From Methylobacterium mesophilicum SR1.6/6 (lineage in GTDB: Bacteria > Pseudomonadota > Alphaproteobacteria > Rhizobiales > Beijerinckiaceae), in contig NZ_CP043538.1 of the NCBI RefSeq assembly GCF_000364445.2, positions 4,545,447 to 4,609,446 of the forward strand: a DNA stretch of 64,000 nucleotides, read 5' to 3'. The notes beneath the pieces are model-generated. The model did not search any database, was not told the origin of the DNA, and worked only from the letters and a program-made list of their open reading frames with translations. Both the position numbers and the translations under genes were made by a program. Below are positions 1 through 64,000 of this stretch, piece after piece. Position 1 is the stretch's first letter, and every line of letters begins with the position of its first letter.

Positions 1-1028
1 TGCAGAAGCGCCTCGGGATGGCGATGCTGTTCATCACCCACGATCTCGGCATCGTCGAGCGAATCGCCGACCGGGTCTGCGTGATGCTGAAGGGCAAGAT
101 CGTGGAGGCGGGCGAGACCCGGTCGGTCTTCGCGAACCCGCAGCACGACTACACCCGTCGCCTGATCGCCTCGGAGCCGAAGGGCCGCGCCAACCCGGTC
201 CCGGCCGATGCCCCGCCGCTCGTCGAGGCCGGTCCGCTCAAGGTCTGGTTCCCGCTGAAGGCGGGTTTGCTCCGACGCGTCGCCGGCCACGTCAAGGCGG
301 TGGACGGCGTCTCCCTCCGGGTCCGCGCCGGCGAGACCGTGGGCGTCGTCGGGGAGTCCGGGTCCGGCAAGACGACGCTCGGCCTCGCCCTGCTGCGGCT
401 GACCGGCTCGGAAGGTCCGATCGTGTTCCTGGGCAAGGCCATCGACGGCTACGGCGTGGCGCAGATGCGCCCCCTGCGCCGGGACATGCAGGTGGTCTTC
501 CAGGATCCCTACGGCTCGCTCTCGCCGCGCATGTCGGTGGCCGACATCGTCGCCGAGGGTCTCGTGGTCCAGGGTGCCGTCCGCTCCCGGGCCGAGCGCC
601 GCGCCGTGGTCTCGAAGGCGCTCACCGATGTCGGGCTCGATCCGGCCGCCATGGACCGCTACCCGCACGAGTTCTCCGGCGGTCAGCGCCAGCGGATCGC
701 CATCGCGCGGGCCATGGTGCTCAACCCCCGCTTCGTCGTGCTCGACGAGCCGACCTCGGCGCTCGACCGCTCGGTCCAGGCGCAGATCGTGACGCTGCTG
801 CGCGACCTGCAGCGCGAGCGCGGCCTCGCCTACCTGTTCATCAGCCACGACCTGAAGGTGGTTCGGGCGCTCGCCAACTATGTCGTGGTCATGCAGAACG
901 GCCGCGTGGTCGAGGAGGGCGCCGCGGAGTCGATCTTCGCGAACCCGCAGACCGCCTATACCCGCGCCCTGTTCAAGGCCGCCTTCGCCCTCGACAGCGA
1001 CGCCCCGGCCGAGCTGGAGCCGGCCTGA
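1..1028 (+). CDS. Peptide-type ABC transporter, dual ATP-binding subunit (5' partial)
   Basis: Partial gene: the reading frame is already open at the left edge. The first ATPase half survives only as its switch region ([15 protein letters not shown]). The second half is complete, with Walker [11 protein letters not shown]-loop [15 protein letters not shown], signature [15 protein letters not shown], Walker [13 protein letters not shown] and the H-loop SHDL. Two ATPase halves in one chain, each with the oligopeptide-type C-terminal extension, match the DppD-DppF/YejF group, which energises import of di- or oligopeptides or similar solutes at the inner membrane. The permease and binding-protein genes should lie upstream of the window. 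deoB starts 2 bases after the stop, so the genes are probably co-transcribed. The substrate cannot be told from the sequence. Confidence 0.9.
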
Positions 1029-1030
1029 CC

Positions 1031-2261
<1,231 letters not shown>

Positions 2262-2272
<11 letters not shown>

Positions 2273-2453
2273 CGAAGACCGGCCGCGCAGGCCCGTGACC
2301 CACGAGGTCGGGCAATCCCTCGACACGCTCTCGCTCTCCGACCTCGACGAGCGCATCGCACTCCTGCGGGCCGAAATCGCCCGGATCGAGGCAGCCCGAT
2401 CCGCCAAGCAGGCGGCGCAGGGCGCCGCCGACGCCTTTTTCAAGCGGGGCTGA
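2262..2453 (+). CDS. DUF1192 family small protein
   Basis: A 63-residue acidic/basic protein whose centre ([23 protein letters not shown]) matches the alphaproteobacterial DUF1192 family and should form a helix or short coiled coil. No signal peptide or membrane segment is visible. The start codon lies inside the 3' end of deoB (11-base overlap) and the stop is 3 bases before the LRR-kinase gene, so it sits in the same operon. Its function is unknown. Confidence 0.85.
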
Positions 2454-2456
2454 CGC

Positions 2457-3743
2457 TTGGACCGGTCGGATACTCTCGCGGCCCTGCGGCGCGGCGATCT
2501 CGGCGGCGCGCGGGAGCTGCGCCTGCCGGACGGGCTTACCGAGGTCCCGCGCGAGGTCTTCGCCCTGGCCGACACGCTGGAGGTGCTGGATCTCGGCCGT
2601 GGCAGCCTGACCGACCTTCCTGCGGATCTCGGGCGGCTGCGCCGCCTCCGGGTTCTGTTCGGCTCCGGCAACCCGTTTGCGCGCCTGCCGCCAGTGCTGG
2701 GCGATTGTCCGACGCTGAGCCAGCTCGGCTTCCGTGGCTGCGGCATCAGCGCGGTTCCGGCCGAGGCCCTGCCGCGCGACCTGCGCTGGCTCACGCTCAC
2801 CGACAACCGGATCGAGCATCTGCCCGGAACTCTCGGCGAGCGCCCACGCCTTCAGAAGCTGATGCTGGCCGGCAACCGCATCGGCGCGCTGCCGGAGACG
2901 CTCGCGGGCGCATCGAACCTGGAGCTGATCCGGCTCGCCTGCAACCGCATCGAGACGTTGCCATCCTGGCTGACCCGCCTGCCACGGCTCGCCTGGATCG
3001 CCTACGCGGGTAATCCCGCCGAGCCGGCGACGGAGCCCGCCCCGGCGCCCCGGGTGCCGTGGGCGGATCTGGAGGTCGGTGACCTTCTCGGGGAGGGCGC
3101 CTCGGGACGGGTACACCGCGCCGGGTGGCGCGGGGAGGCGGTCGCGCTCAAGCTGTTCAAGGGCGCCATGACCAGCGACGGCCTGCCCGAGCGCGAGATG
3201 GAGGCCTGCCTCGCCGCCGGCACGCATCCGGCGCTGACCGGAGCGCTGGGCCGCCTCGACGGCCATCCCGACGGCGCGCAGGGGCTGCTGCTCCGGCTTC
3301 TCCCAACCCACTGGCGGGTGCTCGCCGGACCGCCGAGCCTCGCGAGTTGCAGCCGCGACATCTACGATGCGGATCTGCGCGTCGGCCCGGAGGCGGCCCT
3401 GCGGATCACCCGCGCGGTGGCGGGCGCCGTGGCCCACCTGCACGGACGCGGCCTGCTTCACGGCGACGTCTACGCCCACAACACCCTGTGGGATGCCGGC
3501 ACCGGCGCGGCCGTGCTCAGCGATTTCGGCGCCGCCTCGGCGCTGCCGGGCGGAGACGCGGGCGCCGCGCTGGCGCGGATCGAGGTGCGGGCGGTCGGCA
3601 TCCTGATCGGCGAGGTGCTCGAGCGTTGCGAGGCGCCCCCGCCCGGGCTGCAGGCTCTGGTGGAGGCCTGCACGCAGCCGGACCCGGACCGGCGGCCGAG
3701 CCTCGTGGAAGTAGTCGCCGCATTGGGTCAGAGGTCGGCCTGA
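2457..3743 (+). CDS. Leucine-rich-repeat protein with C-terminal protein kinase domain
   Basis: 428 residues. Residues about 17-190 are leucine-rich repeats of the short bacterial type, for example LEVLDLGRGSLTDLPADLG and LQKLMLAGNRIGALPETLA. Residues about 205-425 are a compact eukaryote-like kinase: glycine loop GEGASG (212-217), ATP-anchoring Lys232 in ALKLF, catalytic loop HGDVYAHN (335-342, HGD instead of HRD), metal motif DFG (356-358) and the late Arg in DPDRRPS. No APE motif is obvious and the activation segment is short. No signal peptide or membrane helix is seen, so the protein is probably cytosolic. The start is a TTG 3 bases after the DUF1192 stop. Substrate and ligand are unknown. 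Confidence 0.88.
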   Translation: MDRSDTLAALRRGDLGGARELRLPDGLTEVPREVFALADTLEVLDLGRGSLTDLPADLGRLRRLRVLFGSGNPFARLPPVLGDCPTLSQLGFRGCGISAVPAEALPRDLRWLTLTDNRIEHLPGTLGERPRLQKLMLAGNRIGALPETLAGASNLELIRLACNRIETLPSWLTRLPRLAWIAYAGNPAEPATEPAPAPRVPWADLEVGDLLGEGASGRVHRAGWRGEAVALKLFKGAMTSDGLPEREMEACLAAGTHPALTGALGRLDGHPDGAQGLLLRLLPTHWRVLAGPPSLASCSRDIYDADLRVGPEAALRITRAVAGAVAHLHGRGLLHGDVYAHNTLWDAGTGAAVLSDFGAASALPGGDAGAALARIEVRAVGILIGEVLERCEAPPPGLQALVEACTQPDPDRRPSLVEVVAALGQRSA

Positions 3744-3760
3744 GCCGTCCCGGCAGCGCC

Positions 3761-4360
3761 CTAATCGGGAATGTCGGCCTGTCGACGCGCCACGACGGCG
3801 AAGAGGTCGCCGAGCGCGGCGAGGCTCGCGGCCTGAAGCTGGGGCGCGGGGACCACGCTGCCGTCCGTCGCGGGCAGGTCGCGGGTCGCCGTTGCGGCGG
3901 CCACGACGGTCGGACGAAAGCCGAGGTTGAAGGCGCTGCGGGCCGTGGAGTTGACGCACATATGTGTCATGAAGCCCGCCAGGATGAGATCCTTCACGCC
4001 CGCCTCCTCCAGGCGCGCCTGGAGATCGGTGCCGACGAACGAACTCGGATAGGCCTTGGTGATCACGGGCTCCTCGCCCTGCGGTGCCACCTCTGGACTG
4101 ATCTGGCCGATCGGCGCCGTCACGTCGTAGGGCGTGCCTGGACCGGCATCGTGGCGGACGTGGAAGACCGGGATGCCGGCCGCGCGCGCGCGCGCCAGCA
4201 GCGCCTCCGCCTCGCGCAACGCCGGCTCGACGCCGTCGAGCCGCATCACACCTTCGCGGTAAGTCTGCTGGAGGTCGATCATCACGAGGGCCGAGCCCTT
4301 GAGCGCGGCCGGCTCCGGGCTGAGGCCTGACAGGCCGCGCAGGGTTGCTGGTTCGGACAT
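3761..4360 (-). CDS. Isochorismatase-family cysteine hydrolase
   Basis: 199-residue cytosolic hydrolase of the isochorismatase/nicotinamidase superfamily. The catalytic triad is readable: Asp29 in LVMIDLQ, Lys102 in VITKAYPSSF and Cys135 in THMCVNSTARSAF. The cis-peptide region AGFMTHMCVNS is typical. Substrates in this superfamily range from isochorismate to amides such as nicotinamide and biuret, and nothing here decides between them. It converges with the LRR-kinase gene (17-base gap) and stands alone as a transcription unit upstream of nothing obviously related. Confidence 0.88.
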   Translation of the reverse strand: MSEPATLRGLSGLSPEPAALKGSALVMIDLQQTYREGVMRLDGVEPALREAEALLARARAAGIPVFHVRHDAGPGTPYDVTAPIGQISPEVAPQGEEPVITKAYPSSFVGTDLQARLEEAGVKDLILAGFMTHMCVNSTARSAFNLGFRPTVVAAATATRDLPATDGSVVPAPQLQAASLAALGDLFAVVARRQADIPD

Positions 4361-4485
4361 CCCGTTTCTCCCAGAGCATCACCCGCTGAACGGGGCGATT
4401 GTCGTTGGCGAGGGACCCTACACCGCGGCGCCGGGGCGGCACCATCGGCCATTGGTCCCCAGGATGTCGCCGGACGCGCGCCGGC

Positions 4486-5355
4486 CTATCGCGCCGGCGG
4501 CCCCGGATCGATCGCGGGAAGTTCGTTCGCCGGCAGCCCTGGACCGGCCTGGGCCTGCACGCCGCCGCCCCGGGCGCGGTTGGCCAGCGCCACGGTCAGG
4601 CGCTCGGCCGTATCGGGCTGCATCACCGCCAGCACCTCGGCCATCTTGCGCGGGTTCATGGCCAGCACGATCGGCACCAGCACGTCGTGGCCGAGGCGGT
4701 CGAACACCCGGGCTGCGTCCTTGGGCTTCATCGACTCGTACATCGTGACGATGTTCTTGAGACCCTGCTTCTCGGCTTCCTCCTTCGCCTTGGTGACGGA
4801 ATCGACCTTGTCCTCCGCCTTCTTCAGGTCGCCGAGACCGGTCTCCAGCTTGCGCTCGGCCTCGCCGAGCATCTTCTCACGCAGGTCCAGCTCGTCGCCC
4901 TTCTGGCGCAGGGCGTCGCGCCGGGCGCCGAGCTTCTCCAGCAAGGCGCGCTCAGTGGGCGGGACGGAGGGCGGGGTCGCCGGCTGCGCGGCCGCCGGCT
5001 GCGCGGCGGACGGCGCGGGCGGCTCGACGGCCTTCTCGGCCGCGGCTGGGTCCTCCTTGGCCCCCACCGATCCCGTCGTGGCCGGATCGGGGGGCTCGTA
5101 GCCTGTGCGCGCCCGCGCCACCGCCCGGCCGTATTCCGGCAGCGCGCCGGTCTCCGGCAAGCCGGCCTGCAGGAGGGTCAGGAGCTTCAGCACGAGGAGG
5201 CCGCCCGCCGCCAGGGCCACGGCATCGACGAGGCGCAGCCGCATCGGCCGCACGGGCTTCAGGCGCGAGCGCCGCAGCGCCGTGTCGGTGCGAACCGGCT
5301 TCGGGGCGGGTTCAGGCTTCGGTGGTGGAAGCTTCGGGGCCTTGACCCCGGTCAC
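4486..5355 (-). CDS. motE: MotE-like flagellar protein (MgtE-N fold)
   Basis: 289 residues: a basic N-terminus, one membrane segment at about 42-62, a Pro/Ala-rich linker, a charged coiled coil at about 130-195, and a C-terminal MgtE-N-like domain (NIVTMYESMKPKDAARVFDRLG...). This architecture matches MotE of rhizobia, a periplasmic chaperone for the motility protein MotC. The start is a GTG whose last two bases overlap the TGA of the preceding DUF6468 gene (GTGA), so the two are translationally coupled. It ends the fliL-fliM-DUF6468-motE operon. No motC is visible here, so the partner is unknown. Confidence 0.82.
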   Translation of the reverse strand: MTGVKAPKLPPPKPEPAPKPVRTDTALRRSRLKPVRPMRLRLVDAVALAAGGLLVLKLLTLLQAGLPETGALPEYGRAVARARTGYEPPDPATTGSVGAKEDPAAAEKAVEPPAPSAAQPAAAQPATPPSVPPTERALLEKLGARRDALRQKGDELDLREKMLGEAERKLETGLGDLKKAEDKVDSVTKAKEEAEKQGLKNIVTMYESMKPKDAARVFDRLGHDVLVPIVLAMNPRKMAEVLAVMQPDTAERLTVALANRARGGGVQAQAGPGLPANELPAIDPGPPAR

Positions 5356-5852
5356 GCGGCGCGGGCCCGGACACGGGCGAGGGCGCGCTCGCTCATGGCG
5401 AGGGCGGCGGCGGCGGCCGCGCCGAGGCGCTCGCCGTTCGGGCTGCTGGGCTCTGGCCGGGGCGCGGCCGGGACCGGGGCGGGCGCGGGCGGAGCGGGTG
5501 GCGGCTCCGGCCGGGCCGGAACGGTCCGCATCTGCGCCACGATGGCGCCGATGCGCGCCACCACGTGCTCGCCGGCCTCGACCTGCTGGGACAGCTCGGC
5601 GGCGCGGGCCGTGGCGGTCTCCAGGCGGGTATTGAGGATGCGATCGGAGTCGTCGACCGCCGCGCGCAGGCCCGCGATGGCGCGTTCGGCGGTGCCGGTG
5701 GCCACCATCAGATCGCCGATGGTCTGGCGCAGAGCCGTCTCGTCGCCCTTGAGCTGGCTGATCCGTCGCGACAGCCGCAGCGAGGTCACGATCGTCGCCG
5801 CGAGCAGGACGGCGACCAGGATGTCGGCGGCGAGGGTGACGAAGAGACTCAT
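5352..5852 (-). CDS. DUF6468 family flagellar-locus membrane protein
   Basis: 166 residues, starting at MSLFVTLAAD; longer upstream readings run into fliM. An N-terminal membrane helix (residues about 5-22) is followed by a heptad-rich region and a Pro/Ala-rich stretch before the C-terminal helix. The family occurs next to fliM and motE in Alphaproteobacteria. Its role is not established, though the location suggests a part in motor assembly. It starts 20 bases after the fliM stop and ends overlapping motE. Confidence 0.75.
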   Translation of the reverse strand: MSLFVTLAADILVAVLLAATIVTSLRLSRRISQLKGDETALRQTIGDLMVATGTAERAIAGLRAAVDDSDRILNTRLETATARAAELSQQVEAGEHVVARIGAIVAQMRTVPARPEPPPAPPAPAPVPAAPRPEPSSPNGERLGAAAAAALAMSERALARVRARAA

Positions 5853-5872
5853 GTCGGGACCCTCATCAGGGC

Positions 5873-7087
5873 TCAGCTGTCCGAGCGGTTGTTCATCGAG
5901 GCCTCGTAGGCCTGGATCGTCGTGCGCGAGCGTCGCAGCGGGCGCGTGACCTGCACGGCGATGTGGCCGTCGACCCGGCCGATCCGGCCCTGCGTCAGCG
6001 CCCAGTCGCCGCATCGGACGGTGATCAGGTCCGACGGTTTGGCGTCGAACATCAGCGTCTCGCCAACCTTGAGGCTCATGACCTGCTTCAGAGGCAGCAT
6101 CATCTCGTGCAGCACCGCCTCCATGGTCACGTCGGCCTGCCAGATCTCGGTGGCGAGGTGTCCCTCCCAGACTTGGTCGCGGCCGAGCTTCTCGCCCATG
6201 AAGCTCTGGGTGAGCAGCTCCCGGATCGGCTCGATCGTCGCGTAGGGGAACAGGATCTGCAGCATGCCGCCGCGCCCGTCGACGTCGAGGCGCAGGCTGA
6301 TCAGGATCGCGGCGTTACCGGGCCGTGTGATGGTGGCGAAGCGCGGGTTGGTCTCGATCCGGTCGATGCCGAAGGTCACCGGCGAGAGCGGCTGGAACGA
6401 CATCTCCAAGTCGCCCAGCACGATCTCCACGAGGCGGCGCACCAGCGTCATCTCGATGGCGGTGAACGGCCGCCCGTCGAGGCGGCTCGACGAGCCGCCG
6501 CGCTTGCCGCCGAGCAGCAGGTCGAAGGTCGCGTAGGCGAGGTTCGAGTCGACCGTGACGAGGCCGGAATTCTCCCACTGCTCGGCCCGGAACACGCCGA
6601 GCAGGGTCGGCAGCGGGATTGCGTTGAGGTAGTCGCCGAACCGCACCGACGTGATGTTGTCGAGGGTCACCTCGACGTTGTCCTGGAACAGGTTGCGCAG
6701 GGAGGTCGACAGCAACCGGATCATCCGGTCGAAGACGATCTCCAGCATCGGCAGGCGTTCGTACTGGACGACGCCCGAATCGACGATGGCCTGCACGCCC
6801 CCGGCCCCGGAGGCCGAGAGCTCGCGCATGGAGAAGCCGAGGACGCCGTCGATCTCGTCCTGGTTCAGCACCCGGTCGTTGCCGGCGAGTTCGGGGAGGT
6901 TGTCGCTCTCCCCATCCTCGATCATCGTCGCCCATTCGGCGGCGACGTCGCCCGCGTTGCGCGTCGTGCCCTGCTCGGCGAGGGCGGCACCCCATTCCTC
7001 GGCGAGCGACGTGTCGCCGCTCTCGGCGCCCTGCTCCAGGAGGGCCGCCGACCAGTCGTCCTCGGGGAGTTCGTCCTCGGGTTCCAT
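5873..7087 (-). CDS. fliM: Flagellar motor switch protein FliM
   Basis: Forms the middle ring of the flagellar switch, binds CheY-P and links FliG to FliN at the cytoplasmic face. The 404-residue protein has a canonical core: LNQDEIDGVLGF (the EIDALL-type motif), the GGXG-type region and a C-terminal SpoA/FliN-like domain (LKVGETLMFDAKPSDLITVRCGDWALTQGRIG). An unusual acidic N-terminal extension of about 75 residues (repeated DDWSAALLEQG and EEWGAALAEQG units) precedes the core and is where CheY-binding sequence would lie. It follows fliL by 48 bases on the same strand. Confidence 0.96.
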   Translation of the reverse strand: MEPEDELPEDDWSAALLEQGAESGDTSLAEEWGAALAEQGTTRNAGDVAAEWATMIEDGESDNLPELAGNDRVLNQDEIDGVLGFSMRELSASGAGGVQAIVDSGVVQYERLPMLEIVFDRMIRLLSTSLRNLFQDNVEVTLDNITSVRFGDYLNAIPLPTLLGVFRAEQWENSGLVTVDSNLAYATFDLLLGGKRGGSSSRLDGRPFTAIEMTLVRRLVEIVLGDLEMSFQPLSPVTFGIDRIETNPRFATITRPGNAAILISLRLDVDGRGGMLQILFPYATIEPIRELLTQSFMGEKLGRDQVWEGHLATEIWQADVTMEAVLHEMMLPLKQVMSLKVGETLMFDAKPSDLITVRCGDWALTQGRIGRVDGHIAVQVTRPLRRSRTTIQAYEASMNNRSDS

Positions 7088-7135
7088 CAGGCGCGCTCGA
7101 TCAGACCCTGGCGGCGGGACGGGTGAGCGGCCGGA

Positions 7136-7699
7136 TCATTGGACGATCACGTCCTTGAACAGCACGGCCTCCACCTTCGCGGGGAAGAGGGCGATGTTGA
7201 TGCGCCGGAGCAGCTCCTCGCGCAGCCGGAACAGGCCCACCGAACTGGTGAGGTCGCTGGCGCGCAGCTCGCGCATGTAGATCTGCAACGCGTCCTCGAC
7301 GCGCGGCATCAGAGGCTTCACCTCTTCCTCGACCTTGCTGTCCTTCAATTCGAGGGCGAGCCGCACCTTCGCAAACCGGGACTTGTCCTGGGGCATCTCC
7401 GGGCTGAGGTTCAGGAGCATCTCCCGCACCTCTACAAAGACCACCTGCTTCTTGCCGTCCGGTCCGACGCCCTTGCCGTCGCCGCCCCCGTGGCCACCGC
7501 CATGGCCGCCGCCCGACGCGGCTTCAGCGCTGTCGCCGTGGCCACCGCCATGTCCCATCATCAGGTAGGCGCCCGCGCCGCCGCCCACCACGAGGACCGC
7601 GGCGGCCACCATGATCATGAGCTTCTTCTTGCCCTTCGGGGCTGCCTCGGCTCCGGCCTCGCCACCCTCGGCGGGGGCCTTTTTGGGCTTCTTGGCCAT
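7136..7699 (-). CDS. fliL: Flagellar basal-body protein FliL
   Basis: 187 residues starting at MAKKPKKAPAEGG: a cytoplasmic Lys-rich tail, one membrane helix (about 26-48) and a periplasmic FliL domain (KKQVVFVEVREMLLNLSPEM...). FliL sits around the stator and modulates torque. Between helix and domain is a Gly/His-rich linker (about residues 50-75) with repeated GHGGG units, which is unusual and could bind metal. It is the first gene of the minus-strand flagellar operon. A CtrA-type box lies about 60 bases upstream of the start. Confidence 0.93.
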   Translation of the reverse strand: MAKKPKKAPAEGGEAGAEAAPKGKKKLMIMVAAAVLVVGGGAGAYLMMGHGGGHGDSAEAASGGGHGGGHGGGDGKGVGPDGKKQVVFVEVREMLLNLSPEMPQDKSRFAKVRLALELKDSKVEEEVKPLMPRVEDALQIYMRELRASDLTSSVGLFRLREELLRRINIALFPAKVEAVLFKDVIVQ

Positions 7700-7761
7700 G
7701 AAATAATGCTCTCTCGCGGGAAGCCGCGGGCCCGGTACACCCGGATATCGGAGCATCAGGG

Positions 7762-7776
7762 TTAACGTGCCGTTAA
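7762..7776. promoter_or_regulatory. CtrA-type binding site in the fliL/flgF divergent region
   Basis: TTAACG, three bases, CGTTAA: a perfect inverted repeat that is also TTAA-N7-TTAA, the full CtrA consensus of Alphaproteobacteria. It lies 63 bases upstream of the fliL start, in a GC-rich genome where TTAA is rare. CtrA control of class II flagellar operons is known in Caulobacter; that it acts here is inferred. Confidence 0.65.
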
Positions 7777-7891
7777 GCGGGCAATTCCTGCCGGGCCAGG
7801 TTTGCCGCGGGGCGCGCCAGTCCTTCGCGCATGGTGACCGGAATCCGACCCAAGCCCTTCAATTCAGAGGGCAAATTCGGTGGGAAATCCG

Positions 7892-7907
7892 TGGCACGAC
7901 GTATGCT
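7892..7907 (+). promoter_or_regulatory. Sigma-54-type promoter of the flgF operon
   Basis: TGGCACG, four bases, ATGCT. The GG and GC doublets are separated by exactly 10 bases, as RpoN requires, and only one base of the core departs from the consensus. Predicted transcription start is about 35-40 bases before the flgF ATG. RpoN use for middle or late flagellar genes is known in some Alphaproteobacteria; the assignment here is by pattern. Confidence 0.6.
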
Positions 7908-7954
7908 GAATGGATCGTTGCCGCCTCCGCGGCGCACGAGTCCCCGAGTCCACG

Positions 7955-8695
7955 ATGCAGAATGCCCTCTTCGTCGGCGTGTCGAGCCAAGTGGCGCTCC
8001 AGCGCGAGCTGGACGTGATCGCCAACAACATGGCGAACGTGTCGACCACCGGCTTCAAGGCCCGCAACAGCCGCTTCCAGGAATACCTGATGCCGGTGGC
8101 GAGCGCGGATTCCTTCGCCCGGCCGGACCGGCGCCTCTCCTACGTGATCGATCAGGGCACGACGCTCGATCTCGGGCAGGGCCCGGTCGAGCAGACTGGC
8201 AACCCCCTCAACGTCGCGATCAAAGGCTCGGCCTTCATCGCCGTGCAGTCGCCGCAGGGCGAGCGCTACACCCGCAACGGCGCGTTCGAGATCGACCCGC
8301 AGGGCGCGCTGGTGACCAGCGACGGCTACAAGGTCGCGGGCGACGGCGGCCCGATCACCATCAACCCGCAGGAGACCGGCCTCTCGATCGGCCCTGACGG
8401 CACGGTGTCGACCAATCTCGGCATCCGCGGCAAGATCAAGCTCGTCACCTTCGCCAACCCGCAGCGGCTGACCAACGAGGGGGCGAACCTCTACGCTTCC
8501 CCCGACCCGGCGCGGCCGGCCGGCCTCGAGGGCCGTCTGGAACCCGCCGCGCTGGAGCGCTCGAACGTCCGGCCGGTCATCGAGATGACCCGGCTGATGG
8601 ACGTGAACCGCTCCTACGCCATGGTGTCGAGCATGATCTCCCGCCTCGACGACCTGCGAGGCACGGCGATCCGCCGCCTCGCCGACGTCGCGTAA
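7955..8695 (+). CDS. flgF: Flagellar basal-body rod protein FlgF
   Basis: Proximal rod protein. 246 residues from MQNALFVGVSSQ; an upstream in-frame start at 7910 is rejected because homologous sequence begins at this Met. The N-terminal flagellar rod signature (ELDVIANNMANVSTTGFKARNSRF) and the C-terminal helix (VIEMTRLMDVNRSYAMVSSMI) are both present. It is the first gene of flgF-flgG-flgA-flgH and lies behind a sigma-54-like promoter. flgG follows after 14 bases. Confidence 0.95.
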   Translation: MQNALFVGVSSQVALQRELDVIANNMANVSTTGFKARNSRFQEYLMPVASADSFARPDRRLSYVIDQGTTLDLGQGPVEQTGNPLNVAIKGSAFIAVQSPQGERYTRNGAFEIDPQGALVTSDGYKVAGDGGPITINPQETGLSIGPDGTVSTNLGIRGKIKLVTFANPQRLTNEGANLYASPDPARPAGLEGRLEPAALERSNVRPVIEMTRLMDVNRSYAMVSSMISRLDDLRGTAIRRLADVA

Positions 8696-8709
8696 GGGAG
8701 CCTCGAGCG

Positions 8710-9501
8710 ATGCGCGCCCTCTACTCCGCCGCCACCGGCATGGCGGCCCAGGAACTCAACGTCCAGGTCATCTCCAACAACATCGCGAACCTGCGCACCA
8801 CCGGCTACAAGCGCCAGCAGGTGCACTTCCAGGATCTGCTCTACCAGAACCTGCGCCGGGCCGGCTCATCGACCTCCGAGCAGAACACCCAGCTGCCGGC
8901 CGGCCTCGCCCTCGGCTCGGGCGTGAAGACGACCTCGACGGCCCGGGTGATGTCGCAGGGCACGCTCTCGTCGACCGAGAAGGATTACGACGTCGCGATC
9001 CGCGGCGAGGGCTTATTCCGGGTGACGATGCCGGACGGCCGCACCGCCTACACCCGGGACGGTTCCTTCGACCTGTCGGCCTCGGGCCAGCTCGTCACCC
9101 GGGACGGCTACCTGCTCGACCCGGCGATCACCGTGCCGCAGACCGCGACCGCGGTGACGATCAGCGCCACCGGCGCCGTGCAGGCGACGCTGCCCGGGCA
9201 GACGGCGCCGCAGGCGCTGGGCCAGTTCCAGCTCTCGCGCTTCGTCAACAAGGTCGGCCTCGAATCGATCGGCGACAACCTGTTCATCGAGACCGCGGCT
9301 TCCGGGCCGGCGATCAGCGGCCTGCCGGGCGCCGAGGGCTTCGGCAACCTCCAGCAGAGCTACCTGGAGGAGGCGAACGTGAACGCCGTCACGGAGATCT
9401 CGTCCCTGATCGCCGCGCAGCGCGCCTACGAGATGAACTCGAAGGTCGTGACCGCCGCCGACCAGATGCTCTCCACCACCACCCAGATGTTCCGCAGCTG
9501 A
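8710..9501 (+). CDS. flgG: Flagellar distal rod protein FlgG
   Basis: 263 residues, the usual length. N-terminal MRALYSAATGMAAQELNVQVISNNIANLRTTGYKRQ-type rod motif and C-terminal LEEANVNAVTEISSLIAAQRAYEMNSKVV helix are classic FlgG. It builds the distal rod crossing the periplasm and is exported by the flagellar type III system, so it has no Sec signal. It lies between flgF and flgA with short gaps, in the standard alphaproteobacterial order. Confidence 0.97.
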   Translation: MRALYSAATGMAAQELNVQVISNNIANLRTTGYKRQQVHFQDLLYQNLRRAGSSTSEQNTQLPAGLALGSGVKTTSTARVMSQGTLSSTEKDYDVAIRGEGLFRVTMPDGRTAYTRDGSFDLSASGQLVTRDGYLLDPAITVPQTATAVTISATGAVQATLPGQTAPQALGQFQLSRFVNKVGLESIGDNLFIETAASGPAISGLPGAEGFGNLQQSYLEEANVNAVTEISSLIAAQRAYEMNSKVVTAADQMLSTTTQMFRS

Positions 9502-9524
9502 CGCGCGCGCCCAGGTCCCCGACG

Positions 9525-10658
9525 ATGTATGCCGGCATGCCCCAAGATCCCGCCTTCGAGCCCGTCGCCCTCTCGCTCGTCAGCACGACGGCGGACGAGA
9601 GCGACCTCAGCCCGATCGTCCGCCGCGCCCGCCCGCGGGCGGCGCCTCTCGGCGCGGCCGTGCTGCTGCGCGCCGTGCTGGCTTTCCTGACATTCGCGGC
9701 GATCGGCGCCCTGGCCATCCCCGCCATGGCGCGGGCGGACGGCCTGCGGCTGCGCGGCGATATCACTGCCCGGGGCGACGTACTGACGCTCGCCGACCTC
9801 GTCGAGGGCGCGCCGGCAGCGATCGCCACGCGCCCGCTGTTCCGCGCCCCGGCCCTGGGGGCCACCGGCACGATCCAGACCCGCCGCATCGTCGACGCGG
9901 CCTCGGCGCTGGGCCTCGCCGGCCTCGAAACCGGCGGCCGGCTGCAGATCGCCGTTCAGCGCGCCGCACGGCGCCTGGGACCGCCGGAGCTCGAGGCCGC
10001 GCTCAAGCAGGGCCTGCAGGCGGGCTTCGGCCTCGACCCGCGCGGCGTGGCCGTCCGGTTCGACGGCGACAGCCCGGTCCTCCTCGCCCCGGCGGATCTC
10101 GAAGGCCAGCCGGCCGCCCTCGACCTGACCTACGATCCGCGGTCCCGCCGGGTGGCGGGGCTCGTCAGCCTGGGCGAGCGGCAGGCCTCGCTGCGGGTCT
10201 CCGGCGTGGTCATCGAGCTTCGCGAAGTCGCGGTGCTGACCCGCGGCCTCAACCGCGGGGAAGCCGTCAAGGAGGGCGACGTGATCATGGAACGCCGTCC
10301 GCGCGAGGCGGTGGCGGCCGACGCGCAGGCCAGCGGCACCGCGATCCTGGGCGAAGTCGCCCAGCACCCGCTCCCGGCCGGCACGGCGCTCCGAGTCTCC
10401 GACACCGCTCCGCCCGAACTCGTTGCCCGGGGCGAGAGCGTGACCATCGTGTACGAGACCGCGAGCGTCAGCCTGTCGATGCGCGGCTTGGCCAATGAGG
10501 GCGGCCGGATGGGCGCCGTCGTCAACGTCGTCAACGTCGCCTCCAAGAAGGTGCTCCAGGCCACCGTGGTCGGGCCCGGCCGGGTCTCGGTGAGCCCGAA
10601 CCCCGCGGCCCAGCAGGCCGCCGCCGCGCCGGTCCAGGCGACCGCCTCCCTGCGCTGA
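9525..10658 (+). CDS. flgA: P-ring assembly chaperone FlgA
   Basis: 377 residues. The C-terminal half carries the SAF/FlgA domain (LTRGLNRGEAVKEGDVIMERRP..., ARGESVTIVYETASVSLSMRGLANEGGRMGAVVNVVN) ending in the usual beta-rich region. It chaperones FlgI in the periplasm during P-ring formation. The N-terminus is longer than usual: about 50 residues precede the hydrophobic segment (about 45-68, ending MARA) that looks like the real export signal. A later start such as the Met at 9537 is possible, but all candidates leave a long n-region. flgI is not in the window. Confidence 0.9.
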   Translation: MYAGMPQDPAFEPVALSLVSTTADESDLSPIVRRARPRAAPLGAAVLLRAVLAFLTFAAIGALAIPAMARADGLRLRGDITARGDVLTLADLVEGAPAAIATRPLFRAPALGATGTIQTRRIVDAASALGLAGLETGGRLQIAVQRAARRLGPPELEAALKQGLQAGFGLDPRGVAVRFDGDSPVLLAPADLEGQPAALDLTYDPRSRRVAGLVSLGERQASLRVSGVVIELREVAVLTRGLNRGEAVKEGDVIMERRPREAVAADAQASGTAILGEVAQHPLPAGTALRVSDTAPPELVARGESVTIVYETASVSLSMRGLANEGGRMGAVVNVVNVASKKVLQATVVGPGRVSVSPNPAAQQAAAAPVQATASLR

Positions 10659-10694
10659 GCATCCGTTCCGTACGCGTCGAAGAGTGATTGCCCG

Positions 10695-11444
10695 ATGGCC
10701 AGCCGCCTCGTCCTGAACCCGCTCGCCGCCGCGCTGATCGCGGGCGCGCTCGGTGCGTGCAACACCGCTGACCGGCTCTCGCAGGTCGGCGCGACCCCGG
10801 CCCTGTCGGCGATCGAGGATCCCACCAGCCAGCCGGGCTACAAGCCGGTGCGGATGCCGATGCCCGACGTGCAGCCGGTCTCGTACGCGCCGAACTCGCT
10901 CTGGCGCACCGGCTCGCGGGCCTTCTTCAAGGACCAGCGGGCCGCACGGCTCGGCGACATCCTGACCGTCAAGGTCAACGTCACCGATCAGGCGAACATC
11001 AGCAACGAGACCAAACGCTCGCGGGCCAACACCGAGAGCTTCGGCCTGCCGAACGCCCTCGGCCTTGAGAACAACGCCGTCGGCAAGTCCCTCGGTGTCG
11101 GCGGCACGGCGCTGCTGTCGGCCACCTCCGCGACCGCCAACGACGGCGCGGGATCGGTCCAGCGCGCGGAATCCGTGACGACCAACGTCGCCGCGGTGGT
11201 GACCCAGGTCCTGCCCAACGGCAACCTCGTGGTTGAGGGCAAGCAGGAGATCCGCGTCAATTTCGAGGTGCGCGAGATGATCGTGGCCGGCGTGGTCCGG
11301 CCGGAGGACATCGAGTCGGACAACACGATCGACTCGACGAAGATCGCCCAGGCCCGCATCGCCTATGGCGGCCGCGGCCAGATCACCGACGTGCAGCAGC
11401 CGCGCTACGGCCAGCAGATCGTGGATATCCTGCTGCCGTTCTGA
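10695..11444 (+). CDS. flgH: Flagellar L-ring lipoprotein FlgH
   Basis: 249-residue outer-membrane ring protein. The signal peptide ends in a lipobox (AGALGAC; Cys at about residue 22). The FlgH core (SLWRTGSRAFFKDQRAARLGDILTVKVNVTDQANISN...) and the C-terminus (YGGRGQITDVQQPRYGQQIVDILLPF) are typical. It closes the flgF-G-A-H operon and converges on the oxidoreductase gene with a 6-base gap. Confidence 0.96.
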   Translation: MASRLVLNPLAAALIAGALGACNTADRLSQVGATPALSAIEDPTSQPGYKPVRMPMPDVQPVSYAPNSLWRTGSRAFFKDQRAARLGDILTVKVNVTDQANISNETKRSRANTESFGLPNALGLENNAVGKSLGVGGTALLSATSATANDGAGSVQRAESVTTNVAAVVTQVLPNGNLVVEGKQEIRVNFEVREMIVAGVVRPEDIESDNTIDSTKIAQARIAYGGRGQITDVQQPRYGQQIVDILLPF

Positions 11445-11450
11445 GGCGCC

Positions 11451-12745
11451 TCAGCTCGGCTCCTCCGGCTCCGGCCCCCGCGTGACGTCGAGGCCGGTGC
11501 CCGCACCCTCGGGCGGCCCGACCTTCACCGGCGCGCCGGTGCGGGCGGCCTCGTAGATCGCCTCCATGAGCACCTGATCCTGCAGGCCCTCCTCGCCGGG
11601 CGTGCGCGGCCGCAGGTTTTCTTGGATGCAGCGGGAGAAGTGGTCCATCTCCAGGGCGAACTGGTTCTTGGCGCTCAGGACCTTCTCGTCCCGCGCGGCG
11701 CTCTTGCCGTCCCTGTGGCCGATATACAGGCGTTGCCCCTCGTACGCGAAGGCGTTCTGAAGATCGACGGAGGCATTGCTGGTGTGGAGCGTCAGCGAGC
11801 GCGCCTCGTAGACGCCGTAGCTCGTCAGGCACTGCGCGATCACGCCGGACGGAAACCGCATCGTGAAGCTCACCGTCTCCTCGACCTCGCGGTATTTCGG
11901 ATCGTCCGGCGAGTGGATCTGCGCCTGGATCAGGTCCGGCTCCTCCCCCAGCACGGCCCGGCTCGTGTTGAGGCAGTAGAGCCCGATATCCGGAAGCGAG
12001 CCGCCGCCCGCCAGGGGCCTCCGGAGCCGCCACTGCTCCGGCAGCCCGGTTGTCTGGCCGTTGAAGGCCTGGATCATCCGCGGCCGGCCGAACTCGCCGG
12101 TGCGGGCGATCTTGATCACGGCGCGGTTGTGCGGCTCGTACTGGCAGCGATAGGCGATCATCAGCTTGACGTTCGCCTTCGCGCAGGTCGCGATCATGTC
12201 GCGACACTCCTGCGACGAGACCGCCATCGGCTTCTCGCAGAGCACCTGCTTGCCCGCGCCAGCCGCCGCCACGACGTTATCCCGGTGCACGCCGTTCGGC
12301 GTGACCACGTAGACGGCCTGGACGTCCGGATCGGCCTTCAGGCGGTCCCACTCGTCGTAGCCGTAGACCGCGCTCTCAGGCAGCCCGTACTGACGCGCCA
12401 CCAGCTTGGCCTTGTCGGGGGAGCCCGACATCACCGCGGCGAGCCGTGACCGCTTGGTCGCACCGAAGGCCGGCAGGATCTCGTCGAGGCTCAGGCGCCC
12501 GAGACCGACGACGCAGTAGCCGACGCGCTGGCTCGGCGGCTGCGGCGCGGGCGTCGGCGCCGGGGGCGGTCGCCCTGGCCGCGCCAGTTCGGGAACATGA
12601 CCCGGCCGCCCTGGACCGCGCCGGTATCGGCCGGGACTGACGGCGCCGGCGGCGCCGCCTGTGCGCCCCCTCCCACAGCGGCGCCCGCGAGGGCACCGCC
12701 AGCCGCGAGGAGGTTGCGTCGAGAGAGCCGCGTGTCGTCCGCCAT
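11451..12745 (-). pseudogene. Gfo/Idh/MocA-family oxidoreductase, Tat-exported, with one frameshift
   Basis: The body (from VGYCVVGLGRLSLDEILPAFG to the C-terminus) is a clear NAD(P)-dependent Gfo/Idh/MocA sugar-type oxidoreductase, with the EKPMAVSSQECRDMI motif and a glucose-fructose-oxidoreductase-like domain. Its natural start, MADDTRLSRRNLLAAGGALAG with a twin-arginine signal (SRRNLL), lies in a different frame starting at 12745. The frames join at a run of five G on the plus strand (12562-12566): one extra base there would restore GQGDRPPPAPTP. No good start exists in the body's own frame. The gene is either recently inactivated or carries a homopolymer sequencing error. The family member made by an intact copy would act in the periplasm. 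Confidence 0.8.
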
Positions 12746-12949
12746 GGGCCTCGCCGTGTTGCCGGATCGGGGGAAGCGGCGCCGAGACGCCGCAGCTGCG
12801 GGCCGGAAAGTGCTTGGGGAGTCTCCCGAGAATCACCGACGACCGCGCCACGGTGAACGCCGCTGGCCGCGCTACCGTTTCCAGCCCTCGGCGCGGCGCG
12901 CGGACGCGCCGCTGTCCTCGCCGAGCGCGGCGACACCGCCGCGGTGCCA

Positions 12950-13708
12950 TCAGGCGGGTGGCGGCGGGTCCGGCGCCTCAACCTCGCCGCGGCGCTGGAG
13001 TTGCAGGGCGACGAACCAGCATAGGGAAGCCCAGGCCGCGCCGATGCACCAGCCGGCCAGCACGTCGCTCGGCCAGTGCACGCCGAGATAGATCCGGCTG
13101 ATGCCCACGAGCAGCGTCACCGTCACGCCGAGGACGAGGACCAGCGCCTTCGCGCGCAGATTGCGCTCCACTCGGGCGATCAGGGTCGCCAGCGTCAGAT
13201 AGGCGATGGCCGCCATGGTGGCGTGGCCGCTGGGGAAGCTCGCCGTGAACACCTCCATGCCGTGCGGGACGAGGTCCGGACGCGGTCGCTGATAGAAGAC
13301 CTTCAGGACTGTCGAGACCAGCTCGCCGCTGCCCACCGCGGCCAGCACGTAGAAGCCGATCCGCCGCCGCCCGGAGACCGCCAGGTAGGCGGCCACCGCA
13401 CAGGTCATGAACAGCACCGTGAACACGCTGCCGAGCCCGGTGATGTCGCGCATCGTCTCCTCGAGCCAGGGCGGCCCGATCGGATCGGCGAGATCGGCCG
13501 GGTTGCGGAGGGCCAGCAGGATCTTGCGGTCGAGTGCGGCCGTGGATCCTTCGCCGACCTCGTGGGCGAGGTAGAAGAAGCCGTAGCCGAGGATGCTAAG
13601 ACCGAGCAGGGCCACGAGGGGGCCGACCTCGTTGAGGCGGAGCCGAAGCCAGACCGCCATCGCGGGCTCGGTCAACCGGTTGTGCCGCAAGCTGCTAGGC
13701 GCCCTCAT
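12950..13708 (-). CDS. PAP2-family membrane phosphatase
   Basis: About 252 residues with several membrane helices and the three PAP2 active-site motifs: KVFYQRPRP, the PSGH motif in ASFPSGHAT, and SRIYLGVHWPSD (catalytic His). Such proteins dephosphorylate lipid phosphates such as phosphatidate or undecaprenyl diphosphate at the inner membrane. A start at 13660 (MAVWLRLRL) is also possible. It lies 31 bases downstream of the RNA ligase/phosphoesterase gene on the same strand. The substrate is unknown. Confidence 0.88.
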   Translation of the reverse strand: MRAPSSLRHNRLTEPAMAVWLRLRLNEVGPLVALLGLSILGYGFFYLAHEVGEGSTAALDRKILLALRNPADLADPIGPPWLEETMRDITGLGSVFTVLFMTCAVAAYLAVSGRRRIGFYVLAAVGSGELVSTVLKVFYQRPRPDLVPHGMEVFTASFPSGHATMAAIAYLTLATLIARVERNLRAKALVLVLGVTVTLLVGISRIYLGVHWPSDVLAGWCIGAAWASLCWFVALQLQRRGEVEAPDPPPPA

Positions 13709-13739
13709 GACGCCAGTTCCGATCGGGACGCTACTCGCA

Positions 13740-14270
13740 TCAGGCATTCTCCCCGAACGGCAGGCGCGCCAAGGGTTCCCAAGGCCCCCCGAGGTAACGC
13801 CACAGCAAGGTCGCCGGTGCCGTGAAACGGAAGGGCACGAAACCCGCCGACAGGTCGGCGTGGAGAGCACGGGCCGTCTCCGGCGCGACCTTGTTCTGCA
13901 CCGTCACGTGCGGGCGCCAGCCCTGGCGGTCCTGCGCCGTGAGGTGGGGTTCGAAGCCCTTGGCGAGCCGGGCCCGGAAGCCGGCGAGCCCCTCGGATTC
14001 GAGCACGTAGGCGACGCCGCGCCCGGTGAAGCGCAGACCCGTCACGGCGACCTCAGGGGGTGGGACGGTGCGGGCGAGCGCGGTGATCGCCTCGATCACG
14101 CCCCGCTCCCGGTCGCCCGGCAGGTGGTGGAACAGCGTCGCGTGGGCCGGGATGCGGTTCAGGGCTTCGGGGAAGTGGCGGCGGCGCTCGCCGTCGAACC
14201 GCGCGAAGGTCGGCGCATCGAAGGCGAGCGTCAGGATCAGGGGGGCGGCGTCCATCATGGCCGGCGACAT
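13740..14270 (-). CDS. 2'-5' RNA ligase / HxT phosphoesterase family protein
   Basis: 176 residues with the two diagnostic HxT motifs of the 2H phosphoesterase superfamily, HATLFHHL and HVTVQNKV, about 85 residues apart. Family members hydrolyse or ligate 2',5' or cyclic phosphodiester bonds in small RNAs or nucleotides; the true substrate in bacteria is mostly unknown. The start at MSPAMMDAAP could instead be the later MM. The gene begins 15 bases after the radical SAM gene, suggesting co-transcription. Confidence 0.85.
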   Translation of the reverse strand: MSPAMMDAAPLILTLAFDAPTFARFDGERRRHFPEALNRIPAHATLFHHLPGDRERGVIEAITALARTVPPPEVAVTGLRFTGRGVAYVLESEGLAGFRARLAKGFEPHLTAQDRQGWRPHVTVQNKVAPETARALHADLSAGFVPFRFTAPATLLWRYLGGPWEPLARLPFGENA

Positions 14271-14285
14271 GGCGCCCGGACCCGC

Positions 14286-15401
14286 TCAGGTCCAGTACAG
14301 CACCCGTGCCGCCGGCAGGTCGCGGGCAAGGCAGGCCGTCAGATGCGCGCGCATCGCCTGCATCAGCGGCTTCGGGAAGACGTGCTTCACCGAGCCGAAC
14401 TTGGTGCGCTTCTCGACGCGCTCCGCCTCGTCGAAGGGCAGGTCCGAGCCCGGATACCAGCCGCGCAGCACCGCCTTGGAGACGGGGGTGAACCGATGGG
14501 TGATCAGTTCGGCGGTCAGGTCGAGGCCGGGCACGTCCGCCACCGCCGCCGCAGCCTCGCGGACCAGATCGGCATAGGCCTTCTCCCAGCCAGCCACGGG
14601 CAGGATCGGCGCGATGGTCAGGCCGACGGGGTAGCCGGCCCGCGCCGCCTGTCCCATCGCGGAGAGCCGCGCGTCGAGTGAATCGGTGCCGCCCTCGTAA
14701 CGGGCCGCAGTCCGGGCGTTGACCGAGAAGCGGATGCGGGTGCGCCGGTTGTGTGGCAGGTCGAGGAGCGGGCCTATCGCGGCGAACTTGGTGGTGAAGC
14801 GCAGTTGCACCGGCGCGTCCCAGGCCCCGAAGTGGCGGATCGCCGCCGAGAGCGAGCCGGTGAGGTGCTCGATCCCGAGGGGATCGGTGTAGCAGGACGC
14901 CTCGAAGGTGGTCCCCTCGTGGGCCCGCTCCGCGGAGTTCGACGTGACGGCGCCTTGGCCCGCATAAGCGGCGAGGTTACCCAGGATGGCCTGGAGATTG
15001 GCGTAGGCGCGGGTCACGGGCGGCCCCTGGAGCGAGCCCGCGAGGTAGCAGTACTGGCAATGGGCCGGACAGCCCTCGGCGAGGTCGAAGCGCCAATCGG
15101 CCGAGGGCGGGATCGGCTGGAGCCGCAGCTTTGTTGGCGGCGCCGCCGTGATGGCGAGGGTCGCCTTGGCGGCCACGTAGGCGCGGCGCGGATCCGGCTC
15201 GCGCGGGCTCGGGATCCGGTTGGACGCGAGCCGCTCCACCGGCAGGCCCTGCGCCTCGGCCCGAGCCACCATGGCGCGTCCGTGCGCATGCTCCAGGGCG
15301 GCGGGCGTGACCAGGATCCGGCGCGGCTGCCACAGACGGGTGGGGCGGAGACGGCGCGCCGTCTCCGGGACTTCGAGCGCCAGGGCGGACGAGGAAGGCA
15401 T
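14286..15401 (-). CDS. SPL-family (spore photoproduct lyase-like) radical SAM protein
   Basis: 371 residues. The radical SAM cluster motif is CPAHCQYC (Cys111, Cys115, Cys118), and the surrounding sequence (PSADWRFDLAEGCPAHCQYCYLAGSL, RFSVNARTAARYEGGTDSLDARLSAM) matches the spore photoproduct lyase-like branch found in non-sporulating bacteria. Spore photoproduct lyase repairs a thymine dimer; in a non-sporulating bacterium the substrate is unknown, though a role in nucleic-acid repair or modification is plausible. The start MPSSSALALEV lies 72 bases from the divergent SGNH gene. Confidence 0.87.
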   Translation of the reverse strand: MPSSSALALEVPETARRLRPTRLWQPRRILVTPAALEHAHGRAMVARAEAQGLPVERLASNRIPSPREPDPRRAYVAAKATLAITAAPPTKLRLQPIPPSADWRFDLAEGCPAHCQYCYLAGSLQGPPVTRAYANLQAILGNLAAYAGQGAVTSNSAERAHEGTTFEASCYTDPLGIEHLTGSLSAAIRHFGAWDAPVQLRFTTKFAAIGPLLDLPHNRRTRIRFSVNARTAARYEGGTDSLDARLSAMGQAARAGYPVGLTIAPILPVAGWEKAYADLVREAAAAVADVPGLDLTAELITHRFTPVSKAVLRGWYPGSDLPFDEAERVEKRTKFGSVKHVFPKPLMQAMRAHLTACLARDLPAARVLYWT

Positions 15402-15473
15402 GTCTGTCGAACGCGCCTGCGCCGCACCGGGTCCGGTCTAGGCGCCCGATCCCGGTGCGGCTAAAGCACCGTC

Positions 15474-16436
15474 ATGTCTTCAGGCAGGGAGAGCGTGCAT
15501 GTCGGCCGCGACGGCTGGTTGTTTCTCACCGGAGGGACCAACCGCGTCATGGACCGCTACCGGGGCGGGCTGCGCCACTGGCTGCTGCTCCGCGCCTGGA
15601 CGCGGCTGATCAAGGCCCGCACGATCCGAGCGGAGAGCCTGGGTATCCGATGCCTGCACGTCATCGTCCCGGAGAAGCTCTCGGTCTACGACGACAAGAC
15701 CGACGGCCTTCGCTACGCCCCGGCGAAAGCCTCGACCCGACGTCTCGCCCGAGGTCTCGCCCGGAATCCGGCCTACCTCGATCTCCTGGCGCCGCTTCGG
15801 GCGGCCCGGAATGGGCCGGTGCCGCTGTACCTGCGCACCGACACGCACTGGACGGTGCGCGGGTGCCTGCTGGCCTATCGCGAGATCATGCGGGCCCTCG
15901 GCGCGATCCCGCCGGCCGACATTGGTGCGCGGCCCCAGATCGTCTCCGACGAGGTCATGGACATCGGCGAGAAGCTCCGCGACCGCCCGCGCGAGCGGAT
16001 CGAGCGTTTCATGCTGCAGCGCGACGCCGAGCGGATCGAGGTCGGCGCTCTGCTGGCCGCCTACGAGGCCGAGGGGCGCGACCGGGAGGTCCACGTCGGG
16101 GCGCATGTCGTCTACCGGAACCGGTCGGCGGGCGCCGACCCGCGGCGCCTCGTCCTGTTCGGCGATTCCTGCGCGCATTTCGACCCGTTCCTGCTGACGG
16201 GGATGCTCGCCGAGAGCTTCAGCGAGGTCCACTTCGTCTGGTCGTCGAGCCTGGATTGGGACTACATCGCGCGGGTTCGGCCCGACATCCTGCTGTTCGA
16301 GCTGGCCGAGCGCTTCCTGGCCCGGGTGCCGCGGGACGACTTCGACGTGGCGGTCGCCGGCCAGCGCGGGACGGGCGGGCGCCTCGCGCGGATCCAGACC
16401 GGCAGGCTTGGGGATTCGCCCGCCGCGGCTCAGTAG
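15474..16436 (+). CDS. AlgX/AlgJ-like SGNH-hydrolase-fold protein
   Basis: 320 residues. It begins with the AlgX/AlgJ-type entry GRDGWLFLTGGTNRVMDRYRGG, has the DTHWT motif (residues 123-127) and a GDS block (GDSCAH, residues 230-235), and ends with FVWSSSLDWDYIARVRPDILLFELAERFL. These motifs form the Ser-His-Asp site of alginate-type O-acetyltransferases that decorate exopolysaccharides. No signal peptide or membrane anchor is visible, which is odd for that role. No polysaccharide genes or MBOAT partner are nearby, so it looks like an orphan. Confidence 0.75.
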   Translation: MSSGRESVHVGRDGWLFLTGGTNRVMDRYRGGLRHWLLLRAWTRLIKARTIRAESLGIRCLHVIVPEKLSVYDDKTDGLRYAPAKASTRRLARGLARNPAYLDLLAPLRAARNGPVPLYLRTDTHWTVRGCLLAYREIMRALGAIPPADIGARPQIVSDEVMDIGEKLRDRPRERIERFMLQRDAERIEVGALLAAYEAEGRDREVHVGAHVVYRNRSAGADPRRLVLFGDSCAHFDPFLLTGMLAESFSEVHFVWSSSLDWDYIARVRPDILLFELAERFLARVPRDDFDVAVAGQRGTGGRLARIQTGRLGDSPAAAQ

Positions 16437-16654
16437 AGCGCCGGCTCCACGCGGGCGAAATCGCCGAGGCTCGCGGCCTGATACTTGGCGAAGGACTCCG
16501 GCGCGTAGGCGATCCCGATCATCAGCACGAGCAGGGTCACGAGGCAGGCAAGCGTCGCCGTGACCACGTCCGCGTGGCGTCGCAGGGCGTGGATCATCAC
16601 GCACCCGAACGTGAACAGGGCCGCCTCGGCGACGGGCACCAGCGCGAACGACAT
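16430..16654 (-). CDS. Small membrane protein of unknown function
   Basis: 74 residues starting at MSFALVPVAEAALF. Two hydrophobic stretches (about 5-22 and 31-50) predict two membrane helices, followed by a short tail ending FARVEPALY. Its stop overlaps the 3' end of the convergent SGNH gene by 7 bases. No family was recognised. The start was chosen because homologous-looking hydrophobic sequence begins there and upstream in-frame sequence is basic and low in complexity. Confidence 0.5.
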   Translation of the reverse strand: MSFALVPVAEAALFTFGCVMIHALRRHADVVTATLACLVTLLVLMIGIAYAPESFAKYQAASLGDFARVEPALY

Positions 16655-16905
16655 CACTTCACCTCCATCGGCTCTTGCCAGGCACCGGACGCGATGACGA
16701 CGCTCATCCACGAGCCTGTGCGACCACCATGGACAATCTTGCTGCACCGCAACAGAAGGGGTCACGCAGCCCTGCCTTGCGCGGAACTCGCACGGCGCCG
16801 GGAACCGCGTGGCGGATCGCGCCAGGATCGCGCGCGGTAGCCCTTTTCCGGCCGGTCGCGACGCCCATCTCGTCTCGACCATCCTCCTGCATCGGGACAT
16901 GACCC

Positions 16906-17880
16906 ATGGGCCTCCTGGTAGACGGCGTCTGGCGCGACCAGTGGTACGACACGGCCTCGACGGGCGGTCGCTTCGAGCGCAAGGCGTCGTCGTTCCGCAA
17001 CTGGGTGACGGCCGACGGATCTCCTGGCCCGAGCGGGGAGGGCGGGTTCCGCGCGGAGGCCGGCCGCTATCACCTCTACGTGTCGCTGGCGTGCCCCTGG
17101 GCGCATAGGACCCTGATCGGTCGCGCGCTGAAGGGGCTGGAGGATGCGATCTCCGTCTCGGTGGTTGATCCGTTTATGGGTTCGGAGGGCTGGGTCTTCG
17201 GTGACACGCCCGGCGCGGCGCCTGACCCGATCCACAACGCCCGGCGCCTCTACGAGGTCTATCTCGCGGCCGACCCGACATACAGCGGCCGCGTCACTGT
17301 CCCGGTCCTCTGGGACCGGGAGCGCGACACGATCGTGTCCAACGAATCCGCCGAGATCCTGCGGATGCTCGACGGCGCCTTCACCGGCACGGGCCCCGAC
17401 CTGTATCCCGATGACCTGCGGGCCGAGATCGACGCCGTGAATGCGCGGGTCTACGACCGGGTGAACAACGGCGTCTACAAGGCCGGCTTCGCCACCGCGC
17501 AGGACGCCTATGCCAACGCTTTCCAGGCCCTGTTCGACGAGCTCGATGCCCTGGAGCAGCGCCTCGACCGTAGCCGCTACCTTCTCGGCGCGCGGCTGAC
17601 GGAGGCCGACATCCGTCTCTTCACCACGCTGGTCCGGTTCGACGCGGTCTATGTCGGGCACTTCAAGTGCAACAAGCGCCGGATCGCCGACTACCCGAAC
17701 CTGTCGAACTACCTGCGCGACCTATACGCGCTCCCCGGTGTAGCGCCCACCGTAAATCTCCTGCACATCAAGCGGCACTATTACGAGAGTCATCCGACCA
17801 TCAATCCGACGCGCATCGTGCCGCTGGGCCCGGATCTGGATTTCTCGGCCCCAAACGATCGGGCGCGACGGTTCGGCTGA
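16906..17880 (+). CDS. Glutathionyl-hydroquinone reductase (Xi-class GST)
   Basis: 324 residues of the YqjG/PcpF/ECM4 type. It reduces glutathionyl-hydroquinones through a catalytic cysteine, here Cys63 in the diagnostic LACPWAHRTLI motif. The thioredoxin-like half is followed by the conserved NESAEILRMLDGAF and the helical domain (VNNGVYKAGFATAQDAY..., LTEADIRLFTTLVRFDAVYVGHFKCNKRRI), ending in the family tail HYYESHPTINPTRIVPLGP. It protects against quinones in the cytosol. It is a single-gene unit. Confidence 0.94.
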   Translation: MGLLVDGVWRDQWYDTASTGGRFERKASSFRNWVTADGSPGPSGEGGFRAEAGRYHLYVSLACPWAHRTLIGRALKGLEDAISVSVVDPFMGSEGWVFGDTPGAAPDPIHNARRLYEVYLAADPTYSGRVTVPVLWDRERDTIVSNESAEILRMLDGAFTGTGPDLYPDDLRAEIDAVNARVYDRVNNGVYKAGFATAQDAYANAFQALFDELDALEQRLDRSRYLLGARLTEADIRLFTTLVRFDAVYVGHFKCNKRRIADYPNLSNYLRDLYALPGVAPTVNLLHIKRHYYESHPTINPTRIVPLGPDLDFSAPNDRARRFG

Positions 17881-17989
17881 AGCATCCCTGCCGCCACGGG
17901 TCACGGCTGGTCCGCTGGGCCGGCGCAACCCTCGACGGCCGGCGCCGCGCGCCTAATTCGGATCCCAACCGGAGGAACCCCCGATCGCC

Positions 17990-18457
17990 ATGACCAACAG
18001 CCTGCGCCTCGCGCTGCTCTGCGCCCTTTTCAGCCTGCCCTCGGCAGCGCACGCCCAGGCCGCGCTGCGGCTGGAAGGAACCTGCGAGAAGCTCGTGATC
18101 GCCGAGAAGGACTTGAGCGCGACCTGCAGCAACGTCCTCACGAATGCGGTGAGCCGCAACCGCACCAGCTTCGATTTCAGCTCTGCCGACGGTCCGGCGG
18201 TCAGCTTCAGCGGCAACGGCGCCCAGCAGGAGGCGACGGAGGAGACCGACCCGCTGCAGCCGATCAACGCGGTGGTCGTCGGCAAGGACGGTGCGCCAAC
18301 CCTTGCCATAGGCGCCTGCCGCTTCTCCACGCCGGAACCCGGGCGGACGGCGATCTCCTGCGAGGCGAGCGCGGCGGACGGGCGCCTGTTCGCCGGGACC
18401 TTCGTGACGGCGGCCAAGACAGCTGCGGGTGCCCCGGCCGCAGCGCCTGCGCGCTGA
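17990..18457 (+). CDS. Exported hypothetical protein
   Basis: 155 residues with a clear Sec signal peptide (MTNSLRLALLCALFSLPSAAHAQA, cleavage after AHA). The mature part is short, beta-prone, has three or four cysteines that could pair in the periplasm (TCEKL, TCSNV, ACRFS, SCEAS) and ends in an Ala/Pro-rich tail. A GGAGGA stretch precedes the start. No family was recognised. It lies just upstream of the thioredoxin gene, but the 85-base gap does not prove a shared transcript. Confidence 0.7.
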   Translation: MTNSLRLALLCALFSLPSAAHAQAALRLEGTCEKLVIAEKDLSATCSNVLTNAVSRNRTSFDFSSADGPAVSFSGNGAQQEATEETDPLQPINAVVVGKDGAPTLAIGACRFSTPEPGRTAISCEASAADGRLFAGTFVTAAKTAAGAPAAAPAR

Positions 18458-18542
18458 GCAGCCGGCGCCATCCGGACTGGTCAGACGGCGCCCGAAGCCC
18501 CATTTAAGGCGCTCCCTCCAAAAAGGTTCCGAAGCCAGACCG

Positions 18543-19457
18543 ATGCTCAACGACACCCTTGCCGGGGGCAGCGCCCCGGCCGGCGATACCGGCACTCTCA
18601 TCAAGGACACCACAACGGCGGGCTTCCGGCAGGACGTGATCGCCGAGTCGATGCAGCGCCCGGTGCTGGTCGACTTCTGGGCGCCCTGGTGCGGCCCCTG
18701 CAAGCAGCTGACCCCGGTCCTGGAGAAGGTCGTCAAGGAAGCGGCCGGCGCGGTCGTCCTGGTGAAGATGAACATCGACGAGCACCCGTCGATTGCGGGT
18801 CAGCTCGGCATCCAGTCGATTCCGGCCGTGATCGTCTTCCAGAAGGGCCAGCCGGTGGACGGCTTCATGGGCGCCGTCCCGGAGAGCCAGATCAAAGATC
18901 TGATCGCCCGGGTCGCCGGCCCCGTCCAGGATCCGGTCGAGGCAGCCATTGCCGAGGCCGCCGGCCTGATCGAGGAAGGCGACCTCGCGGGTGCCTCGGA
19001 GATCTACGCGGCGATCCTTGAGCAGCAGCCCGACAACGTCGCGGCTCTGGCTGGTCTCGCGAAGCTGCAGCTCGATGCGGGCGAAGTCGAGAACGCCAAG
19101 CGTGTTCTGGCCATGGTCCCCGAGGCGAAGGCTTCTGACCCGGCGCTCGCCGGCATCCGCGCCGCCCTCGAGCTCGCCGAACAGGCCGCCTCGCTCGGCG
19201 ATCTCGCGGGGCTGCAGCGGGAGGTCGAGGCCAATCCGGACGCCCATCAGGCGCGGTTCGACCTCGCGCTGGGCCTAGCGGCCCGGGGCGAGCGCGGGCA
19301 GGCGGTCGACCACCTGATCGAGCTGCGCAAGCGCGACAAGGATTGGAACGAGGACGGCGCGCGCAAGCAACTCCTTCAGTTCTTCGAAGCCTGGGGCGTG
19401 ATGGATCCGGACACGATCCGCGGGCGGCGCAAGCTCTCGGCGCTTCTGTTCTCGTGA
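18543..19457 (+). CDS. Thioredoxin-TPR co-chaperone (CnoX/YbbN-like)
   Basis: 304 residues. An N-terminal thioredoxin domain (about 22-130) has WAPWCGPCKQ with both redox cysteines (50 and 53), unlike E. coli CnoX, which lacks a canonical pair. About 170 residues of tetratricopeptide helices follow (ALAGLAKLQLDAGEVENAKRVLAMVPE..., ARFDLALGLAARGERGQAVDHLIEL). CnoX-type proteins hold oxidised clients for GroEL or DnaK in the cytosol. Starts upstream are rejected because the family begins near MLNDTL. It leads the conserved thioredoxin, LON-domain, Trm112-like cluster. Confidence 0.9.
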   Translation: MLNDTLAGGSAPAGDTGTLIKDTTTAGFRQDVIAESMQRPVLVDFWAPWCGPCKQLTPVLEKVVKEAAGAVVLVKMNIDEHPSIAGQLGIQSIPAVIVFQKGQPVDGFMGAVPESQIKDLIARVAGPVQDPVEAAIAEAAGLIEEGDLAGASEIYAAILEQQPDNVAALAGLAKLQLDAGEVENAKRVLAMVPEAKASDPALAGIRAALELAEQAASLGDLAGLQREVEANPDAHQARFDLALGLAARGERGQAVDHLIELRKRDKDWNEDGARKQLLQFFEAWGVMDPDTIRGRRKLSALLFS

Positions 19458-19500
19458 GGCGCCGGCTCGCGCTCCGGCACAAGCCCATCAGGGAGGCGCC

Positions 19501-20166
19501 ATGAGCACGCATGCGAGCTACAAGGGCCCGGCGGACTGCCCCGCCGTGATCCCCGTCTTCCCCCTGTCCGGCGCGTTGCTCCTGCCCCGTGGGCAGATGC
19601 CGCTGAACATCTTCGAGCCGCGCTACCTCGCGATGGTCGACGACGCGATGCGCACCGACCGGATCATCGGGATGATCCAGCCCGACCCGGAAGGATCGGG
19701 CGCGTCGACGCCGAAGCTGTACCGCGTCGGCTGCGCGGGCCGGATCACGCAGTATGCCGAGACGGGCGACGGCCGTTATCTGATCTCCCTCACGGGCATC
19801 AGCCGCTTCCGCGTCGAGAGCGAACTCGCCTCGGCGAGCGCGTATCGGCGCTGCCATGTCTCATACGACAGCTTCGCAGTGGACTTCGCGCCGCGCGCGG
19901 GCGAGGAACACGTCGACCGCGACGGTGTCCTCAAGGCGCTGCGCGACTTCGTGGAGTCGAACGACCTCAAGGTGGACTGGGCCGGTATCGACGAGGCGCC
20001 CGACGAGGCGCTGGTCAACGCCCTGTGCATGATGAGCCCGTTCGGTGTGCGCGAGAAGCAGGCGATGCTGGAAGCGCCCGACCTGAAGACCCGGGCCGAG
20101 ATCCTGATCGCGGTCACGCAGATGGAGCTGGTTCGCGGCTCCGGACCCGAATCGACGATGCAGTAG
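19501..20166 (+). CDS. LON substrate-binding-domain protein
   Basis: 221 residues consisting essentially of the N-terminal substrate-binding domain of Lon ([27 protein letters not shown] at the front), without ATPase or peptidase domains. Such stand-alone proteins are common in Alphaproteobacteria behind a thioredoxin gene. Their role is not settled, but peptide or protein recognition is presumed. It starts 43 bases after the thioredoxin-TPR stop, behind GGGAGGCGCC. Confidence 0.9.
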
Positions 20167-20179
20167 GTTTTTTCAAACG

Positions 20180-20386
20180 ATGGCCAATGACCTCACCGCG
20201 CCCGTCGAGGCGACCCGCGTCGACCCGAAGCTCCTGGAGATCCTGGTCTGTCCACTGACCAAGGGCACCTTGGAATATGATTCCGCCCGCCAGGAACTGA
20301 TCAGCCGGTCGGCCAAGCTCGCCTATCCCATCCGCGACGGGATCCCGATCATGCTGCCGGAGGAAGCCCGGCCGCTGACGGACTAA
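20180..20386 (+). CDS. Trm112-like small protein
   Basis: 68 residues matching the Trm112/YcaR family: [17 protein letters not shown]... [19 protein letters not shown]. In this copy the zinc-ribbon cysteines are reduced to one (VCPLTKG; the second half reads [10 protein letters not shown]), as in many bacterial members. Eukaryotic Trm112 activates methyltransferases; bacterial roles are unclear. It follows the LON-domain gene by 13 bases, in the usual cluster. Confidence 0.88.
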
Positions 20387-20872
20387 GGGCGATCGCGTCG
20401 CGCTCGATTGGCACCCCGTGGTTCATGTGACGCGCCTCTGACCGGACAGGCGGAGCGATAGCGGAACCCGTTCCGGGACGCGGCACCCGAAGCGCCGCGT
20501 GAGCGACACCGTTAGCTCTCTCCAGACGCTTCGTGCGTTGGTCTGCCGAATCCCGAGTCGCTTGCCGCTGGCGCCGCATGCGACTCGTAAAAGACGGTGC
20601 GATACCCGCCCGCGACGATCTCGGCAGATCGCCGCAGAAATTCCCGACAAATTCCGACGGCAGGTGTACCTGGTATTTAATCTCAATGCTGTCCAGCGTC
20701 AGCTTGACTATTCCGTACGTCAGCGCGCTGGCCGAGGCCAATTCTTATCAATGCGGCCTGTGGCCATACTCTCGCCGTTTCTTTCGTTCAGCTTCGGGTC
20801 ATCCTCCATCGATGATTCTGTCCAGGCACGCCGCTCTGCGCGGTGGCCACATCGCTGAAAGATAGCCCTACG
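20387..20872. other. Intergenic region of lower GC, no gene supported
   Basis: 486 bases between the Trm112-like gene and the next exported-protein gene. Base composition is visibly more AT-rich than the surroundings from about 20630 to 20800. Several short overlapping frames exist on both strands, but none has a ribosome-binding site, a convincing start or a recognisable product. The best is a minus-strand frame beginning MASASALTYGIVKLTLDSI at 20741, which runs into the 3' end of the Trm112-like gene. Confidence 0.5.
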
Positions 20873-21262
20873 ATGACCAAGCTGACCGCCGCTGCGGCTG
20901 TCGCCGCCGGCCTGTTCGTCCCCGCATGCCTGCCCGCTCGCGCGGAATCCGGTCCGCATAGCGGGACATGGTCGGTGGAACTGGTGACGGAGAGTGGCGT
21001 GTGCAGCGCGCGGTACACCTATGCGCTGGCGATCCGCGAGGGGCAGGTGCGGCTGATCTCCGGCGCCGCTGGCGCGCGAGTCAGCGGGCATGTCGGCGCG
21101 GACGGCAGCGTCGGGCTCACCGTCAGCAACGGGACGGCGAGCGGCACCGGGACGGGGCGGCTCCAGGCCGGCAACGGCGCGGGCACTTGGAAGGTCAGTT
21201 CCCTGTGCTCCGGTCGCTGGACCGCGCGGCGCAGCGACAACCGCACCGCGCAGGCCGAGTGA
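20873..21262 (+). CDS. Exported hypothetical protein
   Basis: 129 residues with a signal peptide (MTKLTAAAAVAAGLFVPACLPARA). The mature domain is Gly/Ser/Thr-rich and beta-prone (SGTWSVELVTESGVCSARYTYALAI..., GTWKVSSLCSGRWTARRS) with two cysteines that could form one disulfide. This looks like a small periplasmic beta-barrel or lipocalin-like protein, but no family was recognised. Start chosen at 20873, where the signal peptide begins. It converges with the SpoIIAA-like gene. Confidence 0.68.
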   Translation: MTKLTAAAAVAAGLFVPACLPARAESGPHSGTWSVELVTESGVCSARYTYALAIREGQVRLISGAAGARVSGHVGADGSVGLTVSNGTASGTGTGRLQAGNGAGTWKVSSLCSGRWTARRSDNRTAQAE

Positions 21263-21268
21263 GGCCGT

Positions 21269-21631
21269 TCAGGCGGCTGCGGCGAGCCAGCTGCGCGCCT
21301 CGTCCAGGCGGGCGCGCTCGAACACCTTGATCTGGGTCGGCGAGACGAAGTTGAACGTCTCGGCCAGGGCCTTCAGCCAGGGCGCGTCCGTCACCAAGGC
21401 GACGTGGCTGACGCTCTTCATCATCGAGAATCCGAAGCGCGGGTCCTTGAAGAAGGCCGCCGGCTCCATGCCTTCGAAGGCGCGGATGTCCTCGAGCAGC
21501 TTGATCTTGCCGCCCTTGTCGAGGTCCGCCTTCATGGCGGTCATCGCGGCGTTCATCTCCTCGTCGGTGATCTTCCCGTCGACCACGATCTCGGCGACAT
21601 TCGAATCCGGCGTCTTGGTGTAAGTCAGCAC
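21269..21631 (-). CDS. SpoIIAA-like (STAS/SEC14-type) protein
   Basis: 120 residues: (V)LTYTKTPDSNVAEIVVDGKITDEEMNAAM... to LDEARSWLAAAA, matching the SpoIIAA-like family with a STAS/SEC14-type fold. Its biochemical role is unknown; related folds bind lipids or act as regulators. The start is a GTG preceded by GGAGG at 8 bases, which decides against the longer upstream frame. It lies 73 bases downstream of priA on the same strand. Confidence 0.85.
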   Translation of the reverse strand: MLTYTKTPDSNVAEIVVDGKITDEEMNAAMTAMKADLDKGGKIKLLEDIRAFEGMEPAAFFKDPRFGFSMMKSVSHVALVTDAPWLKALAETFNFVSPTQIKVFERARLDEARSWLAAAA

Positions 21632-21704
21632 TGATCGCTCCTCCGGGAACCGCCCGCGTCCGCCGGTCTCCGACCGGGGAAGCGCCGCCCGAGGGGCGAG
21701 TGTC

Positions 21705-23897
21705 CTACAAAAAGCTCTGCGGGTCGACATCGATCGCGACCCGCACGTTGCCTCGCACCTTCGGGCCGCGGGCGATCCAGGCGCGCAGGTAGGCCTGCAG
21801 GTCGACGTTGCGCTCGGTCTTCACCAACAGCCGAAACCGGTAGCGGCCCCGCACCAGGGCAAGCGGCGCCTCGGCGGGACCCAGCACCATCACGCCCTCC
21901 GGCGGTTCGGCGGCGCGGGCCAGCGCCTGCCCATGCGCCTCCGCGACCTCCCGCTCGTTCGCCGAGACGATCAGCGCCGCCAGCCGCCCGAACGGCGGCA
22001 GGCCGGCCGCCTCGCGGGCCTGGATCTCCTCCGCGTAGAACCGCTCGGCATCCCCCGACAGCAGAGCCGCGATCACCGGATGGTCCGGCTGGTAGGTCTG
22101 GACCAGCGCGCGGCCGGGCTTCTCGCCGCGGCCGGCGCGGCCGGTCACCTGCTGGAGCAGCTGAAAGGTCCGCTCCGCCGCCCGCGGATCCCCCGAGGTC
22201 AACCCGATATCGGCGTCGAGGACGCCGACCAGGGTCAGGCCGGGAAAGTTGTGCCCTTTGGCCACGAGCTGCGTGCCGATGACGAGGTCGCATTCCCCGG
22301 CCGCCACCGCGTCCAGCTCCTGCCGGAGGCGTTCGGCGCCGCCGGGGAAATCGCTCGACAGGACGACGATGCGCCGGTCGGGGAACAGGGCGGCAGCCTC
22401 CTCGGCGATCCGCTCGACGCCGGGACCGCAGGCGGTGAGGTTGTCGAAGGTGCCGCACTCGGTGCAGGCCTCGGGCCGCCGCTCCGCGTAGCCGCACTGG
22501 TGGCAGATCAGCGCCCGGCGGAAACGGTGCTCGACGAGCCAGGTCGAGCAGTTCTTGCACTGGTAGCGGTGGCCGCAGGCCCGGCATAGGGTGAGCGGCG
22601 CGTAGCCCCGCCGGTTGAGGAAGAGCAGCGCCTGCTCGCCGCGCTCCAGGGTGTGCTTCACCGCGTTCACCAGCGGCGGGCTCAGAAAGCGTCCGCGCTC
22701 CGGCTGGTCGAGGCGCATGTCGATGGCGGCGATGTCGGGCAGACGGCGGCCGCCGAAGCGCTCAGGCAGCAGGACGTGCCGGTAGCGGCCCCTCGCGGCA
22801 TTCACGCGCGTCTCGATGGCGGGGGTCGCCGAGGTGAGCACCACCGGACAGTCTTCGAGGCGCCCGCGGACCACCGCCATGTCGCGGGCATGGTAGTGGA
22901 CGCCGTCCTCCTGCTTGTAGGCGGTCTCGTGCTCCTCATCGACCACGATCAGGCCGAGGCGGGCGAAGGGCAGGAACAGGGCCGAGCGCGCACCCACCAC
23001 CACCAGCGCCTCGCCCGCGGCCACGGCCGCGCGGAGGCGCTCGCGCCGCTTGCCGCCGATCCCGGAATGCCACGCCGCCGGCCGCACGCCGAACCGGGCG
23101 GCGAAGCGGTCGAGGAACTGCGCCGTCAGGGCGATCTCGGGCATCAGGATCAGGGCCTGACGCCCGGCGCGGATGCAGTCGGCCACCGCCTCGAAGTAGA
23201 CTTCGGTCTTGCCCGAACCGGTGACGCCCTCCAGCAGGACGGGCCGGTTGTCGGCCTGCTGGTCCTCGCCGAGCGGCCGCCGCCACGGGAAGCCCTCCAC
23301 AAGGGCGGTGACGGCCTCGGCCTGGGCGGGCGAGAGCGGCGCCCGCGGGGCGTCGGGATCGGGGTAAGGGGCGACCGGCTCGGGCTCAACCGCCACAGCT
23401 TCCAGGGCACCGTCGTCGATCAGGCCGTCGACCACCGAGAGCGAGACGCCGGCCTCCTTCGCCAGGGCGCTCTTGCCGCGGAGCGCCTTGTCGGCGGCGA
23501 CCGCCAGGACCTTGGTGCGGGCGGCGGTCGGCCGGGCGGGCGGCTTGTCGGTGATACGCACGGCGACCCGGACGGTCTCGGCGGCCGCAGCCTCGTCCGG
23601 CAGGCGCAGCACCATGGCGAGCGCCGAGCCCTTCGGTGCCAGCGTGTAGCGGGCGATCCAGTCGACGAGGCTGCGCAGCGGATCGGAGAGCGGCGGATAG
23701 GGCAGGCGCCCGGTCACCGGGCGCAGGTTCGAGCCGCCGGCGGTCTCGGCCAGTCCCCAGACAACCCCAACGATCTCGCGAGGCCCGAGGGGAACCTGCA
23801 CCACGTCGCCCGCGGCGAGACCGAGACTGGCGGGCACCACGTAGCTGTAGGGCGTGTCGAGGGCGAGCGGGATCAGAATCTCGGCGACGAAGGGCAT
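21705..23897 (-). CDS. priA: Primosomal protein N' (replication restart helicase PriA)
   Basis: 730 residues, starting at MPFVAEILIPLALDTPYSYVVP, the normal N-terminus; the frame upstream only reads across the MFS gene. The 3'-DNA-binding domain is followed by a DEAH-type helicase with Walker A GVTGSGKTEVYF and DEEH box VVDEEHE. The zinc-binding insert is complete (CRACGHRYQCKNC, CHQCGYAERRPEACTECG), and the C-terminal helicase motif QVTGRAGRGEKPG is present. It reloads the replisome at collapsed forks. Confidence 0.97.
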   Translation of the reverse strand: MPFVAEILIPLALDTPYSYVVPASLGLAAGDVVQVPLGPREIVGVVWGLAETAGGSNLRPVTGRLPYPPLSDPLRSLVDWIARYTLAPKGSALAMVLRLPDEAAAAETVRVAVRITDKPPARPTAARTKVLAVAADKALRGKSALAKEAGVSLSVVDGLIDDGALEAVAVEPEPVAPYPDPDAPRAPLSPAQAEAVTALVEGFPWRRPLGEDQQADNRPVLLEGVTGSGKTEVYFEAVADCIRAGRQALILMPEIALTAQFLDRFAARFGVRPAAWHSGIGGKRRERLRAAVAAGEALVVVGARSALFLPFARLGLIVVDEEHETAYKQEDGVHYHARDMAVVRGRLEDCPVVLTSATPAIETRVNAARGRYRHVLLPERFGGRRLPDIAAIDMRLDQPERGRFLSPPLVNAVKHTLERGEQALLFLNRRGYAPLTLCRACGHRYQCKNCSTWLVEHRFRRALICHQCGYAERRPEACTECGTFDNLTACGPGVERIAEEAAALFPDRRIVVLSSDFPGGAERLRQELDAVAAGECDLVIGTQLVAKGHNFPGLTLVGVLDADIGLTSGDPRAAERTFQLLQQVTGRAGRGEKPGRALVQTYQPDHPVIAALLSGDAERFYAEEIQAREAAGLPPFGRLAALIVSANEREVAEAHGQALARAAEPPEGVMVLGPAEAPLALVRGRYRFRLLVKTERNVDLQAYLRAWIARGPKVRGNVRVAIDVDPQSFL

Positions 23898-23962
23898 GCA
23901 GGGTTTTTCGGGCGGCTCCGTTCCGGGTCCGTACCATAGGCCGGGGAAAAGAACCCGCCCGT

Positions 23963-25129
23963 TCAGGGCCGGCGCAGACTCGCGGCTAGCGGTAGGGCGG
24001 CGAGGCTGATCGCCGCCATGACCCAGAAGCCCGACGCACCGAGGGCGCCGTAGAGCGCCCCTGAGGCCAAGGTGGCGAGCACGCCCGACAAGCCGAGGCC
24101 CAGGGTGCCGTAGAGGGCGAGCGCGGTGGCGCGCAGGTCCGGCGGCGTAACCTCTTCGATCAGGCCTAGGCAGGCGAGGTGCAGGAGGGCGAAGCTCAAC
24201 CCATGCAGTGCCTCCACGGCGGCGATCCAGGGAACCGCGGTGGTGGAACCCAGCACCGCCCAGCGCAGGGCACCGGCGCCGGCCGCCACCGCGATCCCGG
24301 CCGGAAGCCCGATCCGCTTCAGCAGATGCGGGCCGACGAGGAGGAAGACCAGGACTTCGGCGGCGACCGATTCCGACCAGAGCAGGCCCGCGGTGCCGGG
24401 CCCGATGCCGGACTGGCGCCACAGGATCATCGCGAACCCGTCATGCATCGCGTGCGCGCCGATCACGAGGGCGGCCGCCACCACCGTCCGACGGAACCGC
24501 GGGAACCTGATCAGCCCAGAGACGTCGCTCCACGGCGATCCCGCTTCGGGCGCAACGGACGGCTCGGATGGGACGGCCAGGGCCGCGGCCGCTGCGGCGA
24601 GAAACAGGACTCCGCTCGCCATCACCGGGGCGGACAAGCCACCCACATCGATGAGGCCGCCCGCCGCCAAGGTCGCCGCGATGAAGGCAGCCGAGCCGGC
24701 GCCGCGAACCCAGCCGTACTGGAACTCGGCGCCGCCGCGCGCCGCCGCCAGGGCCAGCGCGTCGGAGAGGGGTGCGGGCGCCGCGGTCCCGATGGCGTAT
24801 GCGAGACCCGGGCCGAGGAGCAGCACGAACCCCGCAGCCGGGAGATGGGCCAGCACGGCGAGCCCGGCGAGGCCGAGGCTTGCCGCCAGGACCGCACGCC
24901 CGGCCCGGTGACGGTCGGCGAACGACCCGGCCACGGGTCCGACCAAGAGGCGGAGGGCGCCGGCCGCGGCGAGCAGAATGCCGATCTCGCTCGGACCGAG
25001 GCCCCGCTCAGCGAGGAAGCCGGGCAGGATCGGCGAGAGGCTGCCATAGGCCCCATAGAGCGCAGCATAGAGGATGAGAAAGCGCGCGAGGCCGCCTCTG
25101 CGTCCGGCCCCGGTCAATGCCGCTCCCAT
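23963..25129 (-). CDS. MFS transporter (HcaT/MFS_1-like)
   Basis: 388 residues from MGAALTGAGRRGGLARFLILY, with about twelve hydrophobic helices and the loop 2-3 motif GPVAGSFADRHRAGR. The sequence resembles the phenylpropionate-permease-like MFS branch (LYAALYGAYGSLSPILPGFLAERGLGPSEIG). The substrate is not predictable. It lies upstream of priA on the same strand with a 65-base gap. The longer reading from 25258 is rejected because its extra residues are not hydrophobic and have no ribosome-binding site. Confidence 0.88.
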   Translation of the reverse strand: MGAALTGAGRRGGLARFLILYAALYGAYGSLSPILPGFLAERGLGPSEIGILLAAAGALRLLVGPVAGSFADRHRAGRAVLAASLGLAGLAVLAHLPAAGFVLLLGPGLAYAIGTAAPAPLSDALALAAARGGAEFQYGWVRGAGSAAFIAATLAAGGLIDVGGLSAPVMASGVLFLAAAAAALAVPSEPSVAPEAGSPWSDVSGLIRFPRFRRTVVAAALVIGAHAMHDGFAMILWRQSGIGPGTAGLLWSESVAAEVLVFLLVGPHLLKRIGLPAGIAVAAGAGALRWAVLGSTTAVPWIAAVEALHGLSFALLHLACLGLIEEVTPPDLRATALALYGTLGLGLSGVLATLASGALYGALGASGFWVMAAISLAALPLAASLRRP

Positions 25130-25331
25130 CGAGGCGATCGCACAGGGACGGTCTTCGCCCGGCCATACCGGGCCCGGGCAGCGGAGTTCCGGAAGGCGGG
25201 GCACGAGAGGCCGGTGGGACGGTTCTGTGCCGCCGCAAAGATCAGCCCCAAATCCCACCTCCCGCCAAACCGAGTGGGAGGGACCGTAGCACCGCAGGGC
25301 GACGACGTGTCAGGGCTTCTGCGGTTGCCGA

Positions 25332-25589
25332 TCAGGCTGCGCGGCGGACGGCGTAGCGGTAGCGGCGCCCGTGCGCGTCCAGCAATTCGCTGTCCGACCC
25401 CTCCTGCCAGACGACCTCGTCGTCGGGCCGGGCGGCGTTGGTCAGCGTCGCCCCGCGGACGATATCGAGGCTCAGGCCGAAGCCGTAACTGGTGGCCGTC
25501 GCGTCCGTGATCGCGGCCGTGATGTCGGCCTCGTCGGGCAGGCAGGCGAAGAGGACGCCGTCGGCGATCGCGAGGGTGTAGGTTTGCAC
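25332..25589 (-). CDS. Small conserved-looking hypothetical protein
   Basis: 85 residues, (M)QTYTLAIADGVLFACLPDEADITAAITDATATSYGFGLSLDIVRG... It looks like a small globular cytosolic protein with no signal or membrane segment. The start is a GTG with GGGAG 7 bases upstream, which supports translation. No family was recognised. It stands alone between the MFS gene and the App1-like gene. Confidence 0.6.
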   Translation of the reverse strand: MQTYTLAIADGVLFACLPDEADITAAITDATATSYGFGLSLDIVRGATLTNAARPDDEVVWQEGSDSELLDAHGRRYRYAVRRAA

Positions 25590-25757
25590 GTTTGAACTCC
25601 CGGAGCCTCGAAGAGCGTGGACCGGCTTGAGAACGGCGGAACCTAGTCATCGCGCCCGTGATGTGAAGCGCGTGACACGGGATGCTGCGTTGCAACATTT
25701 CGTGAGGCGACCCGCGGGCCGGCCCGCCGGCGGTGAGCGACCGAGCTAGCCGCAGGC

Positions 25758-27050
25758 TCAGCGGCGGAGGGACGGAAGGCTCGCCGGTTCCTCGGGCTCG
25801 ACCACAACCGTCGCGGGGACGGCGCCATCGCCGACCAGGGCCTCCGCGATGGCGTCGGGGGAGATCGCGGGATCCCCCGCGCCGGCCTTGTCATCCGGCG
25901 GCTCGGCAGTGATGCGGGCGGTTTCCCGGCGGGGTCCAGTCTCCGCGTCCGCCGCGTGCTCGTCGGCCACGCCGGCCACGGCTTCCGGCGCGATCAGGCC
26001 GATCGCGGCCGCGTGTTCGGCCATGGCGACGCTGTCGGCGGCGAGCACGAGGCTGGAGCCTGCCCGCGCGACCGCGCCCGCAAGGCGGACGATCTCCTCG
26101 ATCCGGGCGGCGTCGCGGGACACGTTGCGGATGTAGACCGCCAGCACCCGCCCGGGATTTTCCTCGACGATCTGCGCGTAGACCTCCGGATCGTGCTGGC
26201 CGCTGTCGCCGATCAGCACGAAGGGCAGGTCGCCGTAGAGGGCGAGCATGTGCCGGATCAGCGCCTGCTTGTGATCGGTGGCTCGCCGCGGCAGGGGGTG
26301 GGTCCAGGACAGGCCCCATTCCCTGAGGAACAGCACCGGCCCGGCCGGGATGCCGTGGCGCTGGAAGAACTCGGAGAGCATCTCGTAGAGGCCCCAAGGC
26401 GCCCGGGAGACGTAGAGCATCGGGTTGCCCGCGTCGCCACCGGCCCCCGCATGCAGCGCCCGATAGAGCGCCGCCACGCCCGGGAAGGCGACCCGGCTCT
26501 CGGCATCCTCCACGAACAGCCGCCAGAGCATCTTGAGCTTGTTGGCGACGCCGGTCCGCATCACCGTGTCGTCGATGTCGCTGACCACCACGCAGCGGCA
26601 GCTTTCGGGCGGGATGAACACCGCGCCCTCGGCGGGGATCGGCGGCTCGGCCTCCAGCAGGAGATCGACCGGGTGCCAATCCCCTTCGGCAGGGAGGGCT
26701 GCACGCGGGTGCAGATGCACGCGGAAATAGCCGTCCCGGTCGGTCTCGACGCGGGTGGCGGCGTCGCCGAACCGGGCGGTCACGGTCACGCCCGCCACCT
26801 TGCGCCGGGCGATTCGGCGGCGCAGGTCGCGCCATTGCGCCCGGAGGGACTCGGGATCCTCGCCCGGGATGCCGGGCGATTGGTGGAAGACCCGGCCGAT
26901 GAGAAACACCTCGTCGCGGGAGCCGTAGCCGCGATAGGGCTCCACGACGAGCCCGCCGCGGCCCTTGCCGCCGTAGCCCTGCGCACGGCGGACCGGGCGG
27001 GTGAGGACCCGCAGCGCCTTCGTGGCGCCCTTGCGCACGCGCGAGGCCAT
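25758..27050 (-). CDS. App1-family phosphatase domain protein
   Basis: 430 residues. The central domain has the HAD-type motif SDIDDTVMRTGVANK, then LYVSRAPWGLYEMLSEFFQRHGIPAGPVLFLREWG, KQALIRHML and LIGDSGQHDPEVYAQI, which together define the App1 (formerly DUF2183) phosphatidate phosphatase family. An N-terminal beta-rich domain (about 60-150) and an Ala/Glu-rich tail flank it. Yeast App1 makes diacylglycerol; in bacteria the substrate is unknown. The DUF3775 gene lies 23 bases upstream on the same strand. Confidence 0.88.
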   Translation of the reverse strand: MASRVRKGATKALRVLTRPVRRAQGYGGKGRGGLVVEPYRGYGSRDEVFLIGRVFHQSPGIPGEDPESLRAQWRDLRRRIARRKVAGVTVTARFGDAATRVETDRDGYFRVHLHPRAALPAEGDWHPVDLLLEAEPPIPAEGAVFIPPESCRCVVVSDIDDTVMRTGVANKLKMLWRLFVEDAESRVAFPGVAALYRALHAGAGGDAGNPMLYVSRAPWGLYEMLSEFFQRHGIPAGPVLFLREWGLSWTHPLPRRATDHKQALIRHMLALYGDLPFVLIGDSGQHDPEVYAQIVEENPGRVLAVYIRNVSRDAARIEEIVRLAGAVARAGSSLVLAADSVAMAEHAAAIGLIAPEAVAGVADEHAADAETGPRRETARITAEPPDDKAGAGDPAISPDAIAEALVGDGAVPATVVVEPEEPASLPSLRR

Positions 27051-27073
27051 GGCACCGCCCGCCGTTCAGAGGG

Positions 27074-27472
27074 TCAGGCCTGCGGCAGTTCGGGGCTGAG
27101 CCCGAGGGCGTCGAGACCCTCCTCCAGGAGATCGCCGGCGATCGGGGACCCCAGCAGGGTCGGCACCACACCCTCGCCGGCGGCCTCGCGCTCGCGGGCG
27201 AAGCGCACCGCCTCACCCCACTCCTCCGGCTCCATGTCCCCGCGGCCGACGTAGAACAGGGCCAGCAGCTCCGCGCGGGAATCGTCGTCGAGCCCGGCGA
27301 TCATGCCGCGGACCTCCGACTCGGTGGCGTCGTCGGTGCCGGAGATCAGTACGTCGGTCGCGCCGTCGTCGATCGGGTTGGAGCCCGAATCCGGATCGGT
27401 GTTGCCCTCCTTCACCTCGATCGCGCGCAGCCGCATGACGATGTCGGTGACGGTTTCGACGGCGATATCCAT
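27074..27472 (-). CDS. DUF3775 family protein
   Basis: 132-residue acidic cytosolic protein (MDIAVETVTDIVMRLRAIEVKEGNTDPDSGSN... LFYVGRGDMEPEEWGEAVRFARE... TPTLLGSP-like region, then LLEEGLDALGLSPE), matching DUF3775, whose function is unknown. The start at MDIAVETV was chosen over a longer frame because it is where the conserved sequence begins. It sits 23 bases upstream of the App1-like gene and may be co-transcribed. Confidence 0.82.
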   Translation of the reverse strand: MDIAVETVTDIVMRLRAIEVKEGNTDPDSGSNPIDDGATDVLISGTDDATESEVRGMIAGLDDDSRAELLALFYVGRGDMEPEEWGEAVRFAREREAAGEGVVPTLLGSPIAGDLLEEGLDALGLSPELPQA

Positions 27473-27674
27473 GCGCTGATCTCCGGACGCTGACAGGGGC
27501 GGACCCGCGGGGCCCTCAAGCCGCGACAACGGACGAGCGGGCGCCGGGTTCGCCCCATCCTCAAGAACGCGCGCCGTGGACTGCCTGCGTGATCCGTGCC
27601 CCTTTCCGGCCTGTCGACCCTGCGTTACAGGCTGCGAGACTTTCCCGACACCCGGATCAACGCTGGCGATAGAC

Positions 27675-29255
27675 GTGGTTTCTCTGAAGACTGCCAGGAC
27701 ATCGCCCGCCGATACCGTCGTTGCCCGGACCAGAGACTGCCAGTCCGGGCGCGCTGCCTGGGCGCGGTCCGGCGCCGTCGGGCTCAGCGCCCTTCTCGCC
27801 ACAGCGTTGGTGTGGCCAGGGCTGGTGGAGGCCCGGCCGGCCGGCTTCGAGGGCAGTGCGCCGAGCTGTTTCGTCACCGGTGGCGGAGATCTTGAGATCT
27901 GCCGCGAGGGATCCGAGGCCGAGGGCGTGCTGATCTCGCCCGCGTCCTGCGCCTTCGTGCGCGGTGTTCAGATCCTGCGGCTTCCCCGCTCCGAGGCCCC
28001 CGGTCCCCTGCAGGCGGTGTTTCAGGGACAGACTCCAATCGCGGCCCGACGCGGCGAGGAAGCCTGCCCGGAGCGGCGCGCGACGGACAGCCGGGACGGA
28101 GGCGCCCTTCGCACCGGTCGCACCTTCGAGGCCCTGGCCACGACGCTCCCGCCGTCGGCGGACCGATTCTGGGTTGAACTGCCGGAGGAACGGGCGCGCA
28201 GGCGGGGCTGGTCTGAGCCGACGCCGTCCGCCGAGGGGATCGGCCCCCGCGACCCGATCGCGGTGGCGGGCCGCGACTGGGCGGGGGAGGCCTACAGCTA
28301 CGTCTTCCTCCTCGGCCAGGAGCGCGTCGGCGTGACCGGCGCGGAGGAGCCGGAGACTGAGGGCCGCCGCCGACGCGGGCGCCGACGGACCGAGCGGGAC
28401 GGCCCGATCGAAGGGGTCGCCGACGTCCGGCGCCGCGTCCAGATCGAGGCGCGCACCCTCGACTTCCAGAGCTTCGAGATCCGGACGCGTACCGCCGATG
28501 GATACGGGCTCGCCTGGACGCCGTTCGATGCCGGCGCCGGTCGGGGACGCAGCGAGCCGCCGACGCCCGCCGCGGTGATCGATGAGGCCGGCAAGCCGGT
28601 GGCCTCGGCCTGCACGGCGCCGGCCTTCGAGACGCACGGGCTGGCCGGCTCCATCAGCATCGTCGATCGCACGTATCACTACGTCTACACCGACGTGATC
28701 CCCGAGGATTGCGGCCTCCCCCCAGAGAAGCGCCGCACCGCGCTCTACCTGCGGACCGCCCAGGATCTCGCCGGCCCGAAGGTCTGGTCGGTCGCCAGGA
28801 AGCTCGCCGGGCCGCTGCCGCCCGGCAGCCTCGTCCGGGTGGCGCGGGCCAAGGGCATGCAGCGCTGGGCGGTCTCCTACACCTGCCAGAGGCCGGCCAA
28901 CGCGCCGGGCGGGCCGGTGGCGGATATCTGCCTGCAATACACGGCCGACATGAGCCTCGACGGGATCGGCGCCCTCAAGCTGTACGCCGATCCGGTGGAG
29001 GCGGGGCGCTCGCCGGCCTATCTCGGCCTGCGCTCCGGCGGCGACGGCAGCGGCCGCTACGACCGGAGCGCCCATTTCTGGATGACGGACGCGCAGGGCA
29101 ACCTGGACACGCCCGCCATCTATCCGGGCAAGGCCGGTTTCCTGACTTGGCTCGACCGGCTCGCCCCGACCGCCTCCGGACGCGACGCGTCGAGCCTCTA
29201 CGGCCGGCCGGTCTACTGGGCGACGTGGACGGTGCGCCGGATCGGCGCGCAATAA
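27675..29255 (+). CDS. Large exported protein of unknown function
   Basis: About 526 residues from a GTG at 27675; a second GTG at 27576 would add 33 residues, and there is no ATG. A hydrophobic stretch (SGAVGLSALLATALVWPGLVEA) looks like a signal peptide. The mature part has several cysteines (APSCFVTGGGDLEICREG..., SASCAF-like, TCQRP, ICLQYTADMSLDG) and recurrent beta-prone segments ending in GRPVYWATWTVRRIGAQ. A charged Arg-rich segment (RRRRGRRRTERDG) sits near the middle. No family was recognised. The CorC-like gene follows after 59 bases. Confidence 0.6.
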   Translation: MVSLKTARTSPADTVVARTRDCQSGRAAWARSGAVGLSALLATALVWPGLVEARPAGFEGSAPSCFVTGGGDLEICREGSEAEGVLISPASCAFVRGVQILRLPRSEAPGPLQAVFQGQTPIAARRGEEACPERRATDSRDGGALRTGRTFEALATTLPPSADRFWVELPEERARRRGWSEPTPSAEGIGPRDPIAVAGRDWAGEAYSYVFLLGQERVGVTGAEEPETEGRRRRGRRRTERDGPIEGVADVRRRVQIEARTLDFQSFEIRTRTADGYGLAWTPFDAGAGRGRSEPPTPAAVIDEAGKPVASACTAPAFETHGLAGSISIVDRTYHYVYTDVIPEDCGLPPEKRRTALYLRTAQDLAGPKVWSVARKLAGPLPPGSLVRVARAKGMQRWAVSYTCQRPANAPGGPVADICLQYTADMSLDGIGALKLYADPVEAGRSPAYLGLRSGGDGSGRYDRSAHFWMTDAQGNLDTPAIYPGKAGFLTWLDRLAPTASGRDASSLYGRPVYWATWTVRRIGAQ

Positions 29256-29314
29256 GCTGCGGGACCCGCTATATGGGCGGCCGACCCGCCGCTCGAGGGC
29301 CCCTGACGGAACCG

Positions 29315-30637
29315 ATGGACACCCATATCGACCTGTGGTTCGCCGCGAGCATCGTGGTGATCTCGCTGCTGCTCTCGGCCTTCTTCGCGGGGGCCGAGAC
29401 CGCCTTCACGGCGGCCTCGCGGGCGCGGATGCACGCCCTGGAGCAGGCGGGCGATCCCCGGGCCGCGATCGTGAACCGCATTCTGGCGATCCGCGAGCGC
29501 TTCATCGGCGCCATGCTGATCGGCTACAACATCGTGGCGATCGGCGCCTCGGCTTTCACCACCAGCGTGCTCACGGCGCTCTTCGGCAAGAGCGGCGTGA
29601 TCTACGCCACCGTCGGCATGTCGGTGCTGGTCATCGTCTTCGCCGAGGTGCTGCCGAAGACGCTGGCCATCTCCAAGCCGGATCAGGCCGCGCTCCTCAC
29701 CGCCCGGCCGGTGGCCTTCGCGGTGGCGCTCATGGGGCCGCTGGCCCTCGCCATCGAGCACGTCGTCCGGCTGATGCTGAAGCCATTCGGCATCACCATC
29801 GGCGAGCACCAGTCGATCCTCACCGCAGCCGACGAGCTGCGCGGGCAGGTGGCGCTGCTGCATCGAGAGGGCGGCGTCGCCAAGGCCGAGCGCGACATGC
29901 TGGGCGGCCTCCTCGACCTGTCGGAGCTGACCGTCTCCGACGTGATGGTCCACCGCACCAAGATGCGGGCGATCGACGCCGACCAGCCCTCCGAGGACAT
30001 CGTGCGCGCGGTGCTGTCCTCGCCCTACACCCGGATGCCCCTGTGGCGCGGGACGCCGGAAAACATCGTCGGCGTGCTCCACGCCAAGGACCTGCTGCGG
30101 GCCCTCGACGCCGCGGGAGGCGACGCGTCCGGCCTCAAGGTCGAGGCTCTGGCGCTGGAGACGTGGTTCGTGCCCGGCACGACGTCGCTGCGGGCCCAGC
30201 TCAAGGCCTTCCTGACCAAGAAGACCCACTTCGCCCTCGTGGTCGACGAGTACGGCGAGGTGATGGGCCTCGTCACCCTGGAGGACATCCTGGAGGAGAT
30301 CGTCGGCGACATCGCCGACGAGCACGACGTCACGGTCTCCGGCGTGCGGCCGCAGGGCGACGGCTCGGTCAACGTCGACGGCGGCGTGCCGATCCGCGAC
30401 CTGAACCGGGCGATGGACTGGAACCTGCCCGACGAGGAGGCGACCACCATCGCGGGCCTCGTCATCCACGAGGCCCGCACCATTCCCGACCAGGGGACGG
30501 CCTTCAACTTCTACGGGTTCCGCTTCCAGGTGCTGCGGAAGGCCAAGAACCGGATCACGACGCTCCGAATCACGCCGCTGACACCGACCGGTGTCCAGGC
30601 AAGTGCGCAGCCGGAGGCGCAACGCGGGGCGGTTTGA
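29315..30637 (+). CDS. CorC/HlyC-type CNNM-CBS membrane protein
   Basis: 440 residues: a CNNM/DUF21 membrane domain (about 1-190; LLLSAFFAGAETAFTAASRARM, the family entry motif), a CBS pair (VSDVMVHRTKMRAIDAD..., HFALVVDEYGEVMGLVTLEDILEEIVGDI) and the C-terminal CorC_HlyC domain (DGGVPIRDLNRAMDWNLPDEEATTIAGLVIHEART). Related proteins handle Mg2+ or Co2+ efflux or its regulation. The start at MDTHIDLWF is the conserved one; the upstream open frame is a shadow of the preceding gene. Confidence 0.92.
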   Translation: MDTHIDLWFAASIVVISLLLSAFFAGAETAFTAASRARMHALEQAGDPRAAIVNRILAIRERFIGAMLIGYNIVAIGASAFTTSVLTALFGKSGVIYATVGMSVLVIVFAEVLPKTLAISKPDQAALLTARPVAFAVALMGPLALAIEHVVRLMLKPFGITIGEHQSILTAADELRGQVALLHREGGVAKAERDMLGGLLDLSELTVSDVMVHRTKMRAIDADQPSEDIVRAVLSSPYTRMPLWRGTPENIVGVLHAKDLLRALDAAGGDASGLKVEALALETWFVPGTTSLRAQLKAFLTKKTHFALVVDEYGEVMGLVTLEDILEEIVGDIADEHDVTVSGVRPQGDGSVNVDGGVPIRDLNRAMDWNLPDEEATTIAGLVIHEARTIPDQGTAFNFYGFRFQVLRKAKNRITTLRITPLTPTGVQASAQPEAQRGAV

Positions 30638-30743
30638 ACCGTCGCCGCGTCGGACCTGCGGACGCGGTCCCGTCCGAGGGAACGGGCGGGCGCCACGTCA
30701 GCGGCACTGGTTGATCCAGATGGACGCTTCGCCACCTCCCGTG

Positions 30744-30793
30744 CCCCTTCCCGGACCACCGTCCACTTCCGTTCCGGGCGTCCGGGAGAGGGG
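30744..30793. terminator. Imperfect inverted repeat between convergent genes
   Basis: CCCCTTCCCGGAC pairs with GTCCGGGAGAGGGG 23 bases later, with one bulge. It lies between the 3' ends of the convergent CorC-like and aminotransferase genes and could terminate both. There is no T-run, so intrinsic termination is uncertain. Confidence 0.35.
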
Positions 30794-30831
30794 TCGCGTT
30801 CAGGTACCCGGAACGGCGCAGGACCCGGACG

Positions 30832-32220
30832 TCACTCCGGCATCGCCTCTAGCCCCTCGGCGCGGATCCAGTCTCGTGTCCGGTCCAGCGCCCGGCCGAG
30901 CCGGTCGAACAGGTCGTCGATCTCGTCCGGCGTGATGATCAGCGGCGGGCAGACCGCCACCCGGTCGCCGGCCAGCGCCCGGACGATCAGGCCCTCTCCT
31001 TGCGCGAAGGCGACGCAACGCGCCGCCACACCGGCCTTTGGATCGTATTGCCGCTTGCTGGCCTTGTCGGCGACGATCTCGAGGCCGCCGATCAGCCCGA
31101 TGCCGCCAGCCTCGCCCACGATGGCGTGGTCGGCGAGCGCCGAGAGCCGGCGCTGGAAATGGGGCGCCTTCTCGGCCGCGCCCTCGATGATGCGGTCACG
31201 CCGGTAGATCTCGATCGCCTTCAGCGCCACTGCGGCGGCCACCGGGTGCCCGGAATAGGTGGTGCCGTGGCCGAAAGTGCCGATCTTCTCGCTCTGGCCG
31301 ACAAGCGCGTCGTACATCGGCGCGTCGATGCTGACGCCGCCGAGCGGCATGTAGGCGGAGGTGAGGGCCTTGGCGAAGGAGATGGAGTCCGGCCGGACGC
31401 CCAGGGCCTCGCTGCCGAACCACGTGCCGAGCCGGCCGAAGCCGCAGATCACCTCGTCGGCGATCAGGCGTACGTCGTACTTCGCCAGCACCGCCTGGAC
31501 CGCCGCGAAGTAGCCGCGCGGCGGCACGATCGCTCCGCCCGCCCCCATGACGGGCTCGGCGATGAAGGCCGCCACCGTTTCAGGCCCCTCGCGCAGGATC
31601 GTCTCCTCCAGCTCGGCGGCGAGGCGGGCGGAATACGCCTCCTCGCTCTCACCGGCCTCGGCCCCCCGGTAGTGGTGTGCGGGGGAGACGTGCAGGAACC
31701 CCGGCAGCGGCAGGTCCCAATCGGCGTGATTCGCCGCGAGCCCGGTCATCGAGGCGCTCGCCACCGTGACGCCATGGTAGCCTTTCTGGCGGGCGATGAT
31801 CTTCTTCTTATGCGGGCGGCCGAGGGCATTGTTGTAATACCAAGTCAACTTGACCTGGGTGTCGTTCGCCTCAGACCCTGACGACGTGAAGAAGATCTTC
31901 GAGGTCGGGACCGGCATCAGCTCCTTGAGCGTCTCGGCCAGCTCGATCCCCGGATCGTGGCTGCGGCCGGAGAACAGGTGGGTGAACGGCAGGCGCGCCA
32001 TCTGCGCCTGTGCGGCTTCGACCAGCTCCGCGTTCGAGTAGCCCAGGGCCGTGCACCAGAGCCCCGACATGCCCTCGATGTAGGACCGCCCCTCCGTGTC
32101 GTAGACGTGGACGCCGGCACCGCGCTCCAGCACCAGCGGGCCGACCTGCCGGTGCGTCGACAGGTTGGTGTAGGGGTGGAGCAGGGTTTCGACGTCACGG
32201 GTCGCGAGATTTGAGAGCAT
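30832..32220 (-). CDS. Class III (omega-type) PLP aminotransferase
   Basis: 462 residues from MLSNLATRDVETLLHPYTNL; upstream starts lack homologous sequence. Class III aminotransferase landmarks are present: LWCTALGYSNAELVEAAQAQM, FFTSSGSEANDTQVKL, KGYHGVTVASASMTG, EPVMGAGGAIVPPRGYF, the Asp of LIADEVICGFGRLG and the PLP lysine in SFAKALTSAYMPLGG. These enzymes move amino groups from omega-amino acids or amines (beta-alanine, putrescine, taurine and others) to pyruvate or 2-oxoglutarate. The exact substrate cannot be set. Confidence 0.92.
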   Translation of the reverse strand: MLSNLATRDVETLLHPYTNLSTHRQVGPLVLERGAGVHVYDTEGRSYIEGMSGLWCTALGYSNAELVEAAQAQMARLPFTHLFSGRSHDPGIELAETLKELMPVPTSKIFFTSSGSEANDTQVKLTWYYNNALGRPHKKKIIARQKGYHGVTVASASMTGLAANHADWDLPLPGFLHVSPAHHYRGAEAGESEEAYSARLAAELEETILREGPETVAAFIAEPVMGAGGAIVPPRGYFAAVQAVLAKYDVRLIADEVICGFGRLGTWFGSEALGVRPDSISFAKALTSAYMPLGGVSIDAPMYDALVGQSEKIGTFGHGTTYSGHPVAAAVALKAIEIYRRDRIIEGAAEKAPHFQRRLSALADHAIVGEAGGIGLIGGLEIVADKASKRQYDPKAGVAARCVAFAQGEGLIVRALAGDRVAVCPPLIITPDEIDDLFDRLGRALDRTRDWIRAEGLEAMPE

Positions 32221-32344
32221 CGGTCGCAAGGTCCTCAAGCCGCTTGGATCCGCCGCCACACTACCGACCTGATGCACCGGCAGGTAGCCCGGCGGATCCG
32301 CGTCCGGCCACAGCCGGATGCATGCCGCACGCGCCATACGCCCC

Positions 32345-32878
32345 ATGCTCAGCCCCGAAGCCTTCGTCGCCCACCCCGCTCCCGGCCGCGCCTGCGGCGC
32401 CTGCACGCTGTGCTGCAAGGTCTACGACGTGCCGGCGGTGGAGAGCGTCGCGGGCCAATGGTGTCGCCACACGCGGGCCGGGCAGGGCTGCGCCATCCAC
32501 GCCACCCGCCCCGACCATTGCCGGGCGTTCCACTGCCTCTGGATGACGGAGGGCTGGCTCGGGCCGGAATGGAAGCCCGACCGCGCCAAGATGGTGCTCA
32601 GCCTCGATCCCGTGACCCGCAACATGAATGTGCAGGTCGATCCCGGCCAAGCGAACGCGTGGCGGCGCGAACCCTATTACGGGCAGCTGAAGCGCTGGGC
32701 TGCGGCCTCGGCCCCGCTGCGGCGGCACGTGCTGGTCCACGTGAACAAGACCACCACGATGGTCCTGCCCGACCGCGACGTCAGCCTCGGCGTGGTCTCG
32801 CCCGGCGAGCGCATCGTCACCCGCGACCGCATGACCCCGCAGGGCCCGAGCTTCGACGTGGAGAAAGTTCCCGCCTGA
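32345..32878 (+). CDS. YkgJ-like cysteine-cluster protein
   Basis: 177 residues from MLSPEAFVAHP; the upstream Met at 32318 is a weaker choice. Cysteines cluster as CGACTLCCKVYDV, WCRHTRAGQGCAIHATRPDHCRAFHCLWM, the pattern of the YkgJ/CxxCxxCC putative zinc- or iron-chelating family. The function of this family is not established. It is divergent from the aminotransferase gene, with about 125 bases between. Confidence 0.83.
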   Translation: MLSPEAFVAHPAPGRACGACTLCCKVYDVPAVESVAGQWCRHTRAGQGCAIHATRPDHCRAFHCLWMTEGWLGPEWKPDRAKMVLSLDPVTRNMNVQVDPGQANAWRREPYYGQLKRWAAASAPLRRHVLVHVNKTTTMVLPDRDVSLGVVSPGERIVTRDRMTPQGPSFDVEKVPA

Positions 32879-32933
32879 CGCGGGCGCCCGGGCAATCGTC
32901 CGGGCACGCGGCCTGCCGGCTTGCGGACCTGCT

Positions 32934-33194
32934 TCAGCGTTCCGCCGCGATGCTTCTCCGCATCACCGGCGATTCGACCACCAGGAAGGTCATCTGGAAC
33001 AGGATCAGGCCGGTCTGGTCGGTGACCTCGATGCGCCAATCCTCGCCGAGGGCGATCCGGTGTGCGTCGTGCTTCAGGATGTCGCCGGCGAGACGGATGG
33101 CCTCCAGCCGGGCTGACTGCCAGTCCGGCAACTCGGTCCCGTCCGGGTCGAGTTCGGAGTGGCCGTCGTGCACATGGAAGTAGAAGCGCGGCAT
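32934..33194 (-). CDS. DUF6894 family small protein
   Basis: 86 residues: MPRFYFHVHDGHSELDPDGTELPDWQSARLEAIRLAGDILKHD... ILFQMTFLVVESPVMRR. This is the DUF6894 type, abundant in Methylobacterium and Bradyrhizobium, and usually encoded singly. Function unknown. The start at MPRFYF is the family's invariant beginning, so the longer upstream frame is rejected. Confidence 0.87.
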   Translation of the reverse strand: MPRFYFHVHDGHSELDPDGTELPDWQSARLEAIRLAGDILKHDAHRIALGEDWRIEVTDQTGLILFQMTFLVVESPVMRRSIAAER

Positions 33195-33442
33195 GCACGC
33201 ACCCCGGTCAGGTCCAGGCGGGGGGTACGGCCAACCCTCACTCGCGGCCGTGCCGAGGGTCGTCGCCGCGATTGACGGGTGCATAGGCCAAGCGTGTGGC
33301 CCCAGCTATAAACCACATTAAAATCCAAGGGCGAACGGGCTGCGGCATGTGCTGCGGCCTGTCACGCCTCGCGGCGGGCGGCACCCCCGGGAATGACGCA
33401 TCGGATCTTGCAGCCGCGGCCGCTTTGGCCGAGTGGTCGAGC

Positions 33443-33931
33443 ATGACAAGCGTCCACGATTTCACCGTCGCCGCCGCCGATGGAAGCTCCTACCCTCTGG
33501 CACAGCACCGCGGCCGCGTGCTGCTCATGGTCAACACGGCCTCGCGGTGCGGCTTCACCCCGCAATACGAGGGGTTGGAAGCCCTCTGGCGTCGCCACCG
33601 GGATGCCGGCCTGACAGTCCTGGGGTTCCCGTGCAATCAGTTCGGCGCCCAGGAACCGGGTGACGCCGCGGAGATCGAGCGCTTCTGCTCGCTGCGCTAC
33701 GACGTGACCTTCCCGGTGCTCGGCAAGATTGCCGTGAACGGCCCCGGGGCCGACCCGCTCTACGATTATCTCACCCGGGCCCGACCCGGGCTGCTCGGCC
33801 TGCGGGCGGTGAAGTGGAACTTCACGAAATTCCTGGTGGACCGCGACGGTCGGGTCATCGCGCGCTTCGCCCCGGCGACCAAGCCCGCGGCGCTGGAGGC
33901 GAAGATCGGAGCCGCCCTGTCCGCGGGATAA
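33443..33931 (+). CDS. Glutathione peroxidase
   Basis: 162 residues. It has the active-site Cys36 in NTASRCGFTPQYEGLE, the GFPCNQFGAQEPG motif with Gln70, and WNFTKFLVDRDG with Trp and Asn of the catalytic tetrad. Cys replaces selenocysteine, as usual in bacteria, and many such enzymes run on thioredoxin. The start MTSVHDFTV follows GTCGAGC. It reduces H2O2 or lipid hydroperoxides in the cytosol. Confidence 0.94.
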   Translation: MTSVHDFTVAAADGSSYPLAQHRGRVLLMVNTASRCGFTPQYEGLEALWRRHRDAGLTVLGFPCNQFGAQEPGDAAEIERFCSLRYDVTFPVLGKIAVNGPGADPLYDYLTRARPGLLGLRAVKWNFTKFLVDRDGRVIARFAPATKPAALEAKIGAALSAG

Positions 33932-33959
33932 GCGCCTGCCGGATGCGCGGCAGGGCTCC

Positions 33960-34280
33960 TCAGGCGTCCAGATCTGCCGCCGCGAGCGCACGCGCGCCTG
34001 AGCCTCTACCGGCACGGCCGCGCGCCCGCAGCACCGTCCGCAGAGAGACCACCGGGACGGGGCGCACGGCATCGCGCAGTATACCGACGAGGAAGCGACC
34101 CTCCGCGATCTTGCGCAAGGTTGACATCGAGGCAGCGCCGGCCTTCGCGCGATCTTCGAGATCCGACAATGCCTCAAATAGCGCCTGACGCTCGTCTTGC
34201 ACGTCGGAAGACTGGTTCTGCGCGATCAGCGCGGCCAGCTCATCCTCGAAACCGCAGCGGTCGAACTGATTGGTGCTCAT
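33960..34280 (-). CDS. Small hypothetical protein
   Basis: 106 residues, MSTNQFDRCGFEDELAALIAQNQSS... then two charged helices (DERQALFEALSDLEDRAKAG) and a basic C-terminus (RARGRAGRGSGARALAAADLDA). No signal or membrane segment. Codon use fits a real gene but no family was recognised. It lies downstream of ATP12 on the same strand with a gap of about 135 bases. Confidence 0.5.
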   Translation of the reverse strand: MSTNQFDRCGFEDELAALIAQNQSSDVQDERQALFEALSDLEDRAKAGAASMSTLRKIAEGRFLVGILRDAVRPVPVVSLRTVLRARGRAGRGSGARALAAADLDA

Positions 34281-34416
34281 GCTCGATCCGAACACAGGAC
34301 AGAGCGTCCTTAAGTCAGTCCTCGTGCAGAGTCAGCCGGCGCGGCGCCTGTTTTTCCCGCAGCGCGGCGATGTTGCGCGATTGCATCTGCAAACGGGGCC
34401 CGCGCGAGGCGGCGGC

Positions 34417-35208
34417 TCAGCCGGGCACCCGCACGAACGCAGCGGCGGCGTCGAACTCCGCGCGGCGGGCCGCGAGGCGCGCCTCGGCCTCGGCGTCCCG
34501 GCCCCAGACCTCGGCTTGGTAGGTTTCGTCGACATGCGCCGCCGCCCAGGCCTCCGCGGGGGTCAGGCGGCCTCGCAGGACCGCCAGCGCGATCAGCAGC
34601 GAGCCGCTGAGCGTCGTCAGGGTGTGCAGACCTGCCAGGGCGAACGGATCCGTCACCGCCGCCACGGCTTCGGAGAGGGCTCGCACCGTGTCGGGCGGCT
34701 GCTCCACATGCATCACGCCCTGGCTCAGGATCACCCGCGCGCCGAGTTCGTCCCGGGCCCAGGCGAGGACCGGGTCCCACGCGGCGGCCTGCGCCGCCAC
34801 GAGCCGCTCCGGGTCGCCGGCCCGGTAGGCCACCAGATCCGTGCCGGCGTAGGCGCACAGGTCTGCCACGACCGCCGCCTGCCGGGGCGCCACGCCGTCG
34901 ATCGCCGTGTTGGCGAGGCGGGTCAGCGGCATGCGGGCCGGGTCGATCGCCGCGTCCTGTGCCGCCCACTCGGCCGCGACCGCCTGAGCCAGGACCCGGT
35001 TCGGAAGCCGCAGCGGATTGCGGGCCGGCGTGTTGGCCGGGCGCCCGTCCAGGGTCAGGCGGAAGCCGTCGGGATCCTCGGCGAACCCTGCCTCCGTGTA
35101 GAACCGGCGGGGGAGGGCGGGCTTGGCATGGCCGCGGGCTGCCCGCACCGGATCGGGCTGCTCGCCGTCGCCCGGTCGCCCGAGCCAGTCAGTCGTCTCA
35201 TCGCTCAT
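34417..35208 (-). CDS. ATP12-family F1-ATPase assembly chaperone
   Basis: 263 residues. RFYTEAGFAEDPDGFRLTLDGRPANTPARNPLRLPN and the rest (AAQDAAIDPARMPLTRLANTAIDGV, LCAYAGTDLVAYRA, HTLTTLSGSLLIALAVLRGRLTPAEAWAAAHVDE) match the ATP12 family, which in mitochondria helps assemble the alpha subunit of F1 ATP synthase. In Alphaproteobacteria it is commonly close to a HAD phosphatase and an RluA-type synthase, as here. The HAD gene ends 45 bases upstream. Confidence 0.92.
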   Translation of the reverse strand: MSDETTDWLGRPGDGEQPDPVRAARGHAKPALPRRFYTEAGFAEDPDGFRLTLDGRPANTPARNPLRLPNRVLAQAVAAEWAAQDAAIDPARMPLTRLANTAIDGVAPRQAAVVADLCAYAGTDLVAYRAGDPERLVAAQAAAWDPVLAWARDELGARVILSQGVMHVEQPPDTVRALSEAVAAVTDPFALAGLHTLTTLSGSLLIALAVLRGRLTPAEAWAAAHVDETYQAEVWGRDAEAEARLAARRAEFDAAAAFVRVPG

Positions 35209-35253
35209 GACCGCGAGATAGGCGTTCTCCGGCCGCCGCGCGAGCCTCCCGTG

Positions 35254-35919
35254 TCACCGCACCACTTCGGTCCCGCCGAGAAGCCGCTCCTCGAGCGCAG
35301 CGGCGCTGGGAACCACCGTCACGGCACCGGCCCCGTAGAGCGCCTCGGGCGGGTGGTAGCCCCAGGCCACCCCCACCGAGGTAGCGCCGGCCGCGACGCC
35401 CATGGCGATGTCGAAGGTCGTATCGCCGACCATCACGGTCGCCCCCGGCTCGCTGCCGGCCTCGTCCATGGCCTGACGCAGCATGGTGGGATCCGGCTTG
35501 GACGGCGCGTCGTCGGCGCTCTGCGTGGTGGCGAACCAGTCCGTCCAGCCGTAATGCGCGATCAGCCGGTCGACACCCCGCCGCGACTTGCCGGTGGCTA
35601 GGCCGATCAGCACGTCCTCCCGGGCATGCAGCGTGGCGAGAAGCTCGGCCATGCCGGGGAAGAGGGGCTCCTCGTGCGCCGGATCGAGCCGCAGGCGGTT
35701 GTAGGCCTGCTTGTAGCTCTCGGAGAGTTCCGCGATCGGGCCGTCCTCGCCGACAAGGCGACGGAAGGCCTGCGGCAGGGAGAGGCCGACCACCGACAGC
35801 GCCTCCCGCCGCTCCGGGGGCCGCAGGCCGTTCTCCGCGAAGGCGACCCCCTGTGCCGCCACGATGAGATGCTGGCTGTCGACAAGGGTGCCGTCGACGT
35901 CGAAGACGACGAGCCTCAT
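35254..35919 (-). CDS. HAD-superfamily phosphatase (phosphoglycolate phosphatase-like)
   Basis: 221 residues from MRLVVFDVDGTLVDSQHLI, with the HAD nucleophile Asp in motif I (DVDGT), motif II/III region LATGKSRRGV and SKPDPTM, and motif IV MVGDTTFDIAMGVAAGA. The cap is helical (subfamily IA). It is probably a small-molecule phosphatase; the substrate is not determined. It is transcribed with ATP12 downstream. Confidence 0.9.
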   Translation of the reverse strand: MRLVVFDVDGTLVDSQHLIVAAQGVAFAENGLRPPERREALSVVGLSLPQAFRRLVGEDGPIAELSESYKQAYNRLRLDPAHEEPLFPGMAELLATLHAREDVLIGLATGKSRRGVDRLIAHYGWTDWFATTQSADDAPSKPDPTMLRQAMDEAGSEPGATVMVGDTTFDIAMGVAAGATSVGVAWGYHPPEALYGAGAVTVVPSAAALEERLLGGTEVVR

Positions 35920-35977
35920 CGCGGGCGGTGCGCCAACCCGCATCCCCGTCGTGCGGCCACGCGGGTGTCGGGGCGCC

Positions 35978-36361
35978 TCACGGCTTCCGGCCCGGCTGCG
36001 TCGGCTGGCCGACGGCGGCCGGCTGGCCGGCTTGGCTGCGGGTCCGCTCGTAGCCGAGCCGGCAGCGGATCAGGAAGCGCCGCCGCTTGCCCCCGCGCAG
36101 GCCGCGCTGATGGGAGGCCCGGTTGCAAGCCGCGTAGGACCGCCGCCGGCGCTCGGCGCGGCCGCTCGCGGCGGCCCTGGGCGCAGCCTGGGTCGGCGCC
36201 GTCGCTTCGCCGGGTGTGCCGGCCGGCTGCGGCGACCCGGCTTCGGCGGGTGCCGCCGGATGCGCGGGCGCGGCCGGTTTCGGAGCGTCACCCGGCGCGG
36301 CATGCGCGGACGGCCCGATGAGGCACAGGGCGGCGAGGCAGGCCAGCATCGCGAGCTTCAT
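35978..36361 (-). CDS. Exported Ala/Pro-rich hypothetical protein
   Basis: 127 residues: signal peptide (MKLAMLACLAALCLIGPSAHA), then a Pro/Ala-rich linker (about 22-65) and a basic, Arg/Cys-containing end (RRRRSYAACNRASHQRGLRGGKRRRFLIRCRLGYERTRSQ). It looks like a small periplasmic cationic protein. No family was recognised. It lies upstream of the HAD gene on the same strand. Confidence 0.6.
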   Translation of the reverse strand: MKLAMLACLAALCLIGPSAHAAPGDAPKPAAPAHPAAPAEAGSPQPAGTPGEATAPTQAAPRAAASGRAERRRRSYAACNRASHQRGLRGGKRRRFLIRCRLGYERTRSQAGQPAAVGQPTQPGRKP

Positions 36362-36551
36362 GCGTCAGGATCTCGAACCGTCCGGAATCGCCCTTCGGGG
36401 TGGGAAGGGTGCAGGGCAGCATATGAGGCGCCGCAACCGGTTGCCAAGGCGTGTAGGACGCCAGACCCTTGGATCCGGGGAAACACCTCGTTAAGACACC
36501 GCGCCGCGACGGTCGGCGCTGACGTGAATTTGACGGAGTTCGGTTCTGGGC

Positions 36552-37265
36552 ATGAACCTCGTGCTGCTTCCCGGTTTCATGACCGGCCCGGAACTATGGA
36601 CCGACATGGCCCCGCGGCTCGCGCCGGTCGGTCCCATCACGCATGGCGATCTCACGCAGGACGCCACGATCCACGATATGGCGCTCCGCGTCCTGGCAGA
36701 CGCCCCGGACCGGTTCGCCCTCGTGGGCTTCTCGATGGGCGGCTACGTGGCCCGGGCCGTCACAGTCCACGCGCCGGAGCGCGTGCAGGCCCTCGTCCTG
36801 ATCGCGACCTCGGCGCGGGCCGACACCCGCGCGCAGGCGGCGCGGAAGGCGATCGCCGTCACCCATGTCCGCGAGCAGGGTTTCGGCGGCCTCAGCCGGG
36901 GCGCGATCGTCCAGTCGGTGCATCCGGACCGGGCCGGCGACGCGGCTCTCCTCGCGCGCATCCGGCACATGGGCGACGAACTCGGCGGTGAGGTCTTCCT
37001 GCGTCAGGCCGGAGAGGCACGCACCGGCGACCTCGACCGGCTCGGCGCGATCCGGTGCCCGACTCTGGTGGTTGCCGCGGCGCAGGACGCCCTGCGCAGC
37101 GTCGACGAGGCGCGGGAGATCTGGGATCGCATCCCGGGCGCGACCCTGACGGTGATCGACGGGTCGGGCCACATGCTGCCGCTTGAAGCCCCCGACGCCC
37201 TCGCCGACGCGATCGTGCCCTGGCTCCTGGCTCAGGCTTCGGGCGCCTCGACAATCGGGTCGTAG
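36552..37265 (+). CDS. Alpha/beta hydrolase
   Basis: 237 residues. It carries the nucleophile elbow GFSMGGYVARAV (Ser in GxSxG), the Asp-containing strand VVAAAQDALRS and the final His in GSGHMLPLEAPDAL, giving a standard esterase/lipase-like triad. It starts at MNLVLLPGFMTGPELW without a signal peptide. The substrate is unknown. Its 3' end overlaps the convergent pseudouridine synthase gene by 34 bases. Confidence 0.88.
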   Translation: MNLVLLPGFMTGPELWTDMAPRLAPVGPITHGDLTQDATIHDMALRVLADAPDRFALVGFSMGGYVARAVTVHAPERVQALVLIATSARADTRAQAARKAIAVTHVREQGFGGLSRGAIVQSVHPDRAGDAALLARIRHMGDELGGEVFLRQAGEARTGDLDRLGAIRCPTLVVAAAQDALRSVDEAREIWDRIPGATLTVIDGSGHMLPLEAPDALADAIVPWLLAQASGASTIGS

Positions 37266-38632
37266 CGGGCGGCGTCGAAGCCCAGAAGGTTCCAGCTCTG
37301 GGCCATGTGGGGCGGGAGCGGCGCGCTCACGTCGACCGGCTTGCCGGTGCGCGGATGCGGGATGACGATCCGCCGGGCGAGGAGGTGGAGGCGGTTCTGG
37401 ATGCCGCCCGGCAGCTCCCAGTTCTCGACAGAGAAGTATTTCGGGTCGCCCACGATCGGGTGGCCGATATGGGCCGCGTGGGCGCGCAGCTGGTGCGTGC
37501 GGCCGGTGACCGGCTTGAACGACAGCCAGGACAGCTTCTGGGCGGCCTGATCGACCATGGCGTAGTAGGTCAGCGCGTGGCTCGCGCCCTCGTCGCCGTG
37601 CTTGGCGACCCGCATCCGCGCGTCGGCGTCGGTGGGCTCCTCCTTGGCGAGGTAGGTGGAGACGCGTCCCTGCCGGACCCGCGGCACGCCCGCGGTGAGC
37701 GCCCAGTAGATCTTCCGCGCCGCCCGCGACCGGAAGCTCTTGGCCAGCGTCGCGGCGGCGAGCCGGGTCTTGGCGATGATCAGGCAGCCGGCCGTGTCCT
37801 TGTCCAGCCGGTGGACGAGGCGCGGCTTCTGGCCGTCCGGACCCGTGAGGGCGGCGAGCAGGCCGTCGACGTGCCGGACCGTCCCCGACCCGCCCTGGAC
37901 CGCGAGGCCGAAGGGCTTGTTGAGGATCATCATGTCGGCGTCCTCGTAGAGGATCAGCGACCGGATGAAGGCGGCGTCGTCCTGCTCCCGGGCGGCGCTG
38001 CGCGGCCGCTCGGTGGGCTGGTCGAGGCGCAGCGGCGGCACGCGCACGCTCATGCCCGGCTCCAGCCGGTCGTTCGGCTTGGCGCGCTTGCCGTCGACCC
38101 GCAATTCGCCCTTGCGGACGATGGTCTGCACGCGGGTGAAGGGCAGGAGCGGGAAGCGGGCGGTGAGGAAGCGGTCGATCCGCATCCCGGCCTCGTCCGG
38201 CTCGACGGTCAGGGTCTGCACGCCGGAGGCGAGGGTCGCGGAGGCGGCGGCGCGCTGCTCGCGCCGGGTCGGACCGGGCGCGGGGGCAGAGGCGAGGGCC
38301 GGGGAGGGGGCCGCCGAGCGCTTGGCCGGCGGCCGGCCGCCGGGCTTGCCCGCCGCGGCGTCGCGCGGTGCGGCCGCCCGTCGCGGGCGGCTTCGGCGGC
38401 CGGCCGGCGCCGGGGCCGCAGCGGCCTGCGCGCCCCAGGGATCGCGCGCGCCGGCATCCTCGCCGCGGTTGCGGGCCGCGCGCTCGGCGGCGTCGCGGGC
38501 GCTGGTGCGCGGGCCCGTGCGGGCGCGGCCGTCGGCCTGGGCCTTGCCGCCCCTGAACTTGCTGGGGCTGGACTTGCCGGCCTGAGGCTTGCGCCCCGTC
38601 GGCCCGCCGCTTCTGGGAGGTCGTGTCGTCAT
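37232..38632 (-). CDS. RluA-family pseudouridine synthase (RluC-like)
   Basis: 466 residues. An Ala/Arg/Pro-rich N-terminal extension of about 145 residues leads into an S4 RNA-binding domain (AGMRIDRFLTARFPLLPFTRVQTIVRKGELRVDGKR) and the catalytic domain with RLVHRLDKDTAGCLIIAKT (Asp of the HRLD motif) and SFKPVTGRTHQLRAHAAHIGHPIVGDPKY. RluC modifies three uridines of 23S rRNA. Start at MTTRPPRSGG; the extension is long and basic but common in Methylobacterium-type proteins. Confidence 0.92.
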   Translation of the reverse strand: MTTRPPRSGGPTGRKPQAGKSSPSKFRGGKAQADGRARTGPRTSARDAAERAARNRGEDAGARDPWGAQAAAAPAPAGRRSRPRRAAAPRDAAAGKPGGRPPAKRSAAPSPALASAPAPGPTRREQRAAASATLASGVQTLTVEPDEAGMRIDRFLTARFPLLPFTRVQTIVRKGELRVDGKRAKPNDRLEPGMSVRVPPLRLDQPTERPRSAAREQDDAAFIRSLILYEDADMMILNKPFGLAVQGGSGTVRHVDGLLAALTGPDGQKPRLVHRLDKDTAGCLIIAKTRLAAATLAKSFRSRAARKIYWALTAGVPRVRQGRVSTYLAKEEPTDADARMRVAKHGDEGASHALTYYAMVDQAAQKLSWLSFKPVTGRTHQLRAHAAHIGHPIVGDPKYFSVENWELPGGIQNRLHLLARRIVIPHPRTGKPVDVSAPLPPHMAQSWNLLGFDAARYDPIVEAPEA

Positions 38633-38774
38633 GCTTCCGCCGGCACCCGTCTCCGCGTCGGACGGAGCGTCCGGGCGCATGGGCCGCGGCGTCGCGGACG
38701 TCCGGACCGATGGGATTGCCCGGCTGTAGCATCGCCCGCGCCGAGCGGCAAAGGCGGTGGGGCAGCCCGGTCCG

Positions 38775-39242
38775 TCAGGTCTCCGCGCGCCACGCGTCGC
38801 GGAGGCGGTCCTTCAGGCCGGCGGGGAAGAGGTCGGGACCGCCCGGCACGTCGAGCCCGTCCAGATCCCACCACCGCGCCATGCAGGCAGTGCCGGAATC
38901 CTCGTGGAAGACGAAGCGCTCCTGCCCGTCGAACCGTCCCGGCGGCAGGGCGACGGGGAACAGGAACAGCACCTCGTGCCCGACCTGCCCCTCGTGCGTG
39001 AAGATGTTCTCCATGACGCGGGGGCCGCCGAGCACCGAAACGGTGACGCCGAGCTCCTCCTGGAACTCCCGGATCAGGGCGCCCTCGACCCGCTCGCCGA
39101 ACGCGACGCTGCCGCCGAGGGGCCGGACGCCTTTCAGCCGCCCGTCATCCGCGCGGACCTCCGCCACGAGCAGGCTGTTGCCGCGCCGGGGCAGACCCAG
39201 CGCTTTGACGCGAATCTCCGCAGGGGGCCGCCAGACCGTCAT
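38775..39242 (-). CDS. Nudix hydrolase
   Basis: 155 residues from MTVWRPPAEIRVKALGL. The Nudix box is complete: GGSVAFGERVEGALIREFQEELGV, with the metal-binding REFQEE. Nudix enzymes cleave nucleoside diphosphate derivatives, and the specificity here is not predictable. The sequence continues VLGGPRVMENIFTHEGQVGHEVLFLFPV. The start was chosen over a longer frame because it begins the conserved N-terminal strand. Confidence 0.9.
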   Translation of the reverse strand: MTVWRPPAEIRVKALGLPRRGNSLLVAEVRADDGRLKGVRPLGGSVAFGERVEGALIREFQEELGVTVSVLGGPRVMENIFTHEGQVGHEVLFLFPVALPPGRFDGQERFVFHEDSGTACMARWWDLDGLDVPGGPDLFPAGLKDRLRDAWRAET

Positions 39243-39362
39243 CCCGCACGGGCTAGCCCGTCGTCGGCGAGGCCGCAACGGCCCGGTGCCCCGCGCGCCG
39301 ATCCACGGCAACAACCGGACACACGGTTGACGGCCCGCCCCGCTACGGCCAAGCTGTGCGCG

Positions 39363-39530
39363 ACGGTTCCCCTCGGGGATCAAAAGGGAACGCTGTGAGG
39401 GGTTCGCCCCGAAGCCGCGGCTGCCCCCGCAACTGTAAGCGGCGAGCCCTTCACCACCACGTCACTGGGTCACCCCGGGAAGACGGTGCGAGGGCGGCGA
39501 CCCGCGAGCCAGGAGACCTGCCGTCAGCCG
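39363..39530 (+). ncRNA. Cobalamin (B12) riboswitch
   Basis: The region contains the cobalamin-riboswitch core in order: GGTTCCC pairing with AAAAGGGAACGC, the GCCGCGGCTGCCCCCGC / AACTGTAAGCGG block, a CACTGGG-type element, GGGAAGACGG, and the B12 box AGCCAGGAGACCTGCCGTC at 39507-39525. It is upstream of a TonB receptor, the classic target of B12 repression. About 290 bases separate its end from the receptor's start codon, which is longer than usual. Confidence 0.9.
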
Positions 39531-39753
39531 TGGTCACACGCGAAACGCGCCGGGCGGGGTGTCCTGGCGGGTGTCGAGGCGACGCCAGTCCCGAGGGGAG
39601 GCGGCCGCCGAGGCCTCGTTCGCGGTGACGTGCCACAGCAAGCGCGCCCGCGACGCCGTTCCCCATGCCCGTCTCCGCCGTCCCGAACCCCTCGAGCCCT
39701 GTCGCAGGACGCCGTCGCGCGCCCGCACAGGCAGAGGCTACCAGACAGCGAGC

Positions 39754-39776
39754 GCATTGTAATGTTATTACAATGC
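39754..39776. promoter_or_regulatory. AT-rich perfect inverted repeat, Zur-like operator
   Basis: GCATTGTAAT, GTT, ATTACAATGC: two perfect 10-base arms around a 3-base spacer, in otherwise GC-rich sequence. It lies 49-71 bases upstream of the TonB receptor start and about 225 bases downstream of the riboswitch. The shape and the ATGTTAT core resemble Fur/Zur-family operators, and the zinc-type genes nearby point to Zur. The identity of the regulator is inferred. Confidence 0.6.
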
Positions 39777-39824
39777 TTGTAGGACGCGGGGGCCGGCGCG
39801 CGCCGCGCACGGACCGCTTTCCCC

Positions 39825-42008
39825 ATGTCTCCATCGACCCATCGCTCCTGCCTCGGCGGGCGGGCCCCGCTCTGCGGCGTTCTCCTCGCGCTCCTCGCCA
39901 GTCCGGCCGCCGCACAGGAGGTGGTCACGCTGGATGAGCTGTCGGTCGCGGGCGCGGGCGGCGACCCGAGCCGCCTCCCGCCGAACGGGCTCAACCTGCG
40001 CACGCCTGACCGGACCGCGAGCCGCCTCGGCCTGACGCCGCTGGAGACGCCGGCCAGCCTCGACATCGTGTCGGGCGAGACCGCGCGGCTGCGCGGCCAG
40101 GACACGATCGCCGAGGCCGTGACCCAGGACGCGACCGGCATCACCACCATCGCGGCGCCCGGCAACGGCAACGGCGCGTTCACGTCCCGCGGCTTCGCCG
40201 GCCCGAACTCGATCCAGCAGCTCTACGACGGCACGCGCTTCTACGTCGGCGCCAACACCGTGACCTTCCCGTTCGACACGTGGAACGTCGAGCGGATCGA
40301 GGTGCTGCGCGGGCCGTCCTCGGTGCTCTACGGCGACGGCGCCATCGGCGGCGTCATCAACGTGGTGCCCAAGAAGCCGGTCTTCGTGCCGATCAACGCC
40401 GCCCGCGCGGTGATCGGCACCGACGGGGTCGCGCGGCTCGCCCTCGATTCCGGCGGCCCGCTGGGCCAGGCTGAGTACGGCGACACCTTCGCGTACCGCC
40501 TCAACGTCAGCGGCAACCGCGCCGACGGCTGGATGCGGCCGGAGGGCGATTTCCGCAACCTCGCGGTCTCCGCCGCCCTGCTGTTCCGGCCGAGCGCCGA
40601 CCTCGCCTTCACCCTGAGCCACGATCTCGGCTACCAGGAGCCCGCCCGCTACTGGGGCACCCCGCTGGTCGAGGGACGGATCCCGGATCTCATCCGGTTC
40701 AACAACTACAACGTCCGCGACGCGAAGATCACCTGGGCCGACAACTGGACCCAGCTCAAGACCGAGTGGTCCCCCTCGGCCGACATCACGATCCGCAACA
40801 CCGCCTACCGGCTGACCAGCCGGCGCCACTGGCTCGACGTCGAGCAGTACAGCTACAACCGCGGCACCGGGCTCGTGGACCGGGGCGACTACCTGGAGAT
40901 CTACCACAGTCAGGAGCAGGTCGGAGACCGTCTCGACGCGACGTTCCGAGGCGACCTATTCGGCCTGCGCAACCAGTTCGTGGCCGGTTTCGACGTGAAT
41001 CACATCGACTTCCGCCACACAAACAACTTCTACTTCGACCAGACCACGAGCGTGCCGCTTACCGGCTACGATCCGGGCCTCTTCCCGCAGAACGGCCGGG
41101 CGCGCCCGGCCTACGCGACGCAGACGAGCCAGGCCTCTGTCTTCGCCGAGGACCGGGTGATCCTGTCGGACAAGCTCTCGTTCCTCACGGGCGTGCGCCT
41201 CGACGTGCCGACGCTGAACCGCGAGGACCTGCAGACGGGATCGCGGTTCGAGAAGACCTATCGGGCGCTCGGCTACCGGTTCGGCCTCGTCTACAACCCG
41301 ACGCCGGACAGCGCGCTCTACGCCCAGTACAGCTTCGCCACCGACCCGGTGAACAGCCTGATCACGCTGTCGCAGTCGCTGGCGGGCTTCAAGCTCGCGA
41401 CCGGCGATCAGGTCGAGATCGGCGCCAAGGGGCTGGCCTTCGACGGCGCCCTCGAATGGACCGTCGCGGGCTACCGGATCGTCAAGGACAACCTGATCTC
41501 GGCGATCCCCGGCCAGCCGACGCTGTCCACGCAGGTGGGGAGCCAGTCCTCGCAGGGCTTCGAGCTGGCGCTTGGCTGGCGCTTCGCGCCGGGCTGGCGG
41601 CTCGACGGCAACCTCGCGCTCCTCCACGCGCAGTACGACCGGTTCGACCAGACGGTGAACGGCGCCACGGTCTCGTATGCCGGCAACCAGCCGATCGACG
41701 TGCCCGAGCGCGTGGCCAATCTCTGGCTGACCTGGGACGTCACCCGCGACTGGACCGCGCGGGTCGGGCTGCAGAATGTCGGGCAGGTCTACAGCGACTT
41801 CGGCAACACGGCGCGGCGCCCAGCCTACAACCTCGTCAACGTGGTCCTCGACCATCAGGTCACGGCGGAGTCGCGCCTGTCCGTGCGGGTCTACAACCTG
41901 TTCGACAAGGTCTACGCGATCTCGGGCAACGCCGTTAACGGGGTCGGGACCAACTGGCTGCTCGGGCGCCCGCGCTCGGTCGAGGTCGCCTACACGGTGA
42001 CGTGGTGA
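39825..42008 (+). CDS. TonB-dependent siderophore-type outer-membrane receptor
   Basis: 727 residues. A signal peptide (GVLLALLASPAAAQEV) is followed by a plug domain (LETPASLDIVSGETARLRGQDTIAEAVTQDATGI..., EVLRGPSSVLYGDGAIGGVINVVPKKP) and a beta-barrel ending LLGRPRSVEVAYTVTW. The plug sequence is that of the FhuE/FpvA-like siderophore branch rather than BtuB, so metal-chelate uptake is more likely than cobalamin despite the riboswitch upstream. The next gene overlaps its stop, so it is co-transcribed with a PepSY-TM protein. Substrate unknown. Confidence 0.85.
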   Translation: MSPSTHRSCLGGRAPLCGVLLALLASPAAAQEVVTLDELSVAGAGGDPSRLPPNGLNLRTPDRTASRLGLTPLETPASLDIVSGETARLRGQDTIAEAVTQDATGITTIAAPGNGNGAFTSRGFAGPNSIQQLYDGTRFYVGANTVTFPFDTWNVERIEVLRGPSSVLYGDGAIGGVINVVPKKPVFVPINAARAVIGTDGVARLALDSGGPLGQAEYGDTFAYRLNVSGNRADGWMRPEGDFRNLAVSAALLFRPSADLAFTLSHDLGYQEPARYWGTPLVEGRIPDLIRFNNYNVRDAKITWADNWTQLKTEWSPSADITIRNTAYRLTSRRHWLDVEQYSYNRGTGLVDRGDYLEIYHSQEQVGDRLDATFRGDLFGLRNQFVAGFDVNHIDFRHTNNFYFDQTTSVPLTGYDPGLFPQNGRARPAYATQTSQASVFAEDRVILSDKLSFLTGVRLDVPTLNREDLQTGSRFEKTYRALGYRFGLVYNPTPDSALYAQYSFATDPVNSLITLSQSLAGFKLATGDQVEIGAKGLAFDGALEWTVAGYRIVKDNLISAIPGQPTLSTQVGSQSSQGFELALGWRFAPGWRLDGNLALLHAQYDRFDQTVNGATVSYAGNQPIDVPERVANLWLTWDVTRDWTARVGLQNVGQVYSDFGNTARRPAYNLVNVVLDHQVTAESRLSVRVYNLFDKVYAISGNAVNGVGTNWLLGRPRSVEVAYTVTW

Positions 42009-43471
42009 GCCTGCCGCGCCGGCTCGGCAAGGCGGGACGGCGCTGGCTGCTCCTGTTCCACCGCTGGGCCGGGATCGCCGCGGGGCTGTTCTTCGCGCTG
42101 TGGATCGGCTCCGGGCTGGTGATGCTCTACGTGCCGTTCCCGGCGCTCACCGAGGCCGAGCGGCTGTCACGGCTCGGCCCGATCGCCTGGGACCAGGTTA
42201 CGGTCGCGCCGGACGCGGCGCTGCGGGCCGCCGGCCTCAGCGGCGTGCCGGCCGCCTTCGGCCTGGAGATGCGGGGCGGGGAGGCCGTCTACCGGATCGC
42301 CGACCGCGACGGCGCCCGGGCCACGGTCTCGGCGCGGACCGGCGCGCGGCTCGGGCCGGTGACGCCCGAAGACGCGCTGCGTCTCGCGGCCGATGGGATG
42401 CCGGACGCGCGCGTCGCGCCGGTCGAGCGCGACCAGTGGACCGTCACGGCCCGGTACGACCCGCTCCGCCCCTTCCTGAAGGTCGCCCTCGGCGACCCGG
42501 CGGGGACCGAGCTCTACGTCTCGCGGGTCACCGGCGCGATCGCCCTCGACACGACCCGGTCGGAGCGGGCCTGGAACTGGGTCGGCGCCGTGACGCACTG
42601 GATCTACCTCACGCCGCTGCGCGCCCGGGCGGAGCTGTGGCGGACGGTCCTGCTGTGGCTGTCGGGCCTCGCCGCCCTGGGGGCGCTGACCGGGCTGGCG
42701 ATCGGGATCTGGCGCCTGCGCCTCCGGAGGCGCTACGCGGGCGGGGCCGTCACGCCCTATCGCGGGCTCGCCCGCTGGCACCACCTGTTCGGCCTCGCCG
42801 GCGGGATCGGGCTCAGCACCTTCATCCTCAGCGGCTGGATCTCGATGAACCCGAACCGCTGGTTCGCGTCGACCGCGGCGCCCGCCGCCATCCGCACCAC
42901 CTATGCAGGACAGCCACAGGGCCTCGGCCTCACCGCCGAGGCCCTGCGCGGCTTCGCCGGGCCCAAGATCCGGGCGCTGCGCTTCGTCGCCCTTGGCGGC
43001 TCGTGGTGGATCATCGCCGACGGCCCGGCCGGCGCTTCGGCGCGGCGCGCGGATGACGGCGCGGCGCTCGACGCGGCCGCGATCGCGCGGGCCGCCGGCC
43101 CGGCGCTGCCCTGCGGCCTGCGGGCGGTCGCGGAGATGACCGCCTACGACCTCTACTGGTATCCGCACGGCTCCGATCCGCGGCCGCTCCCGGTGCTCCG
43201 GCTGCGGTTCGGCGACCCGGACGCCACCTGGCTCCACGTCGATCCCCGGGACGGGACCATCGTCCAGCGCCTGGACCGCTCGGGCCGGATCAACCGCTGG
43301 CTGTTCGACGCGGCGCACCGCCTCGACCTGCCCGGTCTGACCGGCAGCCGCCCGCTCCACGACGCGGCCCAGTGGATCCTGAACCTCCTGGCCGCCGGGA
43401 TCGCCGTCACGGGGATCGTCGCGGGCTGGCGCAGGCTGCGCCGCGGCCTGCCGGTCCCGAAACCTCGATGA
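42002..43471 (+). CDS. PepSY-TM domain membrane protein
   Basis: 489 residues. An N-terminal helix (LLFHRWAGIAAGLFFALWIGSGLVML) and two later hydrophobic regions (about 205-240, 255-285) plus a final one (LLAAGIAVTGIVAG) mark a four-helix PepSY-TM protein. Conserved His residues (HRWAG, THWIYLT, WHHLFGLAGG, HRLD) could bind haem; related proteins reduce metal-chelates after uptake. Tandem GTG starts (42002, 42005) overlap the receptor's stop, so the two are coupled. Confidence 0.85.
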   Translation: MVSLPRRLGKAGRRWLLLFHRWAGIAAGLFFALWIGSGLVMLYVPFPALTEAERLSRLGPIAWDQVTVAPDAALRAAGLSGVPAAFGLEMRGGEAVYRIADRDGARATVSARTGARLGPVTPEDALRLAADGMPDARVAPVERDQWTVTARYDPLRPFLKVALGDPAGTELYVSRVTGAIALDTTRSERAWNWVGAVTHWIYLTPLRARAELWRTVLLWLSGLAALGALTGLAIGIWRLRLRRRYAGGAVTPYRGLARWHHLFGLAGGIGLSTFILSGWISMNPNRWFASTAAPAAIRTTYAGQPQGLGLTAEALRGFAGPKIRALRFVALGGSWWIIADGPAGASARRADDGAALDAAAIARAAGPALPCGLRAVAEMTAYDLYWYPHGSDPRPLPVLRLRFGDPDATWLHVDPRDGTIVQRLDRSGRINRWLFDAAHRLDLPGLTGSRPLHDAAQWILNLLAAGIAVTGIVAGWRRLRRGLPVPKPR

Positions 43472-43483
43472 CCGACGCGGCCC

Positions 43484-45628
43484 TCAGAACCGCGCCGTCA
43501 GGAACAACCGCACGTTCCGCCCCGGCAGCAGGATCTCGTCCTTCTTGAACGAGGTCGAGTTGCGGATGTCGTCGTTCAGCAGGTTGCGGCCCTGGACGCC
43601 GAGGGTGATCGCGCTCGCCCCGTAGACCGCGGGATCGACGACCTTGGTATAACTCAGCTCGGCGCGCAGGTCGTCGTAGCCGGGGGTCGGCGTCTCGTAC
43701 ACGGCCGTGGCATCGTGGCTGAAGGCGTGGAGCAGGTTCACCCGCGCGAACCACCCGTCGGCCCGCAGGTAGACGCCGCCGCCGAGCCGGTAGGGCGGGA
43801 TGCGCGGCACGTTCGTGCCGTTGTCGAACTGGGCGCGGACGAAGTCGAACTGCGCCTCGACGCCGGCGAAGCCGTTGCCCACCGGCACGAGGTCGTACTG
43901 GCCGATAATCTCGGCGCCGTAGAAGGTCGCGTTCTGCTGCTGGTAGACGATCTGCCGGTTGTCGGTGCCGACGCCGCAGGAGGCGAAGTCGTCGTCGCAG
44001 GTCAGGCCCGTGTAGTTCCGGTAGATGAAGCCGGTGTAGCGGGTGAAGTAGCCGGTGGCGTCCAGGCGGAACGGCCCCTCGGCCCGCCGGATGCTGGCCT
44101 CGACGGTCCGGGCGCGCTCCTTCTTGAGGTTCGGGTTGCCGATCTCGAAGGTCGCGGTGGCGTCGTGCGGGCCCTGCGAGAACAGCTCGTAGCCCGTGGG
44201 CCCACGCTCGACATAGGAGCCGGTGAGGCTGGCCACGAAGCCGTAGGGCAGGTCCTGCAGCGCACCGATGCTGGCGCTCTTCGGGGCGAAGCGCCGGGTC
44301 CGCGCGTACTGGAACGGCTCCTGGCCGTCGACCGGCACGTAGTCGGCGGGGAACTGGGCGGCCGTGCTCGACAGCCGGTCGACCTCGTAGCGCCCGGCCG
44401 CCTGTAGCCGCGTACCCGGGCGCAGCTCCAGCTCCTCGAACAGGTAGACCGCATTGGCACGGGACTCGGTTTTCGGCAGGAACGACTCGAGCTGCGTGTT
44501 GATCACGCGCCGGTCGGACTGAAAGCCGAGAGCGCCGGTCAACTTGCCGAACTCCGTGGAGACCGGGACGTGCTGGAGTTCCAGGCGGCCTTCCGCCTCG
44601 CGGTTCTTGAAGATCGCCTGGATACCCTCGATCCCGTCCTCGCCGATGCCGACCTCGTTGTGGCGGTAGACCGAGTAACCAGCCCAGTAGCGGATCACCT
44701 CGAACGGGCCGTCGAGCGGGCGGTACTCGCCGCGCGACAGGACCCGGTCCTGGTTCGGGGTGAGGCGGGTGCGGTCCTGCTCGGCCACGCCGCCGGGAAT
44801 CGCGTAGACCGCGTCGTAGTGGCTGAAGGAGATGCCCATGAAGCCGCGGTCGCCGATCGCCGAGATGCCGACCGCGCCGCCCTGCGACTCGTTGTACGAG
44901 TTGCGCTGGATCCCGCCGGGGATCGCGTAGCTGTCGTTGGCGGTCTTGAAGCCGTCGGCGTGGACCGCGATGCCGTCGCCGCCGGCATCCACCGTGGCGG
45001 CCCCGAGCCGGCCGTTATCCACACTGGAGAAGCCGCTGGTGACCTGGCCCTGCACCCCGTTCGCCGGGATGAAGGTCGGCACCCGGTTGTTGTCGGCCGA
45101 GACGACGCCGCCGATGGCGCCCGAGCCGTAGCGCAGGGTCGCGGGACCGCGGATCACTTCGATCCGGTCGGAGACCAACGGGTTGACCGGCACGGCGTGG
45201 TCCTCGCCGAGGTCGGACACGCCGCCGTTGACGATGCCGTTCTCCTGGATCCGCACCCGCGCATTGTCGAGGCCGCGGATGATCGGCCGGGACGCCGCGC
45301 CCGGCGCGTAGGTCGTGCCCGAGATGCCAGGCCGGTCGAACAGGGCGTCACCCAGGGTCCGCGGCTGGTCGCGCGCGATCTGGTCCTGAGTCACCACGGT
45401 GACCGGCGAGAACGTGTTGGTCGCCACCGGCAAGACGCCGATCGGCACCGCGGCTTCCGCCGCGACCCCGCCGCGCGACGGCTGGATCGGGCTGGGGCTG
45501 GTGACGCTGATCTCCTCAAGAGCGACGGCCTGCTGCGCCCACACGGCGGACGGCGTCAGGAGGCCGGCACAGACGGTCGAAGTCAGGACCGTGCTGGCGA
45601 GAAGGCCGGAGCCGCGCGAGAAAGACAT
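43484..45628 (-). CDS. znuD: ZnuD-like TonB-dependent zinc receptor
   Basis: 714 residues from MSFSRGSGLLASTV (signal peptide to AVWAQQ). The plug has ARDQPRTLGDALFDRPGISGTTYAPGAASRPIIRGLDNARVRI, and the C-terminus reads IRNSTSFKKDEILLPGRNVRLFLTARF, both characteristic of ZnuD zinc receptors. ZnuD imports zinc (and haem in Neisseria) across the outer membrane and is Zur-repressed in other bacteria. It converges on the PepSY gene (12-base gap) and diverges from zigA. An operator-like motif lies 15 bases upstream of the start codon. Confidence 0.85.
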   Translation of the reverse strand: MSFSRGSGLLASTVLTSTVCAGLLTPSAVWAQQAVALEEISVTSPSPIQPSRGGVAAEAAVPIGVLPVATNTFSPVTVVTQDQIARDQPRTLGDALFDRPGISGTTYAPGAASRPIIRGLDNARVRIQENGIVNGGVSDLGEDHAVPVNPLVSDRIEVIRGPATLRYGSGAIGGVVSADNNRVPTFIPANGVQGQVTSGFSSVDNGRLGAATVDAGGDGIAVHADGFKTANDSYAIPGGIQRNSYNESQGGAVGISAIGDRGFMGISFSHYDAVYAIPGGVAEQDRTRLTPNQDRVLSRGEYRPLDGPFEVIRYWAGYSVYRHNEVGIGEDGIEGIQAIFKNREAEGRLELQHVPVSTEFGKLTGALGFQSDRRVINTQLESFLPKTESRANAVYLFEELELRPGTRLQAAGRYEVDRLSSTAAQFPADYVPVDGQEPFQYARTRRFAPKSASIGALQDLPYGFVASLTGSYVERGPTGYELFSQGPHDATATFEIGNPNLKKERARTVEASIRRAEGPFRLDATGYFTRYTGFIYRNYTGLTCDDDFASCGVGTDNRQIVYQQQNATFYGAEIIGQYDLVPVGNGFAGVEAQFDFVRAQFDNGTNVPRIPPYRLGGGVYLRADGWFARVNLLHAFSHDATAVYETPTPGYDDLRAELSYTKVVDPAVYGASAITLGVQGRNLLNDDIRNSTSFKKDEILLPGRNVRLFLTARF

Positions 45629-45642
45629 GGACACCCACACAG

Positions 45643-45657
45643 TGTTATATCGTTTCA
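45643..45657. promoter_or_regulatory. Operator-like AT-rich motif upstream of znuD
   Basis: TGTTATATCGTTTCA. Its reverse complement, TGAAACGATATAACA, differs by one base from the motif upstream of zigA (45786-45800) on the other side of the same intergenic region. This shared, mirror-placed motif, and a third related sequence (GAAACGTTACA at 45717), suggest one regulator binding several sites. Zur is the natural candidate given the genes. Confidence 0.55.
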
Positions 45658-45785
45658 TTCTTGCTGCATCGCGATCCAGCGCAAGCGGTAATCCCTGCCC
45701 GCTCGGATGCCATCAAGAAACGTTACATCGTTGCAACAGAATGCAGGGTCTCGCTCTGAAGAGAACCCGCCGACTCGCTTGATTC

Positions 45786-45802
45786 TGAAACGTTATAACA
45801 TC
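45786..45802. promoter_or_regulatory. Operator-like AT-rich motif upstream of zigA
   Basis: TGAAACGTTATAACATC, containing the perfect 8-base palindrome GTTATAAC. It ends 11 bases before the zigA start codon, so it probably covers the promoter or leader. The same TGAAACG-N-TATAACA core appears inverted in front of znuD. Confidence 0.55.
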
Positions 45803-45813
45803 AAAATGGAGAG

Positions 45814-47034
45814 ATGACCCAGCGCTACACACGCCTCCCCGTCACCGTCCTGTCAGGCTTCCTTGGAGCCGGGAAGACGACCTTGCTCAACCACGTGCTC
45901 AACAACCGCGACAGCCGTCGCGTCGCGGTGATCGTCAACGACATGAGCGAAGTGAATATCGACGCTGACCTCGTCCGCACGGGCGGCGCCGACCTGTCCC
46001 GCACCGACGAGACGCTGGTCGAGATGACCAACGGCTGCATCTGCTGCACTCTGCGCGACGACCTGCTCTCGGAAGTGCGCCGCCTCTCCGAGGCGGGCCG
46101 GTTCGACTACCTGCTGATCGAGGGAACCGGCATCGCTGAGCCTTTGCCCGTTGCGTCGTCCTTCTCGTTCCGGGACGAGGCGGGGCAGGCCCTGTCGGAC
46201 CTCGCCCGGCTCGACACGATGGTGACGGTGGTCGACGCGGTGAACCTGCTCGGGGATTACGGCTCGGCGGCATTCCTGCGCGAGCGCGGCGAGAGCGCCG
46301 GCACCGAGGATACGCGCACGCTCGTGGACCTGCTCGTGGAGCAGATCGAGTTCGCCGATGTCGTGGTGATCAACAAGGCGCGCGACGTTTCCGCCGGGCA
46401 ACTCGCGCTGGTCCGCTCGGTGGTGCGCGGCCTCAATGCCGACGCCCGCATCCTCGAGACCCACCACGGCCAAGCACCCTTGTCCGAGATCCTCGATACC
46501 GGCCTGTTCCAAGAGGAGAAGGCCCAGCAGCATCCGCTCTGGTTCAAGGCCCTCTACGGCGCCGACCAACACGTGCCGGAGACCGAGGAGTACGGCATCG
46601 CCTCCTTCGTGTACCGTGCCCGGCGGCCCTTCGACCCGGAGCGCTTCAACGATTTCGTCAACGCCACCTGGCCGGGCCTGATCCGGGCGAAGGGACATTT
46701 CTGGCTGGCAACGCGGCCGGACTGGGTCGGCGAATTCTCCCTCGCGGGGGCCGTCGCGCGGATCTCCGCCATGGGTTTCTGGTGGTCAGCGGTCCCGCGC
46801 CGGCGCTGGCCGGAGGATTCCGAGTTCCGGGAGCGCCTGTACGCGGTCTGGAGCGAAGTCTGGGGTGACCGGCGCCAGGAGTTGGTCTTCATCGGCACCG
46901 GCATGGACCGCGGGGCGCTCACCGCGGCGCTGGATGCCTGCCTGATCGAGACCGGATCGGACCAGGCGCCGTTCGATCCCGCGCCCTACAGGGATCTGCC
47001 GGACCCGTTCCCGGCCTGGCGCCCGGCGGCCTGA
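45814..47034 (+). CDS. zigA: COG0523 zinc metallochaperone GTPase (ZigA-type)
   Basis: 406 residues. G3E GTPase with Walker [11 protein letters not shown], the zinc-binding CxCC motif at residues 75-78 ([13 protein letters not shown]), [13 protein letters not shown] and the NKARD base-recognition motif, then a CobW C-terminal domain. The sequence matches ZigA, a zinc-starvation GTPase thought to deliver zinc to chosen enzymes. It is preceded by GGAGAG and an operator-like palindrome and is divergent from znuD. Confidence 0.93.
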
Positions 47035-47044
47035 GCGTCGCCGC

Positions 47045-47671
47045 TCAAGTGGTCAGTCCCTCGGTCTCGTCCTCGGCCTCGATCTCGGCGTCCGCCTCGG
47101 TCACCTGTCCGGAAGCGCCGGCCGCCTCGGCGAGGCCACGGGCCGCCTTTCGAAGGAGCTTGCGCAGGCGGCGCCGGTCGGTCTTGTCGAGGTGGTCGAG
47201 CAGCTCGGATTCCACCTCCGCCTGGATCTGCTCGATCGCCTGCGCCTTCGCGAGACCGGCCTCGGTGAGCTGAACGCGAACGATGCGCCCATCGCCCGAT
47301 TCGGCCCTGCGCTCGACGATGCCGAGAGCCGCGAGCCGCGTCACCGTCTTCGACGCTGTGGGCGGGCGCACCCGCAGCAGCGCGGCGAGGTCGCCCATCG
47401 TCATCGTCCCAGCGGCGGCCAGGGCCTGCACGACCTGCTCCTGTCCGGCGAACAGGCCGAGCTTGGCCAAACGGTCGCCCGTGCGGGCGCGATGCAGGCG
47501 GGCGGCCTGCACCAGAGCCCAGCCGACGCTGCGGATCCCGGGCGGCCGCATCTTCTTGGACGACAGCGACAGAGGCGCCCTGTCGGCGTCATGACGATCG
47601 CGTTTCTGGTTATCGCCCACCGGAGCGCCCGAGTTCGTGCCGGCGGCCGCCGGATGATCCTGAAGTTGCAC
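47045..47671 (-). CDS. MarR-family transcriptional regulator
   Basis: 208 residues. A winged helix-turn-helix of MarR type (LFAGQEQVVQALAAAGTMTMGDLAALLRVRPPTASKTVTRLAALGIVERRAESGDGRIVRVQLTEAG) is followed by a dimerisation helix and an acidic tail. An N-terminal extension of about 40 residues may not all be translated. It converges on zigA with a 10-base gap. Ligand and targets are unknown; no target operator was recognised. Confidence 0.9.
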   Translation of the reverse strand: MQLQDHPAAAGTNSGAPVGDNQKRDRHDADRAPLSLSSKKMRPPGIRSVGWALVQAARLHRARTGDRLAKLGLFAGQEQVVQALAAAGTMTMGDLAALLRVRPPTASKTVTRLAALGIVERRAESGDGRIVRVQLTEAGLAKAQAIEQIQAEVESELLDHLDKTDRRRLRKLLRKAARGLAEAAGASGQVTEADAEIEAEDETEGLTT

Positions 47672-47755
47672 CGTTCATCCCCCTTCACCAGCCGCCCGAG
47701 ACCCTGTGGCGCTGACCGGTGACGCTGCGATGACGGGGCCGGACCGGCCGGCCGC

Positions 47756-48145
47756 TTAGCAGTGCATGAGACGCTGGAGCCGGTCCAGGATGTCCTCGCC
47801 CGTGCAGGGCCGGGCGATGAAGTCGGCATGCTCGGGCATGCGAGTCGGATCCGGGGCGGACCGTCCCGACACGATCAGGATCGGAAGCTGCGGGCGTGCC
47901 TCGGCCACGGAGCTTGCGAGGTCGAATCCGTCCGTCTTGCCCGATAGCTGGACGTCGGTGACGAGCCCGCAAATATCCGGGCGCGCCTGCAGAATGCTGA
48001 GCGCCCGCTCGGCGGAGGCGCACTGGACGGTGTCGTAGCCGCCTTCTTCAAGAACGTCCCCGAGGTCCATAATCGTCAGCGCCTCGTCCTCGACGAGGAG
48101 GATTACCGGCCGATTGCCGCCCGAACCCGTCTGCTCACTCGCCAC
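47756..48145 (-). CDS. Stand-alone CheY-like receiver protein
   Basis: 129 residues, one receiver domain: acidic pair in LLVEDEA, phosphorylatable Asp64 in LVTDVQLSGKTDGF, Ser/Thr switch in LIVSGRS, but the usually invariant Lys near the end is Arg (FIARPCTGED). Such a change can weaken phosphorylation control. The start is a GTG. No histidine kinase is adjacent, so the partner is unknown. Confidence 0.87.
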   Translation of the reverse strand: MASEQTGSGGNRPVILLVEDEALTIMDLGDVLEEGGYDTVQCASAERALSILQARPDICGLVTDVQLSGKTDGFDLASSVAEARPQLPILIVSGRSAPDPTRMPEHADFIARPCTGEDILDRLQRLMHC

Positions 48146-48275
48146 TGTTTACTCCCTCCGGCAGCGTGCGGCCGCGAGGGCCGCCGCACGCGTCTTCAGC
48201 CCTAGGCCCAACGGCAGAAACGGTTCCGGGTTGCAGGCCGGTGAAGCGGCGGCGTGCCCACAGGGCCCAGGACCG

Positions 48276-49541
48276 TCACGTTGCCGGAGACGGCGGCTCG
48301 CTCACCACCGCGGCGATCGCCTCGATCAGGCGATCAAGATCCGCCGGATCGATCGTGAGCGCGGGCGTCAGGTAGACGATGTCACCGAACGGCCGCACCC
48401 ACACTCCCCGGTCGAGGAGCCGGGCCTTCAGGGCGCCGAGATCCGGCGTCCGGCAGAACTGCACCGCCCCGATCGCGCCGAGGACCCGGACATCCGCCAC
48501 CCCGGGGGTGTGCCGCAGCGGCTCCAGCCCGGCGGCGAGGCAAGCCTCGATGGTCCGCGCCTGGGCGAGCCGCGGTTCGGTCTCGAAGAGGTCGAGGCTG
48601 GCATTGGCCGCCGCGCAGGCCAGGGGATTGGCCATGAAGGTCGGGCCGTGCATCAGCGCGGCCGCCGGATCCTCGGACCAGAACGCCTCGAACACCTCTG
48701 TACGGGCGACGGTGGCGGCGAGCGCCATGGTGCCGCCGGTGAGGGCCTTCGACAGACAGAGGATGTCCGGCACGATCCCGGCCTGCTCGCAGGCGAAGAG
48801 GCTGCCGGTGCGCCCGAAGCCGGTGAAGATCTCGTCCGCGATGAGCGGCAGGCCGTGACTCCGCGCGAGCCTGGCGACAGTGGCGAGCACCTCGGGCGGA
48901 TGCGTGCGCATCCCGCCCGCCCCCTGGACGAGCGGCTCGACGATCACCGCCGCCAGGGTCGCGCGCTGCGCCGCCAACGTCGCGTCGAGAGCCTCGGCCT
49001 CAGCCCTGGTCCGCGGCAAATCGCAGAAAACCTGCATGGGCAGGTAGGCGCCGAAGCGGCGATGCATGCCCTCTTCGGGATCGCAGACCGACATCGCCCC
49101 CATCGTGTCGCCGTGATAGCCGCCGCGGAAGCTGAGCACCTTCGTCCGGCCGCTCACCCCGCGGTTGATCCACATCTGCGCCGCCATCTTCAGCGCCACC
49201 TCCACGGCGACCGAACCGGAATCGCTGAAGAAGACGTGGTCGAGATCGCCCGGGAGCAGATCGGCGAGCCGGGCCGCCAGCCGCTCAGCCGGCGCGTGGG
49301 TGAGGCCGCCGAACATGACGTGGGGCATGCGCGCCAGCTGGTCGGCCACGGCGCCCGCTATGTGCGGGTGGTTGTAGCCGTGGACCGCCGTCCACCAGGA
49401 CGCGATGCCGTCCACCAGTTCGCGGCCGTCGGCGAGGACGATGCGGCTGCCATGGGTCGCCACCGCCTCCAGTGGCGGGGCGGCGTCGCGCATCTGCGTG
49501 TAGGGCCGCCAGAGATGCGTGCGAGACGGGTCAAGCGTCAT
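48276..49541 (-). CDS. bioA: Adenosylmethionine--8-amino-7-oxononanoate aminotransferase
   Basis: 421 residues, biotin-pathway DAPA synthase. It starts MTLDPSRTHLWRPYTQMRDAAPP, has the SWWTAVHGYNHPHI motif, FFSDSGSVAVEVALKMA, FRGGYHGDTMGAMSV, LIADEIFTGFGRTG and the PLP lysine in CLSKALTGGTMALAAT. It converts KAPA to DAPA with SAM as amino donor. It diverges from bioF. bioD and bioB are not in the window, so the pathway is scattered or incomplete here. Confidence 0.96.
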   Translation of the reverse strand: MTLDPSRTHLWRPYTQMRDAAPPLEAVATHGSRIVLADGRELVDGIASWWTAVHGYNHPHIAGAVADQLARMPHVMFGGLTHAPAERLAARLADLLPGDLDHVFFSDSGSVAVEVALKMAAQMWINRGVSGRTKVLSFRGGYHGDTMGAMSVCDPEEGMHRRFGAYLPMQVFCDLPRTRAEAEALDATLAAQRATLAAVIVEPLVQGAGGMRTHPPEVLATVARLARSHGLPLIADEIFTGFGRTGSLFACEQAGIVPDILCLSKALTGGTMALAATVARTEVFEAFWSEDPAAALMHGPTFMANPLACAAANASLDLFETEPRLAQARTIEACLAAGLEPLRHTPGVADVRVLGAIGAVQFCRTPDLGALKARLLDRGVWVRPFGDIVYLTPALTIDPADLDRLIEAIAAVVSEPPSPAT

Positions 49542-49702
49542 GGCGAGGGCATGCGCGGCCGGAGCAGTATCGGTCAAGCCGGCGCGCGCTCGGGATCCGC
49601 TGCCATCCGGGTCGATCGATGCCGGCCACGGTTGGGCAGCGTGCCGCGGGTCAGGAAGCGCCCGTACGGCGATCGCGCAAGCCAGAGCGCCGAACAACGA
49701 TT

Positions 49703-49750
49703 GATCCGCGCGCGCTGTCCCGCACAAGCGCGCGCGGCCGCGCGCGGATC
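49703..49750. repeat. GC inverted repeat in the bioA/bioF divergent region
   Basis: Perfect 12-base arms GATCCGCGCGCG and CGCGCGCGGATC around a 24-base loop, itself containing an additional GCGCGCGGCC/GGCCGCGCGC palindrome. It ends 43 bases before the bioF start. It may be a regulatory hairpin; no BioR-type site (TTAT-N-ATAA) was found. The role is not known. Confidence 0.4.
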
Positions 49751-49793
49751 CGGCCGCCTTGACATCCGCCGAACCGCGCGGCCCATCACCCCC

Positions 49794-50918
49794 ATGGACA
49801 GCCTCGACGCCTTCGCTCGCCAAAAGCTTGACGCCCTGGAGGCCGGAAGCCTGCGCCGCCGCTTGGTGCAGACCGAGCGCGGGACGGGTGCCGCGGCTGC
49901 ACGGGACGGCCGGGCGCTCGTCTCGTTCTCCTGCAACGACTATCTCGGCCTCTCCCACCATCCGCGCGTGATCGCGGCCGCCCAGGAGGCCGCGGCAGTC
50001 TACGGCGCCGGGGCCGGCGGATCCCGGCTGGTGACCGGCGACCATCCCTATCTCGGCGCCCTGGAGGAGCAGCTTGCCGCCCATAAGGGCACGGAGGCCG
50101 CGCTGGTCTTCGGCAGCGGCTATCTGGCCAATCTGGGCATCACTCCGGCGCTGGCCGGCCGCGGCGACCTCATCCTGCTGGACGACCTCTCCCACGCCTG
50201 CATGTGGGCCGGGGCGCGGCTCTCGGGGGCGCGGGTGCTGACCTACCGCCACAACGATCCCGGCGACCTTGCGCGCCAGCTCGGGGAGCATCGGTACGGG
50301 CACGGCCGCGCCCTCGTCCTCACCGAGCGGGTGTTCAGCATGGACGGCGACCGGGCACCGCTCGGCGATATCCTGGGGATCGCGGAGGGCTTCGACGCCT
50401 GGACGCTCGTCGACGACGCCCACGGGATCGGCGTGGTCGAGGGAGGCCCGCGGGCGCCGCTGGAGATGGGCACCCTGTCGAAGGCGCTGGGATCCTACGG
50501 CGGCTATCTCTGCGCGTCGCGGCCCGTGATCGACCTGATGACGAGCCGCGCCCGCAGCTTCGTCTACACCACGGGCCTGCCTCCGGCCTCGGCCGCCGCC
50601 GCCCTGGAGGCCCTGGCGATCCTGGAGGCGGAACCGGATCGGCGCGCCCGGCCGCTCGTCCTCGCCCGGCGCTTTACGGCGCGCCTCGGCCTGCCGGAGG
50701 CCGAGAGCGCGGTCGTCCCGGTGCTGGTCGGGGAGGCGCAGGCGGCGCTCACCATCTCGGCGGCGCTGACGGCCGCCGGCTTTCTCGTGGTGGCGATCCG
50801 CCCGCCGACGGTGCCGCCGGGGACTGCGCGGCTGAGGGTGGCCTTCTCGGCAGCCCACGAGGAGGCGCAGGTCGATGCCCTGGCCGACGCGGTGGCGCGG
50901 CTGACCGGGCGCCCCTGA
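49794..50918 (+). CDS. bioF: 8-amino-7-oxononanoate synthase
   Basis: 374 residues. A PLP enzyme that condenses pimeloyl-ACP/CoA with alanine to form KAPA. Landmarks: FSCNDYLGLSHHPRV, GAGAGGSRLVTGDHPYLGALEEQLA, the PLP lysine in GTLSKALGSYGGYL, SFVYTTGLPPASAAAA and VAIRPPTVPPGTARLRV. A TTGACA-like hexamer lies 30 bases upstream of the ATG. It is divergent from bioA. Confidence 0.96.
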   Translation: MDSLDAFARQKLDALEAGSLRRRLVQTERGTGAAAARDGRALVSFSCNDYLGLSHHPRVIAAAQEAAAVYGAGAGGSRLVTGDHPYLGALEEQLAAHKGTEAALVFGSGYLANLGITPALAGRGDLILLDDLSHACMWAGARLSGARVLTYRHNDPGDLARQLGEHRYGHGRALVLTERVFSMDGDRAPLGDILGIAEGFDAWTLVDDAHGIGVVEGGPRAPLEMGTLSKALGSYGGYLCASRPVIDLMTSRARSFVYTTGLPPASAAAALEALAILEAEPDRRARPLVLARRFTARLGLPEAESAVVPVLVGEAQAALTISAALTAAGFLVVAIRPPTVPPGTARLRVAFSAAHEEAQVDALADAVARLTGRP

Positions 50919-51034
50919 CGGCGCTTTGCGCGGACCGCGCCCGGCACCTATACCGATGCCCTGACGGGGCGCGGGTGCGCTCCGGAATGCCCGCCCCCCG
51001 AGAAGCGGGCGCAGAGCGGCATCGAGAGGACGAC

Positions 51035-51544
51035 ATGGACGCCAGCGCGCTGCGAGCCCTCCAGGCTCCGATCAAGGACAAGTACCGCAGCGCGCCGGAT
51101 GCTGCGGTCATCACCCTCAAGGCCAAGGGCACCCTCGACGACACCAAGATCGCCTGCAAGGTCGAGACCGGCCGCGCCATCGCGGAGGCGGGCCTCCACC
51201 CGGCGACCGGCGGATCCGGAGCCGAGCTGTGCTCGGGCGATATGCTCCTGGAGGCCCTGGTCGCCTGTGCCGGGGTGACCCTGAAGGCCGTTGCGACGGC
51301 CCTTGAGATCCCGCTCCGATCCGGGACTGTCAGCGCCGAAGGCGACCTCGACTTCCGCGGCACCCTCGGTGTCGACAAGGAGGCGCCGGTGGGCTTCCGC
51401 AGCATCCGCCTGTCCTTCACGCTCGATACGGACGCGCCGGAGGACAAGCTCGCCCAGCTCCTGAAGCTGACCGAGCGCTACTGCGTCGTGTTCCAGACCC
51501 TGAACCACAAGCCGGAGTTGTCGGTCGCCGCCACGACGGCCTGA
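51035..51544 (+). CDS. OsmC-family protein
   Basis: 169 residues of the OsmC/Ohr superfamily, with the two redox cysteines in LVACAGVTLKAVA and RYCVVFQTL. Members detoxify organic hydroperoxides in the cytosol. Other features such as ATGGSGAELCSGDMLLEALVACAG fit the family's second branch. The methyltransferase gene follows 10 bases after its stop. Confidence 0.9.
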   Translation: MDASALRALQAPIKDKYRSAPDAAVITLKAKGTLDDTKIACKVETGRAIAEAGLHPATGGSGAELCSGDMLLEALVACAGVTLKAVATALEIPLRSGTVSAEGDLDFRGTLGVDKEAPVGFRSIRLSFTLDTDAPEDKLAQLLKLTERYCVVFQTLNHKPELSVAATTA

Positions 51545-51554
51545 CGGGGAGGGG

Positions 51555-52418
51555 ATGATCATGGCGGGCGGCGTCACGCAGGCCGAGTACTGGAACGGCG
51601 AGGTCGGGACGCGCTGGGCCCGCAACCAAGCGGTCCTCGACGCGGTCTTCGCGCCGCTGACCGAGGCCCTGTTTGACCGGGCGGATGTTACACCCGGACA
51701 CGCCGTGCTCGACATCGGCTGCGGCGCCGGCGCCACGACGCTGGACGCGGCACATCGGGTCGGGCCAGGCGGCGCGGTCACGGGAGCCGACATCTCGGCG
51801 CCGCTTCTCGCGGTGGCCCGCGGCCGCATCGCCGCCGAGGCGCCCGGCGCCGCCCCGATCCGGTTCGTCGAGGCCGACGTGGAGCATGCCGATCTCGGAA
51901 CCTTCGACGCGGCCCTGTCGCGCTTCGGCGTGATGTTCTTTTCGGATACCGGCCGCGCCTTCGCCAACCTGCGCCGTATGCTGAAGCCCGGAGGCCGACT
52001 GACCTTCCTGTGCTGGCGGGGACTCTCCGAGAACCTGTGGGTCAGCGTACCCAGGGAGGCCGTGCTGCCGCTCCTGCCGGAGGCACCGCCGCCTCCGCCG
52101 CCGGACGCGCCGGGGCCGTTCCGCTTCGCCGATGTGGACGCGATGGCCGCGCTCCTGCGCGGCAACGGGTTCGGGACCGTCACCTGCGACGCGCTGGACC
52201 GGGACGTGGTCCTCGGCCGGGGCGCGGACGATGCCGGGGCCGCACAGGCAGCGGCCCACGTGGCCCTCAACCTCGGCCCGACATCGCATCTCGTGCGGGA
52301 GGCCGAACCGGACCTACGCAGCCGCGCCGAGGCGGCCGCGGTCGCGGCGCTGCGCCGCCACGCGACGGGCGGCGCCGTGCGGTTGCGTGCCGCCTGCTGG
52401 CTGGTTCAGGCAGGGTGA
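51555..52418 (+). CDS. Class I SAM-dependent methyltransferase
   Basis: 287 residues. The SAM-binding motif is VLDIGCGAGATTLDAA, followed by ADISAPLLAVARGR, ADVEHADLG, and RFGVMFFSDTGRAFANLRRMLKPGGRLTFLCW. This is the UbiE/Methyltransf_25 type, acting on an unknown small molecule. It begins 10 bases after the OsmC gene, with tandem ATG codons (51555 and 51561), so the two are probably one transcript. Confidence 0.9.
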   Translation: MIMAGGVTQAEYWNGEVGTRWARNQAVLDAVFAPLTEALFDRADVTPGHAVLDIGCGAGATTLDAAHRVGPGGAVTGADISAPLLAVARGRIAAEAPGAAPIRFVEADVEHADLGTFDAALSRFGVMFFSDTGRAFANLRRMLKPGGRLTFLCWRGLSENLWVSVPREAVLPLLPEAPPPPPPDAPGPFRFADVDAMAALLRGNGFGTVTCDALDRDVVLGRGADDAGAAQAAAHVALNLGPTSHLVREAEPDLRSRAEAAAVAALRRHATGGAVRLRAACWLVQAG

Positions 52419-52511
52419 GGGGGCGCCGCGACGAGGCTTCGAGACGATCCCGGATCGCCGTCCGCCGTGTCCCAGGCGTCCGTGAGAGGGCTTTTTCCAC
52501 AGCCGCCGGCG

Positions 52512-52808
52512 TCACGCCCACTCGTCGTCCGGCCGCGGCGACAGTCGCTGCCAAGCCTCGGCGATCCGCTCCGGCTTGATGCCGAGGGCGCTCGCGCAGG
52601 CGACGAGAACCGCCTCGTCGCCCATCACATGGTCGAGGACGCCGACCAGGAAGGCCGGTTCGCGGGCGCTCGCGCGCAGGGTGTCGGGGCTGAGCCCGCT
52701 CGCCGCCATGAAGGGCAACAGGCGGTCTTCGTCCCCAGCGATCCACAAAAGAACGTCCAGAGCCAGCCGTTCCGCGGGCTCATGCCCTTGAAGAGGTTTG
52801 CCATTCAT
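52512..52808 (-). CDS. DUF3572 family protein
   Basis: 98 residues, [89 protein letters not shown], matching alphaproteobacterial DUF3572 of unknown role. An alternative start 6 bases upstream (52814) is equally possible. It is divergent from divK, as it commonly is in this class; the 80-base gap must hold both promoters. Confidence 0.85.
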
Positions 52809-52888
52809 CAACATGTGAACGCTACAAAGGCGAGGGAGGGGCTTCACCGCCCGCTAATCATGATCGGCGCGCACCGGGACAACGGATC

Positions 52889-53260
52889 ATGAAGAAGACG
52901 GTGCTGATCGTCGAGGACAACGAGTTGAACATGAAGCTGTTCAACGACCTCCTGGAGGCGAACGGCTACGCGACCCTGAAGACCGCCCACGGCATCGAGG
53001 CGATCGAACTCGCCCGCGCGCATCATCCCGACCTCATCCTCATGGACATCCAGCTCCCCGAAGTCTCGGGCCTGGAGGTGACCAAGTGGCTCAAGGAGGA
53101 TGACGATCTCAAGAGCATCCCGGTCATCGCGATCACGGCCTTCGCCATGAAGGGCGACGAGGAGCGGATCCGCGAGGGCGGCTGCGAGGCCTACCTGTCG
53201 AAGCCCATCTCGGTCGCGAAGTTTTTGGCAACGGTTCGCGCTTATCTTGAGCCGAAGTGA
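52889..53260 (+). CDS. divK: Cell-cycle response regulator DivK
   Basis: 123-residue single receiver domain. Glu9-Asp10 form the acidic pair in [18 protein letters not shown], Asp53 is the phosphorylation site in [21 protein letters not shown], and the switch residues are in [15 protein letters not shown] and [10 protein letters not shown]. This is essentially the DivK consensus, which relays PleC/DivJ signals to DivL and CtrA in Alphaproteobacteria. pleD follows after a strong hairpin, the classical divK-pleD arrangement. Confidence 0.96.
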
Positions 53261-53278
53261 CCCCGGAGGGGCTTAGCC

Positions 53279-53324
53279 GTTGAGCAGGTGACCCGACCGC
53301 GCCGGGTCGGGTCACCTGCTCAAC
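53279..53324. terminator. Perfect 20-base hairpin between divK and pleD
   Basis: Arms at 53279-53298 and 53305-53324 are exact inverted repeats (core GAGCAGGTGACCCGACC) around a 6-base loop. It lies 18 bases after the divK stop and 73 bases before pleD. It has no T-run, so it may attenuate, or protect a processed 3' end, rather than act as a simple intrinsic terminator. Confidence 0.6.
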
Positions 53325-53397
53325 CGTTCGTCCCGATGCGCCACCCCGGGTCGCTCCGCCCGATACGGACCGCGAAGCGGCGCATCAGCGAGGAACC

Positions 53398-54771
53398 ATG
53401 TCGGCCCGCGTCCTCATCGTCGACGACCTGTTCCCCAACGTGAAGCTTCTGGAGACGAAGCTAGGGCTGGAATATTTCGACACGCTCGCCGCCATGAACG
53501 GCCCGGACGCCATCGCGATCTGCGAGAAGGGCTTGTGCGACCTCGTGCTGCTCGACGTGATGATGCCCGGCATGGACGGCTTCGAGGTGTGCCGACACCT
53601 CAAGAACAATCCTGTCACCTCCCATATCCCGGTGGTGATGGTCACGGCCCTCGACCAGCCCGCCGACCGGCTGCGGGGTCTCGATGCCGGCGCTGACGAT
53701 TTCCTGACGAAGCCCGTGGACGACACCGCCCTGTTCTCCCGGGTGCGCAGTCTCGTGCGCCTGAAGGCGGTGACCGACGAGTTGCGCCAGCGGGCGCTGG
53801 CCTCGCGGGACTTCGGCATCGGTGACCCTCTGGCGCTCGCCACCGCGGAGACCGGCCTCGACGCCCGGATCCTGCTGGTGGAGGACAGGCCCGGCTCGGC
53901 CGAGCGGCTGGCCGGCGCGCTGCGCCAGCACCACAGCGTGACGATTGAGTCGGATCCGCAGGAGGCCCTGCGCCTCGCCGCCGAAGCGGGGTTCGACCTC
54001 GCCCTGGTGAGCCTGGATCTCGAGGGCTTCGACGGTTTGAGGCTGTGCAGTCAGCTCCGGTCTCTGGACCGGACCCGCGCCATGCCGCTGATCATGCTGG
54101 CGGAGGAACATGACCGCGCCCGCGTCGTCCGCGGGCTTGATTTCGGCGTGCACGACTTCCTGATGCGGCCGGTCGACCGCAACGAACTTCTGGCCCGCGC
54201 GCGCACCCAGGTGAAGCGCAAGCGGTTCACGGACGTCCTCCGGGGGGCGATGCAAGCTTCCCTGCAGATGGCCGTGATCGATGGGCTCACCGGCCTGCAC
54301 AACCGGCGCTACCTCGACCATCACCTGGGCTCGCTCTTCGCCGACCCGGTCGCCCAGCGCCCGGCGCTGGCTGCCCTGATCCTCGACATCGACCACTTCA
54401 AGGGCATCAACGACGGCTACGGCCACGAGGCCGGGGACGAAGTGCTGCGCGGCTTCGCCGAGCGGGTCCGTCAGCACACGCGGCCCGTCGACGTCGTGGC
54501 CCGCTACGGCGGCGAGGAGGTGGTGGTCATCCTGCCGGAGGCCGGCCTCGCCGAAGCCCAGGCCATCGCCGAGCGCATCCGCGAGCGGATCGAGGCCGTG
54601 CCGTTCGCGGTGCACCGGGCGACCCGGTCGATCCCCGTCACGGTCTCGATCGGCGTCGCCGTGCGGCACGCCGAGGATTCCGATCCCGGCACCATGCTCA
54701 AGCGCGCCGACCTCGCCCTGTACCGGGCCAAGGCGGCAGGGCGGAACCGGGTCGAGCCGCAGGCGGCGTGA
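53398..54771 (+). CDS. pleD: Diguanylate cyclase response regulator PleD
   Basis: 457 residues: receiver 1 with Asp53 (LVLLDVMMPGMDGFEV), a degenerate second receiver (about 155-275) used as a dimerisation adaptor, and a GGDEF domain. The active site reads GGEEV (371-375) rather than GGEEF, and the c-di-GMP inhibition site RxxD is present as RPVD (362-365). It makes c-di-GMP in the swarmer-to-stalked transition in Caulobacter. The F-to-V change is at the least conserved site of the motif and may not matter. Confidence 0.94.
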   Translation: MSARVLIVDDLFPNVKLLETKLGLEYFDTLAAMNGPDAIAICEKGLCDLVLLDVMMPGMDGFEVCRHLKNNPVTSHIPVVMVTALDQPADRLRGLDAGADDFLTKPVDDTALFSRVRSLVRLKAVTDELRQRALASRDFGIGDPLALATAETGLDARILLVEDRPGSAERLAGALRQHHSVTIESDPQEALRLAAEAGFDLALVSLDLEGFDGLRLCSQLRSLDRTRAMPLIMLAEEHDRARVVRGLDFGVHDFLMRPVDRNELLARARTQVKRKRFTDVLRGAMQASLQMAVIDGLTGLHNRRYLDHHLGSLFADPVAQRPALAALILDIDHFKGINDGYGHEAGDEVLRGFAERVRQHTRPVDVVARYGGEEVVVILPEAGLAEAQAIAERIRERIEAVPFAVHRATRSIPVTVSIGVAVRHAEDSDPGTMLKRADLALYRAKAAGRNRVEPQAA

Positions 54772-54907
54772 GGCCTCCGCCGCCGAGTCCCGCTGGCTGG
54801 AGCGCTCTCCGCCGAAGTGGACATAGGTTCGGCACGAGCGCGCGTCTCATCGACAAAGACTTCGAGCCACGCGCGAGCGCCACGCGATCGGGCGCGGCTC
54901 CAGCGTC

Positions 54908-55625
54908 TCACCAGCGGAGCGTGAGATAGCCCCGCACGGCGTGGTCACAGGCAAGGGCGCCGATCTGACCGGCGTAGCTCGCTCTCAGCGTCACGGCCTT
55001 CGAGAGCTGCGCCTCCAGGCCCGCCGAGGCCACCTGGGCGTCCCGGTCGATCGGCGCGCCCGCCGTCCGGAAGGCCATACCCCCGCCCCGGAACGCCAGC
55101 AGCGCCGACGGCACCACGTCCCCGAAGGCCCGCCGATAGCCGTTGGGGCCGTGGAGGCTGACCGGCACGCCGCCGGCCGGCCGAGCCAGGGTGTCGAAGG
55201 CGGTGATGGTCTAGCCCGCCGCCACGCCCACCCGCAGGTCGTCGAGGCCCGGTATGATCAGTGAGCCGTAACCGGTCTCCAGGCCCATCAGGAAGCCGCC
55301 GGTCTCCCGGGTCAGGCGGGCGGTGTTGCGGTCGCTGCGGGTGCTGCCGGACGTGCCAAGCCCCTAGCCCCAGAGTGCCACGTTCGCCTGGTAGGCACCA
55401 TCGGGAGGAGCCCCCGGACGGGATCCTCGATAGGGCATCGTAAATCGTCGGAAGTGCCGTACCGGGCGCGGCGCGACCGCCGGGGAGACTCGCCGCCCCA
55501 AGCTCTCCCGCCGGGCCGAAACGGAGGCGGTCGAGGAGCGTCTCCTGGACGAGGACGGCGTTCTGCACCGCGACGCCCATCGCCGCGGCGTGGATCTCGC
55601 CCGACGTCTGTCGCGGGAGCCACGC
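54908..55625 (-). pseudogene. Degenerate autotransporter beta-domain gene
   Basis: A type V autotransporter C-terminal barrel in pieces. The upstream part ([28 protein letters not shown]) is in one frame. The rest ([34 protein letters not shown], then TITAFDTLARPAGG..., ending CDHAVRGYLTLRW) is in another, so there is at least one frameshift between about 55400 and 55540. Two in-frame TAG stops interrupt the barrel, at 55364-55366 and 55211-55213. No passenger domain is present in the window; accA begins right behind. The 5' limit is approximate. Confidence 0.8.
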
Positions 55626-55771
55626 TGCCATCCCGGAGCATCGCGGGGCCGTGCCGGTCCACCTTCGTGTCCCTGCCTCGGTCAACAGGCCGGTTGACAC
55701 CACCCCCGGCATCGCCAACACCTCGCGCCCGCCGCCTCGCTGCGGCGGCCCCCGGGAAGACCTGTGATACG

Positions 55772-56734
55772 ATGGCGGTGACGCGCACCTACCTCGACTT
55801 CGAGAAGCCGGTTGCCGAGCTGGAGGCCAAGCTCGAGGAGCTGCGGGCGGTCGGCGAGCGCGACGGCGCGGTCTCCATCGCCGAGGAGGTCGGCCGGCTG
55901 GAAGCCAAGGCCGGCCAGGCGCTCGCTGAGATCTACGCCAACCTCACCCCCTGGCAGAAGACCCAGGTGGCCCGCCACCCGCAGCGGCCGCACTTTGTCG
56001 ATTATTGTGGCGGCCTCATCACTGAGTTCACGCCCCTCGCCGGCGACCGCAGCTTCGGCGAGGACGCCGCGATCCTGGGCGGCCTCGGCCGCTTCCGCGG
56101 ACGCCCGGTCCTTGTGCTCGGCCAGGAGAAGGGCGCCACCACCGAGGCCCGGCTCAAGCACAATTTCGGCATGGCCCGGCCCGAGGGCTACCGCAAGGCG
56201 GTCCGCCTGATGGAGACCGCCGACCGGTTCGGCCTGCCGGTCATCGCTTTCGTGGACACGGCGGGCGCCTATCCGGGCATCGAGGCGGAGGAGCGCGGCC
56301 AGGCCGAGGCCATCGCCCGCTCCACCGAGGCCTGCCTCGCCCTCGGCGTGCCCAACGTCGCCGTGGTGATCGGGGAGGGCGGCTCGGGGGGCGCCATCGC
56401 GCTCGCCACCGCCAACCGGGTCCTGATGCTGGAACACGCGATCTACGGGGTGATCTCCCCCGAGGGTGCCGCCTCGATCCTGTGGCGCGACCAGGGCCGC
56501 GCCTCCGACGCCGCCACCGCCATGAAGATCACCGCGCAGGATCTGCTGCGCCTCGGCGTCATCGATGCGATCATCCCGGAGGCCACCGGCGGCGCGCATC
56601 GCGACCGCGAGGCGGCGATCCGCGCCGCCGGCCAGGCCATCGCCGAGTCGCTGGCCCAGTTCGACGGGCTCTCGCCGGCCGAGATCCGCGACCGGCGCGC
56701 GGAGAAATTCCTCGCCATCGGCCGGACCCTGTGA
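55772..56734 (+). CDS. accA: Acetyl-CoA carboxylase carboxyltransferase subunit alpha
   Basis: 320 residues. AccA with AccD carries carboxyl from biotin to acetyl-CoA in fatty-acid synthesis. [97 protein letters not shown] and [40 protein letters not shown] are all canonical. The long open frame upstream of the ATG reads across the pseudogene. Its TGA overlaps the GTG start of the next gene. Confidence 0.97.
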
Positions 56735-57462
56735 CCGGAGCCGGGGCGACGGGTGGCCTGCTCGGCGCCCTCGGGCGGCTTCTCGGCCGGCGGGACGCCC
56801 GCGAGCCGGGTCGACACAACCACGTGTCGCTGGGCTGCAACTGCCAGATGGCGCACGTGCTCAAGACCCTCGACCTGCGCCAGTGGTCGGGCCCGCTGGA
56901 CTGGATCTTCTCCATGCCGGGCATGGCCCGGGACTGCCTCGCCGACGATTTCGCCGCGCTCCTCGACCGCGACCAGCTCGAGAGCATCCCGGAGATGGAG
57001 CGGCGCGGCCCCGACATCTGGCGCGGACGCCACCGCCTCTACCGCGAGCGGCACGGGCTCGAATGCGTGTTCAACCACCACGACCCGGCGGCGAACGCGG
57101 CGGACTATGCCTTCCTCACCGAGGGCGTGCGCCGGATCCGCACGGCTCTGGACACGCCCGGCACCGAGAACCGGGTGTGGATGATGACCCATCTCCATAC
57201 GCCCCGGGACGTGGTGGAGGCGATCGACGACCTGCTCCAGGCCCGGGCGAGCCGCAACCACCTGACCTTCCTGCAGCTTGAGACCGGGCACCCGCGCATG
57301 GCGGTGACGGAGGCGGTGGATCTTCGGCCGTCGCTACGCTGGCTCACTGTCCAGACACCCTCGGAGCCGGTGGGCCTGCGGCTGGCCGATCCGACCGACG
57401 ACGCGGCTCTGGTGGAAATCATCCGCGGCGAGGCGATGCGGCGACCGGCTCTGTTCGGCTGA
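56731..57462 (+). CDS. DUF1796-type putative papain-like cysteine peptidase
   Basis: 243 residues, starting at a GTG that overlaps the accA stop (GTGA), so it should be coupled to accA. The signature [36 protein letters not shown] fits DUF1796, in which the Cys of SLGxNCQ is the presumed nucleophile, with a later His (FNHHDP or MMTHLHTP) as partner. Residues 1-20 are Gly/Arg-rich. No signal peptide. Function unknown; peptidase activity is a fold-based suggestion. Confidence 0.75.
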
Positions 57463-57722
57463 AGGGGATTGAGGACCGGAGCCGCCCATGCGGCGCAGAG
57501 CAGGACAGCACGGCCTCGTTCGCCGGACCAGCCCTGGCCTTGAGCAGGTCCGGGCGAGCCAGTGTCGCGGGAGAGGGCATTTGTGAGCGACGGACTCGGA
57601 TCCAAATGTCGGCGCCGCGAAGCAGGGAGCGATATCCGCGTCGGGGCCGGTGCCTGCTGCGAAGCCCTGGTCCGCCGATGGCCGGAGAGTGCCGCGAGCG
57701 GCCATCCAAGGGACGATGAGCG

Positions 57723-58187
57723 ATGAGCAGACGTGAGATGCGAGTCCGCCGTGCGGTCCTTGCGGATGTCCAGACGATCGTTGCGCTGCTGGCCGACGAC
57801 GAGTTTGGGTCGAGCCGCGAAGAGCCCTGGGAGTCCGCTTCGCAGCAGTACCGCGATGCCTTCGCCGAGATCGACGCCGATCCACACCAGTTTCTCTGCG
57901 TCGCGGAAATCGGCGCGTCCATCGTTGGAACTCTGCAGCTCACGTTCATCGCAGGCCTCTCCCGCAAGGGGTCGAGGCGAGGCCTGATCGAGGCTGTCCG
58001 CATCGCGCGTGAACGACGGGGGGAAGGGCTCGGCGAAGCCCTGTTGACCTGGGCAATCGATGCCTGTCGCGAGCGCGGCTGCGCAATGGTGCAATTGACC
58101 ACGGACAAGAGGCGGCTGGACGCGCACCGCTTCTACGAGCGGCTTGGCTTCGCGCCGTCGCACCAGGGCTATAAACTGCAGCTTTGA
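57723..58187 (+). CDS. GNAT-family N-acetyltransferase
   Basis: 154 residues: MSRREMRVRRAVLADVQTIVALLADDEFGSSREE..., FLCVAEIGASIVGTLQLTFIAGLSRKGSRRGLIEAVRIARERRGEGLGEALLTWAIDACRERGCAMVQLTTDKRRLDAHRFYERLGFAPSHQGYKL. The acetyl-CoA-binding RGEGLGEAL loop is clear. A start at 57738 is possible. Substrate unknown. Its last codon region overlaps the start of the MFS remnant. Confidence 0.9.
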   Translation: MSRREMRVRRAVLADVQTIVALLADDEFGSSREEPWESASQQYRDAFAEIDADPHQFLCVAEIGASIVGTLQLTFIAGLSRKGSRRGLIEAVRIARERRGEGLGEALLTWAIDACRERGCAMVQLTTDKRRLDAHRFYERLGFAPSHQGYKLQL

Positions 58188-58381
58188 GCGTGGTCAGGCT
58201 GGCGATGACAATCGGCGCCTTCAACCTCGGCAACGGGATCGGGGCGGCCGTCTGCGGCGGGGTCACCGTTGCCGGCCTCGGCTGGACGGCGGTGCCGCTC
58301 GCCACGGCCGCTCGGCTGCTGATCGCGGGGCTGCGCCGCGGGGTGCGCAGGTCCGTGGCCATCGGTGTCGTCTGCGGGTGA
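58184..58381 (+). pseudogene. Remnant of an MFS carrier (C-terminal fragment)
   Basis: A 65-residue frame with only TTG or internal Met starts. Its sequence (LAMTIGAFNLGNGIGAAVCGGVTVAGLGWTAVPLATAARLLIAGL) is the last two membrane helices of an AraJ-type major facilitator. The N-terminal ten helices are missing. It begins immediately at the GNAT stop, so the rest of the carrier has been lost or replaced. Unlikely to be functional. Confidence 0.65.
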
Positions 58382-58534
58382 GCCGGTCGTCCACCGGAGA
58401 GAGCGGTGCAGTGTTGCGCCTGCGTCCTTGCGGTAAGGAAGGTGCAAGCTTAACGAGCGTATTGGGTTGGGGAGTGGCGCCCGACGTCGGCTAATCAAAG
58501 CCCGCGGGCGCGCGTAGGACGATTGAGGTTCCCC

Positions 58535-60019
58535 ATGACGGCGCGTCTCGCGACTGCGCGGATTCTGGCGGCCGCTTCCCTGCTGGCCCTCTCCCTTGCC
58601 GCCTGCCAGGACGGGTCCGGGATCAACGGACCGAGCGCCCGCAGCCTGGCGCCGATCGCTCCGCAGACGCTGGCCCTGATGCAGACCAAGGGGATGCAGC
58701 AATCCGATCCGATCCTGATCCGCACCTATAAGAAGGAAGCGGAGATGGAGGTCTGGAAGCGGGGGAGCGACGGCCGCTACGCCCTCCTCAAGACCTACCC
58801 GATCTGCCGCTGGTCCGGCCAGCTCGGCCCCAAGACCCGCGAAGGCGACCGGCAGGCGCCGGAGGGTTTCTACACGATCACGCCGGGCCTGATGAACCCG
58901 AATTCTTCGTATTATCTCTCGTTCGATACCGGCTTCCCCAACGCGGTCGACCGGGCCAACGGGCGCAGCGGCAGGTACCTGATGGTCCACGGCACCTGCT
59001 CGTCGGCGGGCTGTTTCGCCATGACCGATGCGACCATTGCCGAGATCTACGCGGTGGCCCGCGAGGCCTTCATCGGCGGCCAGCGCAGCTTCCAGTTCCA
59101 GTCCTACCCGTTCCGGATGACGGCCGAGAACATGGCCAAGTTCCGCAACGACCCGAATATCGGGTTCTGGCGGAACCTGAAGGAAGGCTCGGACTATTTC
59201 GAAGCCCTGCGCGAGGAGCCGAAGGTCGGCCAGTGCGGCACCAAGTACGTGTTCGGCGGCGCCGACGCGGCGGCGGGCTCGTGCAAGCCAAAAATCGATC
59301 CCCAGGTGGCCGAGAAGAGCGAGCGCGACGAGCGCGCCGTCACGGACCTCGTCGCCAAGGGCACGCCGGCTGTTCGAGTTGTTTACCAGGATGGCGGCCA
59401 GAATCCGGTCTTCCGTCCGCAGAACGCGAGCGCCTTCGCGAGCCTCGGCGGCACCGAGACGGTGCTGCCCTACGACGCCAAGGAATACGGCCGGCACAAC
59501 CTCGGCGACGTGAGCCGCCCCGAGACCCTGGCGGCAGGGCCGCAGGAGATCGAGGTCGGCCCGAAGGGCCAGCCGACAATGCTGGCGGGCGCGGAGCCGG
59601 TACCCGCGAAGGCGGTGAAGGCCGGCGCCAAGGGCGCGGTCAAGCCGGCGCCCGCGACCCTCATGGCGAACCGTGTCGAACCCGACGCCAGGGTCGATAC
59701 CACCGCCGCGCTCCCCGAGAAGCCCGCACGGATCGCGGTGGCGGACGCGGACGGCGATCCGAGCAGCTATCAGAAACTGTTCGGCAAGCTGTTCGCGAAG
59801 GACAATCCGGCGCCGTCGCCGACTCCGGCTGTCGACGCCGCCGTGGTGCCGGAACCGGTCAAGGTCGCGCACGCCGTGGAGGCGCCGCCGAAGCCGAACG
59901 CCAAGGCGCATACCGCAGCCCACCCGATGAAGACCGCGAAGGTCGAGGCCAAGGGGGACGGCAAGGCCGAGGCGAAGCTCGCCCTGCGGAAGGGCGAAGC
60001 CGAGAAATCCAAGCCCTGA
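58535..60019 (+). CDS. YkuD-type L,D-transpeptidase lipoprotein
   Basis: 494 residues. The signal peptide ends in lipobox LSLAAC (Cys at about residue 24). The catalytic domain (about 50-230) has HGTCSSAGCFAMTD, with His152 and nucleophile Cys160 of the YkuD/YafK group. Such enzymes cross-link peptidoglycan or attach lipoproteins to it. After the domain comes a long Ala/Pro/Lys-rich tail (about 300-494) of low complexity that is not typical and may span the periplasm. Start set at ATG 58535, not the TTG at 58523. Confidence 0.86.
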   Translation: MTARLATARILAAASLLALSLAACQDGSGINGPSARSLAPIAPQTLALMQTKGMQQSDPILIRTYKKEAEMEVWKRGSDGRYALLKTYPICRWSGQLGPKTREGDRQAPEGFYTITPGLMNPNSSYYLSFDTGFPNAVDRANGRSGRYLMVHGTCSSAGCFAMTDATIAEIYAVAREAFIGGQRSFQFQSYPFRMTAENMAKFRNDPNIGFWRNLKEGSDYFEALREEPKVGQCGTKYVFGGADAAAGSCKPKIDPQVAEKSERDERAVTDLVAKGTPAVRVVYQDGGQNPVFRPQNASAFASLGGTETVLPYDAKEYGRHNLGDVSRPETLAAGPQEIEVGPKGQPTMLAGAEPVPAKAVKAGAKGAVKPAPATLMANRVEPDARVDTTAALPEKPARIAVADADGDPSSYQKLFGKLFAKDNPAPSPTPAVDAAVVPEPVKVAHAVEAPPKPNAKAHTAAHPMKTAKVEAKGDGKAEAKLALRKGEAEKSKP

Positions 60020-60191
60020 GGCGACGTCTCGGATGGCTCATCCGGGCTCCCCGATCCCGCCGGTCCCAGACGCGCAAGCGCCCGGACGGGGGCCGGGGAG
60101 GGTGTTTCCCGTCAGGACGAACGGACCGCTCCGGGCCAGACCTCATCGCCTCGACCGCGCACTCGACCTTCGGTCCAGATGCGTCGCCCGT

Positions 60192-60674
60192 TCATTTCAC
60201 ATCGGGCGCGGGGCGGCCCGATTTGCAGGCGTCCAACATCCGGGCGTGCAGATGTCCGAGGCCAGCGAGATCGACATCTTCGGTGATCGCCTCGTGCCAA
60301 CGGTCGAGGATACGGATCCTGAACCTGTGGCCGCGCAGAATCTCGTCGAATACGTCGCCTTTAAAATATAGATTGCCCTCGTTCTGCATGTCGGCAGACG
60401 GAATTACTGGCGTTGAAGCGGGCCCATCGTCGATCCGGTATTGATAGTTAAATATCGAGTTTTTCGGCAGGCCCGTGACGGTCAGGCGCTCCAGGCCGAC
60501 CTGGATGCGGGACGGCGCTTTCGGGACCGCGACGCAGTCCGATCCGTTCGCGGCCCTGTCATCGACGCGATTCAGAGCCCAGTTGCCTTCACTGAGAAGT
60601 GTCGGGCTGCCCTGCTCAGAAGCCGCGACGGCTGCGGCCCAACACGAGACGGCCGCGAGTGCCAAGAGTCTCAT
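60192..60674 (-). CDS. Exported hypothetical protein
   Basis: 160 residues with a signal peptide (MRLLALAAVSCWAAAVAASEQ). The mature part is beta-prone (SRIQVGLERLTVTGLPKNSIFNYQYRIDDGPAS..., GNLYFKGDVFDEILRGHRFRIRILDRWHEAITEDVDLAGLG). No family was recognised. It converges with the L,D-transpeptidase gene, with 172 bases between. Confidence 0.65.
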   Translation of the reverse strand: MRLLALAAVSCWAAAVAASEQGSPTLLSEGNWALNRVDDRAANGSDCVAVPKAPSRIQVGLERLTVTGLPKNSIFNYQYRIDDGPASTPVIPSADMQNEGNLYFKGDVFDEILRGHRFRIRILDRWHEAITEDVDLAGLGHLHARMLDACKSGRPAPDVK

Positions 60675-60986
60675 CCGGATCCTGCTTCCTTCCCTCCGAC
60701 GCGATCCGGGAGCTTGGCTCCAGGGATCGAGCGTGCCGCGTAGCTGACCTTGAACGCGGTCGCCGTCCGCACGTTCATCGATTCAAGCAGGGACGGGATG
60801 GGACGGGCGTCTGATGAAGCGCGCGAGGCTCGCGGCTTGGCGCCAGCCTCCAGCCTGCGAGGGTCCCGCGATCCGAACCGCATCGAGCATCCCCGCGCCG
60901 TGAGCAGGGCAGCGACCCGAAAGCGACCGAACGATCGTCAGTCGCTTTCGCGCCGAGGCCGGGTCCGGCTGATCGGATGTCGCTGC
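60675..60986. other. Intergenic region with one stem-loop
   Basis: 312 bases between the exported protein and the enolase-family gene. No gene is supported. A perfect 9-base inverted repeat (GAAAGCGAC at 60919-60927, GTCGCTTTC at 60941-60949) lies about 40 bases past the enolase-family gene's stop and may act in termination of that minus-strand gene, although no T-run follows. Confidence 0.4.
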
Positions 60987-62117
60987 TCAGCCCAGGCTGC
61001 CAAATCCCGCCGTCTCGCGCGTCCAGGCAAGTGCCTGCTCGCTCAGGGACAGGCCGAGCCCCGGCCGGGTCGGCACCAGCATGCGTCCGTCTTCCAGGTC
61101 CAGGCGCTCGTTGAACAGCGGCTCCAGCCACTCGAAATGCTCGACCCAGGGTTCCCGCTGCATCGCGGCGGCGAGATGGATGTGAAGTTCCATGGAGAAA
61201 TGCGGCGCGATCGTCAGTCCGGCGAACTCGGCGAGCGTCGCGATCTTCAGGAAGGGCGTGATGCCGCCGACGCGCGGGGCGTCGGGCATCAGGAAGTCCG
61301 CGCCGCCCTGGCGGATGAAGTCCCAGTGCTCGGACACGCTGGTCAGCATCTCGCCGGTCGCGATCGGCGTGTCGAGGGCAGCGGCCAGCGCAGCGTGGCC
61401 GGCCGCGTCGGTGCAGTCGAGGGGCTCCTCGATCCAGATCAGGTTGAACCGCTCGAAGGTCCGGCCCATCCGCATGGCGGTCGGCCGGTCCCATTGCTGG
61501 TTGGCATCGACCATGAGGGGGAAGACGTCGCCCAGGTGTTCGCGTACGCGGGACACGCGCCGGATGTCCTCGGCCCAGTCCGGCTGGCCGACCTTCAGCT
61601 TGATGCCGCCGATGCCCTTCTTCCGGGACCGGTCGGTGTTGACCAAGAGTTCCTCCAGCGGCGTGTGCAGGAAGCCGCCGGATGTGTTGTAGCAGCGGAC
61701 GCTGTCGCGCTGCGCCCCGAGGAGCTTGGCCAGCGGCAGGCCGGCCCGTCGCGCCTTCACGTCCCACAGCGCCACGTCGAAGGCACCGATCGCCTGGACG
61801 GCGAGGCCGCTGCGGCCCGCGGAGGCGCCGGCCCAGGCGAGCTTGTCCCAGGCCTTGGCGATGTCGCTGGGATCCTCACCGAGGAGTGCCGGGGCGATCT
61901 CCCGGGCATGGGCGAACTGCCCCGGGCCCCCGGCGCGCTTGGAGTAGCTGATCCCAAGGCCGCGATGGCCTTCGCCGCTCTCGACCTCGCAGAACAGGAT
62001 CGCGATCTCGGTCATCGGCTTCTGGCGGCCGGTGAGCACCTTGGCGTCGCTGATCGGCGTCTGGAGCGGCAGGGCGACGGACCGCAGGCGGATGCCTGTG
62101 ACGGTGTCCTGAATCAT
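60987..62117 (-). CDS. L-talarate/galactarate dehydratase-like enolase-superfamily enzyme
   Basis: 376 residues from MIQDTVTGIRL. The mandelate racemase-type active site is complete: IKLKVGQ with the KxK lysines, metal ligands in LMVDANQQW, IWIEEPLD and IATGEMLTS, and the catalytic His in APHFSMELHIH. Long stretches (GISYSKRAGG, CYNTSGGFLHTPLEE, GGIKLKVGQPDWAEDIRR, EHFEWLEPLFNE) match the L-talarate/galactarate dehydratase group, which dehydrates C6 aldaric acids to 5-keto-4-deoxyglucarate. The Pmp3-like gene is 142 bases upstream; no aldarate pathway genes are adjacent. Confidence 0.88.
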   Translation of the reverse strand: MIQDTVTGIRLRSVALPLQTPISDAKVLTGRQKPMTEIAILFCEVESGEGHRGLGISYSKRAGGPGQFAHAREIAPALLGEDPSDIAKAWDKLAWAGASAGRSGLAVQAIGAFDVALWDVKARRAGLPLAKLLGAQRDSVRCYNTSGGFLHTPLEELLVNTDRSRKKGIGGIKLKVGQPDWAEDIRRVSRVREHLGDVFPLMVDANQQWDRPTAMRMGRTFERFNLIWIEEPLDCTDAAGHAALAAALDTPIATGEMLTSVSEHWDFIRQGGADFLMPDAPRVGGITPFLKIATLAEFAGLTIAPHFSMELHIHLAAAMQREPWVEHFEWLEPLFNERLDLEDGRMLVPTRPGLGLSLSEQALAWTRETAGFGSLG

Positions 62118-62259
62118 GCTGTCGTCCCGGGAGCTTGAGCGCCGCGCGCGTCGCGGCCGCCCCATGGGTGACGCCGTTCGATCCGGGTGTCCAACACTGG
62201 TGATGCATCGATCGATGCGCGCCCGGCATCGCTCCGAGGGTCCGGCCGGGCGACGGCGC

Positions 62260-62433
62260 TCAGACCAGGGGGCGATCGCGGTTCATCAGCCACAGGGCGT
62301 GGACAGTGCCGGGCAGCCAACCCAGGATCCACAGCACGATGTTGAGCAGGAACTGCAGGCCGAAGCCCGTCGTGACGAGGACGGCGATGGGCGGGAAAAA
62401 GATCGCGAGCAGAATGCGAACGAGGCTGGACAC
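62260..62433 (-). CDS. Pmp3/YqaE-family small membrane protein
   Basis: 57 residues: (V)SSLVRILLAIFFPPIAVLVTTGFGLQFLLNIVLWILGWLPGTVHALWLMNRDRPLV, two membrane helices, the Pmp3/YqaE proteolipid family. These affect membrane potential and stress tolerance in yeast and plants. The start is one of two neighbouring GTGs; the second (62433) has GGAG at 5 bases and gives the family length. Confidence 0.9.
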   Translation of the reverse strand: MSSLVRILLAIFFPPIAVLVTTGFGLQFLLNIVLWILGWLPGTVHALWLMNRDRPLV

Positions 62434-62562
62434 GGACACTCCGGGGCTGGGGCTGGACAGTCCCCGCTCAAACGAAGCGCAACGGTGTCCGTTCCCAGCG
62501 ATCACCGGCCCTTCGGTCCGGGGCCACGCAGGCAGCCCCGGACGGATGTTGGGAGAGAGGCC

Positions 62563-64000
62563 TCAGTTCTTCCCGGCCGGCGGCGTCGTGGCGGTCGGCA
62601 CGTTTGCCGCCTGCTTCTCCGGGTTCTTCACCTGGCTGTAGGCGACGTTGGCGAAGGTGCCGATCACCGCGGGCCAGCTCGGCTTGCCGTATTGCGGGTC
62701 GTCGCGACCCACCTTGCAGAAGGCCGTTGTCAGCGCGTTGACGACGTCGTCGTCGGTGGCGCCCGTCGAGGCTCCCTTGATCTGCGGCACCAGCCGGACC
62801 AGCGTCGGCACGAAGTCCTGCTGCTTCACGCCCCTGAGGGTGTCCTGCACCTTGAGCTGGTCGAACGCAGCCTTCAGCTTGTCCTGCTCGATCTCCGCGC
62901 AGGGGGCGGTGCCGGCCAGCATGGTCTTGGTGGCGGCGCGGGCATCCGAGGCCTTGTCGCCGGTCACCGGCGGAGCCTTGTTGCCCCACGAGTTGCGGAT
63001 GTAGTCGGTGACGTTCTTCACCTCGACGTCCGTCATCTGCTGGCCGATCGCCACCATCGGAGCGAGGCCGCTCTGGGCCGCGAGGCCGCCGTAGATCACC
63101 CGCAACACCGTCTCGGGCCCCTCGGACTGGACGGAGGTGTTGCCCGCGAGCGCCGGCACCGCGCCCTCGATTCCCTTCCCGTCGGGCTGGTGGCAGGAGG
63201 AGCAGTAGGTCAGGTAGGTCGAGGCGCCTGGCGCCCCGGGGGCGTCGAAGGCCGCGAGGTCCTTGGCCTTGTAGGTCTGCTTGGCGGGGATCGTGCGCAG
63301 GTAGGCGACCATCGCCTTGAGATCCTCCTCCTTCACCTTGGAGAGGGATTCCATGATGGTCTGGCGCATCGGGCCGGCCGCGACGCCGGGTCGGTCGCCC
63401 GGGGCGGTGCCGGTCTTGAGGTAGGTGACCACCTGCTCGTCGGTCCAGGCGCCGATGCCCTGATGGCCGTCCGGCGTGATGTTGGGAGCATACCAGCCGT
63501 CGATCACGCCGCCGCCGAAACGGCCGGCAAAGCTTGAATTACCGACGATCTTATTCTCGTTGTGACACATGGCGCAGTGGCCGAGCCCCTCCACGAGGTA
63601 GCCCCCGCGGTTCACCTCGGCGCTGGCGCCCGGATCCGGCTTGAAGCGCTCCTCAGTGAAGAACGCCGTCCGCCACGTGACCAGCGCGGTGCGGACGTTG
63701 AACGGGAACGGGATCTGGCTTTCCTTGCGCTTCTCGCTGACCGCCGGAATCGATTGCAGATAGGCCCAGATCGCCTTCGTGTCCTCGTCGCTGACCTTGG
63801 TGTACCAAGCGAACGGGAAGGCCGGGTACAGGTAGCCAACATGCTTGCTGTAACCCTGCCGGAACGACTTCTCGAAGTCGGCGTAGGCGTAATCGCCGAG
63901 CCCGGTCTCCTTATCGGGGGTCAGGTTGGGGGTCATGATCACGCCGAAGGGCATGTTGAGCGCGTAGTTCCCGGCGAGGTACTTGCCGCCCGGCGCCGTG
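62563..64000 (-). CDS. Multihaem cytochrome c (alcohol dehydrogenase-type subunit), 5' partial
   Basis: The frame is open to the right edge, so the N-terminus is outside the window. At least 478 residues are visible with two CxxCH haem sites, GHCAMCHNE and YCSSCHQPDGKG, and the first haem domain would lie beyond the edge. The body (PFGVIMTPNLTPDKETGLGDYAYADFEKSFRQGYSKHVGYLYPAFPF...) matches the three-haem cytochrome subunits of membrane alcohol/aldehyde dehydrogenases. A C-terminal domain of about 130 residues (DKASDARAATKTMLAGTAPCAEIEQDKLKAAFDQLKV...) beyond the haem domains is unusual and unrecognised. Electron acceptor role in the periplasm is inferred. Confidence 0.88.
   Translation of the reverse strand, partial: TAPGGKYLAGNYALNMPFGVIMTPNLTPDKETGLGDYAYADFEKSFRQGYSKHVGYLYPAFPFAWYTKVSDEDTKAIWAYLQSIPAVSEKRKESQIPFPFNVRTALVTWRTAFFTEERFKPDPGASAEVNRGGYLVEGLGHCAMCHNENKIVGNSSFAGRFGGGVIDGWYAPNITPDGHQGIGAWTDEQVVTYLKTGTAPGDRPGVAAGPMRQTIMESLSKVKEEDLKAMVAYLRTIPAKQTYKAKDLAAFDAPGAPGASTYLTYCSSCHQPDGKGIEGAVPALAGNTSVQSEGPETVLRVIYGGLAAQSGLAPMVAIGQQMTDVEVKNVTDYIRNSWGNKAPPVTGDKASDARAATKTMLAGTAPCAEIEQDKLKAAFDQLKVQDTLRGVKQQDFVPTLVRLVPQIKGASTGATDDDVVNALTTAFCKVGRDDPQYGKPSWPAVIGTFANVAYSQVKNPEKQAANVPTATTPPAGKN

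Follow-up and report, generated by a model that had tools for sequence, protein, structure and literature searches.

The window analysed here is a 64,000-nucleotide stretch of the 6.56-Mb, single-contig genome of Methylobacterium mesophilicum SR1.6/6. At the locus of interest a cobalamin riboswitch is followed by a palindrome, a gene for a TonB-dependent receptor and a gene for a PepSY_TM-like inner-membrane protein, which overlaps the receptor gene by 7 bases (Table 1).

Table 1. Features of the receptor locus, in window coordinates.
Feature	Positions	Strand	Details
P1, putative promoter of the riboswitch transcript	39327-39355	+	TTGACG (39327-39332), 17 bases, CAAGCT (39350-39355)
Cobalamin riboswitch aptamer	39347-39539	+	RF00174, 115.3 bits; B12 box 39508-39522; L5 loop CCCCCGC 39424-39430
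Candidate partner of the platform block, GTGGTCACACGCG	39530-39542	+	would pair in the ligand-free fold; predicted by sequence complementarity
P13 hairpin	39548-39569	+	stem CGCC (39548-39551) / GGCG (39566-39569)
Platform block, CGCGGTGACGTGCCAC	39621-39636	+	invariant, 16 bases
Retained upstream start codon	39665-39667	+	matches the receptor start of short-form orthologs in position; out of frame in the window
Putative Zur-type operator	39754-39776	+	perfect 10+3+10 inverted repeat; 19-mer core 39756-39774
P2, putative Zur-overlapped promoter	39757-39785	+	TTGTAA (39757-39762), 17 bases, TAGGAC (39780-39785)
TonB-dependent receptor, CrtA-like	39825-42008	+	PF00593, PF07715; TIGR01783 245.2 bits (cut-off 223.5)
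PepSY_TM-like inner-membrane protein	42002-43471	+	PF03929, E 9.8e-06, 26 bits, just under the cut-off of 28.8

The riboswitch is complete, as the initial annotation had it. The aptamer covers positions 1-189 of the covariance model with a score well above the gathering score of 31.5, and the B12 box reads GCCAGGAGACCTGCC; only the start given for the element, 39363, was too late, as the aptamer begins about 16 bases earlier. Orthologs of the receptor were collected as matches of at least 55% identity, giving 110 loci in 108 genomes of the genus; some ten additional copies or fragments were left out, and two genomes (G068 and G109) had distant matches only. In all counts the gene start is the start of the tblastn match, which is not always the start codon. 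An exact B12 box lies within 800 bases upstream in 106 of the 110 loci, and these 106 are used for the leader counts below. Of the four loci lacking it, three are truncated by the end of a contig, which leaves 0, 39 and 338 bases to search, and the fourth, L044, is a second copy without a box.

Behind the aptamer, the loop of hairpin P13 contains GCGGGG, which is complementary to CCCCGC of the L5 loop and by that complementarity would form a kissing loop with it. An L5-L13 kissing loop is a known feature of cobalamin riboswitches. The sequence GGGCGGGG is exact in 103 of the 106 leaders, whereas the P13 stem, read by eye, varies on both sides (CGCC/GGCG, CGTC/GACG and CATC/GATG).

The approximately 220 bases between the riboswitch and the palindrome had been described as holding no gene. 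No protein gene is indeed evident there, but the interval is not empty, because the conserved expression platform of the riboswitch sits in it. The platform block is exact in 104 of the 106 leaders and also lies 3' of six of the seven cobalamin riboswitches of the same genome. Its candidate partner is retained in the commonest leader variants. A conserved protein was rejected as an explanation of this conservation: in 27 close orthologs hardly any changes of the synonymous type are seen in the block, and the reading frames that follow 39665 vary in both length and frame. An intrinsic terminator was likewise rejected as the platform, since a consensus scan finds none in 39240-39850. The whole leader folds no better than its shuffles (z -0.14), and its minimum-energy fold lacks the aptamer, a single-sequence result that is uninformative.

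The seven riboswitches of the genome comprise six that precede TonB receptors and one that precedes genes read as cbtBA (loci L001-L005 and L007). It is the last of these that lacks the block. Two of the six receptors are read as BtuB-like, two form a pair of close paralogs, one is of siderophore type, and the sixth is that of the window; all share the platform block.

The palindrome downstream is a perfect 10+3+10 inverted repeat, GCATTGTAAT-GTT-ATTACAATGC, exactly as first reported. Other perfect 10-base arms with spacers of 0-8 exist in the window, all with a G+C content of 70-90%, compared with 30% for the palindrome. Genome-wide the palindrome is unique even at three mismatches. The 6-3-6 core, TGTAAYNNNRTTACA, has two occurrences in the 6.56 Mb, one at this locus and one in front of the genome's single znuA gene, and a reversed-pattern control gave 0 matches. 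The znuA set consists of the own genome and 30 listed loci (109 of the 110 searched genomes had a match), and the motif is found upstream at two mismatches or fewer in all 31 loci examined. Nine distinct sites from this set were built into a matrix. The seeds were picked by a pattern written after both palindromes had been seen, and the matrix is to that extent not independent of them.

The palindrome is the top matrix match in the window, at 27.1, and only five matches exceed 8: the palindrome itself and four in the gap between a ZnuD-like and a ZigA-like gene. Among the 106 ortholog leaders, 80 contain a site scoring 11.8-34.8 (median 26.2; 78 at 15 or more), whereas the other 26 score 0.6 at most. 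The site stands 78-150 bases 3' of the platform block in these 80 leaders. In the controls, 4 of 4240 shuffles and 3 of 209 real control stretches exceed 10; since the real controls reach 12.6, the two weakest leader sites (L026 and L117) are within the control range. The shuffles are first-order chains rather than exact dinucleotide shuffles, and a separate set of 2120 peaked at 23.5.

Given its match to the znuA site of this genome, the palindrome is very probably an operator for Zur, and the metal sensed is most probably zinc, the first of the two metals considered initially. The genome has three Fur-family genes. The presumed zur is the third Fur-family match, beside open reading frames read as znuC and znuB, and no matrix site above 5 is found near this zur/znuCB locus. 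At another Fur-family gene (L120), matrix matches of 17.9 and 25.1 lie at 1904 and 2975, in what appears to be an A+T-richer stretch.

Riboswitch and palindrome thus occur together in 80 of the 106 riboswitch-bearing ortholog leaders, which supports the earlier suggestion that a leader RNA and a repressor may serve one receptor. The leaders have two forms. In the short form, the riboswitch stands directly on the ribosome site of the receptor and there is no Zur box: the block is followed by CCGAGG or a similar site, and the receptor starts 25-29 bases on among the leaders listed. Single-sequence folds suggest that a hairpin starting with the block conceals this ribosome site. In the long form, to which the window belongs, the ribosome site has been lost, and a Zur box with a putative second promoter is present before the true start. 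The window leader accordingly has the aptamer, kissing hairpin and 16-base block in common with the short-form orthologs and with the other riboswitch receptors of its genome, but differs from both of these, in which CCGAGG and then, 26-28 bases farther, the receptor's start come after the block and a Zur box is absent.

By count, 80 leaders have a Zur box only, 20 a ribosome-site motif only, six have neither and none has both. In a rapidly built maximum-likelihood tree that includes 116 receptors, the form changes at least five times, or at least four when only well-supported branches are counted. The exclusion between Zur box and ribosome site is seen in three to four independent comparisons with none contrary, and these are therefore too few for a significance test of mutual exclusion. 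Seven loci without a Zur box (L055, L056, L063, L072, L076, L085 and L090) have a suhB/mmgR small RNA (RF00519) just 5' of the riboswitch.

The long form retains a trace of the short one. At the place where short-form receptors start, 67 of the 80 long leaders have an ATG, where shuffles would predict about 8. In 24 of the 80, including 12 of 17 in one group, this codon is in register with the receptor and no stop intervenes; in the window it is out of frame and begins an open frame of 90 codons (39665-39937). The group concerned (L092-L111, L116 and L117) has receptors of about 60% identity. In its 12 loci with an in-frame, open riboswitch-proximal start, the longer frame includes the Zur box, so that the receptor could be made there with either of two N termini.

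Farther afield, the combination is uneven. In Enterovirga (L216), both the riboswitch and the Zur site are present; the stretch 1991-2502 of this locus contains two back-to-back cobalamin riboswitches on opposite strands, one of which leads to the receptor with the Zur box. Four Sphingomonas loci (38-40% identity) have the riboswitch and lack the Zur site, and neither element is present in L217-L219, three methylobacterial copies that are more distantly related. Among 397 genomes of the order, a strict version of the tandem pattern was found in four, each from the genus of the window, of which nine were sampled; this pattern would miss sites of the kind found in leader group B, described below.

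Two putative promoters flank these elements. The TTGAC of P1 is invariant across 27 aligned close orthologs and recurs at a similar position in three groups, in 82 of their 84 testable leaders (36/36, 24/24 and 22/24), compared with just 1 of 14 in a fourth, long-form group. As for P2, its -35 element would lie inside the Zur box. The TTGTAA and TAG pattern is conserved in groups A (36 leaders) and C (27), whereas group B (17 leaders) has TAcGGAC farther downstream than the P2 -10 element. The proposal that the palindrome governs its own promoter is compatible with the conserved -35/-10-like pair that overlaps it but gains nothing from a simple consensus scan: a sigma-70 scan of 39240-39850 returns no promoter, neither P1 nor P2, so that both rest on conservation.

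The receptor is of siderophore type and not a BtuB, as had been proposed from its plug. It exceeds the TIGR01783 cut-off, whereas the BtuB models remain far under theirs (TIGR01779, 67.2 against 599.7; NF007926, 36.2 against 836). Its nearest named relatives are from Methylobacterium, e.g., M. fujisawaense at 96%. The nearest solved structure is 9rvq, CrtA from Bordetella pertussis, aligned over residues 18-723 with an E value of 2.4e-93; the next, 5fp1, has 2.8e-31.

We compared the CrtA binding-site residues Y130, W265, E337, Q356, H358 and R395 with the aligned receptors. The site glutamate and histidine (E340 and H361) are kept in all 111 methylobacterial and Enterovirga rows and in all five outgroup rows. 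The tryptophan is kept in 101 of the 111 rows and the arginine in 93, and the Tyr/Phe is one position off. Q356 is replaced by isoleucine in all 111, so the cargo need not equal that of CrtA. The receptor is related to CrtA by sequence, and we describe it as CrtA-like without filing it as a CrtA.

The published work on CrtA (also BfrG) states that it imports chelated copper, needs His358, and may be a scavenger of low selectivity, that a PepSY_TM gene lies 3' of it in more than 75% of loci, and that it is under copper control through CruR (PMC12914433). The window receptor shares the binding-site Glu and His and the downstream PepSY_TM gene, but differs in its control, by a B12 riboswitch and a Zur-type site, and in the Q356 to Ile replacement. 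Among our orthologs, a PepSY_TM gene is directly 3' of the receptor in 84 of 106 loci, made up of 74 of the 80 long-form loci and 10 of the other 26. Seven short-form loci without it were checked, and no fixed downstream gene was evident in them.

Taking these observations together, we think it reasonably probable that the locus is a stacked OR switch, in which low B12 sensed through the leader RNA, or low zinc sensed through Zur, turns on a receptor for chelated cobalt and zinc. P1 would produce a long leader carrying the cobalamin riboswitch. With B12 bound, the aptamer and the L5-P13 kissing loop would lock and the leader would block onward expression, whereas with little B12 the platform block would pair with its candidate partner and expression would proceed to the receptor. 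Since the -35 element of P2 would lie within the operator, zinc-loaded Zur would close P2 and zinc shortage would open it. Transcripts from P2 would start 3' of the aptamer and therefore escape B12 control, so that either low B12, as a proxy for cobalt, or low zinc could switch the receptor on. As the two inputs and the relationship to CrtA would imply, chelated divalent metal, cobalt and zinc, is the probable cargo, which the CrtA-like scavenger and its PepSY_TM partner would import.

Because the long form has lost the ribosome site next to the riboswitch, any effect of B12 on P1 expression has to be exerted either ahead of the ribosome site that the receptor itself uses or independently of it, and the steps suggested here are the weakest of the scheme. 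The riboswitch may now gate translation from the retained upstream start codon, and a leader left untranslated may be ended by Rho in the C-rich stretch 5' of P2. C exceeds G between the block and the Zur box in 80 of 80 long leaders; the stretch is not specific, as short-form gene starts are equally C-rich (26 of 26). More speculatively, Methylobacterium (and Enterovirga) may have converted a CrtA-like scavenger from copper to a joint role in cobalt and zinc supply, by placing a Zur promoter 3' of a B12 riboswitch so that the two form an OR switch, with the riboswitch, its ribosome-site platform lost, acting at a distance through translation from the leftover start and Rho-dependent termination. 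This full account we offer tentatively, as a possibility that is rather doubtful as a whole.

The cargo might instead be corrinoids and not metal chelates, zinc control being explained by zinc-starved cells leaning on B12-dependent over zinc-dependent enzymes. B12 riboswitches are classically found on corrinoid receptors, and a zur mutant of Caulobacter is reported to show raised expression of CC0482, which encodes the B12-independent methionine synthase (PMC4176598), so zinc and B12 metabolism do touch. We nevertheless regard corrinoid import as unlikely, since the receptor is siderophore-type and far from BtuB, the metal-site Glu and His of CrtA are invariant, and two other riboswitch receptors of the genome (L002 and L005) already read as BtuB-like from their sequences.

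An arrangement in series, with AND logic, would have no useful P2; Zur bound at the palindrome would be a roadblock to polymerase coming from P1, and expression would need both low B12 and low zinc. The Zur box does lie within the predicted P1 transcript, some 430 bases behind P1, and the failure of the consensus scan to find P2 fits this reading. It is harder to reconcile with the -35/-10-like pair that groups A and C keep across the Zur box and that B has in a shifted position, with znuA sites of the same kind, and with the long-form group that has lost a recognizable P1 motif and kept its Zur box. We consider it quite unlikely.

The long-form riboswitch transcript could also be uncoupled from the receptor, ending before P2 and serving as a separate B12-sensing RNA or acting on the small upstream frame only. 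Such a role would account for the missing ribosome site and for the 56 of 80 leaders in which the upstream start is not in frame and open. However, the riboswitch is always upstream of the receptor, and the in-frame, open leaders noted above, most of all the 12 of 17 in one group, argue for coupling, which makes this decidedly improbable compared with the stacked OR switch.

With three Fur-family genes in the genome, and Fur-family boxes looking alike, the palindrome might belong to an iron or manganese regulator rather than Zur, but this is very unlikely given that the sole other exact copy of the core precedes znuA, that the znuA sites of 30 further genomes match, and that the remaining matches in the window adjoin the ZnuD-like receptor and near-ZigA genes. 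Finally, the alternative raised in the initial annotation, that the riboswitch is a relic of a lost or replaced target gene, would explain the missing ribosome-site platform of the long form but is most improbable, because the riboswitch precedes the same receptor in 106 of 110 loci and homologs in the four Sphingomonas loci, aptamer scores are undiminished in leaders with a Zur box (121.2-138.2 bits in 14 long-form loci, against 123.8-135.2 bits in 15 loci without one), and the kissing loop and block are intact.

A riboswitch and a repressor on one gene are known from Streptomyces nrdABS (B12 riboswitch and NrdR) and from mntP-type genes (metal riboswitch and MntR). The window likewise combines a riboswitch with a protein repressor, but its inputs, B12 and zinc, are different. 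TonB receptors controlled by riboswitches, and others controlled by Zur, are each already known (PMC7689651, PMC4176598). The latter include ZnuK, ZnuL and ZnuM of Caulobacter, with the Zur motif GTTA-N5-TAAC; these are alphaproteobacterial receptors under Zur, as is proposed for that of the window, and the accessible part of the report mentions no riboswitch (PMC4176598).

Regarding cobalt, riboswitch-controlled TonB receptors have been predicted to carry the metal, while a 2021 review has no cobalt-specific outer-membrane receptor confirmed (PMC7689651). Despite this statement, the genus offers an experimental cobalt candidate, IcuAB (PMC2732905), as the TonB receptor IcuA of Methylobacterium extorquens was experimentally tied to cobalt according to two reports (PMC2732905, PMC2773004). 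We set IcuA aside as the identity of the window receptor on a comparison of partner genes only: IcuB is described in those reports as a 243-residue protein of COG5266, whereas the partner here is PepSY_TM-like. The word riboswitch is absent from the main texts on IcuAB (PMC2732905, PMC2773004).

While the component controls are known, we found no description of the B12-riboswitch/Zur stack, or of the two leader forms, in the open-licence literature searched. If the proposal is true, the supplies of B12 (cobalt) and zinc would be joined at one gene by two unlike sensors, one RNA and one protein, which would suggest that the receptor handles both metals. The short and long forms place the same riboswitch, with and without a ribosome-site platform, in one genus, a promoter and operator apparently replacing the platform in the long form. 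This pair provides a direct route to studying how riboswitch control is rewired.

Farther on in the window, on the opposite strand, lies a receptor resembling ZnuD (268.7 bits, under the strict cut-off of 950), together with a COG0523 GTPase that narrowly misses the ZigA cut-off (596.6 against 600). The four further matrix matches (9.5-18.2) are found at 45641-45807, between these divergent genes. Of 70 named loci with limited flanks, 9 have the ZnuD-like gene 3' of the CrtA-like receptor. Beside the near-ZigA gene, at 47045-47671, is a MarR-family regulator with a weak match to the zinc-dependent AdcR (27 bits against 175).
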